From Euzebya sp. (GTDB lineage Bacteria; Actinomycetota; Nitriliruptoria; Euzebyales; Euzebyaceae): 64,000 bases of DNA. Position numbers and translations under genes: made by a program. The DNA is taken from contig NZ_CAXQBR010000013.1 in assembly GCF_964222135.1 (NCBI RefSeq), positions 1 through 64,000 on the forward strand, written 5' to 3'. Numbering within the stretch: the first letter of the stretch is position 1; every line of letters begins with the position of its first letter. Positions 1-64,000 of this stretch are shown here, in pieces. Under the pieces are notes generated by a model that ran no database searches, was not told where the DNA came from, and saw nothing but the letters and a program-made list of their open reading frames with translations.

Positions 1-1196
1 GCCGTCGGCTCGTCCGTGTCGGGCAGCAGGACGACGAACTCCTCGCCCCCGAAGCGCGCGAGGACGTCCTGGGGGCGGACGAGCGCGCGGGCGCGGCGGG
101 CGATCTCGCAGAGCACCTCGTCGCCGACCGCGTGGCCGTGGCTGTCGTTCACGACCTTGAACCGGTCGAGGTCGAACAGCAGCAGCGACACGGCCCGACC
201 CTCACGACGGGCGCGCTCGACGGCCTGGGCGCCCACGTCGTCGAGGTGGCGGCGGTTCGGCAGCCCCGTCATCGAGTCGTGCGTGGCCATCCGCCGCATC
301 TCACCGAACAGGCGGGCGTTCTCGATGGCGATGGCGGCCTGGGCGGCGAAGGCCTGGGCGATGCGGGCGTGGCCGTCGTCGTAGAAGTCGCCCTCCCGCG
401 AGTCGATGGACAGCATGCCGAGGATCCGGTCGCCGAACTCGAGGGGCACCCCCAGCCACGAGCGGATCCCCGCCGGCATGTGCGGGTTCTCACGGAACGC
501 CGGGTACTCCTCGGGCGCTTCGGCGAGGATCACCGGCTGGCGCGACTCGATCACCAGCCGGTTGGGGTTGTCGTCGGCGCGCAGGTCGAAGCTGAGGGTG
601 AGGATCTCGTCCAGGTTGTCGAAGCCGTGCCCGCCGATGATCTGCAACCGCCGTCCCTCCAGGCGCTGGACGGACGCGCTCGAGTACGGCACGACCAGCC
701 GGAGCTGGCTCAGGATCGCGGTGAAGACCTCCTGCAGCTCGAGGGTGCGGCCCAGCGCCTGGGTGGCGAGCGCGAGGGTCTCGGTCCGCGCCTCCGCGGC
801 GTCCAGGCGTCGCCGGGCGTCGACCAGCTCGAGGCGGAGGGTCAGCTGGTGCCCGGTGGCGCGGACCAGGACCTCGAGGTCGCGGTCGGCGCCCATCTCG
901 GCCACCAGCACCAGGTTGGTCGCCTGCGGGCAGGGGAGGGGCACGGCCAGCAGCGACCCCTCCCGCGCCGCGGTGCCGACGCTGAGCGCGCGAGTGATCG
1001 CCGGCTCGAGCTGGCGGGGCACCTCCCCGGCGAGCGCCAGGGGCTCCAGACGGCCGTCGGCCACGTCCGCCACGGCCGCGCCCACCGCGCCCGCACCGTC
1101 CACGAGCGCGGTCAGGACGGGCGCGAGGTCGCGTGCGGTCAGGTCATCGACCGCATCGATCGCTGCCCGGACTGCGTCGAGGGCTCGGTGGGGCAC
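1..1196 (-). CDS. GAF-domain diguanylate cyclase (C-terminus cut by window edge)
   Basis: Predicted to condense two GTP into the second messenger c-di-GMP. About 398 codons are visible. Residues 20-125 look like a first GAF-like sensor, a clear GAF domain spans about 140-295 (ending near FYDDGHARIAQAFAAQAA), and a GGDEF domain follows with HDSMTGLPNRR and an intact GGEEF active site near residue 383. An RPQD motif five residues before it matches the c-di-GMP inhibitory I-site. No membrane segment is seen, so it is probably a cytoplasmic sensor. GTG at 1196 is the only sensible in-frame start near the sucB stop; the 31-base gap suggests co-transcription with sucB. The true C-terminus lies outside the window. 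Signal sensed is unknown. Confidence 0.88.
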   Translation of the reverse strand, partial: MPHRALDAVRAAIDAVDDLTARDLAPVLTALVDGAGAVGAAVADVADGRLEPLALAGEVPRQLEPAITRALSVGTAAREGSLLAVPLPCPQATNLVLVAEMGADRDLEVLVRATGHQLTLRLELVDARRRLDAAEARTETLALATQALGRTLELQEVFTAILSQLRLVVPYSSASVQRLEGRRLQIIGGHGFDNLDEILTLSFDLRADDNPNRLVIESRQPVILAEAPEEYPAFRENPHMPAGIRSWLGVPLEFGDRILGMLSIDSREGDFYDDGHARIAQAFAAQAAIAIENARLFGEMRRMATHDSMTGLPNRRHLDDVGAQAVERARREGRAVSLLLFDLDRFKVVNDSHGHAVGDEVLCEIARRARALVRPQDVLARFGGEEFVVLLPDTDEPT

Positions 1197-1227
1197 GTGT
1201 GGGTGGTGTCTACCAGGGCTGCTGGGC

Positions 1228-3066
1228 TCAGCCGATCTCCTGGTCCCAGTCGGTCGTCTCGAGGACCTCCTTGACGTCGGTCACGAACCGCGCGGCGTCC
1301 GCGCCGTCGAGCAGCCGGTGGTCGTAGGTCAGCGACAGGTACATCAGCTGGCGGACCGCGATGGCCTCGCCGCCGTCGGGCCCCTCCACCACGGCCGGGC
1401 GCTTCTTGATCGCGCCGATGCCGAGGATCGCCACCTCGGGGTAGTTCAGGATCGGGGTGTCGATCAGGACCCCTCGGCTGCCGGTGTTGGTGAGCGTGAA
1501 CGTGCCGCCCTCGATGTCGGCGAAGTCGAGCTTCCGCCCGTTCTCGCCGCGGGCCTTCTGGGCCGCCTCGACGATGCCGCGGGCGAGCCCGCCGACCGTC
1601 AGGCCGTCCGCGCCCTTGATGTTCGGGACGAGGAGCCCCTTCGGCGTGTCGACGGCGATGCCGAGGTTCACGTAGTCCCGGAGGTACAGCTTGCCGTTGT
1701 CCCAGTCGGCGTAGGCGTTGACCATCGGGTGGTTGCGGACGGCCATGAGCGCGGCGCGGGCCACGATCGCGAACGGCGAGAGGGAGACGCCCTCGCGCGA
1801 GGCGAAGGTCTCCTTGTGGCGCGCGCGAGCGGCCATCAACGCCGTGACGTCGGCCTCCTGGACCGTGGTCAGCGAAGCGGTCTGGCTCTGGGACTCGAGC
1901 ATCCGCTCGGCGATCCGCTGGCGGATGCGGGACAGGTCCTCGACCCGCTCGCGATCGCCGGGGGCGCGGGCCGGTTCGCGGGGCTCGTCGGAGCCCTTCG
2001 ACGGCTTCCCGCCCGGCTTGGACGCCGAGCTCTTCTGCGGCGCCTTCTCGGGCTCGGCGGCCTGCTGGCCGCCCCCGTCGATGGCGGCCTCGACGTCCTC
2101 GCGGGTGATCCGGCCGCCCTGGCCGGACCCCTCCAGGCTGTCGAGGTCGATGCCGTTGTCGTTCGCCAGCTTGCGGACGAGCGGCGACGCGAGCGCGTCG
2201 GAGCCCTGCGCGGTGGCCGGCGCCTCGCCGGTCTGGGCCGACCGGCTGTCGGACGGGCGCTCGTCCCCACCCGAGGACGGCTCGTCGGCGGACTCCTCGC
2301 GGCTGGACCTCTCGTCGCCGCCCCCGCCGCCACCGCCGGCGGCGCCGCTGCCGATCCGGGCCACCACGGTGCCGACCTCGACGGTCTCGTCGACGTCGAC
2401 CAGGATCTCGGTGATCGTGCCGGCCGCGGGGGAGGGGACCTCGGTGTCGATCTTGTCGCTCGACAGCTCGAAGAGGGGCTGGTCGGCCTCGACGGTGTCG
2501 CCGACCTCGACGAGCCACTCGGTGACCGTGCCCTCGGTCACCGACTCACCGAGCTCGGGGAGGGTGACGTCCACGGTCTCGCCGCCGCCGTCGCCACCGC
2601 CGTCCTGGGCCTGGCCGCCGGCATCCTGGCCGTCGTCGTCGGCGTCCTCGTCCTCGTCACCCTCGTCGCTGGTCATGTCGGCGGGGGCGCCCTCGGACTC
2701 CGCAGCCTCGACGCCCTCGTCGAGCTGCGCGTCCTCGTCGCCGGACTCGTCGTCGGACCCGTCGGACTGCTCGGCGTCCTCGTCCGCACCGTCGTCCGAG
2801 CCCCCGCCGCCGTCGCCATCGGCCTCGTCCGGCTCGCCGATGCGGGCCACGACGGTGCCGACCTCGACGGTCTCGTCGACCTGCACGAGGATCTCGATCA
2901 GCGTGCCGGACGCGGGCGCGGGGACCTCGGTGTCGATCTTGTCGCTCGACAGCTCGAAGAGCGGCTGGTCGGCCTCGACGGTGTCACCGACCTCCACGAG
3001 CCACTCGGTGATCGTGCCTTCGGTTACGGACTCTCCGAGCTGGGGGAGCTCGACATCGGTGGCCAT
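1228..3066 (-). CDS. sucB: Dihydrolipoamide succinyltransferase (2-oxoacid dehydrogenase E2)
   Basis: E2 core of the 2-oxoglutarate dehydrogenase complex, passing the acyl group from lipoyl-lysine to CoA in the TCA cycle. Two nearly identical lipoyl domains carry the SSDKIDTEVP site (lysines 43 and 205), joined by long acidic, glycine-rich linkers. An E3-binding domain (ASPLVRKLANDNGIDL, about 293-330) precedes the catalytic domain, which ends with YDHRLLDG (His583, Asp587). The 612 residues and two-lipoyl layout fit actinobacterial SucB. A pyruvate or branched-chain E2 cannot be excluded because no E1 gene is in view. It lies 88 bases downstream of lpdA (E3) on the same strand. A possible -10 box TATAAC sits at 3113-3118. 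Confidence 0.88.
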   Translation of the reverse strand: MATDVELPQLGESVTEGTITEWLVEVGDTVEADQPLFELSSDKIDTEVPAPASGTLIEILVQVDETVEVGTVVARIGEPDEADGDGGGGSDDGADEDAEQSDGSDDESGDEDAQLDEGVEAAESEGAPADMTSDEGDEDEDADDDGQDAGGQAQDGGGDGGGETVDVTLPELGESVTEGTVTEWLVEVGDTVEADQPLFELSSDKIDTEVPSPAAGTITEILVDVDETVEVGTVVARIGSGAAGGGGGGGDERSSREESADEPSSGGDERPSDSRSAQTGEAPATAQGSDALASPLVRKLANDNGIDLDSLEGSGQGGRITREDVEAAIDGGGQQAAEPEKAPQKSSASKPGGKPSKGSDEPREPARAPGDRERVEDLSRIRQRIAERMLESQSQTASLTTVQEADVTALMAARARHKETFASREGVSLSPFAIVARAALMAVRNHPMVNAYADWDNGKLYLRDYVNLGIAVDTPKGLLVPNIKGADGLTVGGLARGIVEAAQKARGENGRKLDFADIEGGTFTLTNTGSRGVLIDTPILNYPEVAILGIGAIKKRPAVVEGPDGGEAIAVRQLMYLSLTYDHRLLDGADAARFVTDVKEVLETTDWDQEIG

Positions 3067-3154
3067 CTCAAGTGCCCTCTCTGAACGCTCTGGGTGTGAC
3101 GTCGTGGTCGGGGTTATAGCCGGTCGGGCCGCGACGTACGCGGCCGGGGTGCGA

Positions 3155-4555
3155 CTAGCCGTGCAGCGCCTTGCCGGCGAGCGCCATGTGCGCCTCGCCG
3201 ACGGCCTCGGACAGCGTCGGGTGGGCGTGGATGAACTGCGCGACGTCCATCGGCAGCGCCTCCCAGTTGTAGATCATCTGGCCCTCGGCGATGAGGTCGG
3301 TCGCGTGGAGGCCGACGATGTGGACGCCGAGCACCTTGCCGCCGCCCTTCGCCGCCAGCACCTTCACGTGGCCGGCGCCGCCCTGCATCATGGCGCGGGC
3401 GTTGTGGCTGAAGGGGAACTTCGCGACCTCGTACTCGATCCCCTCCTCCTTCAGCTCCTGCTCGGTGTAGCCGACCGCGCCGATCTCGGGCTGGCAGTAG
3501 TAGACCTTCGGCACGCCGCGGTAGTCGATGGGGGTGACCGGCTCACCGGCGATCTGCTCGGCGACGAGCATCCCCTCCATGAACGAGGCGTGCGCCAGGC
3601 CGAGGGTCGGGATCACGTCACCGATCGCGTAGACCACGCCGCCGTCCCCGAACGTGACGCCGGTGCGGCAGTACTCGTCGACGGTGATGAAGTCGCGATC
3701 GAGGGTGACGCCGGTCGTCTCCATCCCCATGTCGGCGGTGACCGGCCCACGGCCGATCGCGACCATCAGCAGGTCCGCCTCGACGGTCGTGCCCTTGTCG
3801 GTCGTGACCGTGACGACGCCGTCCCCCTTCTTGACGTCCTCCACCTTCTCACCCGTGATGGCCTTGATGCCGCGCTTCTTCAGCTCGCGGGCCAGGACCT
3901 TCTGGGTGTCGACGTCCTCGCGGGGGACGACCGCGTCGAGGGCCTCGATGATCGTGACCTCCTCCGCGCCGTAGCCGTGGTAGACGGTCGCGAACTCGAC
4001 CCCGACCGCCGACGCGCCCAGCACGATGACCCGCTTCGGGACCTGCTCCAGGTACATCGCCTCGTCGGAGGTGATGATCAGCTCGCCGTCGACCTCGGTG
4101 ATCGGCAGCACCTTCGGGGTGGATCCGGTGGCGAGCACCATCGCCTTGGTGGCCTCGACGTCGCGCTGGCCGTCCTCGGTCTCGACGGTCAGGGTGTTCG
4201 GCCCGGTCAGGGTCCCCCGGCCGTTGATCGTCTCGATGCCGCGGGCCTTCATCGTCGCCTGCAGGCCCTTCCAGTTCGCCTCGACGATGCCGTTCTTGTA
4301 GTCGAGGACCTTCGGCATGTCGACGCCGCCGAAGGACGTGTCGAGCCCGATGTCCGGGCCGTGCTTCGCCGACTCGGCCACCTCGGCCGCGTGGAGGAAC
4401 GCCTTGGTCGGGATGCAGCCCCAGTGCAGGCACGTGCCACCGACCTTGGCCTTCTCGACCAGCCCGACCTTCAGCCCGAGCGAGGCGGCTCGCAGGGCGC
4501 AGGAGTACCCACCGGTACCCCCGCCGAGGACGACGACGTCGAAGGAATCAGCCAT
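3155..4555 (-). CDS. lpdA: Dihydrolipoyl dehydrogenase (E3)
   Basis: FAD enzyme that reoxidises dihydrolipoamide with NAD+ for 2-oxoacid dehydrogenase complexes and the glycine cleavage system. The N-terminal FAD motif VVVLGGGTGGYSCA and redox disulfide GGTCLHWGCIPTK (Cys42, Cys47) are present; the C-terminal HAHPTLSE supplies the catalytic His445-Glu450 pair. The 466 residues are normal for the family. ATG at 4555 is chosen because the FAD motif starts right after it and a purine-rich AAGAGAG lies upstream; a longer in-frame extension to 4795 would overlap gcvT. It is followed on the same strand by sucB and is divergent from gcvT, so it may serve both systems (inference). Confidence 0.93.
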   Translation of the reverse strand: MADSFDVVVLGGGTGGYSCALRAASLGLKVGLVEKAKVGGTCLHWGCIPTKAFLHAAEVAESAKHGPDIGLDTSFGGVDMPKVLDYKNGIVEANWKGLQATMKARGIETINGRGTLTGPNTLTVETEDGQRDVEATKAMVLATGSTPKVLPITEVDGELIITSDEAMYLEQVPKRVIVLGASAVGVEFATVYHGYGAEEVTIIEALDAVVPREDVDTQKVLARELKKRGIKAITGEKVEDVKKGDGVVTVTTDKGTTVEADLLMVAIGRGPVTADMGMETTGVTLDRDFITVDEYCRTGVTFGDGGVVYAIGDVIPTLGLAHASFMEGMLVAEQIAGEPVTPIDYRGVPKVYYCQPEIGAVGYTEQELKEEGIEYEVAKFPFSHNARAMMQGGAGHVKVLAAKGGGKVLGVHIVGLHATDLIAEGQMIYNWEALPMDVAQFIHAHPTLSEAVGEAHMALAGKALHG

Positions 4556-4666
4556 GGGTGCAACAACTCTCTTGGGTCGAGCGGGCGGTCGTGGGACACA
4601 CGGTCGTGATACCCCGGATCCTAGCGGCGGCTGCATGTCCCACCGGGGCCGGCCGGGCCCGGCGGA

Positions 4667-4672
4667 TACGCT
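4667..4672 (+). promoter_or_regulatory. Candidate -10 box of gcvT (leaderless)
   Basis: TACGCT lies 10 bases before the ATG at 4683, and no Shine-Dalgarno sequence is present. The stretch from this box into the coding start is nearly identical to that of the erpA-like gene at 9961. Confidence 0.45.
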
Positions 4673-4682
4673 GCGACGTGCG

Positions 4683-5789
4683 ATGAGCACCACCTCCGAT
4701 CCCGCGCCCACGTCCCTCCGCCGGTCCCCCCTCCACGACCGCCACGTCGCGGCGGGTGCGCGGCTCGCGGCCTTCGCGGGCTGGGAGATGCCCATCGACT
4801 ACGGGAGCGTCGTCGCCGAGCACAGCGCCGTCCGCGAGCACGCCGGCATGTTCGACCTGACCCACCTGGGCACGATCTGGGTGCGCGGCGACGGTGCGGA
4901 CGACGTCGTCCAGCGCGCGTTCACCAACGACGTGACCGCCCTGGCGGACGGGCGCTCGCAGTACTCCCTGTGCCTCGACGTCGAGGCGGGGCTCATCGAC
5001 GACCTGCTGGTCTACCGCCTCGCCGACCGGATCCTCGTCGTCCCGAACGCCGCCAACACCGCGGCGGTCGCCGGCCGCCTCCTCGACCTCGCCCGCGAGC
5101 GGGGGGAGTGCGACGTCGAGGTCGCCGACCTCTGCTGCATCGCGGTCCAGGGTCCGGAGTCCATCGGCGAGCTGAGCGCCGGCCTGGCCGGTGCCGGCCT
5201 CGACGGCACGCCGACGTCCCTGTCCTACCTCGACTGCGTCGACCTCGAGGGCGGTGGCGTGCTGAGCCGGTCCGGCTACACCGGCGAGGTCGGCTTCGAG
5301 GTGTTCGTCGACGCCGACGACGCCGGCCGGCTGTGGGACGCCCTCGCCGACGCCGGCGTGACCCCGGCGGGGCTCGGCAGCCGCGACACCCTCCGCCTCG
5401 AGATGGGCTACCCGCTGCACGGCAACGACATCTCGGTGGAGACGACGCCCGTCGAGGCGCTGCTCGGCTGGGCGGTCAAGCCGGGCACCGGCTTCGTGGG
5501 GGAGGAGGCGTACGTCGCGGCGAAGGAGGCCGGACCGTCCCGTCGGCTGCGCGGCATCCGGGCGGAGGGACGGCGGCCACCGCGAGCGGGCGACGCGGTC
5601 CTCTTGGACGGCGAGGAGGTCGGGACGATGACGTCGGGCAGCTTCAGCCCCGTGAACGAGGTCGGGATCGGCCTCGCCTACGTCGCGGACGGCGTCGAGC
5701 TCGGCACGGCGGTGTCCGTGGACGTCCGCGGACGACCGGTCGACGCCGAGGTCGTCCGCCCCCCGTTCGTCGAGAACCGGACCCGGTAG
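4683..5789 (+). CDS. gcvT: Aminomethyltransferase, glycine cleavage T-protein
   Basis: T-protein of the glycine cleavage system: moves the methylene group from the aminomethyl-lipoyl H-protein to tetrahydrofolate, releasing ammonia. Family hallmarks run in order: LAAFAGWEMPIDYG near the N-terminus, MFDLTHLG, the folate-site segment AGLIDDLLVYR, RSGYTGEVGFEVFV, and LGSRDTLRLEMGYPLHGNDI. The 368 residues are the usual length. No gcvH or gcvP is in the window, so the partners must lie elsewhere; the divergent lpdA could provide the L-protein. ATG at 4683 is preferred over longer in-frame extensions that would run into lpdA. The next gene starts 15 bases after its stop. Confidence 0.9.
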   Translation: MSTTSDPAPTSLRRSPLHDRHVAAGARLAAFAGWEMPIDYGSVVAEHSAVREHAGMFDLTHLGTIWVRGDGADDVVQRAFTNDVTALADGRSQYSLCLDVEAGLIDDLLVYRLADRILVVPNAANTAAVAGRLLDLARERGECDVEVADLCCIAVQGPESIGELSAGLAGAGLDGTPTSLSYLDCVDLEGGGVLSRSGYTGEVGFEVFVDADDAGRLWDALADAGVTPAGLGSRDTLRLEMGYPLHGNDISVETTPVEALLGWAVKPGTGFVGEEAYVAAKEAGPSRRLRGIRAEGRRPPRAGDAVLLDGEEVGTMTSGSFSPVNEVGIGLAYVADGVELGTAVSVDVRGRPVDAEVVRPPFVENRTR

Positions 5790-5804
5790 GGCGGGGAGCT
5801 GGCC

Positions 5805-6830
5805 GTGGCCGAGGCGCTCGAGTTCGATGCAGCGGAACCGCACGTCGTGCGGATCGGCGGGGCGGAGGTGCCGCCGGGTGCCCGGGTCGACCTCCGCCTG
5901 AGCGTCAGCGAGTCCTACATCGGGGACCGCATGACGATCCCGGTGACGGTGCTCAACGGCGAGGAGCCCGGCCCGAAGATGTTCGTGACCGCGGCGGTGC
6001 ACGGCGACGAGCTGAACGGCATCGGCGTGGTGAAGGAGCTGCTCGCCACCCTCGAGCCGAACGAGATCGCCGGGACCCTCGTCCTGGTGCCGGTCGTCAA
6101 CGTCCTCGGCCTGCCCCTCCACAGCCGCTACATGCCGGACCGCCGCGACCTGAACCGCGCGTTCCCCGGGTCGACGGAGGGATCGATGGCCGCCCGGCTG
6201 GCCCACACGATCACCACCGAGGTGCTGGACATCTGCGACGTCGGGGTGGACCTGCACACGGCCGCATCAGGACGGGCGAACCTGCCCCAGATCCGGGCGG
6301 TGCTCGACGACGAGCGCACCCTCGCCCTGGCCCGCGCCTTCGCCGCCCCGGTCCTCATCGACGCCCCGAACCGGTCCGGGTCGCTCCGCAGCGTCGGCCA
6401 CGGCCGGGGCATCCCGGTGCTCACCTACGAGGCGGGGGAGGCGCTCCGCTTCGAGGAGACCGCCATCGGCGTCGGGGTCGCCGGGGTGAAGCGGCTGATG
6501 AGCCACCTCGGCATGCTGCTCGACCCCGATGTCGAGTCCGACCTCACGCCGATGGAGGCGGACGAGACCCACTGGATCCGCGCCGACCGCGGCGGGATCA
6601 TCACCCTCGAGGTCTCCCTCGGTGACTGGGTGTCGGAGGGCCAGCCGCTGTGGACGGTCTCCTCGCCCTTCGGCCGGGACCGCAACCCCAAGGAGTCGCC
6701 GTACGAGGGCGTGGTGATCGGCGCCTCGACCATCCCGCTCGTCAACCCCGGCGACGCCGTGGTCCACATCGCGGTGCCCGGCGGCGAGGGGGGCTTCGAC
6801 GAGGACGTCGACGTCGAGTCCTTCTGGTAG
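5805..6830 (+). CDS. Succinylglutamate desuccinylase/aspartoacylase-family metallohydrolase
   Basis: Zinc-dependent amidohydrolase of the AstE/AspA superfamily (M14-like fold). The zinc-binding HGDE of AAVHGDELNGIGVVKELL lies at about residues 65-80, and a second zinc histidine lies in VGVDLHTAASGRANLPQIR near 150. The C-terminal third (about 260-330) resembles the biotinyl/lipoyl-like beta barrel of this family (GIITLEVSLGDWVSEGQ). Substrate cannot be told from sequence; N-acyl amino acids or related amides are possible. GTG at 5805 has GGGGAG just upstream and follows the gcvT stop by 15 bases, so the two are probably one transcript. It faces nadA convergently. Confidence 0.82.
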   Translation: MAEALEFDAAEPHVVRIGGAEVPPGARVDLRLSVSESYIGDRMTIPVTVLNGEEPGPKMFVTAAVHGDELNGIGVVKELLATLEPNEIAGTLVLVPVVNVLGLPLHSRYMPDRRDLNRAFPGSTEGSMAARLAHTITTEVLDICDVGVDLHTAASGRANLPQIRAVLDDERTLALARAFAAPVLIDAPNRSGSLRSVGHGRGIPVLTYEAGEALRFEETAIGVGVAGVKRLMSHLGMLLDPDVESDLTPMEADETHWIRADRGGIITLEVSLGDWVSEGQPLWTVSSPFGRDRNPKESPYEGVVIGASTIPLVNPGDAVVHIAVPGGEGGFDEDVDVESFW

Positions 6831-6878
6831 GCGCCAGATCCTCGCCGAGCACATCGGGCGGGCTCCGGAAGAAACCCC

Positions 6879-6907
6879 TTGACCGCCTGTTCCGTTAACT
6901 CTACGTT
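6879..6907 (+). promoter_or_regulatory. Orphan sigma70-like promoter between convergent genes
   Basis: TTGACC at 6879-6884, an exact 17-base spacer and TACGTT at 6902-6907 form a good promoter match in the gap between the aspartoacylase-like gene and nadA. No credible gene follows on this strand, so a small RNA or a transcript antisense to the nadA end is possible. Confidence 0.35.
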
Positions 6908-6964
6908 TCGTGCCGGAGCGAGGGAGGAGCACGCCAGGCGGCACGGTGTGCGGCACGCAGATCC

Positions 6965-6981
6965 GGATCTTCTGAAGATCC
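6965..6981. repeat. Short perfect palindrome in convergent gap
   Basis: An 8-bp perfect inverted repeat with one central base, core GATCTTC-T-GAAGATC. The loop is too short for an ordinary hairpin, so it looks more like a protein-binding dyad or part of a termination region. Confidence 0.4.
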
Positions 6982-7041
6982 CGCGGCCCACACCGTCGCC
7001 GCCGGTTCCACGTCCGGGGGCCGTGCGACGGCGACCGCGGA

Positions 7042-8223
7042 TCAGCCGGGCGTGCCCGGGAGGGCGAGCATCCGATCTAGGGCGACCGCAGCCCAGTGGC
7101 GCGTCTCGGGGTCGACCGTGATCTGGTTCACGACCCGCCCCTCCACCAGCTCCTCCATCGCCCACACCAGGTGCGGCAGGTCGATGCGGTTCATCGTCGC
7201 GCAGAAGCACACGTTGTCGTTCAGGAACATGATGTCCTGCTCGGGGTGCTCCTGGGCCAGGCGGCCGACGAGGTTGAGCTCGGTGCCGATTGCCCACGCG
7301 GTGCCAGGCGGCGCCTCCCGGACCGCCTTGATGATCGTGCTGGTGGAGCCGACCACGTCGGCCTGGGTGACGACCTCGTACCGGCACTCGGGGTGCACGA
7401 GCAGCTTGACGTCCGGGTTCTTGGCGCGGGCGAGGGCGACGTGGGCGGGCGTGAACGTGCCGTGCACGCTGCAGTGCCCCTTCCACAGGACCACCTTGGC
7501 GCGGCGCAGCTCGTCGGCGCTCAGCCCGCCGCCGGGCTTGCGGGGGTCGTAGACCACGCAGTCGTCGAGGGCGAGCCCGAGGTCCAGCACCGCGGTGTTG
7601 CGCCCGAGGTGCTCGTCGGGGAGGAAGAGCACCTGGTCGCCCTGGCTGAAGGCCCACTCCATGGCCCGCTCGGCGTTCGACGAGGTGCACACCACGCCGC
7701 CGTGCTGCCCCGTGAAGCTCTTGATCGCCGCCGTCGAGTTCATGTACGTCATCGGGACGGTGGTCCCCGGCCCGGTGCCCGCCGCCCGCAGGTCCTCCCA
7801 GGCGGCCTCGACCTGGGCGATCTCGGCCATGTCGGCCATCGAGCAGCCGGCGGCCAGGTCGGGGAGGATCACCGACACCTCGTCGCCGGTGAGGATGTCG
7901 GCGGTCTCGGCCATGAAGTGCACGCCGCAGAAGATGATGTGCGGCGCGCCGTTCGCGGCAGCCTCCTGGGCCAGCTTGAAGCTGTCGCCGCGGGCGTCGG
8001 CGAACTGGATGACCTCGTCGCGCTGGTAGTGGTGGCCGAGCACGAACGCGGAGTCGCCAAGCGCCTCCCGTGCCGCGCGGGCCCGGGCCACGAGGGTCGG
8101 GTCGGAGGCCGGCGGGACGTCCCCGGGGCAGATGGTCCCGCGCTCGGCGGTGGGGTCGGCTCCGCGGCCGAGGATCAGCAGCGGCGTGCGCTCCGCGGCC
8201 TCGGCGAGCGTCGAGTTCGACAT
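7042..8223 (-). CDS. nadA: Quinolinate synthase A
   Basis: 4Fe-4S enzyme that condenses iminoaspartate with dihydroxyacetone phosphate to quinolinate in de novo NAD synthesis. Family signatures include VLGHHYQRDEVIQFAD, CGVHFMAETADIL, GCSMADMAE, the cysteine-bearing HPECRYEVV and DNVCFCATMNRIDLPHL; the cysteines of CGVHF, PEC and CFCATM are in the positions expected for cluster ligands. The 393 residues fit actinobacterial NadA. ATG at 8223 has GGAG upstream. No nadB or nadC is adjacent. A dyad at 8268-8288 lies in its promoter region and may be an operator. Confidence 0.95.
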   Translation of the reverse strand: MSNSTLAEAAERTPLLILGRGADPTAERGTICPGDVPPASDPTLVARARAAREALGDSAFVLGHHYQRDEVIQFADARGDSFKLAQEAAANGAPHIIFCGVHFMAETADILTGDEVSVILPDLAAGCSMADMAEIAQVEAAWEDLRAAGTGPGTTVPMTYMNSTAAIKSFTGQHGGVVCTSSNAERAMEWAFSQGDQVLFLPDEHLGRNTAVLDLGLALDDCVVYDPRKPGGGLSADELRRAKVVLWKGHCSVHGTFTPAHVALARAKNPDVKLLVHPECRYEVVTQADVVGSTSTIIKAVREAPPGTAWAIGTELNLVGRLAQEHPEQDIMFLNDNVCFCATMNRIDLPHLVWAMEELVEGRVVNQITVDPETRHWAAVALDRMLALPGTPG

Positions 8224-8267
8224 GGTGGCTCCTCGCCGGCGGGGCCGGCACCCGACGTCCGCCGGGG

Positions 8268-8288
8268 TTAGTGTTCAACGGACACTTA
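8268..8288. promoter_or_regulatory. Imperfect dyad upstream of nadA, candidate operator
   Basis: TTAGTGT and ACACTTA form a 7-bp inverted repeat with one mismatch across a 7-base centre. It lies 45 bases before nadA in the space shared with the divergent glycerate kinase gene. A NAD-responsive repressor such as an NrtR-type protein is one possible binder; this is inference. Confidence 0.35.
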
Positions 8289-8340
8289 CTACGGCCGGAA
8301 GGATACCCGCAGCGCGGTGCGGCGGCAGCAGGGGCATCGG

Positions 8341-8346
8341 TAGCCT
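8341..8346 (+). promoter_or_regulatory. Leaderless -10 box of glycerate kinase
   Basis: TAGCCT ends 6 bases before the GTG at 8353; no Shine-Dalgarno sequence is present. Confidence 0.5.
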
Positions 8347-8352
8347 CTGGGC

Positions 8353-9441
8353 GTGCGCGTCCTCATCTGCCCCGACAAGTTCGCCGGCACCCTCACGGCC
8401 GTGGAGGCGGCGACCGCGATCGCGGAGGGGTGGCGTGCCGTCCGACCTTCCGACCAGATCGTGCAGGTCCCCCTCGCCGATGGGGGGGAGGGGACGACCG
8501 ACGTCCTGGCCCACGCCCGGCCCGACGCGGCCGTGCAGACCGTCGAGGTGGCCGACGCGCGCGGCATCGCGACCGACGCCCGGTGGGTCTCGCTGCCCGA
8601 CGGCACGGCCGTGATCGAGGTCGCCCAGGCGTGCGGGCTGTCGGTCCTGGACGATGGGGACCGGGATCCGCTGCGCACGACCACCTACGGCGTGGGCCAG
8701 CTCCTCGCCGCGGTGCTGGCCACCGCCCCCTCCCGCGTCGTGGTCGGGTTGGGCGGGTCGGCGACCGTCGACGGCGGGGCGGGGATGGTCGCGGCCCTCG
8801 GGGGCCACGGCCTGCGACGGGCGGACGGCAACGCGGTCAAGGTCGGGGGACGATGGGTGGCCGAGGTCGTGCGGGTCGCCCCCCTCGACCTGGACGGCAC
8901 GCCGCCCGTCGTGGTGGCGAGCGATGTCACCAACCCGCTCCTCGGCCCCGCGGGCGCCGCCGCGGTCTTCGGCCCGCAGAAGGGCGCCGACGCCGATGCG
9001 GTCGCCGAGCTGGAGGCGGCCCTGGCCGGCTGGGCTGACGTGGTCGAGCGGACGCTGCCGGGAGGTCCGTGGCGCGACCGCCCGGGCGCCGGTGCGGCCG
9101 GCGGGCTCGGGTTCGCGCTCATGGCGTTCCTGTCCGCCGAGGTGCGCAGCGGCGCGGCGGTGATCGGCGACCTGATCGGCCTCGACCCCGCCCACGCCGA
9201 CGTGGTCGTCACCGGGGAGGGGAAGCTCGACGCCCAGACCCTCGGCGGCAAGGGGCCCGACGAGATCCGCCGGCGGGCAGCCGTCGCCGGTGCCCGCACG
9301 GTCGCCGTCGCCGGGGTCATCGCCGACGACGCGGGGCGGGGCTTCGACGTCGTCGAGGACCTCGGACCCGAGGGGCTGACCCGCCCGTACGAGAGCGCGG
9401 TGGCCGCCGCCAGCCGGGCCGCCCGCAGGATCGCCGGCTGA
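8353..9441 (+). CDS. Glycerate kinase (GarK/GlxK type I)
   Basis: Phosphorylates D-glycerate with ATP, normally to 2-phosphoglycerate in this family, feeding glyoxylate or serine carbon into glycolysis. The N-terminus CPDKFAGTLTAVEAATAIAEGW, the PLADGGEGTTDVL segment and the GLGGSATVDGGAGM nucleotide loop are characteristic; TGEGKLDAQTLGGKGP lies near residue 280. The 362 residues are a typical length. It is monocistronic or leads a short same-strand run with the YbaK and ErpA-like genes, each of which has its own -10 box. No glyoxylate enzymes are adjacent. Confidence 0.9.
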   Translation: MRVLICPDKFAGTLTAVEAATAIAEGWRAVRPSDQIVQVPLADGGEGTTDVLAHARPDAAVQTVEVADARGIATDARWVSLPDGTAVIEVAQACGLSVLDDGDRDPLRTTTYGVGQLLAAVLATAPSRVVVGLGGSATVDGGAGMVAALGGHGLRRADGNAVKVGGRWVAEVVRVAPLDLDGTPPVVVASDVTNPLLGPAGAAAVFGPQKGADADAVAELEAALAGWADVVERTLPGGPWRDRPGAGAAGGLGFALMAFLSAEVRSGAAVIGDLIGLDPAHADVVVTGEGKLDAQTLGGKGPDEIRRRAAVAGARTVAVAGVIADDAGRGFDVVEDLGPEGLTRPYESAVAAASRAARRIAG

Positions 9442-9447
9442 GCCCCG

Positions 9448-9453
9448 TATGCT
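9448..9453 (+). promoter_or_regulatory. Leaderless -10 box of the YbaK gene
   Basis: TATGCT ends 8 bases before the ATG at 9462, inside the 20-base gap after the glycerate kinase stop. Confidence 0.45.
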
Positions 9454-9461
9454 CCGCGCCG

Positions 9462-9938
9462 ATGGATGACCTGAAGCCCGCCTCCGCCCGCGTCGTGGCG
9501 GCTGCCGCCGAGCGCGGCCTCGACATCGCGATCAGCCGGTTCCCCGAGGGGACTCGGACCGCCGCCGACGCCGCCGCGGCCATCGGCTGCGAGGTCGGGG
9601 CCCTCGCGAAGAGCATCGTGCTGATGGGCGACGACGGACCGCTGCTGGTCCTCACCTCCGGCGTCAACCGGGTGGACTACGACAAGGCGGCGGCCGCCGC
9701 CGGCGCGAGCGGGGTGCGCCGCGCCGACGCCGACGAGGTCCGCGCGGCGACCGGCTACGCGATCGGCGGCACCGCGCCGTTCGGCCACCCCTCGGAGCTG
9801 ACCATCCTCGCCGACCGCGACCTGCTCGCGTTCGACACGGTGTGGGCCGCCGCCGGCACGCCCGACAGCGTCTTCCCGCTCACCCCGGACGAGCTGGTCA
9901 GGGCCACCGGGGCGACCGTCGCCGACGTCGCCGCCTGA
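9462..9938 (+). CDS. YbaK/EbsC-family deacylase-like protein
   Basis: 158-residue stand-alone member of the YbaK/prolyl-tRNA-editing superfamily, whose members hydrolyse mischarged aminoacyl-tRNAs in trans. The central CEVGALAKSIVLMGDDGPLL contains the conserved lysine of the family, and ATGYAIGGTAPFGHP matches the conserved GG-PFG segment near the active site. Which tRNA it acts on, if any, cannot be judged. The start is ATG at 9462, supported by a leaderless promoter just upstream. It lies between the glycerate kinase and ErpA-like genes with no evident functional link. Confidence 0.85.
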   Translation: MDDLKPASARVVAAAAERGLDIAISRFPEGTRTAADAAAAIGCEVGALAKSIVLMGDDGPLLVLTSGVNRVDYDKAAAAAGASGVRRADADEVRAATGYAIGGTAPFGHPSELTILADRDLLAFDTVWAAAGTPDSVFPLTPDELVRATGATVADVAA

Positions 9939-9960
9939 TGCCCGGGGGTGGTGCCGTCGG

Positions 9961-9966
9961 TACACT
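9961..9966 (+). promoter_or_regulatory. Leaderless -10 box of the ErpA-like gene
   Basis: TACACT ends 10 bases before the ATG at 9977. It belongs to a block nearly identical to the gcvT promoter-start region at 4667. Confidence 0.45.
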
Positions 9967-9976
9967 GCGACGTGCT

Positions 9977-10351
9977 ATGAGCGACACCACCGCAGCCCCG
10001 ACCACCGACGCCCCCACCGTCGAGGGTCCCATCGCCCTCACGGACTCCGCCGCGGACAAGGTCCGCGAGCTGATGTCTCGGGAGGAGGACTCCGACGCCA
10101 TCTCCCTGCGGATCGCCGTGCAGCCCGGCGGGTGCGCGGGCATGCGCTACGCGCTGTACTTCGACGACCGCCAGCTCGACAACGACGTCGTCGCCGACGT
10201 CAAGGGCGTTCCGGTCCGCGTCGACAAGATGTCCAGCCCGTACCTGCGCGGCACGACGATCGACTGGGTCGACAGCCTCCAGGGCGCCGGCTTCAGCATC
10301 GACAACCCGAACGCCCAGTCCTCCTGCGCCTGCGGGGACTCCTTCCACTAG
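9977..10351 (+). CDS. erpA: HesB/IscA/ErpA-family iron-sulfur cluster carrier
   Basis: A-type carrier predicted to accept Fe-S clusters and hand them to apo-enzymes. The three ligand cysteines are all present: PGGCAGMRYAL near residue 54 and SSCACGDSF at the C-terminus, in a 124-residue protein. The first 22 residues are a disordered Thr/Pro/Ala-rich extension. Nearby possible clients are NadA (upstream) and KorAB (downstream), both Fe-S enzymes, and a desulfurase-like gene lies 1.2 kb away. The gene symbol is by family resemblance; it could equally be an IscA-type scaffold. Confidence 0.9.
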   Translation: MSDTTAAPTTDAPTVEGPIALTDSAADKVRELMSREEDSDAISLRIAVQPGGCAGMRYALYFDDRQLDNDVVADVKGVPVRVDKMSSPYLRGTTIDWVDSLQGAGFSIDNPNAQSSCACGDSFH

Positions 10352-10375
10352 GCGCGTCCCGACCGGCGTGCGCCG

Positions 10376-10606
10376 TCAACGGATCCGGCGCACGCGGTAG
10401 CGCGTGTGCCCGTCCGCACGGGTGACCTCGACCAGTTCCTGGCCGCGCATGCGACACCAGGCGGGCACGTCGGTGTCGGCACCCGGGTCGTCGGCCAGCA
10501 GGACCGCCTCGGTGCCGACCGCGAGCAGCTCGACGGCCTTCGCGAGGTCGATCACGGGCAGCGGGCAGGGTCGCCCGCGCGAGTCGATCACCGTCTCGGT
10601 CTCCAC
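10376..10606 (-). CDS. TusA-like sulfurtransferase family protein
   Basis: A 76-residue SirA/TusA-fold protein. The N-terminal DSRGRPCPLPVIDLAKAV contains the CPxP signature whose cysteine carries persulfide sulfur in this family (Cys14); the C-terminus is VEVTRADGHTRYRVRRIR. Members relay sulfur for tRNA thiolation, molybdenum cofactor or other sulfur traffic; the exact role here is unknown. GTG at 10606 is chosen because a TACCCT box lies exactly 7 bases upstream. A second cysteine in PAWCRMRG is unusual. It converges with the ErpA-like gene, 24 bases apart. Confidence 0.85.
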   Translation of the reverse strand: METETVIDSRGRPCPLPVIDLAKAVELLAVGTEAVLLADDPGADTDVPAWCRMRGQELVEVTRADGHTRYRVRRIR

Positions 10607-10613
10607 GCGCGAC

Positions 10614-10619
10614 AGGGTA
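10614..10619 (-). promoter_or_regulatory. Leaderless -10 box of the TusA-like gene
   Basis: On the minus strand TACCCT ends exactly 7 bases before the GTG at 10606. Confidence 0.5.
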
Positions 10620-10678
10620 GCCGGGACCCCGTCCGAGGAAGGGGTCGTGGCGACCTCGGCGAGGTCCGGCTCGACACC

Positions 10679-10684
10679 TAGGAT
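10679..10684 (+). promoter_or_regulatory. Leaderless -10 box of the 25-codon leader ORF
   Basis: TAGGAT ends exactly 7 bases before the ATG at 10692 and would drive both the small ORF and the coupled nuclease-like gene. Confidence 0.45.
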
Positions 10685-10691
10685 CGGGCCC

Positions 10692-10769
10692 ATGGCACCC
10701 CCCCTGCGCGAGCAGCCGGTACCGTCCCCGCAGCGCGTCGCCCTGCCCACCCCGGAGGCCCTGTCGTGA
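10692..10769 (+). CDS. Possible 25-residue leader peptide
   Basis: A small proline-rich ORF (begins MAPPLREQPVPSP) whose TGA overlaps the GTG start of the next gene as GTGA. It begins 7 bases after a TAGGAT box, the spacing seen at many other starts in this window. It may be a translated leader that couples ribosomes onto the downstream gene, which has no Shine-Dalgarno sequence of its own. No homologue is recognised; it could be chance in GC-rich DNA. Confidence 0.35.
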   Translation: MAPPLREQPVPSPQRVALPTPEALS

Positions 10770-11563
10770 GGGTCGCCACCTGGAACGTCTGGCACCGCTT
10801 CGGCGACGACTACGAGGTGCGGTCCGAGGCCATCGCGACGGCGCTGGCCCCGGTCGACGCCGACGTGCTGTGCCTGCAGGAGGTGTGGACCGAACCGGAG
10901 GGCGAGCGCTCCCAGGCCGCGGAGCTGGCGGCGCACCTCGGGCTCGAGGCCCACGCCGACGCCCACCGGGTGGTCAGCGAGGGGTTCACCTTCGGCAACG
11001 CGATCGTCTCGCGCTGGCCGATCACCCGCCAGGAGACGCGGCCGCTGCCCCCGCACCCCGACTACGAGGAGTTCCGCACCGTCCTCGCGGTCGAGATCGC
11101 CCACCCCGACGGGCCGGTCCAGGTCTTCACGACCCACCTCAACTTCCTCGGCCACCAGTCCGGCGTCCGCCAGGCCCAGGTCCGCGCCGTCGCCCGGATG
11201 ATGCACGAGTGGCGCCGGGACGACCTCGTCCGCCCGCAGGTCCTGACCGGCGACCTGAACGCCGAGCCGATCAGCGACGAGGTGCGGATGCTGACCGGCC
11301 ACGCCGACCTCGGCGTCCCCCTCGCCCTCCTCGACGCCTGGCGGGTCCGGGGTCGCGGTGACGGGGCGACCTGGAGCTCCCGCAACCCGTTGACCCACGC
11401 GTCGTTCGAGCCGGACCGTCGCATCGACTACGTGCTGGTCGGCTTCCCGATCAGCTACGGCGGGAGGGGGCAGGTCGAATCCGTCGAGATCTTCGGGGAC
11501 GATCCGGTCGACGGGACGTGGCCGAGCGACCACTTCGGGGTCGTCGCCGACCTCAGCGACTGA
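10766..11563 (+). CDS. Endonuclease/exonuclease/phosphatase-family protein
   Basis: 265-residue member of the EEP metal-dependent phosphoesterase superfamily, which includes exonuclease III-like, DNase I-like and lipid phosphatase enzymes. Key motifs are the N-terminal ATWNVWHRFGDDY, the metal-binding glutamate in VLCLQEVWTE, TGDLNAEPISDEVRML with catalytic Asp-Asn, RRIDYVLVG and the C-terminal GTWPSDHFGVVADL with the SDH catalytic motif. No signal peptide is seen, so it is cytoplasmic; the substrate is unknown. GTG at 10766 overlaps the stop of a possible leader peptide. It converges with the desulfurase-like gene, 15 bases away. Confidence 0.85.
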   Translation: MRVATWNVWHRFGDDYEVRSEAIATALAPVDADVLCLQEVWTEPEGERSQAAELAAHLGLEAHADAHRVVSEGFTFGNAIVSRWPITRQETRPLPPHPDYEEFRTVLAVEIAHPDGPVQVFTTHLNFLGHQSGVRQAQVRAVARMMHEWRRDDLVRPQVLTGDLNAEPISDEVRMLTGHADLGVPLALLDAWRVRGRGDGATWSSRNPLTHASFEPDRRIDYVLVGFPISYGGRGQVESVEIFGDDPVDGTWPSDHFGVVADLSD

Positions 11564-11578
11564 CCCGGGGGAGGGGCG

Positions 11579-12733
11579 TCACATGCCGGCGCGCGTCCGC
11601 AGCCCCTCCACCACACGGGCGAGCACCTCGACGAAGGAGTCCGCGTCGGCGGTGGTGACGCGCCCGTCGAAGCTCAGCCGGACGTGGCCGTGGGTCAGCG
11701 CCCGCATCGCGACCAGCACGTGGGAGGGCTCGCCGCTCGTCGCCGCGCACGAGGACCCGCTGTGCACCTCGAACCCCTCGGCGTCGAGGGCGGTCACCAG
11801 CGCCTGCCCCTCGACGTACAGGGCGCTGACGGCCAGGACGTGGGGGAGGGTGCCCTCGGTCGGGCCGTGCACGGCCAGGTCCGCGACGGCCTCCGGGAGG
11901 CGGCGGCGGAGGTGGCGGCGCACCGCGTCGGTCGCTGCGGCCTGCTGGGCGGCCTCGCCGTTCGCGCTGCGCGCCCGCAGGGTCGCGAGCGTCTCGGCCA
12001 TCGCCGCGATCCCCGGCAGGTCCTGCAGTCCCGAGCGGCGGCGGCGCTCCCGCTCGTCGCCGGTCAGCTGGGCGGCGAAGCGGGCCCGGGGCGAGGTGAG
12101 CAGCGCCCCGACGCCCCGCCCGCCGCCGAACTTCGCGGCGCTGGTCGTCAAGTAGTCCGCACCGAGGTCGGCGAGGGACACCGGGAGGCGCCCCGCGGTC
12201 TGGCAGGCATCGACGTGGAGGAGCGCGTCGGCGGTGCGGCACAGCTCGGCGACGGTGTCGAGGGGCTGGATGGTGCCGACCTCGTGGTTGGCGTGCTGCA
12301 CGTTGACGAGCGCCGCGCCGCCGTCGGCCAGGACCGACGCCAGCTCGTCGGTGTGGACCCGGCCGTCGAGGTCGACGCCGACGACGACGTGCTCGTGGTC
12401 GTGGAGGGACGCAGCGGCGTCGGCGGCGGCGAGGACCGCCGAGTGCTCGACGGCCGTCGAGACGATGCGACGGGGACGGGTGCGGTTGGCCGCGGCGGTG
12501 CCCCGCACGGCCAGGTGGATCGCCTCGGTGCCCGACCCGGTGAACACCACCCCGTCGGGTCGTCCGCCGAGCTCCTCGGCGACCGCACCGCGGGCACGCT
12601 CGAGCAGGTCGCTCGCCGCCCGTCCGTTCGAGTGCAGGCGCGTCGGGTCGCCGGGCAGGGCCTCGGCCACCTGGGCGTGGGCGGCGAGGGCGCGTGGGTG
12701 CCAGGGGGCGGCTGATGCGACATCCAAGTACAC
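11579..12733 (-). CDS. NifS/IscS-like cysteine desulfurase (class V aminotransferase)
   Basis: PLP enzyme predicted to take sulfur from cysteine as a persulfide for Fe-S clusters or thiolation. It has EHSAV (His97), NHEVGTIQPL, HVDACQTAGR (Asp175), the PLP lysine in SAAKFGGGRGVGAL (Lys201) and the active cysteine in HSGSSCAATSGEPSHVL (Cys329). The usual SxHK motif is replaced by SAAK: the histidine before the PLP lysine is missing, so activity may differ from classic IscS. 384 residues from GTG at 12733; the N-terminus YLDVASAAPWHP replaces the usual YLDNAATTP. It is divergent from korA and close to TusA-like and ErpA-like genes. Confidence 0.85.
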   Translation of the reverse strand: MYLDVASAAPWHPRALAAHAQVAEALPGDPTRLHSNGRAASDLLERARGAVAEELGGRPDGVVFTGSGTEAIHLAVRGTAAANRTRPRRIVSTAVEHSAVLAAADAAASLHDHEHVVVGVDLDGRVHTDELASVLADGGAALVNVQHANHEVGTIQPLDTVAELCRTADALLHVDACQTAGRLPVSLADLGADYLTTSAAKFGGGRGVGALLTSPRARFAAQLTGDERERRRRSGLQDLPGIAAMAETLATLRARSANGEAAQQAAATDAVRRHLRRRLPEAVADLAVHGPTEGTLPHVLAVSALYVEGQALVTALDAEGFEVHSGSSCAATSGEPSHVLVAMRALTHGHVRLSFDGRVTTADADSFVEVLARVVEGLRTRAGM

Positions 12734-12748
12734 GGGGGATCCACTTCC

Positions 12749-12777
12749 ATGAACGGCGGGGTGGTGGGCACTACCAT
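12749..12777 (+). promoter_or_regulatory. Candidate korAB promoter
   Basis: ATGAAC (12749-12754), 17 bases, then TACCAT (12772-12777). This would give a leader of about 75 bases ending in a strong Shine-Dalgarno CAGGAGGG before the korA GTG. Confidence 0.4.
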
Positions 12778-12858
12778 GCCAACGGGGCGTCTGCAGCCTC
12801 CCAGAGAGGGGCACGCCGAGAGGGTCGACCAGGCCGCCGCCCCAGGAGGGCCACAACG

Positions 12859-14754
12859 GTGTCAGACACCACCACGACCGTCCCGCACCAGTCCGGCGGG
12901 AAGACCGTCGAGCGGCTCGACACGGTCACCATCCGGTTCGCGGGCGACTCCGGCGACGGCATGCAGCTGACCGGCTCGCGGTTCACGTCGGCCACGGCGG
13001 AGGCGTACAACGACCTCGCGACGCTGCCGGACTTCCCCGCGGAGATCCGGGCCCCCGCCGGGTCGCTGCCCGGCGTGTCGGGGTTCCAGCTGCACTTCGC
13101 CGACCACGACATCCTGACGCCGGGCGACGCCCCGGACGTGCTGGTGGCGATGAACCCGGCCGCGCTGAAGACCAACCTCGACGACCTGGTCCGCGGCGGC
13201 ACGCTCATCGTCAACACCGACGCGTTCACCCGCGGGAACCTGAAGAAGGCGGACTACGACGAGAACCCGCTCGAGGACGGCTCCCTCGAGGGCTACCGCG
13301 TCTTCCAGGTGCCCATCACGACGATGACCGTTGGCGCGCTGGAGGACTTCGACCTCGCCTCGAAGGAGAAGCAGCGCTCGAAGAACATGTTCGCCCTCGG
13401 CCTGATGAGCTTCATGTTCAGCCGGCCGACGAAGGGCACCGAGGACTGGCTCCGCGCCAAGTTCGCGAAGTCCCCGGACGTCGCCGAGGCGAACATCGCG
13501 GCGTTCCGGGCCGGTTGGGCGTTCGGCGAGACGACCGAGATCTTCAGCCACCGCTACGAGATCCCGCCGGCCAAGCTGCCGCCGGGGACGTACCGCCAGA
13601 TCACCGGCAACACCGCGCTGGCGTACGGCCTGGTCGCCGCCGGGCACCAGGCCGGGCTGCCGTTCTTCCTGGGCGGGTACCCGATCACCCCGGCGTCTGA
13701 CGTGCTGCACGAGCTCAGCCGGCACAAGCACTTCGGCGTCAAGACGGTGCAGGCCGAGGACGAGATCGCCGGCATCGGCGCGTCCCTCGGCGCGGCGTTC
13801 GCCGGGTCGCTCGCGGCGACGGTGACGTCCGGTCCGGGCATCGCGCTGAAGACCGAGGCGATCGGGCTGGCCCTCTCCGTCGAGCTGCCGCTCATCGTCA
13901 TCAACATCCAGCGCGGCGGTCCGTCGACGGGGCTGCCGACGAAGACCGAGCAGTCCGACCTGCTGCAGGCCATGTACGGCCGCAACGGGGACTCCTCGGT
14001 CCCGATCGTCGCCGCCGCCACCCCCGGCGACTGCTTCTTCGCGGCGATCGAAGCGGCGCGCATCGCCCTCAAGTACCGCACGCCGGTGATCCTGCTGTCC
14101 GACGGCTACCTGGCCAACGGGGCCGAGCCCTGGCGGGTCCCCGACGTCGAGTCCCTCCCCGACCTCCGCGACCTGGTCGCCTTCGCCACCGGGCCGAACG
14201 CCGACGGTGAGTTCATGCCGTTCCTCCGCGACCCGGCCACCTTGGCCAGGCCGTGGGCGATCCCCGGCACGCCGGGCCTCGAGCACCGCATCGGCGGGCT
14301 CGAGAAGGCCGACGGGACCGGCAACATCTCCTACGACCCCGACAACCACCACCACATGACGATGCTGCGCAAGCAGAAGGTGGACGGGATCGCGACGGAC
14401 ATACCGGAGCTCGCCGTCGATGGCGACGCCGACGCCGACGTGCTGGTGGCCGGGTGGGGGTCGACCTACGGGCCGATCCGCCAGGCGGTCCGGAAGGTCC
14501 GCGCGGCGGGCGGGAAGGTCGCGCGGGTGCACTTCCGCCACCTCAACCCGTTCCCCGCCAACACCGCGGAGGTGATGGGGCGCTACCAGCGGGTGGTCGT
14601 CCCCGAGATGAACACCGGCCAGCTGTCGGTGCTGCTGCGCGACCGGTTCCTGGTCGACGCGCGCGGCTACAACCGCGTGCGCGGCCTGCCGTTCACCACC
14701 CAGGAGCTGGCTGACGAGCTGACCGCCCACGTCGACGAGGTGTCGGGACGATGA
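12859..14754 (+). CDS. korA: 2-oxoacid:ferredoxin oxidoreductase, fused gamma-alpha subunit
   Basis: With KorB it oxidatively decarboxylates 2-oxoglutarate to succinyl-CoA, reducing ferredoxin. Residues about 20-195 are the gamma domain (FAGDSGDGMQLTGSRFT, FPAEIRAPAGSLPGVSGFQ); the pyrimidine-binding alpha domain follows with GNTALAYGLVAAGHQAG, GGYPITPASD, QAEDEIAGIGASLGAA and VINIQRGGPSTGLPTKTEQ. The last part (about 540-631) carries AGWGSTYGPIRQAVRK and VPEMNTGQLSVLLR. The 631-residue fusion is the actinobacterial KorA architecture; another 2-oxoacid is possible. GTG at 12859 has CAGGAGGG eight bases upstream. The stop overlaps korB as ATGA. Confidence 0.92.
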   Translation: MSDTTTTVPHQSGGKTVERLDTVTIRFAGDSGDGMQLTGSRFTSATAEAYNDLATLPDFPAEIRAPAGSLPGVSGFQLHFADHDILTPGDAPDVLVAMNPAALKTNLDDLVRGGTLIVNTDAFTRGNLKKADYDENPLEDGSLEGYRVFQVPITTMTVGALEDFDLASKEKQRSKNMFALGLMSFMFSRPTKGTEDWLRAKFAKSPDVAEANIAAFRAGWAFGETTEIFSHRYEIPPAKLPPGTYRQITGNTALAYGLVAAGHQAGLPFFLGGYPITPASDVLHELSRHKHFGVKTVQAEDEIAGIGASLGAAFAGSLAATVTSGPGIALKTEAIGLALSVELPLIVINIQRGGPSTGLPTKTEQSDLLQAMYGRNGDSSVPIVAAATPGDCFFAAIEAARIALKYRTPVILLSDGYLANGAEPWRVPDVESLPDLRDLVAFATGPNADGEFMPFLRDPATLARPWAIPGTPGLEHRIGGLEKADGTGNISYDPDNHHHMTMLRKQKVDGIATDIPELAVDGDADADVLVAGWGSTYGPIRQAVRKVRAAGGKVARVHFRHLNPFPANTAEVMGRYQRVVVPEMNTGQLSVLLRDRFLVDARGYNRVRGLPFTTQELADELTAHVDEVSGR

Positions 14755-15767
14755 CGACTGCAGAGCTCCCCCAGTACAAGAAGAAGGACTTCACCTCCGA
14801 CCAGGAGGTGCGGTGGTGCCCGGGCTGCGGGGACTACTCGATCCTCGCCAACGTCCAGGCGACCATGCCGGACCTCGGCGCCCGTCGCGAGGACATCGTG
14901 TTCGTGTCCGGGATCGGCTGCTCCAGCCGGTTCCCGTACTACATGAACACCTACGGCTTCCACTCCATCCACGGGCGCGCGCCGGCGATCGCGACGGGCG
15001 TCGCGGTGGCCAACCCGCAGCTGAAGGTCTTCGTCATCACCGGCGACGGCGACGGGCTGTCGATCGGCGGCAACCACCTGATCCACGCCCTGCGCCGCAA
15101 CGTGGACATGACGATCATCCTCTTCAACAACCAGATCTACGGGCTGACCAAGGGCCAGTACTCCCCGACGTCGGAGACCGGGAAGATCACCAAGTCCACC
15201 CCGTTCGGGTCCCTCGACCACCCCTTCAACCCCGTGTCGGTCGCGCTGGGGGCCGAGGCGTCGTTCGTGGCCCGCTCCATCGACACCGAGCGCGACCACC
15301 TGCGCGACATGATCGAGGCGGCGGCCGCCCACCGGGGCACCTCGTTCATCGAGGTCTACCAGAACTGCAACATCTTCAACGACGGGGCGTTCGACGCGCT
15401 GAAGGACGACCCGGAGGCCAACCAGATCCGCCTCGAGCACGGCCAGCCGATCCGCTTCGGCCCCGACCTCGAGCGGGGGATCGCGATGTCGCCGCACGCC
15501 CGTCCGGAGATCGTCGACGTCGCCGACGTGGGGGAGGAGAACATCCTCGTCCACGACGCGCACCGCGAGGACCCCTCCTTCGCGTTCATGCTCAGCCGCA
15601 TCGCGCACTCGCCGAAGGCGCCGACGCCGATCGGCGTCTTCCGCCAGGTCGAGCGCCCGGTCTACGACGAGCAGGTCCAGGCCCAGGTCGACGCCGCCGT
15701 GGAGCGGCGCGGCGCCGGTGACCTCGCCACCCTGCTGGCGGGCAACGAGACCTGGCAGGTGAGCTGA
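14751..15767 (+). CDS. korB: 2-oxoacid:ferredoxin oxidoreductase, beta subunit
   Basis: Thiamine-diphosphate-binding subunit of the KorAB complex. It has RWCPGCGDYSIL (Cys23, Cys26) and IGCSSRFPYYM, cysteines that bind the 4Fe-4S cluster in this family, and the TPP/Mg motif GDGDGLSIGGNH followed by NNQIYGLTKGQYSPTS. The 338 residues are normal. Translation is coupled to korA through a 4-base overlap. The enzyme needs ferredoxin and Fe-S assembly; the ErpA-like and desulfurase-like genes just upstream may supply it (inference). Confidence 0.93.
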   Translation: MTTAELPQYKKKDFTSDQEVRWCPGCGDYSILANVQATMPDLGARREDIVFVSGIGCSSRFPYYMNTYGFHSIHGRAPAIATGVAVANPQLKVFVITGDGDGLSIGGNHLIHALRRNVDMTIILFNNQIYGLTKGQYSPTSETGKITKSTPFGSLDHPFNPVSVALGAEASFVARSIDTERDHLRDMIEAAAAHRGTSFIEVYQNCNIFNDGAFDALKDDPEANQIRLEHGQPIRFGPDLERGIAMSPHARPEIVDVADVGEENILVHDAHREDPSFAFMLSRIAHSPKAPTPIGVFRQVERPVYDEQVQAQVDAAVERRGAGDLATLLAGNETWQVS

Positions 15768-15813
15768 CCGGCGGTGCTCGGGACGCGGTACGCCGTGGCA
15801 TGATCGGGCCCCC

Positions 15814-16374
15814 ATGAAGATCCTCCTCGTCGCCGACCACTCGTCCGTCGCCGCCCAGGTCACGACCGCGGTGGAGGGGTGGGACGACTCGTCGGTGTTC
15901 CACGTCTCCATGCCCAAGCGCGCCTTGGCGCTGCTCGACGAGGGGGAGGCCTACGACGTCGTCGTCGCGGACAACGACACCCACCCTGCCGGCGGGCTGT
16001 TCCTGTGCCGCGAGGTCAAGGCCCGCTGGCAGATGGGACGCGAGATGCCGCCGGTCGTCCTGCTGATCGCCCGGCCGCAGGACTCCTGGCTCGCGAACTG
16101 GGCCCAGGCGGACGCCTACGTGCTGAAGCCGGCCGACCCGTTCGACCTGCGAGAGGCGCTCGAGGCCGTCGTCGCGGGCGAGCCCGTCCCGGCGCTGCCC
16201 GGCATCGGCGGCGAGCCCAAGCCGAGCCTGCTCGACCCCGGTCCCTCGGCCGCGGTCGCGGCACGGACCGGCGCCGCTGGACGCCCCGACGAGGGCGGCG
16301 CGGCCGAGTTGCCCGCCGGGCGGACGGGGTCGGAGGCCGAACCGGGGCTCGGCGTCACCCCGATGGGCGACTAG
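15814..16374 (+). CDS. Receiver-domain (REC) protein with disordered tail
   Basis: The first 120 of 186 residues have the CheY-like pattern: MKILLVADHS at the N-terminus, a phospho-acceptor candidate Asp53 in YDVVVADND, and the conserved lysine in AYVLKPADP (Lys105). The acidic pair normally near residues 8-13 is reduced to one Asp, so phosphorylation is uncertain. The remaining 65 residues are Gly/Pro/Ala-rich and look disordered, with no DNA-binding domain. It lies between korB (46 bases) and trpD (3 bases), so it is probably co-transcribed with trpD. A protein-interaction or pseudo-receiver role is likely. Confidence 0.75.
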   Translation: MKILLVADHSSVAAQVTTAVEGWDDSSVFHVSMPKRALALLDEGEAYDVVVADNDTHPAGGLFLCREVKARWQMGREMPPVVLLIARPQDSWLANWAQADAYVLKPADPFDLREALEAVVAGEPVPALPGIGGEPKPSLLDPGPSAAVAARTGAAGRPDEGGAAELPAGRTGSEAEPGLGVTPMGD

Positions 16375-16377
16375 GCG

Positions 16378-17400
16378 GTGGAGGTCCACCTGCCGGAGGT
16401 CCTCGCGACGCTGCTGCGCGGAGAGGACCTCGACGACGCGACCACCTCGTCGGTCATGGCCCTCATCATGCGGGGGGACGCGACCACGGCGCAGGTGGCG
16501 GGGCTGCTGATGGCCCTGCGGATGAAGGGCGAGACGGCGGAGGAGATCGCCGGGCTCGTGCGCTCCATGCGCCGCTTCGCGCTGCCGGTCGAGGTCGGCG
16601 GGCCCGTGGTCGACACCTGCGGGACGGGAGGGGACCGGGCGGGGACGTTCAACGTCTCGACCGTCGCGGCGCTCGTGGCCGCGGGCGCGGGTGCGTCGGT
16701 GGCCAAGCACGGCAACCGGGCCGCGAGCGGGCGGTGCGGGTCGGCGGACCTGCTCGAGGGGTGGGGGGTCGTCATCGACCTGCCGCCGGACGCGGTGGCG
16801 CGCTGCATCACCGAGGTCGGGATCGGGTTCTGCTTCGCGCCGCGCTACCACCCGTCCATGCGTCACGTGATCCCGGCCCGGCGGGAGCTCGGCGTGCCGA
16901 CGGTCTTCAACTTCCTCGGGCCGCTGACCAACCCGGCCGGGGCGCAGCACCAGACGATCGGCGTGTCCGACCTGGCGGTGGCCGAGAAGATGGCCGACGT
17001 CCTGGCCCGCCTCGGCACCCGCCACGCGCTGGTCTTCCACGGATCCGACGGGCTGGACGAGCTGACCACCACCGGACCGTCGACGGTCTGGGAGGTCCGT
17101 GACGGCGAGGTGCGCCGCAGCGAGTTCGACCCGGCCGCGCACGGGGTGGCCAGCGCGACGGTGGACTCGCTGCGCGGCGGCGGGCTCGAGGAGAACATGC
17201 GCATCGCCGAGGACGTGCTGCGAGGGGTCGAGGGCCCACCGCGGGACATCGTCGTGCTGGGCGCGGCGGCGGCGCTCCGGGCGGCGGACGTGGCCGATGG
17301 CTGGGACGAGGCGCTCGCGGCGGCGGCGGAGTCCCTCGACTCCGGCCGGGCGCTGGCGGTCCGCGACGACTGGGTCGCGCTGAGCAAGTCGCTGGGCTGA
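16378..17400 (+). CDS. trpD: Anthranilate phosphoribosyltransferase
   Basis: Joins anthranilate to PRPP in tryptophan synthesis. The PRPP-binding signature VDTCGTGGDRAGTFNVST is followed by VAKHGNRAASGRCGSADLLE, then FAPRYHPSMRHVIPARRELGV and FNFLGPLTNPAG, all typical of TrpD. The 340 residues are the usual length. The GTG start at 16378 is only three bases after the preceding receiver-protein stop. No other trp gene is in the window, so trpD is separated from the rest of the pathway. Tandem palindromic repeats follow its stop and may terminate transcription. Confidence 0.93.
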   Translation: MEVHLPEVLATLLRGEDLDDATTSSVMALIMRGDATTAQVAGLLMALRMKGETAEEIAGLVRSMRRFALPVEVGGPVVDTCGTGGDRAGTFNVSTVAALVAAGAGASVAKHGNRAASGRCGSADLLEGWGVVIDLPPDAVARCITEVGIGFCFAPRYHPSMRHVIPARRELGVPTVFNFLGPLTNPAGAQHQTIGVSDLAVAEKMADVLARLGTRHALVFHGSDGLDELTTTGPSTVWEVRDGEVRRSEFDPAAHGVASATVDSLRGGGLEENMRIAEDVLRGVEGPPRDIVVLGAAAALRAADVADGWDEALAAAAESLDSGRALAVRDDWVALSKSLG

Positions 17401-17407
17401 GGTCGTC

Positions 17408-17599
17408 GCTGCGGTCCGGGGCGAAGGGCGACGGGTGACGGGTGGCGCCGAGGTTGGGCGCGATCGGGGCCTCCTTCGCCTGACGGCGCAGTTCGGCGCG
17501 ATCCTGGCTGCGGTCCGGGGCGGCGGGCGCCGGGTGACGCCGAGGTTGGGCGCGATCGGGGCCTCCTTCGCCTGACGGCGAAGTTCGGCGCGATCCTGG
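17408..17599. repeat. Two tandem copies of a 92-100 bp palindromic repeat unit
   Basis: Unit 1 (17408-17507) and unit 2 (17507-17599) share a GCTGCGGTCCGGGG start and a nearly identical core (17450-17507, 17542-17599). Each core is a nested palindrome: outer GATCGGGGCC pairs imperfectly with GGCGCGATC, inner TTCGCC-TGAC-GGCGAA (unit 2; unit 1 has GGCGCA). It lies between convergent trpD and the DUF559-type gene, so it could act as a two-way terminator. Inverted copies lie beyond that gene. Confidence 0.8.
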
Positions 17600-17607
17600 G
17601 AACGGGG

Positions 17608-18498
17608 TCACGCCCCCTTGCGTCGCAGCGCCGCCAGCATCGCGTGGTACATGTCCGCGATCTCCCGGGCGACGGCCTGGACGTCCTCGTCGATGTCGTA
17701 GATGAGGTAGCGCACCGTCGACCACTCCTCGGGCTTGACGGCGCGGTCACGCCTGCGGTCCTTGGCCTGCTGGTCGGGATCGAGGTGGTGGGGACCGTCC
17801 ACCTCGACGTCCAACTTGACCTCGAGGATCGCGATGTCCGCCTGGGCGATGATGCGCCCGGTCCGGTCGCGGATGGGGTACGGCTCGGGGTGGATGGGGA
17901 CGTCCAGCTGTCGGAGCGCACGCCGGAGGTTGCGTTCTCGCTTCGAGTGCGAGGCGTTGCCGCCGAAGTCCGCCAGGACCCGGCGCAGGCGCGCAGACCC
18001 GGGGAACTTGCCCCGCTCATCCGCTGTGGCCGTGATCGCCGCGAGGGTCGTGAGCCGGCCGGCCAGGGCGCGGCTGATTGCGTGGGCCACCGCGCCGTCG
18101 GGGTTCTTGTAGCTGTAGTCGCAGAGGGCGTAGTCGACGGGGACGCACCGGATCCGGTGTCGCACCACGGCGTGCTCGGGCATGTGGCTCGATCGACGCA
18201 CCTCGAAGTCCCGCTCCTTGCGGCTCCCCTTGCCCTCCGGGACAGCCACCTCGATGTGACCAGGGGGCCTGGGCAGGACCCCGAGCGCGTACAGGGCTGC
18301 CTCACCGGTCAGCATCGCATCGTCACCTGCGATGGTGAGCGCGACCGCGGACTGGAACCAGAAGTCGCGCCGGGCTCCGGGTAGGGCGTAGGTCCCCTTG
18401 CCCACGCCCTCGTACTCAGGGCGGTTCGGCAGCACGTCCTTCGTGATGCCGTTGCGATGGAGCTCGAGGGCGGTGACGACGCCGTGCAGGTGGTGCAT
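17608..18498 (-). CDS. AbiEi-antitoxin-like / DUF559 nuclease-fold protein
   Basis: A 296-residue protein. The N-terminal 50 residues (HGVVTALELHRNGITKDV, then GVGKGTYALPGA) resemble the winged-helix domain of AbiEi-type antitoxins. The C-terminal part (about 190-290) resembles DUF559, a Vsr-like restriction-endonuclease fold: ADIAILEVKLDVEVDGPHH followed by DRRRDRAV places acidic and basic residues as in that fold. Actinobacteria carry many such solitary proteins of unknown function. ATG at 18498 is chosen; GTG at 18510 is an alternative. No partner toxin is adjacent. It is bracketed by inverted palindromic repeats, which suggests a mobile or variable cassette. Confidence 0.7.
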   Translation of the reverse strand: MHHLHGVVTALELHRNGITKDVLPNRPEYEGVGKGTYALPGARRDFWFQSAVALTIAGDDAMLTGEAALYALGVLPRPPGHIEVAVPEGKGSRKERDFEVRRSSHMPEHAVVRHRIRCVPVDYALCDYSYKNPDGAVAHAISRALAGRLTTLAAITATADERGKFPGSARLRRVLADFGGNASHSKRERNLRRALRQLDVPIHPEPYPIRDRTGRIIAQADIAILEVKLDVEVDGPHHLDPDQQAKDRRRDRAVKPEEWSTVRYLIYDIDEDVQAVAREIADMYHAMLAALRRKGA

Positions 18499-18574
18499 GG
18501 CGCACAGCACACCGCACGCGCCGACGGAGACGGTTCAGTTATCCACAGCGGACGTCCCGGCGCGTCCGCCCAAC

Positions 18575-18714
18575 GATCGCGCCGAACTTCGCCGTCAGGC
18601 GAAGGAGGCCCCGATCGCGCCCAACCTCGCCGACGCCCGGCGCCGCCCTGCTTCCAGGATCGCGCCGAACTTCGCCGTCAGGCGAAGAAGACCCCGATCG
18701 CGCCGAACTTCGCC
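18575..18714. repeat. Two inverted copies of the trpD-downstream palindromic repeat
   Basis: Copy 3 (18575-18630) and copy 4 (18654-18714) carry the element of 17450-17599 in opposite orientation; copy 3 matches it over more than 50 bases. A further half copy occupies about 18695-18714. They lie downstream of the minus-strand Lrp-type gene and upstream of the DUF559-type gene. Confidence 0.8.
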
Positions 18715-18770
18715 GCCGCCCGCCGCCGCCCGCCGCCCCCCGGCGCCGCCGCCCCGCCGCCCCGCCGCCC
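18715..18770. repeat. CCG/CCGCC low-complexity tract
   Basis: A nearly pure C/G tract built of CCG, CCGCC and CCCCG units runs from the end of the palindromic repeats to the stop codon of the Lrp-type gene. It is a likely slippage-prone spacer. Confidence 0.7.
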
Positions 18771-19064
18771 CTACAACCCCTCCGCGTCCTCGAAGCCCAC
18801 CCCCCACAGCCGCTCGAGGTCCTCCGACGCGTAGGCGCGGAAGGCGATCATCGTGTGGGTGCCGGTCACGCCCTCGACCTTCGCGATCTCGTTGGTGACG
18901 ACGTCGGCGATCTCGTCGTGGGTCCGGACGCGGACCATGGCGACGAGCTCCCAGTCACCGGTCACGGAGTAGACCTCCGTCACACGGTCGATGTTGGCCA
19001 ACGTGGTCGCGGTTTCGGGGATCCGCGCCACATCGACGTGCAGCAGGACGATGGAGGTGATCAC
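18771..19064 (-). CDS. Stand-alone Lrp/AsnC effector-binding (RAM) domain protein
   Basis: 97 residues consisting only of the RAM ligand-binding and oligomerisation domain of Lrp/AsnC regulators: ITSIVLLHVDVARIPETATTL, VTEVYSVTGDWELVAMVRV and VEGVTGTHTMIAF. The DNA-binding helix-turn-helix is absent, as in SraA/AsnD-like small proteins, so it may sense amino acids or modulate a full Lrp partner. GTG at 19064 is chosen because a TATGGT box lies 6 bases upstream; longer in-frame starts run into the opp promoter region. It is divergent from the peptide-import operon, which would suit amino-acid sensing (inference). Confidence 0.85.
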   Translation of the reverse strand: MITSIVLLHVDVARIPETATTLANIDRVTEVYSVTGDWELVAMVRVRTHDEIADVVTNEIAKVEGVTGTHTMIAFRAYASEDLERLWGVGFEDAEGL

Positions 19065-19070
19065 ACCGGC

Positions 19071-19076
19071 ACCATA
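19071..19076 (-). promoter_or_regulatory. Leaderless -10 box of the RAM-domain gene
   Basis: Minus-strand TATGGT ends 6 bases before the GTG at 19064. Confidence 0.45.
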
Positions 19077-19155
19077 TCCCCCCGTGCCGTGGACAGATGG
19101 TCCGTCCGCAACCAGGCGATCACCCCCTGCGACCGCGCGGTGTGCGCACAAAGGA

Positions 19156-19184
19156 TTCACCTCATAGCCATCCGGCGCTAGTCT
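19156..19184 (+). promoter_or_regulatory. opp operon promoter
   Basis: TTCACC (19156-19161), an exact 17-base spacer and TAGTCT (19179-19184). The roughly 80-base leader contains a small inverted repeat (CTACA with TGTAG, about 19196-19215) and an AAGGGAGAG Shine-Dalgarno at 19254-19262. Confidence 0.5.
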
Positions 19185-19270
19185 TCCCCGTACTTCTACA
19201 CCAACGATCGCTGTAGGAGGGGGCCTTCCCAGCCCGCAGGACCCGTCGAACTCAAGGGAGAGAACACGGA

Positions 19271-21037
19271 ATGAACAGACGTCTGCTCCAGCTGCTGGCC
19301 CTCATGGCCGCGCTGATGCTCTTCGCCGCAGCGTGCTCAGGTGGGGAGGAGGGTGACGACACGGAGGTCGACGCGACCGAGGAGGACGCGGGCGCCGCCG
19401 AGGACGAGGAGGCCGCCGACGAGCCCACCGACGAGGAGGAGGCCGCGCCGGAGGGCACCGAGGAAGAGGCCGCCTCGACCGGCGGTGGCGAGGGCACCCT
19501 CAGCGTCTACATCTGCGAGCCCGAGTCCCTGATCCCGCAGAACACCAACGAGACCTGCGGCTCCGAGGTCCTCCACGCGATCTACTCGCCGCTGGTGACC
19601 TACGACTCCGAGACCAACGAGGCCCAGTGGGGTGAGGACTCCCCCCGCGCGATGGCCGCGGACATCACCTCCGACGACAACCAGGTCTGGACGATCACGC
19701 TGAAGGAGGGCTGGACCTTCCACGACGGCGAGCCCGTCACCGCGCAGTCCTTCGCGGACGCCTGGAACTTCGGCGCCCTGTCCACCAACGCCCAGGGCAA
19801 CAGCTACTTCTTCGGCCCCGACGTCCTCAACATCGAGGGCTTCGAGGACCTGCAGGGCGAGACCGACGACGAGGGCAACATCGTCTCCGAGCCCGCGGCT
19901 GAGGAGATGAGCGGCCTGAACGTGGTCGACGACACGACCCTCGAGGTCACCCTCGGCGCGCCGTTCTCCGGCTTCCCGACCGTCCTCGGCTACACCGCCT
20001 TCTACCCGGCCCACCCGTCGCTCCTCGAGGACCCCGAGTCCTTCAACGAGCAGCCCATCGGCAACGGCCCGTACATGCTGAACGGCCCGTGGGAGCACGA
20101 CGTCGCGATCAGCACCACCCGCTTCGAGGACTACGGCGGCGAGCCGGCCCAGAACGGTGGCGTGGAGTTCCAGATCTACGCCGAGATCAACACGGCCTAC
20201 AACGACCTGCTGGCCGGCAACCTCGACATCATGGACTCCGTCCCGCCGGAGCAGCTCGGCTCGGTCGCGGACCAGTTCGGTGACCGCTTCATCGAGCGCC
20301 CGTCCTCGTCGTTCACCTACATCGGCTTCCCGACCTACGACCCGGCGTTCGAGAACCCGGACCTGCGCAAGGCCTTCTCGATGGCGATCGACCGCCCGGC
20401 GATCATCTCGGCGATCTTCAACGACACCTTCACCCCGGCCGACGCCATGGTCACCCCCGTGGTCGACGGCTACCGCGAGGGCGCCTGCGCCGAGGCCTGC
20501 ACCTACGACCCGGAGGCCGCGGCCCAGCTGTTCGAGGAGGCCGGCGGCTACGACGGCACCCTGACGCTGTGGTTCAACTCCGGCGCCGGCCACGAGGAGT
20601 GGATGGAGGCGGTGGCGAACCAGCTGCGCCAGAACCTCGGCATCGAGGACATCCAGTTCGAGTCCCTGCAGTTCGCGGACTACCTGGGTCGCCTGGACAA
20701 CCAGGAGATCACCGGTCCGTTCCGCCTCGGCTGGGTCATGGACTTCCCGCTGCCCGTCAACTACCTGGCCCCGATCCACGGGACCGGCGGTTCCTCCAAC
20801 AACACCGGCTACTCGAACCCCGAGGTCGACAGCCTGATCCAGGAGGGTCTGGCCGCTGAGTCCACCGAGGAGGCCATCGAGCTCTGGAACCAGGCCGAGG
20901 ACCTCATCATCGAGGACATGCCCATCATCCCGATGTGGTTCGGCCTCGTGCAGGGCGCGCACTCGGAGAACGTCGACAACGTCACCATCGATGCGTTCAC
21001 GCACATCGGTCTGGCTGACGTGAGCGTCTCCAGCTAG
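19271..21037 (+). CDS. oppA: Peptide-binding lipoprotein of ABC importer
   Basis: Extracellular substrate-binding lipoprotein (SBP family 5) of an oligopeptide importer. The signal peptide MNRRLLQLLALMAALMLFAA ends at a lipobox AAAC (Cys22). Residues 23-75 are a strikingly acidic Glu/Asp/Ala/Thr tether, then the SBP_bac_5 fold begins (TLSVYICEPESLIPQ). Family motifs include WTFHDGEPVTAQSFADAWN, IGNGPYMLNGPW and LRKAFSMAIDRPAI. The 588 residues fit. Ligand could be peptides or, less likely, nickel or sugars. It heads oppABCDF; a strong stem-loop after its stop probably keeps its transcript more abundant than the membrane genes. Confidence 0.92.
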   Translation: MNRRLLQLLALMAALMLFAAACSGGEEGDDTEVDATEEDAGAAEDEEAADEPTDEEEAAPEGTEEEAASTGGGEGTLSVYICEPESLIPQNTNETCGSEVLHAIYSPLVTYDSETNEAQWGEDSPRAMAADITSDDNQVWTITLKEGWTFHDGEPVTAQSFADAWNFGALSTNAQGNSYFFGPDVLNIEGFEDLQGETDDEGNIVSEPAAEEMSGLNVVDDTTLEVTLGAPFSGFPTVLGYTAFYPAHPSLLEDPESFNEQPIGNGPYMLNGPWEHDVAISTTRFEDYGGEPAQNGGVEFQIYAEINTAYNDLLAGNLDIMDSVPPEQLGSVADQFGDRFIERPSSSFTYIGFPTYDPAFENPDLRKAFSMAIDRPAIISAIFNDTFTPADAMVTPVVDGYREGACAEACTYDPEAAAQLFEEAGGYDGTLTLWFNSGAGHEEWMEAVANQLRQNLGIEDIQFESLQFADYLGRLDNQEITGPFRLGWVMDFPLPVNYLAPIHGTGGSSNNTGYSNPEVDSLIQEGLAAESTEEAIELWNQAEDLIIEDMPIIPMWFGLVQGAHSENVDNVTIDAFTHIGLADVSVSS

Positions 21038-21054
21038 CACATCGCTCCACGACC

Positions 21055-21087
21055 GGGGTGGGGTCCCTTAGTCTGGGACCCCACCCC
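21055..21087 (+). terminator. Intercistronic 13-bp stem-loop between oppA and oppB
   Basis: GGGGTGGGGTCCC (21055-21067), a 7-base loop and GGGACCCCACCCC (21075-21087) pair perfectly. No T-run follows, so it is more likely an mRNA stabiliser or partial terminator giving oppA excess than a full stop. Confidence 0.75.
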
Positions 21088-21101
21088 GCTGTCGCGGTAC
21101 C

Positions 21102-21119
21102 GATCACGAGGAGGTGATC
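21102..21119 (+). promoter_or_regulatory. Extended Shine-Dalgarno of oppB within a small inverted repeat
   Basis: AGGAGGTGATC (21109-21119) is complementary to the conserved 16S rRNA 3' tail over 11 bases, with the GTG one base later. GATCAC (21102-21107) can pair with GTGATC (21114-21119), placing GAGGAG in the loop. Confidence 0.6.
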
Positions 21120-21120
21120 C

Positions 21121-22080
21121 GTGGGGCGATACATCATCCGGCGCCTGCTGCAGTTCATCCCGGTCTTCTTCGGGGCCACGCTCCTGATCTTCACGCTGGT
21201 GTTCCTGATCCCGGGCGACCCGATCCGGGCGCTCGCGGGGGAGCGGCCGCTCCCGGAGAACGTCCAGGCTGAACTGCGGGACCAGTACGACCTCGACGAC
21301 CCCTTCTTCGTCCAGTACGCGAAGTACATGGGGTTCATGCAGGACGACGACACCGAGAGCTACAACGGGATCCTGCAGGGGAACTTCGGGACGAACTTCC
21401 GAGGTCGGCCGGTCAGCGACATCATGGCCCAGGCGTTCCCCCTGACCCTCCGCCTGGCGGTGGGGGCGTTCCTCTTCGAGATCGTCCTCGGCATCATCGC
21501 GGGGGTGCTCGCCGGGCTCCGCAAGGGGTCCTTCATCGACAACCTCGTGCGGGTGTCGACGATCACGGTGATCTCGATCCCGATCTTCGTGATCGGCTAC
21601 GTCGCCCAACTCGTGCTGGGCGTGCAGCTCGGCTGGTTCCCGATCTCGTACTCACCGGCCGACGGGTGGTTCACCTACCTGCTGCCCGCGATCGTCCTCG
21701 GCTCCCTCAGCCTGGCCTACGTCGCCCGGTTGACGCGGACCCAGCTGATCGAGAACAAGCGCGCCGACTTCGTGCGGACGGCCCGCGCCAAGGGGTTGCC
21801 GAACGGTCGGGTGACGATCCGCCACACGTTGCGGAACAGCCTGATCCCGGTCGTGACGTACCTCGGCATCGACTTCGGGACGCTGCTCGGCGGCGCCATC
21901 GTGACCGAGACCATCTTCAACTTCCCGGGCATCGGGCGGACGGCCTACGACGGCGTGATCCAGCAGGAGGGCACCGTCGTGGTCGGCATCATCACCGCGC
22001 TGGTGATCATCTACGTGGTCGCGAACCTCCTGGTCGACATCGCCTACGCCTACCTGGACCCGAGGATCCGCTATGAGTGA
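21121..22080 (+). CDS. oppB: Oligopeptide ABC transporter permease
   Basis: Inner-membrane subunit forming half of the import channel. 319 residues with six hydrophobic segments, the first at about 10-32 (RRLLQFIPVFFGATLLIFTL), and the permease coupling motif region around VRTARAKGLPNGRVTIRHTLRNSLIP. The C-terminus FNFPGIGRTAYDGVIQQ is typical of DppB/OppB. GTG at 21121 has the strongest ribosome-binding site in the window. It overlaps oppC by 8 bases. It carries no extra domains. Confidence 0.93.
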   Translation: MGRYIIRRLLQFIPVFFGATLLIFTLVFLIPGDPIRALAGERPLPENVQAELRDQYDLDDPFFVQYAKYMGFMQDDDTESYNGILQGNFGTNFRGRPVSDIMAQAFPLTLRLAVGAFLFEIVLGIIAGVLAGLRKGSFIDNLVRVSTITVISIPIFVIGYVAQLVLGVQLGWFPISYSPADGWFTYLLPAIVLGSLSLAYVARLTRTQLIENKRADFVRTARAKGLPNGRVTIRHTLRNSLIPVVTYLGIDFGTLLGGAIVTETIFNFPGIGRTAYDGVIQQEGTVVVGIITALVIIYVVANLLVDIAYAYLDPRIRYE

Positions 22081-23128
22081 GACCCGTCGAGAGGACTCCG
22101 AGGGCGCGGGCCCCACGACCCAGGCCGGCGACGCCGAGCACGCGAGCGCGCTCATCGACCAGCACCCCACCAAGCCGGGCGAGGCGATCACCGCCCAGCC
22201 GCTGCCCGAGGCGACGGAGGTGGGCGACCGCTCCAGCCTGTGGGGCGATGCGTGGCGCCAGCTGCGCCGCGACCCGATCTTCATCGCCTCGGCGATCCTG
22301 ATCGCCATCTTCGTCCTGATGGCGATCATCCCCCAGGCGTTCACCTTCTGGATCGGCGGCGAGGACTGCGCCGGCACCAGCCGGACCACCGGCGAGGCGT
22401 GCTGGCAGGACCCCGAGTACGCCGAGCTCGGCCGCAGCGCCGAGTCGCCCAGCTCCGAGCACCCCTTCGGCTTCGACGTCCAGGGCCGCGACCAGGTCAC
22501 CCGCATCATCTACGGCGCGCGGAACTCGATCGCGATCGGCGTGTCGGTGACCGTCGGCGCGATCGTGATCGCGCTGGCCCTCGGGTCCCTCGCCGGGTAC
22601 CTCGGCAAGGGCTTCGACGCGGTGACGTCGCGCATCACCGACATCTTCTTCGCGATCCCGGTGACGCTCGCGGGCATCGCGTTCCTCAACATCCTCCCGA
22701 ACCGCGGGATCCCCGAGGTCGCCGGGGTGCTGATCGCGTTCGGCTGGCCGACGATGATGCGCATCGTCAGGTCCCAGGTGATCAGCGAGAAGGAGCGCGA
22801 GTACGTCCTCGCCGCCCGGGCGCTCGGCTCAGGCGACATCCGCATCATCACCCGGCACATCCTCCCGAACTCCCTCGCCCCGGTGATCGTCTACGCGACG
22901 ATCTTCATCGGCGTGATCATCTCGGCGGAGGCGACCCTGTCGTTCCTCGGCGTCGGGCTGCAGCTGCCGGCGATCTCCTGGGGGCTGATGGTGTCCGAAG
23001 CCCAGAGCCGCCTGCTGCAGGCCCCGCACCTGCTGCTGTTCCCGGGCATCTTCATCTCCCTGACCGTCTTCAGCTTCATCCTGATGGGCGACGCGCTCCG
23101 CGACGCACTCGACCCGAGGCTCCGCTGA
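22073..23128 (+). CDS. oppC: Oligopeptide ABC transporter permease
   Basis: Second channel subunit, pairing with OppB. It has 351 residues. The N-terminal 55 residues are a polar cytoplasmic extension longer than in many OppC proteins, then a first membrane helix (FIASAILIAIFVLMAIIP). A periplasmic loop with two cysteines (GEDCAGTSRTTGEACWQ) follows, then the permease core with VLAARALGSGDIRIITRHILPNSLAPVI as the ATPase-coupling segment and LSFLGVGLQLPAISWG, the DppC/OppC signature. ATG at 22073 lies inside oppB, so the two are translationally coupled; oppD follows three bases after its stop. Confidence 0.93.
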   Translation: MSETRREDSEGAGPTTQAGDAEHASALIDQHPTKPGEAITAQPLPEATEVGDRSSLWGDAWRQLRRDPIFIASAILIAIFVLMAIIPQAFTFWIGGEDCAGTSRTTGEACWQDPEYAELGRSAESPSSEHPFGFDVQGRDQVTRIIYGARNSIAIGVSVTVGAIVIALALGSLAGYLGKGFDAVTSRITDIFFAIPVTLAGIAFLNILPNRGIPEVAGVLIAFGWPTMMRIVRSQVISEKEREYVLAARALGSGDIRIITRHILPNSLAPVIVYATIFIGVIISAEATLSFLGVGLQLPAISWGLMVSEAQSRLLQAPHLLLFPGIFISLTVFSFILMGDALRDALDPRLR

Positions 23129-23131
23129 CCC

Positions 23132-24192
<1,061 letters not shown>

Positions 24193-24196
<4 letters not shown>

Positions 24197-25275
24197 GCGC
24201 GCAACCGATGACCCAGCCCCCGGCGGCGGCGACCGACACCGTCATCCGGGCGGTCGACGTGGTGAAGCACTACCCGATCCGCCAGGGCATCGTCTTCAAG
24301 AAGACCATCGGCCACGTCCGCGCCGTCGACGGGGTCAACTTCGAGCTGCGGCGCGGTGAGACCCTCGGCCTGGTGGGGGAGTCCGGGTGCGGCAAGTCGA
24401 CGCTGTCCCGGACCCTGCTGCGGCTGGAGGAACCGACCGCCGGCGAGGCCTGGTTCGAGGACCAGAACATCTTCGAGCTGTCGAAGACCGAGCTGCGCCG
24501 CCTCCGCCGCCGCATGCAGATCATCTTCCAGGACCCCTACGCGTCCCTGAACCCCCGCATGACCGTCGGCGACATCGTCGGCGAGGCCTACGAGATCCAC
24601 AAGGTGGAGGGGGCGAAGGACACCAAGGGCAAGCGGAAGAAGGTCCGCGAGCTGCTCGACCGCGTCGGGCTGAACCCCGACTACGAGAACCGGTACCCGC
24701 ACCAGTTCTCCGGCGGGCAGCGCCAGCGCATCGGCGTCGCGCGGGCCCTCGCGCTGAACCCGGACGTGATCATCCTCGACGAGCCGGTCAGCGCCCTCGA
24801 CGTGTCGGTCCAGGCCCAGGTCGTCAACCTGCTCGAGGACATCCAGGACGAGTTCGGCCTGTCCTACATCTTCATCGCCCACGACCTGTCGGTGGTCCGC
24901 CACATCTGCGACCGCGTCGCGGTGATGTACCTCGGCAAGATCGTCGAGATCGGCGACGAGTTCCAGATCTACGAGGAGCCGACGCACCCCTACACCCAGG
25001 CGCTCCTCAGCGCCGTCCCGGTGCCGGACCCGAACGTCAGCGAGAAGCGCGAGCGGATCGTCCTGCAGGGCGACGTGCCCAACCCCGCCAACCCGCCCAG
25101 CGGCTGCAACTTCCGGACCCGCTGCTGGAAGGCGGAGGAGAAGTGCGCCGAGGAGGAGCCGGACCTGCTCGACCGGTTCGGCCACGGCCACCCGTCGGCG
25201 TGCCACTTCGCCGAGAAGATGGAGCACGTCCTCGGCTCGGTGTCCGACCCCGACGCGCCGGCCCAGGAGTACTGA
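24193..25275 (+). CDS. oppF: Oligopeptide ABC transporter ATPase OppF
   Basis: Second ATPase, working as a heterodimer with OppD. Walker [20 protein letters not shown], signature [19 protein letters not shown], Walker [20 protein letters not shown] and [13 protein letters not shown] are complete. The C-terminal HPY domain ends with [17 protein letters not shown] roughly 14-residue insertion [14 protein letters not shown] lies in the helical region. 360 residues from GTG at 24193 (GTGA overlap with oppD); an upstream in-frame ATG would overlap oppD heavily. It closes the operon and a palindromic repeat follows. Confidence 0.94.
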
Positions 25276-25296
25276 GCCCCGCCGGCCCCGGGCGAG

Positions 25297-25339
25297 GATC
25301 GCGCCGCACCTCGCCGTGAGGCGAGGCAGGCCCCGATCG
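25297..25339. repeat. Palindromic repeat copy 5 between convergent genes
   Basis: Same element as at 17450 and 18575. The inner stem here is CTCGCC-GTGA-GGCGAG instead of TTCGCC-GTCA-GGCGAA, a compensatory change that keeps pairing. It lies 21 bases after oppF and 15 before the end of the convergent nuclease gene, fitting a two-way terminator. Confidence 0.75.
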
Positions 25340-25354
25340 TGCGATGGGGCGACG

Positions 25355-27064
25355 TCACCCCCGCACGAGCCGCTTGGCGGCCAGGTGGGGAGCTGGCCGT
25401 CCGGTGCGCGCCTTCGCGGCCGTGAGCTGCCGGCGGGTGCGCTCGAGGTCGGCGCCGCCGGCGACGGGCCAGGCCAGCCCCTCGTCGGCCTGCTCGACCC
25501 GCACCGCGGCCCCCGCCAGCCAGCGCTGGAGGATCGCGAGCTCGTCCGGCGGGGCGGTGCCCTCCGGTGACGGGCGCGCTGCCAGGTCCGCCACCGCGGC
25601 CCCGACGTCGCCGGGGTCGGTGACCGCGGTGCCGAGGAGCCAGCCGGCCCGCTGGACCAGCACCTCCCGCCGCCCCCCGACGACCGGGCGCGACGCCGCG
25701 ACGGTCCCCGCCGTCCGCAGCGCGAGGTCCCGCCGGCTGCGCGTCACCCAGCCCGTGAGCACGTCGAGGCGGTCGCGGGCCTGCGCGGCCTCCTCGAAGC
25801 GGCCATCGGCCGCCCGCGCGGCCATGCGGCGTCGCAGCGCCTCGAGCGCCGGGGTCACGTCGCCGCCGAGGACCGCCGCCACCGCGTCGGCGGTCACCGC
25901 GTAGCCGTCGGGGTCGACGCCGCCGACGCAGGGAGCGAGGCAACGCCCCATCTCCGCGAGCGCGCAGGCGCCGAAGCGCGTGTCCGCCGCCATCCGCGTG
26001 GTGCAGCGCCGGATGGGCAGCGCGTCGCAGACGGCGTCGGCGATGTCGTCGGCGACCTGGCGGGAGGGGAGGGGCCCGAGGGCCACCCGGTCGCCGCGAG
26101 GTGCGGTGCGGACGACCGAGAGCCGCGGGTACGCGTCCGTCGTCAGGGCCAGCCACACCGGCGTGGCGACCCGCTTGCCGCGACGGTTGAACCGGGGCCG
26201 GGCGGCGCGGATCTCGCGGGCCTCGATGATCTCCGCCTCGACCGCGGTCGGCGTGGTGGTGTGGTCCACGCGGGCGGACTCCTCCACCAGCTGTCGGACG
26301 CGCCGCCGGGTGTCGGTGCCGAAGTACTGGCGCACCCGCGCGCGGAGGTCGGTGGCCTTGCCGACGTACAGCACCTCGCCGGACGCCGACGTGAACCGGT
26401 ACACGCCCGGGGTGCTCGGCAGGTCGTCCGCCATCTGGCGCCGGGAGGTGAACACCGGCATGTTCCGGACCCGGCTGAAGGCGATCAGGTCCTCGAGCGT
26501 GACGACGCCGAACGTGCCGGCGCGCTCGAGCAGGCCGTGGAACACGTCGACGGTGGCGCGGGCGTCCGCCAGGGCCCGGTGGACCGGGACGGTGCCGGAG
26601 CGGAAGTGGCGGGCCAGGGTGCCGAGCCGGCGGTTGCGGACCTCGTCGTCGACCAGCCGCCGGGCGAGCTGGGCGGTGCAGACCACGGGGTGGTCCAAGC
26701 GCGGGTAGCCCAGTCGGGACAGCTCGGCGTTGAGGAAGCCGACGTCGAAGCGGGCGTTGTGGGCGACCAGCGCCGCGCCTCGCGCGAACTCGAGGAACGA
26801 CGGCAGGACGGCGGAGACCGGCGGTCGACCCTCCACCATGCGGTCGCTGATGCCCGTCAGCACGGTGATCTCGGTCGGGACCGCACGGCCCGGGTCGACG
26901 AGCGACGCGAGCTCGCCCTGCAGCTCGCCGCCGAGGATCTTCACCGCGCCGATCTCGGTGATGCGGTCGCGTTCGGGCGACCCGCCGGTCGTCTCGAGGT
27001 CGACGACGACGAACGTGGTGTCGGCCAGGGGCTGACCCAGGTCGGAGAGCGTCGGCTGGAACAC
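25355..27064 (-). CDS. DnaQ-like exonuclease fused to UvrC/GIY-YIG domain
   Basis: Predicted DNA-repair or quality-control nuclease, a fusion common in actinobacteria. Residues about 15-185 are a DEDD 3'-5' exonuclease (Exo I FVVVDLETTGG with Asp22 and Glu24, Exo II HNARFDVGFLNAEL, Exo III with HRALADARATVDVF). A GIY-YIG domain at about 210-290 (STPGVYRFTSASGEVLYVGK) is followed by a Cys-containing UvrC-like part with GRCLAPCVGG. No UvrC RNase H-like endonuclease domain is evident. 569 residues from GTG at 27064, supported by a TATCGT box 7 bases upstream. Its exact substrate is unknown. Confidence 0.88.
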   Translation of the reverse strand: MFQPTLSDLGQPLADTTFVVVDLETTGGSPERDRITEIGAVKILGGELQGELASLVDPGRAVPTEITVLTGISDRMVEGRPPVSAVLPSFLEFARGAALVAHNARFDVGFLNAELSRLGYPRLDHPVVCTAQLARRLVDDEVRNRRLGTLARHFRSGTVPVHRALADARATVDVFHGLLERAGTFGVVTLEDLIAFSRVRNMPVFTSRRQMADDLPSTPGVYRFTSASGEVLYVGKATDLRARVRQYFGTDTRRRVRQLVEESARVDHTTTPTAVEAEIIEAREIRAARPRFNRRGKRVATPVWLALTTDAYPRLSVVRTAPRGDRVALGPLPSRQVADDIADAVCDALPIRRCTTRMAADTRFGACALAEMGRCLAPCVGGVDPDGYAVTADAVAAVLGGDVTPALEALRRRMAARAADGRFEEAAQARDRLDVLTGWVTRSRRDLALRTAGTVAASRPVVGGRREVLVQRAGWLLGTAVTDPGDVGAAVADLAARPSPEGTAPPDELAILQRWLAGAAVRVEQADEGLAWPVAGGADLERTRRQLTAAKARTGRPAPHLAAKRLVRG

Positions 27065-27071
27065 GCGTTCG

Positions 27072-27077
27072 ACGATA
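27072..27077 (-). promoter_or_regulatory. Leaderless -10 box of the DnaQ-UvrC gene
   Basis: Minus-strand TATCGT ends exactly 7 bases before the GTG at 27064. Confidence 0.5.
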
Positions 27078-27142
27078 CCGAACGGGCGTTCGCCCGGACA
27101 AGTGGTCGTCGTCGTGCGCGGACGGGTAGGTATGTCCACACC

Positions 27143-27667
27143 ATGGATGCCGACGTCACGATCCACGACCGCGACCGCAACGCAGAGGGCCGCCCCGAGA
27201 ACGCCCGGCCCCGCGACCGCTTCGGAGCACCGCTGCCCCGGGACGCCGTCGACGAGATGCCCGACCGCGTCGATCCGGAGGTGGTCTGCACCAGCGTCGA
27301 CCAGGCCGTCCGGACCGCCCGGGAGCTCTTCGACGCCGAGCGGTTCTTCGAGGCCCACGAGTTCTTCGAGTGGGCCTGGAAGGGGCCGGTCACCGAGGAC
27401 GCCGACCGCCCGTTCTTCAAGGGGCTGGCCCAGCTCGCCGTCGGCTACACCCACACCCAGCGGGGGAACGCCGCGGGCGCCACGACGCTGCTGCAGCGCG
27501 GCATCGACGCCCTCGAGCCGTTCGGACCCGCCCGGCACGGCATCGACGTCGATCGGGCGGCGGCAGACGGTCGCCGGTTCCTCGCCGACCTGGCGACGAC
27601 GGCACCCTCCCCGGACCTCTCCTTCCCCCGCCTGCCCGTGGCCGGGGGCACCGCCGGCGCCGACTAG
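27143..27667 (+). CDS. DUF309 family protein
   Basis: 174 residues with the DUF309 helical signature: ARELFDAERFFEAHEFFEWAWK (about residues 56-77), then FFKGLAQLAVGYTHTQRGN. The family has no proven function. The N-terminal 50 residues are charged and probably disordered; the C-terminal 30 are Pro/Ala-rich. ATG at 27143 is used. It is divergent from the DnaQ-UvrC gene across 78 bases and is followed 10 bases later by a receiver-kinase gene that has its own -10 box within the end of this ORF. Confidence 0.85.
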   Translation: MDADVTIHDRDRNAEGRPENARPRDRFGAPLPRDAVDEMPDRVDPEVVCTSVDQAVRTARELFDAERFFEAHEFFEWAWKGPVTEDADRPFFKGLAQLAVGYTHTQRGNAAGATTLLQRGIDALEPFGPARHGIDVDRAAADGRRFLADLATTAPSPDLSFPRLPVAGGTAGAD

Positions 27668-27670
27668 ACT
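27665..27670 (+). promoter_or_regulatory. Leaderless -10 box of the receiver-kinase gene
   Basis: TAGACT overlaps the DUF309 stop and ends 7 bases before the ATG at 27678. Confidence 0.5.
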
Positions 27671-27677
27671 CCCGTCG

Positions 27678-28772
27678 ATGACGGCCACCACCCCGGCCTC
27701 GACGGTGCTGCTGATCGAGGACTCGCCGAGCGACGCGGTCCTGATCCACAGCCACCTCGCACTGGTGGACGGGTGGGTGGTGCTGCACGCGACGACGTTG
27801 TCCGCGGGGCTCGCGATCCTCGGGCACACCGAGGTCCACGCGGTGCTGCTCGACCTCGGGCTGCCCGACACCGACCGGCTCGAGGGGCTGCGCCGCCTCC
27901 GGGAGGCCCACAACGTGCCGGTCGTGGTCCTGACCGGGCACCGCGAGACCGACTTCGGCGCCGACGCCCTGCGCCACGGCGCGCAGGACTTCCTGTCGAA
28001 GGACGACGTCGATGCGGCGGCCCTCGACCGCTCGCTGCGCTACGCCCGCGAGCGCCACGAGCACGCGATCGCGCTGACCCGCGCCCAACTGCGGCTCAGC
28101 CAGTACGCGCGCGCCGTGGCCCACGACATCCGCACCCCGCTCGCGACCATCCGCGGGTTCGCCGAGCTGATCAAGGTCGAGGAGCAGGGCAGGGGCGCGC
28201 CGGAGTCCCGCGTCGCCGCGTTCGCCGACCGGATCACCGCCGCCACCCGGCGGCTGACGACGATGACCAGCGACCTGTTGGTCGACGCCGAGTCGGTCAG
28301 CGGTGACGTGCCGGTGGACCTGACCGCCACCGCCCGCTGGGCCGTCGAGCTCCTGACCAACGAGCTCGAGCAGGCCGACGCCGACGTCACCGTGCTGCAC
28401 CTCCCCACCGTGGTGGGGCACCGCGCGACCCTCCGCCGGGTCTTCACCAACCTGATCGCGAACGCCATCCACCACGTCGACGTCCGCCCGCTGCGCATCC
28501 GGATCGTGGGGGAGTCCCACGAGGACGGCTCGTGGGACGTCGTGGTGGAGGACAACGGCACCCGCGTCGACGCCGACCTCGTCGCCCGGGGGGCGCCGCT
28601 CGACCCGGACGCGCTGCAGCCCACCGGCGGCCACGGCCACGGGCTCCGGGCGGTCGCGTCGACGGTCATCGAGCACGACGGCTCGACCTGGCTGTCGACC
28701 ACCGCCGACGGGGGGCTCCGGATCGCCATGCGGTTCCCGCGCAGCCGCGTCCAGGGCGGTGGTCAGCCGTGA
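27678..28772 (+). CDS. Receiver-histidine kinase (REC-HisKA-HATPase)
   Basis: A 364-residue soluble kinase with the receiver at the N-terminus. REC (1-125): VLLIEDSPSDA, phospho-acceptor Asp59 in VLLDLGLPD, Lys108 in FLSKDD. The HisKA H-box is ARAVAHDIRTPLATIRGFAEL with His149. The ATPase domain has NLIANAIHHVD (N-box), VVEDNGTRVDADLV (a weak G1, lacking the usual DxGxG) and GHGHGLRAVAS (G2). No transmembrane or sensor domain is present, so it probably relays a phosphoryl signal from another kinase. Its TGA overlaps the GTG of the degenerate GGDEF gene, so the two probably work as a pair. Confidence 0.85.
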   Translation: MTATTPASTVLLIEDSPSDAVLIHSHLALVDGWVVLHATTLSAGLAILGHTEVHAVLLDLGLPDTDRLEGLRRLREAHNVPVVVLTGHRETDFGADALRHGAQDFLSKDDVDAAALDRSLRYARERHEHAIALTRAQLRLSQYARAVAHDIRTPLATIRGFAELIKVEEQGRGAPESRVAAFADRITAATRRLTTMTSDLLVDAESVSGDVPVDLTATARWAVELLTNELEQADADVTVLHLPTVVGHRATLRRVFTNLIANAIHHVDVRPLRIRIVGESHEDGSWDVVVEDNGTRVDADLVARGAPLDPDALQPTGGHGHGLRAVASTVIEHDGSTWLSTTADGGLRIAMRFPRSRVQGGGQP

Positions 28773-29638
28773 CCCGACCACCCACCAGCGTGCTCGCCGT
28801 CGGGATCGACGCCCGCCACGCCGCGCAGCTCACCGGCGACGACGACGGCATCACCGTCGCGCCGGTCGGCGACCTCCCAGCGGCGCTCGCCGCGGTCGCC
28901 CAGCAGCGGCACGACTGCGTCGTCGTCGACCTCGACGCGATCGACGCGTCCCCCGCCGACCTGGTCGAGGCCGTGCACCGCGCCGACGCCCGGCTCGCCG
29001 TCGTCGTGGTCGGTGATCCGGCGGACGACGCGGCGACCGTGGCGGCCCTGGCCGCCGGGGCGGACGGCCACCTGGTCCGGGGACACCTGGACCCGGTCGC
29101 CGTGCGCCGCACGATCAGGGGGGCGGTCGCCCGCAAGCGGGCGGAGCCGGCCCTCGTGCACCGCGCCCTCTACGACCCGGCGACCGGGCTGTTGAACCGG
29201 TTGGCCCTCGATGAGCTCCTGCCCGCGTCCCTCAACCGCGCCGACCGGCGCGGCACCCGGATCGGCGTGATCTTCGTGGACCTCGAGGGGGTCGCCGACC
29301 TCGACGCGTCGCGCGGCGACGACGTCGCCGACGCGGCGGTGCGGGCCGTGGCTGATCGCCTGCAGGACGTCGCCCGCGATTCGGACCTGATCGCCCGCGT
29401 CGGCCCGTCGGCCTTCGTCGTCGTCTGCGAGGACCTGTCGGTGGACCGCAGCGTCCGGCACCTCGCCGCCCGCCTGGAGGAGTCCCTGGCCGACCCGGTC
29501 GCCCTGCCCGACGGGTCGCCGGCGTCGCTCCCCGCCCAGCTCTCCTTCGCCTCCGCGGACGGCACGACCACGCCGGCGGAGCTCCTCCGCCGCTCCCAGC
29601 AGCCGTCGGTGGAGGCCAGCGGCTGGCTCCGCCGCTGA
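28769..29638 (+). CDS. Receiver-like protein with degenerate GGDEF domain, possible c-di-GMP receptor
   Basis: 289 residues. The first 125 resemble a receiver fold (CVVVDLDAIDASPADLVEAV) without clear conserved acids. Residues about 140-285 form a GGDEF domain: YDPATGLLNRLALDELL and IGVIFVDLEGVADLDASRGDDVADAAV align well, but the active-site GGDEF is replaced by GPSAF (ARVGPSAFVVV). The inhibitory-site motif RDSD, exactly five residues before, is kept. Loss of catalysis with a retained I-site is the pattern of c-di-GMP effector proteins. GTG at 28769 overlaps the kinase stop, so it may be the kinase's output. It converges with the photolyase gene. Confidence 0.8.
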   Translation: MTRPPTSVLAVGIDARHAAQLTGDDDGITVAPVGDLPAALAAVAQQRHDCVVVDLDAIDASPADLVEAVHRADARLAVVVVGDPADDAATVAALAAGADGHLVRGHLDPVAVRRTIRGAVARKRAEPALVHRALYDPATGLLNRLALDELLPASLNRADRRGTRIGVIFVDLEGVADLDASRGDDVADAAVRAVADRLQDVARDSDLIARVGPSAFVVVCEDLSVDRSVRHLAARLEESLADPVALPDGSPASLPAQLSFASADGTTTPAELLRRSQQPSVEASGWLRR

Positions 29639-29651
29639 GCGTCCGCACCGC

Positions 29652-31049
29652 TCAGCGGCGGTTCGACTCGTACCAGGCCAGCGCGCGGTCCCGGGCCTCG
29701 GCGTGGTCGACGATCGGCGCGGGGTAGTCCTGGCCGATCACGACGCCGTAGCGGTCCTGGTCGTCCTTCGACAGCGTCCACGGGCTGTGGATCGCCGGCG
29801 CGGGGACGTCGCGGAGCTCGGGGACGTAGGTGCGGACGTAGTCACCGTCGGGGTCGAACCGCCGTCCCTGGCTCACCGGGTTGAAGATCCGGAAGAACGG
29901 CTGGGCGTCGGTGCCCGTGCCGGCGGCCCACTGCCAGCCGCCGTTGTTGTTCGCGATGTCGCCGTCGACGAGGTGGGCGAGGAAGTGCGCCTCACCCTCC
30001 CGCCAGTCGATGAGCAGGTCCTTGCACAGGAACGACGCGACGATCATGCGCGCCCGGTTGTGCATCCAGCCCATCCGGCGCAGTTGGCGCATCGCGGCGT
30101 CGACGACGGGGTAGCCGGTCTGGCCCTCCGTCCACGCTTGCAGGCCCTCGGGGTCGTCGTGCCACGGCAGGTCCCGGTACTCCGGGCGGAACGCCGTGCG
30201 CGCGGCCTCCGGCCACGCGGCCATGACGTGGAGGTAGAAGTCTCGCCACGCGAGCTCGGTCGCGAAGGTGGACTGCCCGGTGCGGCGGCGGTCCAGCCGG
30301 CTCCAGGCCTCGCGGGCGGAGAGGCAGCCGAGGTGGAGGTCCGCGGACAGGCGGCTCGTGCCGTTCGCGGCCAGGACGTCGCGCTGGTCGTCGTAGTCGT
30401 CGACCCCGTCGGCCAGCCACGCGTCGAGCCGATCGCGGGCGGGGCCCTCGCCGCCGTCGGGCCAGGGCTCGTCCAGGGGGTCGGCCGCCAGGAGCGGGTG
30501 GTCGGTGGCGTCGACCCCGTCCGGGACGCCGTCGGGAGCCGGTGGCAGGGCCGGGACTGGCAGCGGATCGTCGTGGCGGGCGTCCTTCCACGCCCGGTGG
30601 AACGGCGTGAACACCTGGTAGGGCGAGCCGGATCCCGTCAGGACCGTCGCCGGCCGCACGATGGCCGTCCCGTCGTGCGACTCGAGCGGCACCTCGACGG
30701 CCTCGAGGGCGGTCCGGACCGCCTCGTCGCGGGCCGTGGCGAAGGGGGTGTGGTCGGTCGTGGCGTGGACCGCCGCGGCGCCGACGGCGCGGGCGAGGTC
30801 CACCAGGGTCGTCGCGGGGTCCCCCTCGAGCACGACGAGCCGGTTCCCGGCGGCGGCCAGCCGGTCGTCGAGGTCGACGAGGGCCTGGCGCAGGTAGGTC
30901 ACCCGGGCCGCCGACATCCGCGGCGACCGGAGGATCCGCTCGTCGAGGACGAACGCGCAGACCAGGTGCTCGGCGGTCGCGGCGGCGGTGAGCGCCGGGT
31001 TGTCGGCCAGGCGCAGGTCGCGCCGGAACCACATGACGTCGGTGCGCAC
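29652..31049 (-). CDS. phrB: Deoxyribodipyrimidine photolyase
   Basis: Light-driven FAD enzyme that splits cyclobutane pyrimidine dimers. The N-terminal antenna domain starts TDVMWFRRDLRLADNPALTAA; the FAD domain holds GTSRLSADLHLGCLSAREAW, FATELAWRDFYLHVMAAWP, MRQLRRMGWMHNRARMIVASFL and DIANNNGGWQWAAGTGTDAQP, ending with VSQGRRFDPDGDYVRTYVPEL. 465 residues, typical of class I CPD photolyases. GTG at 31049 has GAAGG upstream. It is next to signalling genes but no operon link is visible; it may be regulated separately. Confidence 0.94.
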   Translation of the reverse strand: MRTDVMWFRRDLRLADNPALTAAATAEHLVCAFVLDERILRSPRMSAARVTYLRQALVDLDDRLAAAGNRLVVLEGDPATTLVDLARAVGAAAVHATTDHTPFATARDEAVRTALEAVEVPLESHDGTAIVRPATVLTGSGSPYQVFTPFHRAWKDARHDDPLPVPALPPAPDGVPDGVDATDHPLLAADPLDEPWPDGGEGPARDRLDAWLADGVDDYDDQRDVLAANGTSRLSADLHLGCLSAREAWSRLDRRRTGQSTFATELAWRDFYLHVMAAWPEAARTAFRPEYRDLPWHDDPEGLQAWTEGQTGYPVVDAAMRQLRRMGWMHNRARMIVASFLCKDLLIDWREGEAHFLAHLVDGDIANNNGGWQWAAGTGTDAQPFFRIFNPVSQGRRFDPDGDYVRTYVPELRDVPAPAIHSPWTLSKDDQDRYGVVIGQDYPAPIVDHAEARDRALAWYESNRR

Positions 31050-31121
31050 GCGGCTACCTTCGATGGGTCTCGTGAGCGGGCGGGACGCCGTGCATACCCA
31101 TCGCCAGGAGCAGCTGAACCC

Positions 31122-31376
31122 ATGACCGATCCCGTCGGCTTGACCCCCGGCACCCGCCTGAAGTGCGAGGGGTGCGGCAACCTCACCCGGTTCGACGTCG
31201 TCGTCACCGAGCGGGTCCACCGCTACTGGCACGTCTCGGTGTCCGGCGTCGGGCAGGTCGAGGAGTCCGACGTGCTCCGCCAGGACGTGGAGTCGATCAC
31301 ATGCCGGTGGTGCGGCTCGAGCGACCGGATCACCACCGAGCCGTCGCCGCTCGCCGGCGTGGACGACGGACGCTGA
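31122..31376 (+). CDS. Small zinc-ribbon protein
   Basis: 84 residues with two Cys-x2-Cys knuckles: CEGC at 15-18 and CRWC at 61-64, the pattern of a single four-cysteine zinc ribbon with a beta-rich stretch between (RFDVVVTERVHRYWHVSV). No helix-turn-helix or catalytic motif is seen. The ATG at 31122 has a CCAGGAG ribosome-binding site. It is divergent from the photolyase gene and 47 bases upstream of sepH. Function unknown. Confidence 0.8.
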   Translation: MTDPVGLTPGTRLKCEGCGNLTRFDVVVTERVHRYWHVSVSGVGQVEESDVLRQDVESITCRWCGSSDRITTEPSPLAGVDDGR

Positions 31377-31408
31377 CCCCGCCGACACCGGCTGCGGAGC
31401 GACGCCGG

Positions 31409-31414
31409 TAGCCT
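31409..31414 (+). promoter_or_regulatory. Leaderless -10 box of sepH
   Basis: TAGCCT ends 9 bases before the ATG at 31424. This argues against the in-frame GTG at 31415, which would abut the box. Confidence 0.45.
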
Positions 31415-31423
31415 GTGCCGGAG

Positions 31424-32293
31424 ATGCAGCCACTGGAGCTCGTCGGCTACACCGCGGACCTCTCTGCGCTGGTGCTGGCCCGACCCGACACCGGGGAGCG
31501 CTTCAGGGTGCCGGTGTCGAGCGGGCTGGTCGCCACGCTCGTCGAGCTGCTCGAGACGACCGGCGACGACGACCGGCGCGCGCTGCTCGACGGCGTGCTG
31601 GACGGCGGTGACGGGCGGGGACCGGCACCTGACGCGCCCTCGGTCGCGGCGGCGCTGGTCGCGCTCGGCCGGGTGGCGGCGGCCCCCCCGCCGGCGCCTC
31701 CGCCGGTCGCCGACTCCGAGCGCTCCCGCCTGACGCCGTCGGAGATCCAGCGGATGCTCCGCGCCGGCAAACCGCCGGAGACCGTCGCCGACCAGGCCGG
31801 CGTGTCCCTCGACTGGGTGCTCCGCTGGAACCAGCCGATCGCCGCGGAGCAGCGCAAGGTGATCACGTCGGTCCGGGGCGGCCGCCAGGAGCGGCCCGGG
31901 TTCGGCATGTCCGACGACCTGATCGGCGACGCCGTGCGGACGAACCTCCTCGAGCGCGACGTCGACGCCGACGACGAGTCGGTGCAGTGGACCGCCGCCC
32001 GACCCGAGGGGCGGCCGTACTGGACGGTCACGCTGCGCTACGCCGACGGGGACGGCACCCGTCGGGCCACGTGGCGCTACGACATCGGGACCGGACGGGT
32101 GACGCCGCGGGACGACCTCGCGCTCGAGCTCGGCTGGACGACGCCGGTCACCCACCCCTCGCCGGGCCGGCTGCACCACGGCCAACCCGAGGATGACCCA
32201 CCCCCGCCGCCGCGGGCAGCCCCGACGCCACCGCCCGCGCGCCCGCCCCTCAGGTGGGAGCCACCGACCCCGCCGGCCAGCCGACGGGCGTGA
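31424..32293 (+). CDS. sepH: SepH-like septation protein (DUF3071)
   Basis: Actinobacterial cell-division protein that binds FtsZ and promotes filament assembly. The N-terminal segment MQPLELVGYTADLSALVL and the helix-turn-helix-like core LTPSEIQRMLRAGKPPETVADQAGVSLDWVLRWNQPIAAEQ (split here as LTPSEIQRMLRAGKPPETV and VADQAGVSLDWVLRWNQ, about 105-145) match the SepH DUF3071 domain. The C-terminal region is Pro-rich and disordered with a final PPLRWEPPTPP. 289 residues from ATG at 31424. Its stop overlaps the M48 protease start (GTGA), which in turn overlaps pimB', forming a division and envelope cluster. Confidence 0.82.
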   Translation: MQPLELVGYTADLSALVLARPDTGERFRVPVSSGLVATLVELLETTGDDDRRALLDGVLDGGDGRGPAPDAPSVAAALVALGRVAAAPPPAPPPVADSERSRLTPSEIQRMLRAGKPPETVADQAGVSLDWVLRWNQPIAAEQRKVITSVRGGRQERPGFGMSDDLIGDAVRTNLLERDVDADDESVQWTAARPEGRPYWTVTLRYADGDGTRRATWRYDIGTGRVTPRDDLALELGWTTPVTHPSPGRLHHGQPEDDPPPPPRAAPTPPPARPPLRWEPPTPPASRRA

Positions 32294-33510
32294 CGCGGCC
32301 TCCGCCGGTCGCCGCGGTCGCCGCGGGTGTGGCCCTGGCCGTGCTGGTCGCGGTGGAGGTGACCCGCGCGACCGCACCCCCGGTCGCCCCGGTCGACCCG
32401 TCGACGTTCCTCGACCCGGCAGCGCTGCAGGCGGCGCTCGACCACCGGACGCCGCTGCGGTGGGTCGCCGTGGCCGCCGCCCTGCTCCGCGCCGGCACGG
32501 CCATCGCGGTCGTGTGGTGGGTGGCCCGCCGTCGCGGTGCCGGGGTCGTCGCGGGACGGCTGCGACTGCTCCGCGTCGGCCTGGCTGCCGCGGCGCTGTG
32601 GGCCGCCACGGACCTCGTCCGGGTGCCGCTGCGGCTGTGGGCCTGGCGACGGGCCGTCGACGTCGGCCTCTCCACCCAGGAGCTCGCCGGCTGGGCGCGT
32701 GACTGGCTGGTCGAGTCGGTGCCCTACTGGATCGGCGTCGCGCTCGCGGTCGCCGGAGCCGCCTGGGTGCGGGAGCGGTGGCCGACCGCCTGGGTGCCGA
32801 TCGCCGGTGTGGCGGGCGGCGTCGTCGGGGCGGTGCTCGTGGTGCTCAGCCCGCTGCTGTTCGAGCCGCTCCTGTTCGACCTCCGACCCCTCGAGCCGGG
32901 AGGGCTGCGCGACGGCATCGACGAGCTGGTCGAGCGCACCGGTGGGGGAGGGGACGCGGACGTGCTGGTCGCCGACGCGAGCCGCCGCACGACCGCGTCG
33001 AACGCCTACGTCTCCGGGATCGCCGCGACCCGGCGGATCGTCCTGTACGACACGCTGATCGACGAAGCGCCGGAGGGTGAGGTCCTCGCCATCGTCGCCC
33101 ACGAACTGGGTCACGACCTGCACCACGACGTGGAGCGGGCAGCGGTCTCCCTCGTCGCCGTGGCGGTGCTGACGGCGTGGGCGGTGGACCGGGTGGTGGC
33201 CGGGCGCCTGACCGGCGCCGACGGCCGGGTCAGCACCCGCGGGGCGGTCACCGCGATCGGGCTCGTCGTGGTCCTGGCCGTCGTGTTCGGGCCCGTCGAG
33301 CGGTGGTCGTCGCGCCGCGCGGAGGCCGCCGCGGACGCTGCGGCCCTGGCGCTGCTCGAGGACCCCGGCGACTACGGGTCCATGCTGCGCGGTCTGGCGC
33401 GCCGTAACCTCTCGGACCCGGCCCCGCCCCCCTGGGCCGTGGGGCTGTTCCACTCCCACCCCCCGATCGCCTCGCGGATCGCCCGGGCCGCGAGCGGACA
33501 GGCGCCATGA
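32290..33510 (+). CDS. M48-family membrane zinc metalloprotease
   Basis: Integral-membrane protease of the Ste24/HtpX class. About residues 5-25, 60-80, 95-115 and 135-180 are hydrophobic; after a soluble stretch the zinc motif AIVAHELGHDLHHD supplies His271, Glu272 and His275, followed by another hydrophobic pair and the distal glutamate in SSRRAEAAADAAALALL. 406 residues. GTG at 32290, overlapping the sepH stop as GTGA, is preferred to the earlier GTG at 32254. Substrates are unknown; quality control of membrane proteins is the common role. The stop overlaps pimB' as ATGA. Confidence 0.88.
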   Translation: MTRPPPVAAVAAGVALAVLVAVEVTRATAPPVAPVDPSTFLDPAALQAALDHRTPLRWVAVAAALLRAGTAIAVVWWVARRRGAGVVAGRLRLLRVGLAAAALWAATDLVRVPLRLWAWRRAVDVGLSTQELAGWARDWLVESVPYWIGVALAVAGAAWVRERWPTAWVPIAGVAGGVVGAVLVVLSPLLFEPLLFDLRPLEPGGLRDGIDELVERTGGGGDADVLVADASRRTTASNAYVSGIAATRRIVLYDTLIDEAPEGEVLAIVAHELGHDLHHDVERAAVSLVAVAVLTAWAVDRVVAGRLTGADGRVSTRGAVTAIGLVVVLAVVFGPVERWSSRRAEAAADAAALALLEDPGDYGSMLRGLARRNLSDPAPPPWAVGLFHSHPPIASRIARAASGQAP

Positions 33511-34658
33511 CCTCCGACGACCTCGACCAGCCCGTCCCCCGGACGCTGTGGGTCACCAACGACTTCCCGCCGCGCTCGGGCGGGATCGAGCAGATGGTGT
33601 CCCACCTCGTCGGGACGCTGCCGCCCGAGACCGTCCACGTGCTGGCCTCGCCGTGGGAGGGGGACGCGGCCCACGACGCCCGGGCGGCGCACGGGATCGA
33701 CCGCGTCCACCGCCGGCCGCTCCTGCCCACCCCCGGCCTGCTGCGGACCGTCCGCCGGGCGGTCACCGCGCACCGCGCCGACGTGGTGGTCTTCGGGTCG
33801 GCCTGGCCCCTGGCGGAGCTCGCGGCTCGCCTGGACGTGCCCACCCTCGGCATCAGCCACGGCCGCGAAGCCGGCATGGTCCGCTACGGGTTCGCGCCGC
33901 TGATCCGGCGGCTGGCGCGCGGGTGCACGGCGATGACGCTGCTCAGCGACTACACCGCCGCCCAGCTCGCCCCCGTCGTCGACCGGCTCACGGACGTCCA
34001 CCGGCTGCCGGGCGGGGTCGACACCGCGGTGTTCACCCCCGACGGACCCGATGCCCGGGCGCGCTACGGACTGGACGCCGACACGCCGGTCGTCGTCTGC
34101 ATCAGCCGGCTGGTGCGGCGCAAGGGCCAGGACGTGCTGGTCCGGATCTGGCCGGAGGTCCGCCGGCGGGTGCCCGACGCGCACCTGCTGGTCGTCGGCA
34201 CAGGCCCGCTGGGCGACGAGCTGGCCGCCGCGGTCCGCGAGCGCGACCTGGGTGACGCCGTGACGCTGGCCGGCGAGGTGGCCTGGGACGAGCTGCCCGC
34301 CCACTACCGGACCGGCGACGTGTTCGCGATGCCGTGCCGCACCCGCCTCGGCGGCATGGACGTCGAGGGGCTCGGCCTCGTGTTCCTCGAGGCGCAGGCG
34401 TGCGGCGTGCCGGTCGTCGTCGGTGACAGCGGCGGGGCGCCGGAGACCGTCCTCGACGGCAGGACCGGTGCGGTGGTGGACGGCACCGACGACCGTGACG
34501 TCCTCGAGGCGGTCGTGGCCATCCTCGGCGATCGGGAGCGCGCACGCCACATGGGCCGGGACGCCCGCGCGCACGTCGAGGCGACCTGGGACTGGGCGGT
34601 CATCGGCGAGCGCCTGCGGGCCGCGCTCGACGCCGCCGCCGGCCAGCGCGTCCGCTGA
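33507..34658 (+). CDS. pimB: GT4 glycosyltransferase, PimB'-like mannosyltransferase
   Basis: Probably the GDP-mannose-dependent alpha-(1-6)-phosphatidylinositol monomannoside mannosyltransferase of PIM synthesis, acting at the inner face of the membrane. The GT-B fold starts LWVTNDFPPRSGGIEQMVSHL; the acceptor half has GISHGREAGM and LPGGVDTAVFTP; the donor half has CISRLVRRKGQDVLV and PCRTRLGGMDVEGLGLVFLEAQACGVPVV, with the E-x7-E nucleotide-sugar motif. The LGGMDVEGLG segment closely resembles PimB'. 383 residues. A related GT4 acting on another lipid is possible. Coupled by 4-base overlap to the M48 protease. Confidence 0.82.
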   Translation: MTSDDLDQPVPRTLWVTNDFPPRSGGIEQMVSHLVGTLPPETVHVLASPWEGDAAHDARAAHGIDRVHRRPLLPTPGLLRTVRRAVTAHRADVVVFGSAWPLAELAARLDVPTLGISHGREAGMVRYGFAPLIRRLARGCTAMTLLSDYTAAQLAPVVDRLTDVHRLPGGVDTAVFTPDGPDARARYGLDADTPVVVCISRLVRRKGQDVLVRIWPEVRRRVPDAHLLVVGTGPLGDELAAAVRERDLGDAVTLAGEVAWDELPAHYRTGDVFAMPCRTRLGGMDVEGLGLVFLEAQACGVPVVVGDSGGAPETVLDGRTGAVVDGTDDRDVLEAVVAILGDRERARHMGRDARAHVEATWDWAVIGERLRAALDAAAGQRVR

Positions 34659-34662
34659 CCGG

Positions 34663-36669
<2,007 letters not shown>

Positions 36670-36688
36670 CGGGGGCTCCTGGTGGCCG

Positions 36689-38284
36689 TCAGTGGCGGAA
36701 CACGCCGTAGCCGCGGGCGCCGGCGACGGGGGCGGAGTGGGCGGCGGACAGCGCGATCCCCAACACCGTGCGGGTCTCGCGCGGATCGATGATCCCGTCG
36801 TCCCACAGCCGCGCGGTCGCGTACAGGGCGGTGGACTGCGACTCGATCTCGTCCTGGAACGCCTGGGTCATCTGGTCGGCGACCGCGGGATCGACCTCCT
36901 GGCCCTGGGCGGCCATGCGCTGCTCCATGACGATCCGCATCACCCCCGCCAGCTGCGCGGGGCCCATGACCGCGATGCGGTGGTTCGGCCAGGTGAAGAG
37001 GAACCGGGGATCGTACGCCCGCCCGCACATGCCGTAGTTCCCCGCCCCGTAGGACGCGCCGATCATGACCGTGAGGTGGGGGACCTCGGAGTTCGCGACC
37101 GCGTTGATGAGCTTGGCGCCGTCCTTGATGATCCCGCCCTGCTCGTAGGCGGTCCCGACCATGAACCCGGTGATGTTCTGCAGGAAGACGAGCGGGGTGT
37201 CGGTCTGGTTGCACAGCTGGATGAACTGCGACCCCTTCTGCGCCTCCGGGCCGAAGAGGATCCCGTTGTTGCCGAGGATCCCGACGGGGTAGCCGTGGAT
37301 CTCCGCCCAGCCGCAGATCAGTTGCGGGCCGTAGCGGGGCTTGAACGCCTCGAACCGCGACCCGTCGACCACCCGGGCGATGACCTCGGTGACGTCGAAG
37401 GGGACCTTGACGTCGGTCGAGCCGATGCCGATCAGCTCCTCGGGGTCGTGCACCGGCGGGTCGCCGGGGCCTCGCGGCTCGGGCCCCCGCTTGCGCCAGT
37501 TGAGGTGCCCCACGATCTGACGGCCGATGCGGATCGCGTCCAGCTCGTCGGCCGCCAGGTAGTCGCTGACGCCGCTGGTCGTCGAGTGCATCGCGGCACC
37601 GCCGAGGGGCTCCTCCTCGGCGTCCTCCCCGGTGGCCATCTTCACGAGCGGCGGACCGCCGAGGTACACCCGGGCCTGGCCCTCGACCATGACCGAGTAG
37701 TCGCTCATGCCGGGCACGTACGCCCCGCCGGCGGTCGAGGGGCCGAAGACCAGCGCGATCGTGGGGATCCCGGCCTTCGACAGCTGGGTGAGGTTCTTGA
37801 ACGACTCGCCGCCCGGCACGAAGATCTCCGCCTGGCGGGGCAGGTCCGCGCCGGCGGACTCGGTCAGGTTGATCAGGGGCAGGCGGTTCTCCCGAGCGAT
37901 CTCCATGAGTCGGAGGGACTTGCGGAGCCCGTAGGGGTTGACCGCGCCGCCCTTGACGGTGGGGTCTGATGCGCTGATCGCGCACTCGACCCCGTTGACG
38001 ACGCCGATGGCGGACACGCCGGACCCGCCGACGGCGTACTCGGTGCCGTTGGCGGTGAGGACCGACAGCTCGAGCAGGGCGGAGTCGCGGTCGACGAGGA
38101 GCTCGATGCGCTCCCGGGGGAGGAGGCGACCGCGGCGGCGGTGGCGCTCGACGTACCGATCGCCCCCGCCCGCGTTGGCCTCCGCGGTGAGCTCGTCGAG
38201 GGTGGCCAGGAGGGCCGCCATCCCGTCGGCGTTCTCGCGGTACGCGTCGCTGCGGGGATCGATGCGGGTGCCGAGCACGTCCAT
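36689..38284 (-). CDS. Acyl-CoA carboxylase beta subunit (carboxyltransferase)
   Basis: Transfers carboxyl from biotin to acyl-CoA. Carboxyltransferase motifs: [73 protein letters not shown], then [23 protein letters not shown] and [20 protein letters not shown]. 531 residues, most like AccD1/methylcrotonyl-CoA carboxylase beta; [13 protein letters not shown] marks the middle linker. ATG at 38284 is chosen over an in-frame start at 38323 because a TATCGT box lies exactly 7 bases upstream of it. Divergent from the TetR regulator across 39 bases. Confidence 0.92.
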
Positions 38285-38323
38285 GCAGCGCACGATAGCG
38301 CAGCATGGTTCACTTATGACCAC
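38285..38323. promoter_or_regulatory. Shared carboxylase/TetR promoter region with candidate operator
   Basis: The 39-base divergent gap holds the minus-strand leaderless box TATCGT (38292-38297, 7 bases from the carboxylase ATG) and an imperfect dyad TGGT..ACCA-like (TGGTTCACTTATGACCA, 38305-38321). The dyad is a plausible binding site for the adjacent TetR protein. Confidence 0.4.
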
Positions 38324-38959
38324 ATGGAAGTGACGGATCTGTCAGCGAAGGCCGGCCGGACCCGCGCGGCGCTCCTCGACGCGGTCGAGCGGCTGCTGGG
38401 TGCGGGCGCCGATCCGGGCTCGGCGGCCGTAGCGGCGGAGGCCCGGGTGGCCACGGGCACCTTCTACCGCTACTTCAGCGATCGCGACGACGCGCTGGCG
38501 GCCGCGTTCGCCCGCCGCCTCGACGACCTGATCGACGGGGTCGAGGCCGCCCTCGACCCCGCGCGCGTGCTGGACGTCGGTGTCGCCGCCGTGCTGGACG
38601 AGGTGGTGGACCGGGTGGCCGACGGCTACGCCGAGTCGGGGCCGGTCATCGCTGCGGCCCTGGCCCGCCTGCGGGCATCCGAACCGATCCGCGGGGTCTA
38701 CCGCAGCCGCCACTCCCGGGCCACCACGGTCCTCGCCACGTTCCTCCGGCGTGTCGACCGCGCGGGGATGGTGGCCGTCGAGGACGGCGGGGCCACGGCC
38801 GTGGCGGTCGTCGTCCTCGTCGAGGGCCTCAACCACCCGGCCCTGCGCACCGACCCGCAGGGCGCGGTCCGACGGCGCGTGGCCGTCGGCCTCCGGGCGG
38901 TCGTCGGGGTGCCTTCGGATGCGGAGCGAAACGTACCGATCACTGGTGGTGATGTCTGA
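38324..38959 (+). CDS. TetR-family transcriptional regulator
   Basis: 211 residues. The N-terminal helix-turn-helix is typical: [45 protein letters not shown] (read as [12 protein letters not shown], then [20 protein letters not shown], about 15-60); the C-terminal ligand domain is unspecific. It is divergent from the acyl-CoA carboxylase operon, the usual layout for a local repressor sensing acyl-CoA or an acid (inference). ATG at 38324 is the start just before the conserved helix. An NTF2-like gene follows with its own promoter. Confidence 0.88.
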
Positions 38960-38991
38960 AGCCGGTGATGGATCACTCACTCAGCGTGAGG

Positions 38992-38997
38992 TAGTGT
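38992..38997 (+). promoter_or_regulatory. Leaderless -10 box of the NTF2-like gene
   Basis: TAGTGT ends exactly 7 bases before the ATG at 39005. A small dyad CTCAC/GTGAG (about 38974-38990) lies just upstream. Confidence 0.5.
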
Positions 38998-39004
38998 CAC
39001 GCGC

Positions 39005-39415
39005 ATGGGAGCTCCCGCCGCCACCGACTCCGCCACCGAACCGGTCGTCCGCCGCTTCATGCAGTGCCGGCGGCGTGGTCCGCTCGATCCGTCCGAGATC
39101 ACCCAGCTGCTGACCGAGGACGCCGAGTACGTCGAGATCATCGACGGCAAGGCGCTGTCGGTCACCGGCGCGGTCCACATCGCCGAGGTGTTCCGGCGGC
39201 TGTGGGGCGGGATCGCCCCCGGTGCGACGATGCAGGTGATCCGCCACGCCGTCGTCGACGAGGGCACCGCCGTGGGCCACTGGGTCCGCTCGAGCGGCGG
39301 GGTGGAGGTCCACGGCCGGGACACCCTCACCCTCACCGGCGGTCGGATCAGCCGCATCACCGTCGAGGAGTTCGCCGGCGCCCGGATCCCGGACCTGACC
39401 GCCGTCCGGGCCTGA
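39005..39415 (+). CDS. SnoaL/NTF2-like fold protein
   Basis: 136 residues with the cone-shaped NTF2-like pattern: a helix-rich start (FMQCRRRGPLDPSEITQLLTED), AEYVEIIDGKALSVTGAVHIAEVFRRLW, then alternating strands MQVIRHAVVDEGTAVGHWVRSSG and DTLTLTGGRISRITVEEF. Members include SnoaL-like cyclases, limonene-epoxide hydrolases and many unknown proteins; the polar pair needed for catalysis cannot be judged here. Convergent with the DrrB-type permease gene. Function unassigned. Confidence 0.75.
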   Translation: MGAPAATDSATEPVVRRFMQCRRRGPLDPSEITQLLTEDAEYVEIIDGKALSVTGAVHIAEVFRRLWGGIAPGATMQVIRHAVVDEGTAVGHWVRSSGGVEVHGRDTLTLTGGRISRITVEEFAGARIPDLTAVRA

Positions 39416-39438
39416 CGCACGTCCGACCCGATCGCCGG

Positions 39439-40275
39439 TCACTCGACCCGGCGGAACCTCGCCACGCTGAGCGGGATGAACAGCGCCAGCAGCCCGGCGG
39501 TCCACGCCAGCACCTGGAGGGTCGGCTGCAGGATCGGTCCGGCGACCGCCAGGCCGCGAGCGGCGTCGGCTGCCGCGGTGATCGGGGAGTTGCGCGCGAT
39601 CGCGGCCAGCCACCCGAGTGAGATGGACTCGGTGGGGACGAACACGCTCGACACGAACGACAGCGGGAACGCCGCCACGAACGCGGCGGACTGGGCGGAC
39701 TCCGCCCCCGGCACGTTGAGCGCGACGAAGACGAACACCCAGCTGAGGGCGTAGCCGATCAGCGCGACGACTGCGATGGAGCCGAGCGCGGCCAGCGGCC
39801 CGTTCTGGAACCTGAACCCGACGACCACCCCGAAGACCACCATGAGCAGGATCACGGCCATGCTGCGGACGAGGTCGGCGATCGTCCGGCCGACGAGCAC
39901 CCCGGAGCGGGACATCGGCAGGGACCGGAAGCGGTCGATCACCCCTCTCTCGAGGTCCTCGGCCAGCCCGACCGCCGTCTGGGTCATCCGGAACACCGTC
40001 GACTGGATGAAGATGCCCGGGAGGACGAACGCCAGGTAGTTCGGGTAGCCCTCCGGCAGGTCGCCCTGGGCGATGCCGTCGAAGACGTAGCCGAACAGCA
40101 GCACGAACATGACCGGCTGGATCGTCGAGAAGACCAGCAGCCGCGGGAGCCGCGTGAAGTGCTTCAGGTTCCGCTTGCCGATGGTCCACCCGTCGGCCAG
40201 CGCGGCGAGCACGCCGGTGCGGTGGCGCTGCTCGATCGACGCGGTCGACAGGACCCCCTGGTCGGTCGTGGTCAC
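39439..40275 (-). CDS. ABC-2 type permease, DrrB-like (pair 1)
   Basis: Membrane half of a DrrAB-type exporter for lipophilic drugs or lipids. 278 residues with about six hydrophobic segments starting at LVFSTIQPVMFVLLFGYVF; the ABC-2 signature RFRSLPMSRSGVLVGRTIADLVR is in the middle, and FVPTESISLGWLAAIARNSPITAAADAARGL is the conserved tail region. GTG at 40275 overlaps the ATPase stop by 4 bases, so translation is coupled. Its paralogue lies at 53967. Substrate unknown. Confidence 0.9.
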   Translation of the reverse strand: MTTTDQGVLSTASIEQRHRTGVLAALADGWTIGKRNLKHFTRLPRLLVFSTIQPVMFVLLFGYVFDGIAQGDLPEGYPNYLAFVLPGIFIQSTVFRMTQTAVGLAEDLERGVIDRFRSLPMSRSGVLVGRTIADLVRSMAVILLMVVFGVVVGFRFQNGPLAALGSIAVVALIGYALSWVFVFVALNVPGAESAQSAAFVAAFPLSFVSSVFVPTESISLGWLAAIARNSPITAAADAARGLAVAGPILQPTLQVLAWTAGLLALFIPLSVARFRRVE

Positions 40276-41261
40276 GCCCCCTCCTCGGGTCGGCGGTCGG
40301 TGAGCTGGAGGAACACCTCGTCGAGGGAGGCGCGGCGCAGTCCGAGGTCGCTGACCGCGATCCCGGCGGCCTCGAGCGCCTTCGCGACGATCTGGACGGT
40401 CGCGAGGCCGCTGTCGGAGTCCGTCGGCACCTCGAGGTCGACGGTGGCGGCCAGCACCGGCTCGGGGTCCAGGCCGACGTCCTTCAGCGCGGTGCAGGCC
40501 GGGTCGAGGTCGGTGCGGTCGCGCAGGAGGATCTCGACGGTGATGCCGCCGGCCGCCGCCTTCAGCTCGTCCCCGGTGCCGTCGGCGATGATGCGCCCGT
40601 GGTCGATCACCACGATGCGGTCAGCCAGCTGGTCGGCCTCCTCGAGGTACTGCGTCGTCAACAGCAGCGTCGTGCCCTCGGCGACCAGCTCCCGGATGAC
40701 GTCCCACATCTCGTTCCGGGTCCGCGGGTCGAGCCCGGTGGTGGGCTCGTCGAGGAACAGGAGCCGCGGGGGCAGGATGACGCTCGAGGCCAGGTCGAGC
40801 CGACGTCGCATGCCGCCGGAGTACGTGGACGCCCGTCGGTCCGCGGCGTCGGACAGGCTGAACCGCTCCAGCAGCTCGTCGGCCCTGGCCCGGGCCGAGG
40901 GGCCGGTCAGCTGCAGCAGCTCGGCGAACATCAGCAGGTTCTCCCGGCCGGTGAGCAGCTCGTCCACCGCGGCGTACTGGCCGGTGAGGGAGATCTGCTG
41001 GCGGACCCGCTGCGGGTCGTCGACCACGTCGGTGCCAAAGATCCTGGCGCGGCCGCTCGAGGGCCGGAGCAGCGTCGCGAGGACCCGGACCAGCGTCGTC
41101 TTGCCGGCTCCGTTCGGGCCGAGGAGGCCGACGACACCGCCGGCCCGGACGGTCAGGTCGATGTCGTCGAGGGCCCGGGTCGAGCCGAAGACCTTGCTGA
41201 CCCCCTCCACCGCGATGGCGGGCGCGTCGCCGGAGCCGCCGGCCGCGGTGTCCTCTCGCAC
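40272..41261 (-). CDS. ABC transporter ATPase, DrrA-like (pair 1)
   Basis: ATP-driving half of pair 1. Walker A LGPNGAGKTTLVRVLATLL, signature TYSGGMRRRLDLASSVIL, Walker B LLFLDEPTTGLDPRTRNEMW and the switch region TTLLLTTQYLEEADQLAD are intact, with the DrrA-type C-terminal domain after residue 220. 329 residues. GTG at 41261 is chosen because a TAGTGT box lies 7 bases upstream; longer in-frame starts would run into the peptidase gene. The first 20 residues are a polar Gly/Ala/Asp extension. Confidence 0.92.
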   Translation of the reverse strand: MREDTAAGGSGDAPAIAVEGVSKVFGSTRALDDIDLTVRAGGVVGLLGPNGAGKTTLVRVLATLLRPSSGRARIFGTDVVDDPQRVRQQISLTGQYAAVDELLTGRENLLMFAELLQLTGPSARARADELLERFSLSDAADRRASTYSGGMRRRLDLASSVILPPRLLFLDEPTTGLDPRTRNEMWDVIRELVAEGTTLLLTTQYLEEADQLADRIVVIDHGRIIADGTGDELKAAAGGITVEILLRDRTDLDPACTALKDVGLDPEPVLAATVDLEVPTDSDSGLATVQIVAKALEAAGIAVSDLGLRRASLDEVFLQLTDRRPEEGA

Positions 41262-41268
41262 CCGGAGG

Positions 41269-41274
41269 ACACTA
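41269..41274 (-). promoter_or_regulatory. Leaderless -10 box of drrA pair 1
   Basis: Minus-strand TAGTGT ends exactly 7 bases before the GTG at 41261, in the 31-base gap after the peptidase stop. Confidence 0.5.
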
Positions 41275-41292
41275 CCCACGCCGGTCGGTTCG

Positions 41293-43293
41293 TCAGCCGG
41301 ACGCCGTCCCCGGCACGAACTCCGGGAGGTCGATGTCGTCGGCCGGGTCGAAGCCGAGCACCCGCCCGTAGAAGGCCAGGCGCGCCTCGAACGCCCGGGC
41401 GATGTTGGCCGCCTGCCGGAAGCCGTGCTGCTCACCGGCGAACAGCAGGTACGCGTGCGGCAGGCCGCGCCGGCGCAGCGCGTCGACGATCACCTCGGAC
41501 TGCGACGGGGGAACGACGGCGTCCTCGTCCCCCTGCAGCACGATCGTGGGCGTGGTCAGACGGTCGACGTGGGTGATGGGGGAGCGCTCGACGTAGCGTG
41601 CCTCCTCCTCGGGCCACGGCCCGATGAGGGAGTCGAGGTAGCGGGACTCGAACTTGTGGGTGTCGGTCGCCAGCGCCCGCAGGTCCGACACGCCGAAGGA
41701 GTTGCCGCCGGCGGCGAAGACGTCGGTCGTGCACAGCGCCATGAGCGTCGTGTACCCGCCGGCCGAGCCGCCCTCGATGATGAGCCGGTCGCCGTCGGCG
41801 TGCCCCTCGGCGACCAGGTGGGTGGCCGCGGCCACGCAGTCGGTGACGTCGTGGATGCCCCAGCTCCCCTTCAGCGCATCGCGGAACGCGCGGCCGTAGC
41901 CCGCCGACCCGCGGTAGTTGACGTCGACGACGGCGAACCCCCGCGACGCCCAGTACTGGGCTGTCGGGTTGAGCGCCGCCCGCGCCCCGCCGGTCGGGCC
42001 GCCGTGGCTGAGCACCACCAGCGGCGGGGCCTCGTCGGGTGGACCGACGTGGGTGCGGCTCGTCGGCGGGTAGTGCAGGGCGTGCGCGGTCGCCCCGTCG
42101 GGGGTCGGGAAGCTGATCGGCCGGGGGGTCGCCCCGATCGCGGCGGCGGGGTCGTCCTGGACGGTGCTGAGGGGTGCGGTGGTCCGCGCCGTCGGGTCGA
42201 TCGCGATCACGGCGTTCGGCGTGGCCGGCCCGCCCGCGATGGCGACGAGCCGGTCGCCGGCGACGTCGAGGCACTGGATGCTGGCGATGCCGTCGAGGTC
42301 GATCGGCGTGCTGCTGGCCGGGGTGGCGGTGGGCGAGGTCTCGGGCGGCTCGCCGAGGTCGCGCACGTGCATCAGGCCGGCATCGATGACCGCGACGTAC
42401 AGCCGCCCGCCGAGCGGGGCGATCCGGTCGGTGCCGGGCTGCCAGCGGGGTGTGCCGGCGTCGACGGGCTCGTCGTGGAGGCGGGTCACCCGCTCGCCGT
42501 CCCACAGGTGGACGTTCCACCAGCCGGACGCGTCGTCGGTGAACGCGAGCCGCTGGTCGTCCAGCCACCGCGCCTCGGAGACCGCGCTGTCGCCGCCGGC
42601 GACGTGGGTGGCGTCGCGCAGCCCGTCGTCGGCCAGGTCCGCCACCCAGAGGGCGGCGGTGTCCCAGGGCATGTGCGGGTGGTCCCACCGGAGCCAGGCG
42701 ATGCGCCGACCCGACGGGCTGAGCCAGGGTCCGCCGACGAAGTCCGACCCGGTGTCGAGGACGGTCACGCTGCCCGTGGCGAGGTCGACGCGGACCAGCT
42801 CGTTCACGGCCTCCTCCGCCCCGTGGACGTTCGGGTTCGACCGCGGCCGGTCCGGCCCGTGGGTCTCGCGGACCGCCACGAACGCGCCACCGCCGGGGAG
42901 GATGCGCATGGCCTGCCAGCGGATCCCGGCGGGGGTGGCGGGGGCCGGCGTGACCGGCTCGGTCCGGCCGTGGACGATCCGGTGGACCCGCTGGTCGGCC
43001 CAGCTGCAGGCCAGGACGACGCCGTGCCCCGCGGCGAGCGCCCCGCCGCCGTACTCGTGCACCCGGGTGCGGGCGTTGAAGTCGTCGGGGGTGAGCTGGG
43101 TGACGCCGCCGCCGGGGGAGTGTCGCATGACCGCGCCGCGGCCCTGCAGGCGGGCCTCCTGCTGGATCCACAGGACGTCGTCGCCGTCGACGACGAGGTC
43201 GGCGAAGGCGATCGCGGATCCGGCGAGGGCGTCGGCTGACAGCGGGGAGGGCCAGGTGCCGTATGGCGCGGTCGTGGGGGTGGTGCGGCGCAT
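41293..43293 (-). CDS. S9-family prolyl oligopeptidase-like peptidase
   Basis: Serine peptidase or esterase, 666 residues. The N-terminal 370 residues form a beta-propeller-like part with repeated WLSPSGRRIAWLRW-type blades; the alpha/beta hydrolase domain carries the nucleophile in IEGGSAGGYTTLMAL, Asp in GDEDAVVPPSQSE and His in GEQHGFRQAAN. The closest class is the dipeptidyl-aminopeptidase/acylaminoacyl-peptidase group. No signal peptide, so cytoplasmic. ATG at 43293 is preferred to 43299 because a TAGCGT box would then sit 9 rather than 3 bases upstream. Confidence 0.9.
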   Translation of the reverse strand: MRRTTPTTAPYGTWPSPLSADALAGSAIAFADLVVDGDDVLWIQQEARLQGRGAVMRHSPGGGVTQLTPDDFNARTRVHEYGGGALAAGHGVVLACSWADQRVHRIVHGRTEPVTPAPATPAGIRWQAMRILPGGGAFVAVRETHGPDRPRSNPNVHGAEEAVNELVRVDLATGSVTVLDTGSDFVGGPWLSPSGRRIAWLRWDHPHMPWDTAALWVADLADDGLRDATHVAGGDSAVSEARWLDDQRLAFTDDASGWWNVHLWDGERVTRLHDEPVDAGTPRWQPGTDRIAPLGGRLYVAVIDAGLMHVRDLGEPPETSPTATPASSTPIDLDGIASIQCLDVAGDRLVAIAGGPATPNAVIAIDPTARTTAPLSTVQDDPAAAIGATPRPISFPTPDGATAHALHYPPTSRTHVGPPDEAPPLVVLSHGGPTGGARAALNPTAQYWASRGFAVVDVNYRGSAGYGRAFRDALKGSWGIHDVTDCVAAATHLVAEGHADGDRLIIEGGSAGGYTTLMALCTTDVFAAGGNSFGVSDLRALATDTHKFESRYLDSLIGPWPEEEARYVERSPITHVDRLTTPTIVLQGDEDAVVPPSQSEVIVDALRRRGLPHAYLLFAGEQHGFRQAANIARAFEARLAFYGRVLGFDPADDIDLPEFVPGTASG

Positions 43294-43302
43294 CGGCATC
43301 GC

Positions 43303-43308
43303 ACGCTA
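43303..43308 (-). promoter_or_regulatory. Leaderless -10 box of the S9 peptidase gene
   Basis: Minus-strand TAGCGT ends 9 bases before the ATG at 43293. Confidence 0.4.
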
Positions 43309-43333
43309 TCGCCCCGCGCGGGACCTGCGCGCG

Positions 43334-43978
43334 TCAGCCCTCGAGGGGGCAGGGTCCCTCGACCAGGCCGGGGTCGGCCGACAGGTCGGGGATGTGCCAG
43401 ATCTCACCGTCGGCGACCTCGACGGCGAGGCACAGGCCCTCGGCGTCGACGGACGCGACGTCGGTCGGGGCGGTGGCGACCCAGGACTCCACCAGCGTGG
43501 CCACCCGCGTGCGGGTCGCCCCCTCGGCGAGGGCGGCGACCACCTCTTCGGACAGCTCGAGGACCGCGTCGGCGGCGCCATCGGGCAGGCCGGCGGACAG
43601 CTCGAGCTGCCCGGGCGGTCCGGACGGCGGAGCGCCGACGTCCCGCAGGGCGTCGCGGCCGTCACCGGCGACCGGGTTCGCGTCCGCGGTGACGACGGAT
43701 GTGCCGGGTCCCTGGGTGTGCACGGACACCGGGCCGGCGGGACGGGCGATCCAGAACATCATCAGGACGGCGGCGAGGGCGGCGATCAGGCCCAGCGCGC
43801 CCCTCCGGGCCGCCCCGGTCGGCGGGGCGGAGGTGGGGACCAGGGCCACGTGCAGCGGGGCGCTCGGGGCCGGCCGCTCGAGGTAGGCCGGTCGCGCCGG
43901 CGGTGGCTGGACGTGGCCCATCGCGCAGCGGTTCGACTGGTTGCCGACCGGCACGTCGCACTGCGGGCAGCGGTTCAC
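43334..43978 (-). CDS. Zinc-ribbon single-pass membrane protein
   Basis: 214 residues. The N-terminus NRCPQCDVPVGNQSNRCAMGH has Cys4, Cys7, Cys18 and His22 arranged as a zinc ribbon. One hydrophobic segment follows at about 60-78 (GALGLIAALAAVLMMFWIA), then an Ala/Gly-rich extracytoplasmic part with two cysteines near the end (GLCLAVEV and GPCPLEG) that could form a disulfide. No known family is recognised. GTG at 43978 has GAGGAGGGG upstream. It lies 40 bases upstream of the S9 peptidase gene on the same strand. Confidence 0.7.
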   Translation of the reverse strand: MNRCPQCDVPVGNQSNRCAMGHVQPPPARPAYLERPAPSAPLHVALVPTSAPPTGAARRGALGLIAALAAVLMMFWIARPAGPVSVHTQGPGTSVVTADANPVAGDGRDALRDVGAPPSGPPGQLELSAGLPDGAADAVLELSEEVVAALAEGATRTRVATLVESWVATAPTDVASVDAEGLCLAVEVADGEIWHIPDLSADPGLVEGPCPLEG

Positions 43979-44042
43979 ATCCCCTCCTCGGACGGGTCTC
44001 GGGAGGAGGATCGGCAGGTCCGCGCCGGCCTTGACCCCCGTG

Positions 44043-44339
44043 TCAGCTGCCGCCGGCGGCGCGGGCCTCCGCGGCTGCCGCGAACTCGTCGAAGGCCTCG
44101 AGGGCGTGGGGGCCGTGGGTCGAGGCCGGCCCGCCGGTCATCAGCAGCGCCACCCCGATGGCCTCGGCCGCCTGCTCCCTGGTCGCGCCCGCCCGGACCG
44201 CGCCCTGGGTGTGGTAGCCGATGCAGCCGTCGCAGCCCGTCGCGACGCTGATCGCGAGCGCCATCAGCTCCTTGACCGCCGCGCTGAGCGCGCCGTCGGC
44301 GACCGCGGCGCGGTGCAGGTCGGCGAATCCCTGCCACAC
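44043..44339 (-). CDS. AhpD-like carboxymuconolactone decarboxylase family protein
   Basis: 98 residues from the first usable start (GTG 44339). The CxxC-x3-H signature VATGCDGCIGYHTQ (Cys36, Cys39, His43) is the thiol redox centre of AhpD-like proteins, and GATREQAAEAIGVALLM follows. Such proteins reduce peroxiredoxins or act as peroxidases. Oddly, about 25 codons upstream stay in frame and look homologous (REYREYLHDLRQ then ALREAIPEVWQGF) but contain no ATG, GTG or TTG, so the original start may have been lost or a frameshift may separate it. Divergent from guaB1. Confidence 0.75.
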   Translation of the reverse strand: MWQGFADLHRAAVADGALSAAVKELMALAISVATGCDGCIGYHTQGAVRAGATREQAAEAIGVALLMTGGPASTHGPHALEAFDEFAAAAEARAAGGS

Positions 44340-44456
44340 CTCCGGGATGGCCTCGCGCAGCGCACGGGTGGGCTGGCGCAGGTCGTGCAGGTACTCGCGG
44401 TACTCCCTGGCGGGCCACCTCTGGGGTTCGGGAGGGTTCGGACCTGCCGACGGTAG

Positions 44457-46010
<1,554 letters not shown>

Positions 46011-46012
46011 GC

Positions 46013-46666
46013 GTGGCCGAGCTCCCCCTCGTCCTCGACCTCGCCGCCGAGCACGTGCCGGCGACCCTGCTGCGCCAGCAGCTCCTCGCCAAGCTGCTCG
46101 AGGGGGAGGTGCCTGACGTCGACCTCGACGCGCACACGGCCACCTTCGGGGACCGCACGTTCGACCTGCAGGTCGTCGGGACGGTCGACGACGCCGCGCA
46201 CACCTTCACCTGGGCGTGGGCGACCAGCGGGATCGCGCCGGAGGCGGTCACGCGCTGCGCGGAGGCGCTGAGGGCCTACGGCGCCGAGCACGACGTCATG
46301 GAGCTGTCCGAGCCGGTCTGGCACACCGACGAGGTGGAGCCGTTCCTGCTCGCGGCGATCGCGCGCGGGTGGTGCCGGGCGGACGCGCTGTACCGCGCGC
46401 CGGTGCCCGGGGGGGCGGTCTACCTGCTGCTCGGCGACGTCGAGCTGCCGCCGCCGGACGCCCACCAGGTCGTCCAGGCCCTGACCACCGGCATCGCGAT
46501 GGCGCCGATGGACCACCGGGCGGCGGCGATGGCGCTGTTCGCCGATGCCCAGGTGGCCGTGACGGGCCTCGACGAGATGGTCGTCGCCACCATCGGGACC
46601 TCCCTGGTCAACGTCACCTTCACCCGTGACGGGCGCATCGACGACGTCAGCGTCAGCCACCTGTAG
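46013..46666 (+). CDS. Conserved hypothetical protein (DUF6882-like)
   Basis: 217 residues with no signal peptide or membrane segment. The middle part (FDLQVVGTVDDAAHTFTWAWATSGIAP, then HTDEVEPFLLAAIARGWCRADALYRAP) resembles the DUF6882 group found beside purine or stress genes, but this rests on pattern memory only. No catalytic motif is seen. GTG at 46013 lies two bases after the guaB1 stop, so it is almost certainly co-transcribed with it. A repeat-rich gap follows. Confidence 0.65.
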   Translation: MAELPLVLDLAAEHVPATLLRQQLLAKLLEGEVPDVDLDAHTATFGDRTFDLQVVGTVDDAAHTFTWAWATSGIAPEAVTRCAEALRAYGAEHDVMELSEPVWHTDEVEPFLLAAIARGWCRADALYRAPVPGGAVYLLLGDVELPPPDAHQVVQALTTGIAMAPMDHRAAAMALFADAQVAVTGLDEMVVATIGTSLVNVTFTRDGRIDDVSVSHL

Positions 46667-46671
46667 GAGGG

Positions 46672-46760
46672 GGTCCCGCACCGGCGTGGGTCCCGCTCCG
46701 GCGTGGGGCCCGCGGTCGCGTGGGGTGTCCCGCGGCGGCAGGGTCCCGCGGTCGCGGTGG
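46672..46760. repeat. About five tandem 17-18 bp units
   Basis: Units resemble GGTCCCGCGGTCGCGTG: clear copies start at 46672, 46689 and 46706, with degenerate copies to about 46760. First of three repeat families in the 374-bp gap before leuS. Confidence 0.65.
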
Positions 46761-46876
46761 GTCTGTCGCCTTTGTCTCGTGGGCCGCAACGAACATGACA
46801 GGCCTCCGGGGGTGGTCCTGCTCCGGGGGCGAGGTCTGTCGCCTTCGTCTCGTTCTGCGCAACGAACATGACAGGC
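46761..46876. repeat. Two direct copies of a 43-bp partly palindromic element
   Basis: Copy 1 (46761-46803) and copy 2 (46834-46876) both begin GTCTGTCGCCTT and end AACGAACATGACAGGCC, 73 bases apart start to start. TGTC and GACA at the ends and CGTT/AACG inside pair, giving an imperfect hairpin. Each is followed by a CTCCGGGGG block. Confidence 0.7.
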
Positions 46877-46887
46877 CCCTCCGGGGG

Positions 46888-46940
46888 GACCGGCCACCTC
46901 GGGGGGACCGGCCACCTCGGGGGACCCGGCCACCTCGGGG
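46888..46940. repeat. Three tandem 17-18 bp units
   Basis: Units of the form GACCGGCCACCTCGGGG at 46888, 46905 and 46923. The remaining 100 bases to leuS hold a possible -10 box TACCGT (46995-47000) and an AGGAG Shine-Dalgarno but no gene. Confidence 0.7.
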
Positions 46941-47040
46941 CATCGACCCTCCGGATCGCACCGACCCCCGGCCGGCCCCACGAGCGCGAGCGTCTACCGT
47001 GGGCGCTCGCAGGACCGGCGCGACAGGAGCAGCGAGGACG

Positions 47041-49644
<2,604 letters not shown>

Positions 49645-49670
49645 CGGCGACTTCGCGCCCGGAGGAGCGG

Positions 49671-50822
49671 GTGGAGCGGGCTGACCTGGTGGTCGTGGGC
49701 GCGGGGCCTGCCGGCGCCACCGCCGCGATCACCGCCCGGCGGCTCCGGCCCGGGTGGCGGGTGGTGATGATCGACCGGGCGGCGTTCCCGCGGGACAAGG
49801 CGTGCGGCGACGCGATCGCCTGGCACGCCTTCGCCGAGCTGGCCCGCATCGGCGTGACCGGAGTCGAGGGCGACGCCCCGCCGGTGGACACCCTCGAGCT
49901 CACGACCCCCACCGGGGAGCGGGCCAGGGGGACGGGTCGGCGGGCGAACCGGGTGATCCCCCGCACGACCTTCGACGCCCGGCTGGTCGACCACGCCGTC
50001 GCGGCAGGCGTCGAGCTGGTCCACCACCGCGTCCGCGACCTGACCGTCGACGTCGACCGGGTTGTCGTCGACGGCCGGTTCGCCGCCCCGCACCTGATCG
50101 CCGCGGACGGCGCGACGTCGGTGGTCCGCCGCCGCCTCGGCGTCCCCCCGGCGGCCGACCGCCACCGCGCCGTCGCCGCGCGGGCGTACGCCCCCGCCGA
50201 GCCCGGGCAGAGCCACCAGCGCATCGACGTGGCCGGCACCGGCTGGCCGGCCTACGCCTGGTCCTTCCCCCTCGGGGACGGACGGGCCAACGTCGGCTTC
50301 GGGATGCGGGTCGACGCCGCCCGGGACCGCCTCGACGGCAGGGTGCGACGAACCCTCGAGGAGGGGACCCGCGCGGCCGCCGCCGGACCGCTCGAACCCG
50401 GCAGCCTGGCCGTCCACCCACTGCCCCTGTCGACCGGCCGTCCGCGGCCCGACCACGGCCGCGTGCTGCTCGTCGGCGACGCCGCCGGGCTGATCAACCC
50501 CTTGACGGGGGAGGGGATCTTCTACGCGGTCGCGTCGGGGCGGATGGCGGCGACCGCGCTGGCCCTGGCCCCCGACGCCCCCGGCCCGCTGTACCGCCGG
50601 ATGATCCGCCGCCGGTTCGGGCGGCACTTCGCGACCACCGCCGCGCTGGCACGGCTGCTCGACCTGCCCGCCGCCATGTCGGTCGCGATGGCGGCGGCCC
50701 AGGACCCGGCCGTCTACGACGACATCGCCGAGATCGGCCTGGGGGAGGGGGTGCTGACCCCGCGGCTGGTGTGGGCGCTGACCCGGTCGATCGGCGCGGC
50801 GTCCACCCGCGACCGGCCCTGA
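49671..50822 (+). CDS. Geranylgeranyl-reductase-family FAD oxidoreductase
   Basis: 383-residue flavoprotein. The FAD-binding Rossmann motif LVVVGAGPAGATAAITARR opens the protein, the family signature DRAAFPRDKACGDAIAWHAF (about 35-60) follows, and GRVLLVGDAAGLINPLTGEGIFYAVASG supplies the second FAD motif. Members saturate isoprenoid chains of menaquinone, carotenoids or phospholipids; the substrate is open. GTG at 49671 has GGAGGAG eight bases upstream and lies 26 bases after leuS, so a common transcript is possible without functional link. Converges with pfkA. Confidence 0.87.
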   Translation: MERADLVVVGAGPAGATAAITARRLRPGWRVVMIDRAAFPRDKACGDAIAWHAFAELARIGVTGVEGDAPPVDTLELTTPTGERARGTGRRANRVIPRTTFDARLVDHAVAAGVELVHHRVRDLTVDVDRVVVDGRFAAPHLIAADGATSVVRRRLGVPPAADRHRAVAARAYAPAEPGQSHQRIDVAGTGWPAYAWSFPLGDGRANVGFGMRVDAARDRLDGRVRRTLEEGTRAAAAGPLEPGSLAVHPLPLSTGRPRPDHGRVLLVGDAAGLINPLTGEGIFYAVASGRMAATALALAPDAPGPLYRRMIRRRFGRHFATTAALARLLDLPAAMSVAMAAAQDPAVYDDIAEIGLGEGVLTPRLVWALTRSIGAASTRDRP

Positions 50823-50838
50823 CCCGCGACCGGCCCCG

Positions 50839-51834
50839 CTACCGCGCCAGGCGGTCCATCAGGCCGAGCAGCCCGGCGAAGTCGCGGTCGTCGGTGGTCC
50901 AGGTCTCCTCGAAGGGCGTGCGGACGATCTCGAGGCGGCGCTCGCCGACCATGATCTGGTCCTCGCCGTCCAGCAGGGCCGCCACGGCTGCGTCCCCGAG
51001 GCGCGCCCCGAGCACCCGGTCGCGCATCGTGGGCGCGCCGCCGCGCTGCATGTGCCCGAGCGTCGAGACCCGGTAGTCGAGGTCGGTCTCGTGGGTCACC
51101 CGGCGGGCCACCCCGAAGGCGCCGCCCTCCTCGCCGCCCTCGGCCACCACGACGATGCAGAAGCGCTTGCCGAGCGCGAAGGACTCGAGGACCTTCGCGC
51201 GGATCGAGTCCTCCTCCCAGCTGCTCTCGGGCACCAGCACGGCGGTCGCGCCGCCGGCGAGTCCCGAGTACAGGGCGATCCATCCGGCGTGGCGGCCCAT
51301 CACCTCGATGAAGAACAGCCGGTTGTGGCTGGCCGCGGTGTCGCGGATCTTGTCCATCGCGTCGACGGCGGTGTTGACCGCGGTGTCGAACCCCAGGGTG
51401 AAGTCGGTCCCGGACAGGTCGTTGTCGATCGTGCCGGGGATGCCCACCACCGCGAAGCCGTGCTCCTCGCTGAGGAGCTTCGCGCCCTGCATCGACCCGT
51501 CCCCCCCGATGACCACGACCGCGTCGACGCCGGCGTTGCGGAGGTTCTTCGCCGCGATCTCCCGCCCCTCCGGGGTGCGGAACCGCGTCGAGCGGGCCGT
51601 CCCCAGGACGGTGCCGCCGAGCTGCAGGATGCCGGAGACGTCACGGGCGTCGAGGGGCTTCAGCCTGCCGTCGATCATGCCCTTGTACCCGTCTGCGATC
51701 CCCACGCAGCTCATCTGCGCGGCGTCGGCCGCGCGGACGACGGCGCGCAGCGCGGCGTTCATGCCGGGGCTGTCGCCGCCGCTGGTCAGGACGGCCAGGC
51801 GGTTCAGGGCAGCAGGGCGCTTCAGGTCGGGCAT
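50839..51834 (-). CDS. pfkA: ATP-dependent 6-phosphofructokinase
   Basis: Phosphorylates fructose 6-phosphate in glycolysis. LTSGGDSPGMNAALRAVVR, the phosphoryl-donor motif IGGDGSMQGA (GGDG, the ATP rather than GGDD pyrophosphate type), the catalytic GIPGTIDNDLSGTDFTLGFDTA and VMGRHAGWIAL are intact. LGHMQRGGAPT marks the effector region. 331 residues. ATG at 51834 has GGAGA upstream. Donor specificity is inferred from the motif only. Confidence 0.93.
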   Translation of the reverse strand: MPDLKRPAALNRLAVLTSGGDSPGMNAALRAVVRAADAAQMSCVGIADGYKGMIDGRLKPLDARDVSGILQLGGTVLGTARSTRFRTPEGREIAAKNLRNAGVDAVVVIGGDGSMQGAKLLSEEHGFAVVGIPGTIDNDLSGTDFTLGFDTAVNTAVDAMDKIRDTAASHNRLFFIEVMGRHAGWIALYSGLAGGATAVLVPESSWEEDSIRAKVLESFALGKRFCIVVVAEGGEEGGAFGVARRVTHETDLDYRVSTLGHMQRGGAPTMRDRVLGARLGDAAVAALLDGEDQIMVGERRLEIVRTPFEETWTTDDRDFAGLLGLMDRLAR

Positions 51835-51876
51835 CGCAGGTCTCCGTGGCGGGAGGTCGGACGTGACGAGCCCGGC

Positions 51877-51882
51877 AGGCTA
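51877..51882 (-). promoter_or_regulatory. Candidate pfkA -10 box
   Basis: Minus-strand TAGCCT, about 42 bases before the ATG, giving a conventional leader with a GGAGA ribosome-binding site. Confidence 0.35.
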
Positions 51883-51950
51883 GCGCGGGCACATGTCCAG
51901 GCGCGCATGTCAGAGTGGGGCGCCAGACCACCCCCAGGAGGACCGCACCG

Positions 51951-53945
51951 GTGACCACCGTCGACCAGCCCCGCCCGATCGCAGAGGACCTCGATCCGGC
52001 CGTCCGCCCCCAGGACGACCTGTTCGGGTACGTCAACGGGCGCTGGATCGCCGCCGCGGCGATCCCGGAGGACAAGGCGACGTACGGCTCCTTCGAGATC
52101 CTCCGGGACAAGTCCGAGGAGGACGTCCGGGCGATCATCGCCGAGGCCGCCGCGAGCGACGCGCCCGAGGGGTCGGACGCGGCCAGCGCCGCGCAGAAGA
52201 TCGGCGACCTGTACACAAGCTTCATGGACGAGGCCGCCGTCGAGGCCGCGGGCGTGGCACCCCTCGCGCCGGTCCTCGCCCGCATCGACGCCGTCGCCGA
52301 CGTCGAGGGCCTGATGCGCCTGCAGGGCGAGCTGGCGCGCGAGGGCATCGGCGGGGTGCTCGGGGCCGGCGTCTGGATCGACAAGACCGACCCGAACCGC
52401 TACCTGATCCACATCGCCCAGAGCGGGCTGGGGCTGCCGGACGAGTCCTACTACCGCGCCGACGAGCACGCCGCGATCCGCGAGGCCTACGTCCCCCACG
52501 TCGCCCGGATGCTGGAGCTCGCCGAGGCGGTGCCGACCACCGCCCACGCCGACGCGGTCGCCCAGCGGATCATGGCCTTCGAGACCCGGCTGGCGGCCGC
52601 CCACTGGGACCGCACGGCCACCCGCGACGCAGTCGCCACCTACAACCTCACGACCGCCGCGCAGCTGCGCGCCGCGCTGCCGACCGCCACGACCTGGCTG
52701 GAGGGGATGGGCGCCGACCCACACCACTGGGACGAGGTCGTCGTCGGCCAGCCCGACGTGGTCGAGGCCGTCGCCGGCCTGCTCGTCGACGAGCCGCTCG
52801 AGGTGTGGAAGGAGTGGCTGACCTGGCGGGTCATCCGGTCGATGGCCGGCTACCTGTCGAGCGACCTGGTCGACGCCTCCTTCGACTTCTACGGCCGGAC
52901 CCTGACCGGCGCCCCGCAGCTGCGGCCCCGGTGGAAGCGCGGGGTCGCGCTGGTGGAGGGGCTGCTCGGCGAGCTGGTCGGCCAGCTGTACGTCGAGCGC
53001 CACTACCCGCCGCGGGCGCAGGAGCAGATGGCGGTGCTGATCGACCACCTGGTCGAGGCGTACCGCCAGCGCATCACCGACCTCGACTGGATGGCGGCCG
53101 ACACCCGCTCCCGGGCGCTCGAGAAGCTGGCGGCGTTCACCCCGAAGATCGGAAAGCCGGTCCGGTGGAAGGACTACTCGGCCCTCGAGATCCGGCCGGA
53201 CGACCTGCTCGGCAACATCCGCCGCGCCCACGCCGTCGAGAGCGACCGGGAACTCGCCAAGCTCGCCGGGCCGGTGGACCGCGACGAGTGGTTCATGACC
53301 CCGCAGACGGTCAACGCCTACTACAACCCGGCGATGAACGAGATCGTGTTCCCCGCCGCGTTGCTGCAGCCGCCGTTCTTCGACCCCGACCGCGACCCCG
53401 CCTACAACTACGGCGCCATCGGCGCGGTCATCGGCCACGAGATCGGCCACGGCTTCGACGACCAGGGGTCGAGGTACGACGGGACCGGCGCGCTGGTCAA
53501 CTGGTGGACCGACGTCGACCGCCAGGCCTTCGACGCGAAGGTGCAGGCGCTCACCGAGCAGTACGACGTGTTCAGCCCACGGGACCTCGACGACGCCCAC
53601 ACCGTCGACGGCGGCCTGACGGTGGGGGAGAACATCGGCGACCTCGGCGGCGTGGCCGTCGCCTTCCACGCCTGGCAGCTGTACGTCGCCGACGAGCTCG
53701 GCGGGTCCTCCCCGCAGGTCGACGGGTTGACCGGCGACCAGCGGTTCTTCGTCGGCTGGGCGCAGGTGTGGCGGGTGCTGGCGCGGACCGAGGAGGCGAT
53801 CCGGCGCCTCACCATCGACCCGCACTCGCCGCCGGAGTTCCGGGCCAACGTCGTCCGGAACGTCGACGGCTTCCACGAGGCCTTCGGGACCGGTCCGGGC
53901 GACGGCCTGTGGCTGGACCCCGACGAGCGGGTGCGGATCTGGTGA
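51951..53945 (+). CDS. pepO: M13-family zinc metallopeptidase (neprilysin/PepO-like)
   Basis: Oligopeptidase of 664 residues. The N-terminal FGYVNGRWIAAAAIPEDKATYGSF and the DPNRYLIHIAQSGLGLPDESYY segment are typical; zinc ligands come from VIGHEIGHGFDDQG (HEIGH) and the downstream glutamate in VGENIGDLGGVAVA. NAYYNPAMNEIVFPAALLQPPFF precedes the zinc motif as in neprilysin. No signal peptide or membrane anchor is visible, so it is probably cytoplasmic, unlike mammalian relatives. GTG at 51951 has AGGAGGACC upstream. It could process peptides brought in by the Opp importer (inference). Confidence 0.93.
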   Translation: MTTVDQPRPIAEDLDPAVRPQDDLFGYVNGRWIAAAAIPEDKATYGSFEILRDKSEEDVRAIIAEAAASDAPEGSDAASAAQKIGDLYTSFMDEAAVEAAGVAPLAPVLARIDAVADVEGLMRLQGELAREGIGGVLGAGVWIDKTDPNRYLIHIAQSGLGLPDESYYRADEHAAIREAYVPHVARMLELAEAVPTTAHADAVAQRIMAFETRLAAAHWDRTATRDAVATYNLTTAAQLRAALPTATTWLEGMGADPHHWDEVVVGQPDVVEAVAGLLVDEPLEVWKEWLTWRVIRSMAGYLSSDLVDASFDFYGRTLTGAPQLRPRWKRGVALVEGLLGELVGQLYVERHYPPRAQEQMAVLIDHLVEAYRQRITDLDWMAADTRSRALEKLAAFTPKIGKPVRWKDYSALEIRPDDLLGNIRRAHAVESDRELAKLAGPVDRDEWFMTPQTVNAYYNPAMNEIVFPAALLQPPFFDPDRDPAYNYGAIGAVIGHEIGHGFDDQGSRYDGTGALVNWWTDVDRQAFDAKVQALTEQYDVFSPRDLDDAHTVDGGLTVGENIGDLGGVAVAFHAWQLYVADELGGSSPQVDGLTGDQRFFVGWAQVWRVLARTEEAIRRLTIDPHSPPEFRANVVRNVDGFHEAFGTGPGDGLWLDPDERVRIW

Positions 53946-53966
53946 GGGGACGACGGCCGGGCGGGA

Positions 53967-54770
53967 TCAGCCCCGCTCGGTCGTGCGCTGGTACTGCCGG
54001 GACGCGAGCGGCGCGAACACCACGATGATGATCACGACCCAGATGAGGGTGTAGATCTCGGGGTTCTGCATCGACCAGGTGTCCGGTGCGGGCACCCCGC
54101 CGGTGTTGCCGAACCCCTCGCGCGCGGCCTGGGTGACCGCCGACACGGGGTTCCACCGGGCGAAGGTCCGCAGCGCGACGGGGAACCCGTCGGTGGGGAC
54201 GAACGTCTCGGCGATGAACGTGAGCGGGAAGATGGCGAGGAACGACGCGTTGTTGACGACCTCGGGGGAGGGGACCAGCAGGCCGATGTAGGCCATCATC
54301 CAGCTGATCGCGTACGCGAACAGCAGCAGCAGCGCGTAGGCGACGATCGCGTCGAGGGGTGACGAGGTGATGCGCCAGCCGACGGCCAGGCCGGTGATCG
54401 ACATGACGATCAGCACGAGGACGTTGTTGACCACGTCGCTCGCGGTGCGGCCGGCCAGGACCGCCTGCCGGGACATCGGCAGCGAGCGGAACCGGTCGAT
54501 GATGCCCTTCTGCATGTCCTCGGCCAGCCCTGCGCCGGTGATCGTCGCGCCGAACACGACCGTCTGGGCGAAGATCCCGGCCATCAGGAACTGCGCGTAG
54601 TCGACGCCCTCGATCGGGATCGCCGACCCGAACACGTAGACGAACAGCAGCACGAACATGATCGGGCTGAGGAGGGTGAAGACCAGCAGGTCCGGCACCC
54701 GCTTGATCTTGATGAGGTTGCGGCGGGCGACGACGGTCGAGTCCCGCACGGCGCGGCTGAGGGTGCTCAC
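53967..54770 (-). CDS. ABC-2 type permease, DrrB-like (pair 2)
   Basis: 267-residue membrane subunit paralogous to the one at 39439. The same landmarks occur: LVFTLLSPIMFVLLFVYVFG, DRFRSLPMSRQAVLAGRTASDVVNN, and FVPTDGFPVALRTFARWNPVSAVTQAAREGF. About six membrane segments. GTG at 54770 overlaps the ATPase stop by 4 bases. Converges with the M13 peptidase gene. Substrate unknown. Confidence 0.9.
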   Translation of the reverse strand: MSTLSRAVRDSTVVARRNLIKIKRVPDLLVFTLLSPIMFVLLFVYVFGSAIPIEGVDYAQFLMAGIFAQTVVFGATITGAGLAEDMQKGIIDRFRSLPMSRQAVLAGRTASDVVNNVLVLIVMSITGLAVGWRITSSPLDAIVAYALLLLFAYAISWMMAYIGLLVPSPEVVNNASFLAIFPLTFIAETFVPTDGFPVALRTFARWNPVSAVTQAAREGFGNTGGVPAPDTWSMQNPEIYTLIWVVIIIVVFAPLASRQYQRTTERG

Positions 54771-55750
54771 GCGGGGACCTCCTCGGTCGTGGCGTCGGGG
54801 CGGGGGTCCTCCTCGGCCGGGCGGCCGGTGAGGGTCAGGAACACGTCGTCGAGGGTCGGGCGCCGCAGGCCGAAGTCGAGGACCTCGATGCCGGCCTCGT
54901 CGAAGCGGGTCAGCGCGTCGCGGAGCGCGGCGGTGCCCCCGGCGACCGGGGCGGTGAGCCGGCGGGTCTGCGCCTCCACGGTGACCTCGCCCACCGACAG
55001 GCGGCCCAGCAGGTCGCGGGCGGCGTCGATGTCGCGGGCGTGGGAGAGGACGACCTCGACCCGCTCACCGCCGACCTGCGCCTTCAACTGGTCCGCGTCG
55101 CCCTGGGCGATGATGCGGCCGTGGTCCATGACCACGATGTCGTCGGCCAGCCGGTCGGCCTCCTCCAGGTACTGGGTGGTGAGGAGCAGCGTCGCCCCGC
55201 TGCCGACGAGGTCGCGGATGACGTCCCACAGGTCGGTGCGGCTGCGCGGGTCGAGCCCGGTGGTCGGCTCGTCGAGGAACAGCACCGGGGGGCGCGCCAC
55301 CAGCGCGCAGGCCAGGTCGAGGCGTCGGCGCATCCCCCCGGAGTAGGTCTTGATCGGCCGGCCGCCGGCGTCGGACAGCGTGAACTGGTCGAGGAGCTCC
55401 GTCGCGCGGCTGCGCGCCTCGGATCGCGGCATGCCGTACAGCTGGCCGACCATCTCGAGGTTCTCGAAGCCGGTCAGGTACTCGTCGACCGCGGCCGACT
55501 GCCCGGACAAGCCGATCTTCTCGCGCACCCCGGCGGGGTCGGCGAAGACGTCGACGCCGGCGACCGTCGCACGGCCGGCGTCCGGGGTCAGCAGGGTCGA
55601 CAGGATCCGCACGGCAGTGGTCTTGCCGGCGCCGTTCGGCCCGAGCACCCCGAGGACGCTGCCCGCGGGGACGACCAGGTCGAGGCCCTTCAACGCCTCG
55701 ACCTCGCCGTAGCGCTTGACCAGGCCCTCGGCCTGGATCATCTCCGTCAT
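54767..55750 (-). CDS. ABC transporter ATPase, DrrA-like (pair 2)
   Basis: 327 residues. Walker A GPNGAGKTTAVRILSTLL, signature TYSGGMRRRLDLACALVA, Walker B VLFLDEPTTGLDPRSRTDLW and TQYLEEADRLADDIVVMDHGR match drug-export ATPases. It starts at the ATG at 55750 (MTEMIQAEGLVKRYGEV), with AGAAGGGA upstream. It is close to pair 1 in sequence and layout, so the window holds two paralogous exporters 14 kb apart, each on the minus strand. A candidate -10 TACTGT lies about 40 bases upstream. Confidence 0.92.
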   Translation of the reverse strand: MTEMIQAEGLVKRYGEVEALKGLDLVVPAGSVLGVLGPNGAGKTTAVRILSTLLTPDAGRATVAGVDVFADPAGVREKIGLSGQSAAVDEYLTGFENLEMVGQLYGMPRSEARSRATELLDQFTLSDAGGRPIKTYSGGMRRRLDLACALVARPPVLFLDEPTTGLDPRSRTDLWDVIRDLVGSGATLLLTTQYLEEADRLADDIVVMDHGRIIAQGDADQLKAQVGGERVEVVLSHARDIDAARDLLGRLSVGEVTVEAQTRRLTAPVAGGTAALRDALTRFDEAGIEVLDFGLRRPTLDDVFLTLTGRPAEEDPRPDATTEEVPA

Positions 55751-55796
55751 GGGGGGTGTCCCTTCTCATCGGACCGCAACGCGAGCGACAGTACTG

Positions 55797-55817
55797 CGCC
55801 GGTGTGACACGCCGGCG
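55797..55817. terminator. Hairpin after the gtrA-glycosyltransferase-DUF2304 operon
   Basis: GCCGG(T)GT and AC(A)CGCCGGC arms pair over about 8 bp, with a G-T pair, 40 bases downstream of the DUF2304 stop and upstream of drrA pair 2. No T-run follows. Confidence 0.45.
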
Positions 55818-55855
55818 TCCGTCGACCGACGAGACGGTGCCGGTCAACTCATCGC

Positions 55856-56212
55856 TCAGCCGGAGGTGCGGTCGCGCCGCAGCGACTCGACCTCCTCGCG
55901 GAGGATGGCGATCTCCTCGGCGAGGGTGCGGGTCTCCTCCTCGAGCTGGCTCGACTCCCACGACAGGTGCGCGCACACGCCGAGCAGGAACACGATGCCG
56001 CCGAACGCGAGGAGGTTCGGCGGGTCGGCGACGCCGAGCCAGCCGGCGACCAGGTCGAGCAGCGGCGGGAAGATCGCGAGGGCGAGCTGGCCGACGGCGA
56101 CGAGCAGCCACAGGACGGCGTACTTCTCCCGCAGGCGGCGCCGGCGCAGCAGCTCGACGGCGGCCAGCAGGATCACCACCCCCACCACCGAGGTGACGAG
56201 GCGGAGGGTCAC
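55856..56212 (-). CDS. DUF2304 membrane protein
   Basis: 118 residues with three predicted membrane helices (VTSVVGVVILLAAVELL, KYAVLWLLVAVGQLALAIF, LLAFGGIVFLLGVCAHL) and a C-terminal coiled coil rich in Glu/Leu/Arg (SQLEEETRTLAEEIAILREE). DUF2304 proteins accompany polyprenol-phosphate glycosyltransferases, as here. The GTG start overlaps the glycosyltransferase stop (GTGA). Role unproven; it may help the glycosyltransferase at the membrane. Confidence 0.88.
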   Translation of the reverse strand: MTLRLVTSVVGVVILLAAVELLRRRRLREKYAVLWLLVAVGQLALAIFPPLLDLVAGWLGVADPPNLLAFGGIVFLLGVCAHLSWESSQLEEETRTLAEEIAILREEVESLRRDRTSG

Positions 56213-56988
56213 CGCGGGGACGCCCCCACCGGTTCCCGCTCGACTCCTGACCCGCCCTCGACCACCGGGCGGGGAGGCGCCGGGACGTCGGTCCGGAGCA
56301 CCTCGACGAGCAGGGCCATGACCGCCCGGCCGAGGTACACCGCGGCGCGCAACGGCGACTGCGACGGCGTGCCGCCCTGGCGCGGCCGCATCGCGACCGG
56401 CTCCTGGGCCACGACCAGGCCGGCGCGGCCGGCGAGCACCAGCGCGTCGACGGTGTCACCCAGGTACTCCGCCGGCATCGCGTCGGCGAGCAGCGCCACC
56501 GCGCGCGGGCCGAAGGCCCGGAAGCCGGAGGTGACGTCGGTCAGGGGGGCACCGACGATGCGCCCGGCGGCTCGGGCCAGGACGGCCATCGCCCAGCGGC
56601 GCGGGCCGCGCACGGCGTAGGCGCCGCGACCGGCGAACCGCGCGCCGATGACGAGGTCGGCGTGGTCGAGGCCCGCGAGCAGGCGCGGCACCTCGGCCGG
56701 GTCGTGCTGGCCGTCCCCGTCGACCTGCACGACGACGTCGTGGCCACCCCGGACCGCGTAGCGCAGCCCGAGGCGGAGCGCCCCGCCGACCCCGAGGTTG
56801 TACGGCAGGCTCAGCACGGTCGCCCCCGCGGCGCGAGCCCGTTCGCGCGTCGCGTCGGTCGACCCGTCGTCGACCACCACGACCGTCGCCGCCGGCAGCG
56901 CCGCCCGGACCTCCGCGACCACGCCGGCGATGCAGTCCGCCTCGTCGTGGGCGGGGATGACGACCATCACCGCTCGTCCGCCCGTCAT
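56209..56988 (-). CDS. Family 2 glycosyltransferase (polyprenol-phosphate sugar synthase-like)
   Basis: 259 residues. GT-A fold with VMVVIPAHDEADCIAGVV, VVVVDDGSTDATRERA, QVDGDGQHDPAEVPRLL (DxD-type metal site) and DVTSGFRAFGPRAV. The lack of large membrane parts and the company of GtrA and DUF2304 suggest it loads a sugar onto a polyprenyl phosphate at the cytoplasmic face, as DPM1-like enzymes do. ATG at 56988 overlaps the GtrA stop (ATGA). The sugar is unknown. Confidence 0.87.
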   Translation of the reverse strand: MTGGRAVMVVIPAHDEADCIAGVVAEVRAALPAATVVVVDDGSTDATRERARAAGATVLSLPYNLGVGGALRLGLRYAVRGGHDVVVQVDGDGQHDPAEVPRLLAGLDHADLVIGARFAGRGAYAVRGPRRWAMAVLARAAGRIVGAPLTDVTSGFRAFGPRAVALLADAMPAEYLGDTVDALVLAGRAGLVVAQEPVAMRPRQGGTPSQSPLRAAVYLGRAVMALLVEVLRTDVPAPPRPVVEGGSGVEREPVGASPR

Positions 56989-57425
56989 CGGAACACCCAG
57001 CGGTCGTAGGCGACGAAGGTGAAGCACGCACCCAGGCCCTGGGCGAACACCTTCGCGACCGCGTAGGCGACGCCGATCTCGTGCCCGCCGGTGACGATGG
57101 CGAGGGTGAGCAGGTAGTTCAGCCCGACCACGATCAGGTACTTGGCGAAGGGGACGCCGACCCGGTCGGCGTCGAAGGACCAGACCCGGTTGAGGGAGAA
57201 GTTGTAGAGCAGCCCGGTCCAGAACGCGATCGTCGTCGCGACGGGGATGTGGAGCCCGGCCAGCTCGCGCAAGGCGATCAGCAGGCCGAGGTCGATGACC
57301 GCGCTGCTGCCCCCCACGACCAGGAAGCGCCACAGCCGGGTGAGCAGCGTCGAGCCACCCGCATCGGCGGCGGGTGCGGGGGTGGCGGCGGGATCCGTCG
57401 CCGAGATCGGCACGTCGGTGGTCAC
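56985..57425 (-). CDS. GtrA-family membrane protein
   Basis: 146 residues with four hydrophobic helices: FLVVGGSSAVIDLGLLIAL, VATTIAFWTGLLYNFSLNRVW, YLIVVGLNYLLTLAIV, and VAKVFAQGLGACFTFVAYDRW. GtrA proteins are thought to move polyprenyl-linked sugars across the membrane. It heads a three-gene operon with 4-base overlaps, followed by the glycosyltransferase and DUF2304 genes. The N-terminal 27 residues are Ala/Pro-rich. GTG at 57425. Confidence 0.88.
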   Translation of the reverse strand: MTTDVPISATDPAATPAPAADAGGSTLLTRLWRFLVVGGSSAVIDLGLLIALRELAGLHIPVATTIAFWTGLLYNFSLNRVWSFDADRVGVPFAKYLIVVGLNYLLTLAIVTGGHEIGVAYAVAKVFAQGLGACFTFVAYDRWVFR

Positions 57426-57498
57426 GTCATCCCAGGATGCGTCGGGTGGGGGTACCCCTCACACTGCCCCGCCGGGCACGGTCGCCGAACCCGCCCCC

Positions 57499-57540
57499 GA
57501 TCGGGGCCCAACTCGCCGTGAGGCGAAAGAGGCCCCGATC
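57499..57540. repeat. Palindromic repeat copy 6
   Basis: Outer arms GATCGGGGCC and GGCCCCGATC pair perfectly (10 bp), with inner TCGCC-GTGA-GGCGA. It lies 31 bases beyond the acyltransferase stop, upstream of gtrA, consistent with a terminator. It is the most symmetric copy in the window. Confidence 0.75.
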
Positions 57541-57571
57541 GTGACCCCGGCGGTCCGCGGCCCGGAGCCGG

Positions 57572-58267
57572 TCAGGGGGTCACGTCGGGCAGGTAGCCGG
57601 GGTCGAGGGCCTGGAGGTCCGCGGTCGCCTGCCGCAGCAGGGCCTCCTGCACCTCGCGCAGCTTGTCGGCGTTGGCCCGGTGGTCGTCACCGGACAGCCA
57701 CAGCGGCTCGTCGGCGAGCCGCAGCACGACCGTGCGACGTCGGAAGGGGGTGAGCCGCGGCCACCGCGCGCCCTTCGGCCACAGCCGCTCGCCACCCACC
57801 AGGGCGAGGGGCAGCACCGGCGCGCCGGCCCCGACCGCCATGCGGGACACCCCGGTCTTGAACCGGCCGAGCTTCAGCGGGTCCCGGGCGTCCCAGTGCA
57901 TCCCGCCCTCGGGCATGATGCAGATGTTGTCCTGCGCGCGCAGCGCGGCGACGGCGGCGTCGAACGCGCCGCGCGGGTCGGTCTTGCGGTACACGGGGAT
58001 GGCCGCGATCGCCCGCGCGGCCGGGCCGTACACGGGGTTGTCGAAGAACTCGTTGGCGATCAGGATCCGCGCGTCCTTGCCGAAGTGGTGCAGGCCGATG
58101 ACGGCGTGCACGAAGTCGAACACGGTCCGGTGGTTGCCGCTCAGGATCCAGCCGTCGCGGGTCCCGAGGACCTCGCCGCCGCGGACCTCGTACCGCACGA
58201 ACGGCCAGGTCAGGACCTTGAACAGCGCGGCGATCAGGCGCAGCAGGAACGCGTTCGACACTCTCAC
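57572..58267 (-). CDS. PlsC-like 1-acylglycerol-3-phosphate acyltransferase
   Basis: 231 residues. Acyl transferase motif I is GNHRTVFDFVHAV (HxxxxD), motif III-like MPEGGMHWD follows, and a hydrophobic N-terminus (FLLRLIAALFKVLTW) probably anchors it to the membrane. It would move acyl groups to lysophosphatidate or a related lipid. Start 58267 (GTG) is listed; a GTG two codons later is equally possible. The downstream palindromic repeat probably ends its transcript. Confidence 0.85.
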   Translation of the reverse strand: MRVSNAFLLRLIAALFKVLTWPFVRYEVRGGEVLGTRDGWILSGNHRTVFDFVHAVIGLHHFGKDARILIANEFFDNPVYGPAARAIAAIPVYRKTDPRGAFDAAVAALRAQDNICIMPEGGMHWDARDPLKLGRFKTGVSRMAVGAGAPVLPLALVGGERLWPKGARWPRLTPFRRRTVVLRLADEPLWLSGDDHRANADKLREVQEALLRQATADLQALDPGYLPDVTP

Positions 58268-58327
58268 AGCCTCCGGGCTCGGACCGCCCCCAGGTTACGC
58301 CACCGTAGGTTGCTGGCCGCCGCGGGG

Positions 58328-60988
58328 TCAGCCGCCGCTCGCGACCGGCGTCGCCAGGGCGCGCAGCATCGCGGCGATGCCGTCCGCCGGCACGGGGTGG
58401 CCCAGGTGGTAGCCCTGCGCCTCGTGGCAGCCCAGGCTGCGCAGGTCGGCCAGCTGCGACTCCTCCTCGACGCCCTCGGCGACGGTCCTGACGCCGAGCG
58501 CCCGCGCCAGGTCGACGATGCCGCGCGCCACGGTCCGGTCCGGCAGGCCGTGCCCCAGGTCCTGCACGAACGCCCGGTCGATCTTGAGCACGTCGACCGG
58601 CAGGTTGCGGAGGTAGCTGAGCGAGCTGTAGCCGGTGCCGAAGTCGTCGATCGCGATGCCGATGCCGAGCTGGCGGAGCATGCGGAAGGTCGACGCGGCG
58701 CCCTCGGGGTCCTCGAGCAGGACGCTCTCGGTCAGCTCGAGGACCAGCGCCTCGGGCGGCAGGCCCGCCGCGGCCAGCGCCCGTTCGACGGTGCGGGGGA
58801 ACGTGGTGGCGTGCAGCTCCCGCGCCGACACGTTGACGTGGACCACGTCGGGCGCGCCGGGCAGGTCGCGCTGCCACTCGGCCAGCTGGCGGCAGGCCTC
58901 GGTCAGCACCCAGGCCCCGAGGGCGGTGATGGCCCCGGTCTCCTCCGCCAGCGGGATGAACTCGAGCGGGGGGATGCGGCCGCGGTCGGGGTGGTCCCAG
59001 CGCACCAGCGCCTCGACGCCGCGGATGCGCCGATCGGCGAGGTCGACCACCGGCTGGTAGTCCAGGCTGAACTCGCCGCGCTCGAGCGCCGCGCCCAGGT
59101 CGGTGGTCAGCCGCAGGCGCGACAGGGCCCGGTGGTGCAGCGCCGGGCTCCAGCGGCGCCAGCGCCCGGCGCCCGCCCGCTTGGCCTCGTACATCGCGGC
59201 GTCGGCGTTGCGGAGCATCTCCGCGGGCGTCGTGCCGCCGACCGCGATGCCGATGCTCACCGACGGGGCGATCTCGGTCCCGTCGAGGTCCACCGGGTCC
59301 CGCAGCGCGGCGATCAGCGCATCGGCCGCCGCCTCCGCCGCACCCGGCGCGCAGGTCGAGGAGAGGAGGACGCCGAACTCGTCACCCCCGAGCCGGGCGG
59401 CGACGTCGCCGGCGCCGAGGCAGGCGTCGAGTCGTCGGGCCAGCGCCAGCAGGAGCGCGTCGCCGGTGTCGTGGCCCAGGCTGTCGTTGACGGTCTTGAA
59501 GTCGTCGACGTCGCAGAAGAGCACCGCGACGCCGTCGCGGTCCGAGCCGGCCCGGTCCAGGGCCTCCTGGACGAGCTCGGCGAACATCACGCGGTTGGCG
59601 AGGCCGGTGAGCGGGTCGTGCATCGCCAGGCGGCGCAGCTGGTGCTCGAGCGACGCGCGCTCGGTGACGTCGCGGATGTTGAGGACCACCCCGCCGACGT
59701 CGCCGTCGGCGGACAGGTCGGTCGCCAGCACCTCGAGGTGGCGCCACGCGCCGGAGGCGTCCCGCAGCCGCAGCGTCACGGCGGCGGGCAGGTCGCCCGG
59801 GCCGGGCAGCTGCGCCGATCGCGACAGGCAGGCGGCCACCGCCGCCTGGTCGCCGCGGTGGATCAGGCCGACGAGCGTCTCGCGGTCCATGTCGACGGGG
59901 TCGACGCCGAGCAGGCGCTCTGCCGACGGGGAGGCGTAGGTGACCCGACGGTCCGCGTCGAGGACGAGCACGATGTCGGCGGCGTTCTGCACGAGGGATC
60001 GGAACCGGCGCTCCTCGCGCTGCTGGTGCAGCAGGGCGACCTCCTCGCGGGAGGCGACGAGGGCGCGGACCAGGCCCGACAGGCGCACGAAGACCAGCAG
60101 GGACAGGACGGCGGCGACCACGTCGAGGAGGCGATCCCGCGTGGAGCCGCCGGAGAGGACGCCGACCAGGGGCACCAGCATCGACGTCAGGGCCAGGGCG
60201 GCCAGCCGCAGCCGGCCCGGCAGCGCGAGGTCGCCTGCGGTTCGGGTGGGGGTCTGTCCGCTGGCCGGGAGCCAGGCGGCGACGGCCAGCAGGGCCATCA
60301 TCGCCCACCAGCCGAACGCGGCGGGGTCCTGGGACGTGTGCGTGTCCTGGCGGACCGCCACGACGTAGGCGACGTCGGTGGCCAGCAGCACCGCCATGGC
60401 GGCGACGAGCACCGTCAGGCGGGCCGTGAGGGGGCGCACGCGGAAGGCCAGGAGCGACGTCGATGCCAACAGGATGACGTCGAGGGTCGGGTAGGCCAGC
60501 AGCAGCGCCTGCCGCATGCCCGACGCCTCGGGGTCACCGGCCTGCGGCGCGAAGCTGGTGACCCACACGACCGCCGCGATCCCGACGGTGAAGATCGCCG
60601 CGTCGAGCACCGCGCCGCGGTCGCCGTCCGGCGCCCGGTGCCGCACCAGGGCCCGCAGCCCCACGGCCAGGAACGGGTACATGGCCAGGTAGAGCGGCTC
60701 GAAGGGGGAGGGGGCGGTGCCCACCCCGTCCACGAGCGACCGCGCGGCGGTGTTGAGGACGTCGCCGGCGGCGAAGCAGGTGACACCGGAGGCGATCAGC
60801 ACCCAGGCCCGCCGCTCCCCGCCGCTGCGGGTCGTGGCCGCCGTGACGAGCGCGGCGACGGTCACGAGCTCGCCGACGTGGTAGCTGACCACCGGCGCCC
60901 AGGACGGCCCGAGGATCGCGAAGGCGATGCCCCCGACGCAGACGGCGACGGCGGCACGCAGGAGCGGGCGGGTCCCCTCAGCGGTCAC
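58328..60988 (-). CDS. Membrane-bound PAS-GGDEF-EAL c-di-GMP enzyme
   Basis: 886 residues. Residues 1-300 contain about eight membrane helices (a sensor of MASE-like type), then a PAS domain (about 330-440, FRSLVQNAADIVLVLDADRRV), GGDEF (about 450-610, ARLGGDEFGVLLSS) and EAL (about 630-880). The EAL has EALVRWDHP, VNVSARELH, LELTESVLL, DDFGTGYSSLSYLRNL and EGVEEESQLADL, so phosphodiesterase residues look complete; the GGDEF site is also intact but its I-site is GAGD, lacking Arg. It may make or degrade c-di-GMP according to its sensor. GTG at 60988; no clear -10. Confidence 0.9.
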   Translation of the reverse strand: MTAEGTRPLLRAAVAVCVGGIAFAILGPSWAPVVSYHVGELVTVAALVTAATTRSGGERRAWVLIASGVTCFAAGDVLNTAARSLVDGVGTAPSPFEPLYLAMYPFLAVGLRALVRHRAPDGDRGAVLDAAIFTVGIAAVVWVTSFAPQAGDPEASGMRQALLLAYPTLDVILLASTSLLAFRVRPLTARLTVLVAAMAVLLATDVAYVVAVRQDTHTSQDPAAFGWWAMMALLAVAAWLPASGQTPTRTAGDLALPGRLRLAALALTSMLVPLVGVLSGGSTRDRLLDVVAAVLSLLVFVRLSGLVRALVASREEVALLHQQREERRFRSLVQNAADIVLVLDADRRVTYASPSAERLLGVDPVDMDRETLVGLIHRGDQAAVAACLSRSAQLPGPGDLPAAVTLRLRDASGAWRHLEVLATDLSADGDVGGVVLNIRDVTERASLEHQLRRLAMHDPLTGLANRVMFAELVQEALDRAGSDRDGVAVLFCDVDDFKTVNDSLGHDTGDALLLALARRLDACLGAGDVAARLGGDEFGVLLSSTCAPGAAEAAADALIAALRDPVDLDGTEIAPSVSIGIAVGGTTPAEMLRNADAAMYEAKRAGAGRWRRWSPALHHRALSRLRLTTDLGAALERGEFSLDYQPVVDLADRRIRGVEALVRWDHPDRGRIPPLEFIPLAEETGAITALGAWVLTEACRQLAEWQRDLPGAPDVVHVNVSARELHATTFPRTVERALAAAGLPPEALVLELTESVLLEDPEGAASTFRMLRQLGIGIAIDDFGTGYSSLSYLRNLPVDVLKIDRAFVQDLGHGLPDRTVARGIVDLARALGVRTVAEGVEEESQLADLRSLGCHEAQGYHLGHPVPADGIAAMLRALATPVASGG

Positions 60989-61031
60989 CCCACCACATCG
61001 GCCCCGGGGGGCCGCAGTTGAGCGGGGTGGG

Positions 61032-62000
61032 TCAGCCCATGATCTCGTCGATGCGCGCCATCACGCCGTCGTCGAGCTGGGCGAGGACGTCGAGGGCCTT
61101 CATGTTCTCCGTCACCTGCTCGGGTCGGCTCGCGCCGGTGATGACGGTCGACACGTGCTCGTTGGCGGCGCACCACGCGATCGACAGCTGGGCGAGGGTG
61201 CAGCCGAGCTCGTCGGCGACGTCCCGCAGCTGGGCGACCTTCGCGTTCGCGTCCGCGTCGGTGACCATCTGGCGCAGCCAGTCGTAGCCCTCGAGCGTCG
61301 CCCGGGACCCCTCCGGCACCCCGTCGATGTACTTGCCGGTCAGCAGGCCGCTGGCCAGCGGCGACCACGTCGTCAGGCCCAGGCCGATGTCGTCGTAGAG
61401 GCGGGCCAACTCCTTCTCGACCCGCTTGCGGGAGACGAGGTTGTACTGCGGCTGCTCCATCACCGGCTTGTGCAGGTGGTGGCGCTCGGCGATGTCCCAC
61501 GCGGCCCGGATCTCGTCGGCCCGCCACTCCGAGGTGCCCCAGTACAGCACCCGGCCGCTCGAGACGATGTCGTGCATCGCCCAGACCGTCTCCTCGATCG
61601 GGGTCTCGCGGTCGGCCCGGTGGCAGAAGATCAGGTCCAGGTGGTCGAGGCCGAGCCGCTCGAGCGACGGGTCGATCGCCTCGAGCAGGTACTTGCGGTT
61701 CAGCGTGTTCGTCGAGTTCACGCCGTCGTGCAGGCCCCAGAAGAACTTCGAGGAGATCACGTAGCTGTGGCGCTCCCAGCCGAGCGTCCGGATCACCTCG
61801 CCCATGATCCGCTCGGACTCACCCCCGGCGTAGGCCTCTGCGTTGTCGAAGAAGTTGACGCCGTGCTCGCGGGCCTCGGTCATGCAGGCGGCGGCCCGGT
61901 CGATGTCGAGCTGGGGCCCGAAGGACACCCACGAGCCGAAGGAGAGCACGCTGACCTTCAACCCGGAGCGGCCGAGGCGGCGGTAGATCATGTCGGTCAT
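61032..62000 (-). CDS. Aldo/keto reductase (Kv-beta-like)
   Basis: NADPH-dependent carbonyl reductase of 322 residues. The catalytic tetrad is visible: Asp and Tyr in [15 protein letters not shown], Lys in VISSKFFWG and His in [12 protein letters not shown]. The [19 protein letters not shown] start and [12 protein letters not shown] segment match the potassium-channel beta-subunit-like AKR group. Substrate unknown. ATG at 62000 is chosen because TAGGCT lies 8 bases upstream; an in-frame start at 62027 would precede that box. Divergent from the small membrane protein gene. Confidence 0.9.
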
Positions 62001-62008
62001 GGCCGGCG

Positions 62009-62014
62009 AGCCTA
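62009..62014 (-). promoter_or_regulatory. Leaderless -10 box of the aldo/keto reductase gene
   Basis: Minus-strand TAGGCT ends 8 bases before the ATG at 62000. Confidence 0.45.
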
Positions 62015-62020
62015 GCGGCC

Positions 62021-62049
62021 CCGACACCGCCGCCCTCCGCCGATACCCT
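62021..62049 (+). promoter_or_regulatory. Leaderless promoter of the 61-residue membrane protein gene
   Basis: CCGACA (62021-62026), an exact 17-base spacer and TACCCT (62044-62049), which ends 7 bases before the ATG at 62057. This argues against the GTG at 62051. Confidence 0.5.
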
Positions 62050-62056
62050 CGTGGCC

Positions 62057-62242
62057 ATGGACAACAGCGTGCAGACCATGCGGTGGATCCTCGTGAACAT
62101 GACCGCGGTGGCCGCCCTCGTGGCGCTGGCCCTCGGCTACTGGACCGCCGCCGTGATCCTGCTGCTCGGCGTCGCCGCCCACACCACCCACTGGCTCATG
62201 CACCGCCGCCGGCCGGCGGCGGTGCCCGTCGAGGACGTCTGA
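62057..62242 (+). CDS. Small two-helix membrane protein
   Basis: 61 residues with hydrophobic segments at about 10-29 ([20 protein letters not shown]) and 31-48 ([18 protein letters not shown]), then a basic MHRRRP and a short tail. No family recognised. It has its own promoter and is divergent from the aldo/keto reductase gene; it converges with glgX almost end to end (2 bases apart). Topology is inferred from hydrophobicity alone. Confidence 0.75.
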
Positions 62243-62244
62243 GC

Positions 62245-64000
<1,756 letters not shown>

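Follow-up and report, generated by a model that had tools for sequence, protein, structure and literature searches.

Inverted copies of private palindromes bracket AbiEi-DUF559 nuclease genes in Euzebya and across its phylum

In lineage after lineage, genes of one bacterial nuclease family lie between copies of a palindrome private to them, a finding that links DUF559, a domain of unknown function, with palindromic repeats and suggests that the AbiEi-DUF559 family is an unrecognised partner of such repeats. The association of the gene with palindromes, the dispersal of the palindromes, the conserved position of the locus and the generality of the arrangement are established by controlled comparisons. 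The locus described here lies between trpD and an Lrp-type gene in a 64,000-nt stretch of the Euzebya sp. genome (the window; G000:C13:1-64000, where G000 is the label of this genome and its assembly size is 5.06 Mb). Its features, and two dispersed copies of the element elsewhere in the window, are as follows.

16378..17400, plus strand: trpD, left neighbour (TIGR01245, 8e-118; synteny, with its place kept in all congeners)
17426..17507, plus strand: palindromic element copy 1, 43-nt core at 17461-17503 (repeat comparison, pattern search)
17518..17602, plus strand: palindromic element copy 2, 43-nt core at 17553-17595 (repeat comparison, pattern search)
17608..18510, minus strand: AbiEi-DUF559 gene, 300 aa, with an AbiEi-like N-terminal part and a Vsr/PD-(D/E)XK-like C-terminal nuclease
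18539..18548, minus strand: DnaA-box-like TTATCCACAG (CTGTGGATAA on the coding strand), in the gap between array and start codon and kept there in congeners
18575..18648, minus strand: palindromic element copy 3, inverted, 43-nt core at 18575-18617 (repeat comparison, pattern search)
18658..18731, minus strand: palindromic element copy 4, inverted, core at 18658-18700 with two mismatches (repeat comparison, half-core search)
18771..19160, minus strand: gene with an Lrp/AsnC-type ligand-binding domain, right neighbour (PF01037, 1e-15; place kept in congeners)
25297..25339, minus strand: solo dispersed copy of the element, with convergent ORFs on either side
57522..57541, minus strand: dispersed half copy of the element

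Only one ORF occupies the trpD-Lrp interval (17608-18510, minus strand), and comparison with orthologues places its start probably at the ATG at 18498 (MHHLHG). To its left, direct repeats at 17426-17507 and 17518-17599 are 94% identical with a spacing of 92 nt, and to its right, those at 18575-18648 and 18658-18731 are 92% identical with a spacing of 83 nt. The left and right arrays are inverted relative to one another and, about 1 kb apart, match with 93% complementarity over 75 nt and 91% over 70 nt, which is far beyond chance. These values bear out a preliminary description of the window, which had reported tandem copies on one side of a single gene, inverted tandem copies on the other and more than 50 matching bases across roughly 1 kb. 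Its report that neither a transposase nor a partner toxin is present likewise holds for the trpD-Lrp interval, from which both a transposase and an AbiEii-type partner are absent; an AbiEii (DUF1814) nucleotidyltransferase toxin is not adjacent to the gene, which lies between trpD and Lrp in 4/4 congeners. Beyond that description, the element occurs genome-wide, and the window itself holds another two copies, of which one is a half copy. Half of the core, CGATCGGGGCCTCCTTCGCC, is found six times in the 64-kb window at up to three mismatches (0.05 expected), and the other half nine times (0.10 expected).

The C-terminus of the encoded protein matches DUF559 (PF04480) at 24.1 bits, above the Pfam cut-off of 20.6, and residues 9-168 match AbiEi-like models from a phage-defence model library, in keeping with the preliminary reading of a single nuclease-fold-like AbiEi/DUF559 gene. 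Family profiles also hit the endonuclease-like protein 3hrl (E 1e-7), with a weak match to PvuRts1I. On an AlphaFold2 model with a mean pLDDT of 90, Foldseek gives matches to AbiEi 6y8q (E 1.8e-5) and Rv2827c (1zel). The C-terminal part matches the catalytic domain of the homing endonuclease I-Bth0305I (3r3p) with a probability of 0.99 and a TM-score of 0.73 on the target, at an E-value of only 0.14; the fold matches to I-Bth0305I, 3hrl and PvuRts1I are of high probability, with E-values of 0.05-0.6. Residues S189, E192, D225, E236, D238, H242, D251 and R267 are invariant in 17 relatives, with E236, D238, H242 and D251 answering to the acidic and His residues expected of DUF559/Vsr-like PD-(D/E)XK nucleases, and this invariance, taken with the predicted fold match, makes an intact Vsr-like active site likely. 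A close-relative scan queried with the window protein alone returned no match; an alignment-based scan did recover relatives.

The core of the element is a 43-nt imperfect palindrome, CGATCGGGGCCT-(23 nt)-GCRCGATC, and it is dispersed and species-specific. A strict pattern matches 41 times in this genome; in the three congeners it matches 30, 15 and 24 times, and in 57 other relatives not at all. A reversed control pattern has no match, and every strict match is exactly 43 nt long, though the pattern permitted 36-50 nt. The two halves of the element mirror each other about its centre, and across 82 distinct copies Watson-Crick pairs fill 73% of the inner-stem cells, compared with 23-45% when the arms are slid by 1-3 positions and with a mean of 66% (maximum 70%) when the 3' letters are shuffled within species. 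Stem covariation is thus real but modest, because conservation within species accounts for much of the pairing. The tandem spacings, compiled by hand, are 72 nt (14 times), 81-83 nt (4) and 92-95 nt (4), in steps near one helical turn. The 72-nt period prompted us to consider a CRISPR-like array, which the near-identical spacers within an array and the palindromic nature of the repeats rule out. Contigs C58 and C61 of this genome both end just past element copies with an identical spacer sequence, and the assembly therefore probably broke at a tandem array.

All three congeners carry an orthologue in the trpD-Lrp interval (51-61% identity), bracketed in each by that species' own version of the element, in arrays of 3+2, 2+2 and 2+4 copies whose two sides are inverted. 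The gene runs in the same direction as trpD in the congeners and in the opposite direction in this genome, with trpD and Lrp unchanged. The most parsimonious account places an inversion between the arrays in the lineage of this genome, a gene flip being the expected outcome if inverted arrays recombined. In one congener (G003, L083:4832-6834), an IS21-type insertion comprising a Mu-type transposase C-terminal domain and IstB interrupts the orthologue; the bracketing arrays and the elements persist despite the split gene, and the insertion may be recent.

In the phylum, a profile search places the AbiEi-DUF559 family in 48 of 150 genomes, with up to 14 copies per genome. Sixty AbiEi-DUF559 loci were taken without regard to repeats, and each was scored by the best local alignment of one flank against the reverse complement of the other. 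A score of at least 36 was reached at 28 of the 60 loci and at 9 of 970 shifted positions in the same loci; at a threshold of 45 or more, the counts were 21/60 and 0/970. Neighbouring genes gave 1/170 against the 28/60 of the AbiEi-DUF559 genes (Fisher p = 3e-18), and together the two controls rule out chance matching of the flanks. About half of the family is without detectable matched flanks. Of the 28 matched loci, 19 have in their arms a palindrome that outscores all of 30 shuffles, with a median span of 46.5 nt, and the sequence of the flanking palindrome varies from locus to locus.

Individual genes in other genomes likewise have a palindrome of their own, unrelated in sequence. The palindrome of the family member in G089 has 30 sites in that genome and none in three others, and the palindrome of G075, found beside the only strong family match of that genome, has 17 sites there and none in the other genomes searched; in both cases, the copies span about 47-50 nt and are almost perfectly palindromic. 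In the Euzebya genome itself, a paralogue on contig C73 is bracketed by a different palindrome, of the CTCAGATCTGAG type, with 30 sites in this genome and none in congeners. The paralogue and the window gene each having their own palindrome, one genome therefore holds two nuclease genes and two palindrome families. Dispersed copies in G089 occupy 10 convergent gaps, 9 co-directional gaps and no divergent ones, with 7 unclear and 1 apparently inside an ORF. Comparison with the congeners of G089 yielded no clean insertion footprint and no empty site with a target duplication; orthologous sites held other palindromes, none, or rearranged neighbours. One orthologous convergent gap in this genus carries unrelated palindromes in two species, none in one and a different insert in another. 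A single convergent intergenic gap (L255 in G203, L258 in G202) holds three unrelated palindromes across three congeneric species. In L256 and L263 (G198 and G199), another palindromic family fills a gap that holds the GAACAAACTGC palindrome in a congener, and L256 has tandem copies of it: GTCGGATGGGGTCAGACCAGATCCGAC.

The bracketing extends to DUF559 proteins outside the phylum. Among the relatives collected by the conserved DUF559 motif are short, mostly alphaproteobacterial proteins with no AbiEi part, one of which scores 101 bits for DUF559. Matched inverted flanks occur at 13 of 33 of these stand-alone genes and at 0 of 615 shifted positions, and the association therefore belongs to DUF559 nucleases and not to the AbiEi fusion alone. 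The link between the element and DUF559 genes that had been raised in the preliminary description is upheld by both gene sets and is statistically very strong. Most of these stand-alone genes use an unrelated CCTTCTCC...GGAGAAGG palindrome, which at many of the loci is turned the opposite way on either side of the gene. In a Beijerinckia locus (L116:2677-5285), nine CCTTCTCC palindromes lie within 2.6 kb, around and inside the called DUF559 frame, and mostly alternate in orientation, reminiscent of BIME arrays.

We consider it fairly probable that these loci represent a REP-like system with a resident nuclease acting on its own palindrome, in which the architecture and its generality, the dispersal and private pairing of the palindromes, and the conserved position and flip of the gene are what we observe, and binding, cutting and copying are what we infer. 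Recognition of a single specific palindrome, about 43-50 nt long, would fall to the AbiEi-like part, and the Vsr-like (DUF559) part would most likely cut or nick DNA at or near it. Repair would copy the palindrome to new sites and homogenise existing copies, rather like homing, which copies DNA by cut-and-repair. The gene would remain in place while only the palindromes spread, and since the bracketing arrays are long inverted repeats, recombination between them could flip the gene. Weighing against this reading are the half of the family that has no matched flanks, the want of a clean empty site among the congeners of G089, the E-value of the Vsr-like fold match and the elements that persist in G003 beside a split gene. 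In a broader form, to which we give an even chance, DUF559 nucleases, whether or not fused to an AbiEi-type reader, may constitute a second class of REP-maintaining enzymes, unrelated to RAYTs, each serving one palindrome family that it would spread or homogenise by double-strand cleavage and repair; such a class could explain many of the orphan palindromic repeats of Actinomycetota and Alphaproteobacteria.

An unlikely alternative is that AbiEi-DUF559 is an autoregulated DNA-binding protein whose dispersed palindromes serve as operators or nucleoid-binding sites, with the nuclease acting elsewhere, for example on phage DNA. AbiEi does bind 23-bp inverted repeats in its own promoters (PMC7319586), the element is of similar size, and the stepped tandem spacings suggest helical phasing. 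Operators would not be expected to follow the distribution seen in G089, where divergent gaps are the one class left empty, and copies also lie directly behind the 3' end of the gene; moreover, DUF559 genes that have no AbiEi part show the same bracketing.

Two further explanations are less probable still, each about as much as the other. The palindromes could be ordinary bidirectional terminators or 3'-end hairpins, with the gene lying between two of them by happenstance, as their hairpin structure, the many dispersed copies at convergent gene ends and the unrelated palindromes in one orthologous convergent gap of G202 and G203 would allow. A gene's two flanking terminators have no need of a common sequence, however, and matched inverted flanks are all but confined to the nuclease genes when these are set against their neighbours, with palindrome families private to genomes and paralogues. 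Alternatively, the palindromes could be non-autonomous mobile elements that owe their movement to some unseen and unrelated transposase, with the DUF559 locus only a favoured landing place. They do resemble small, dispersed mobile repeats that have been amplified locally in tandem, locus-specific spacers included, and motion by the nuclease itself is something we infer. Against this, no Y1 transposase was found in the genome, and landing at DUF559 genes would be required in many lineages, by unrelated palindromes and with the two sides inverted.

Least likely of all is the mobile cassette or defence slot proposed in the preliminary description, to which the inverted repeats around one nuclease gene and the phage-defence origin of the AbiEi models lend some colour: gene and repeats sit at the same trpD-Lrp place in 3/3 congeners, an outcome that the description itself had named as its refutation, and no precise presence or absence of the unit is seen between relatives. 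A partner toxin is lacking, the housekeeping neighbours are conserved, the element is not confined to this gene, and a defence slot finds no positive support. What stands of that description is the link between nuclease and repeat, which is far more general than was suspected; its mobile unit does not, since position is fixed and it is orientation and palindrome sequence that change.

The favoured reading, a resident nuclease acting on its own palindrome, invites comparison with RAYT-REP systems. Two inverted REPs invariably flank a RAYT gene, each REP type generally has a single full-length gene, and movement of the REPtron as a unit is not apparent (PMC2817692, PMC6006769); REPINs form tandem clusters beside their RAYT (PMC3116915). 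The loci described here are alike in having one gene per palindrome family, inverted flanking copies, intergenic dispersal, more than one gene-palindrome pair in a genome, tandem clustering at a locus and a gene that does not travel with the repeats. They differ in that the enzyme is an AbiEi-DUF559 (Vsr-like) nuclease and not a Y1/HUH transposase, and in that the elements are fewer (15-41 in tested genomes) and often near-perfect palindromes of 45-50 nt. A search for the Y1 transposase (PF01797) gave no match in G000 and matches in 5 of 14 control genomes, with no RAYT partner for the element found in this genome, and the conserved GTAG/GTGG tag at the palindrome foot is absent from the listed element starts. 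With the defining enzyme and the tag both absent, the AbiEi-DUF559 unit is no RAYT system by membership and is RAYT-like by architecture.

Resemblance to AbiE type IV toxin-antitoxin systems resides in the N-terminal two thirds of the protein, which are AbiEi-like in sequence and predicted fold, and in the AbiEi operator, whose two 23-bp inverted repeats, 3 bp apart in its own promoter, have a total size close to the median palindrome span found here (PMC7319586). The present loci differ from AbiE in having no adjacent AbiEii toxin, an extra nuclease domain, and palindromes on both sides of the gene and genome-wide. The predicted C-terminal fold matches the catalytic domain of the Vsr-like homing endonuclease I-Bth0305I, with the difference that here there is no intron or intein and the palindrome, not the gene, would be copied. 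The CCTTCTCC palindrome presumably resembles the abundant Rhizobium-type intergenic mosaic repeats and alphaproteobacterial REPs, for which no nuclease partner was found described in the literature searched.

If the enzyme acts on the palindrome, it would provide short repeats with a second means of persisting in bacterial genomes, one that differs in its chemistry, as well as a gene-specific test of what such repeats do. In the literature covered, which placed subscription journals outside its scope, no paper makes a relevant connection between DUF559 and palindromic or inverted repeats, and none connects DUF559 to AbiEi; we regard the novelty of the DUF559-palindrome link as provisional.

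The DnaA-box-like motif upstream of the gene is a further shared feature of window-type loci, on which the argument above does not draw. A TTRTCCACAG sequence or a close variant of it occurs 37-58 nt upstream, on either strand, in the window (18539-18548) and in L032, L033 and L083-L086. The motif is present at window-type loci and weaker farther out in the phylum.
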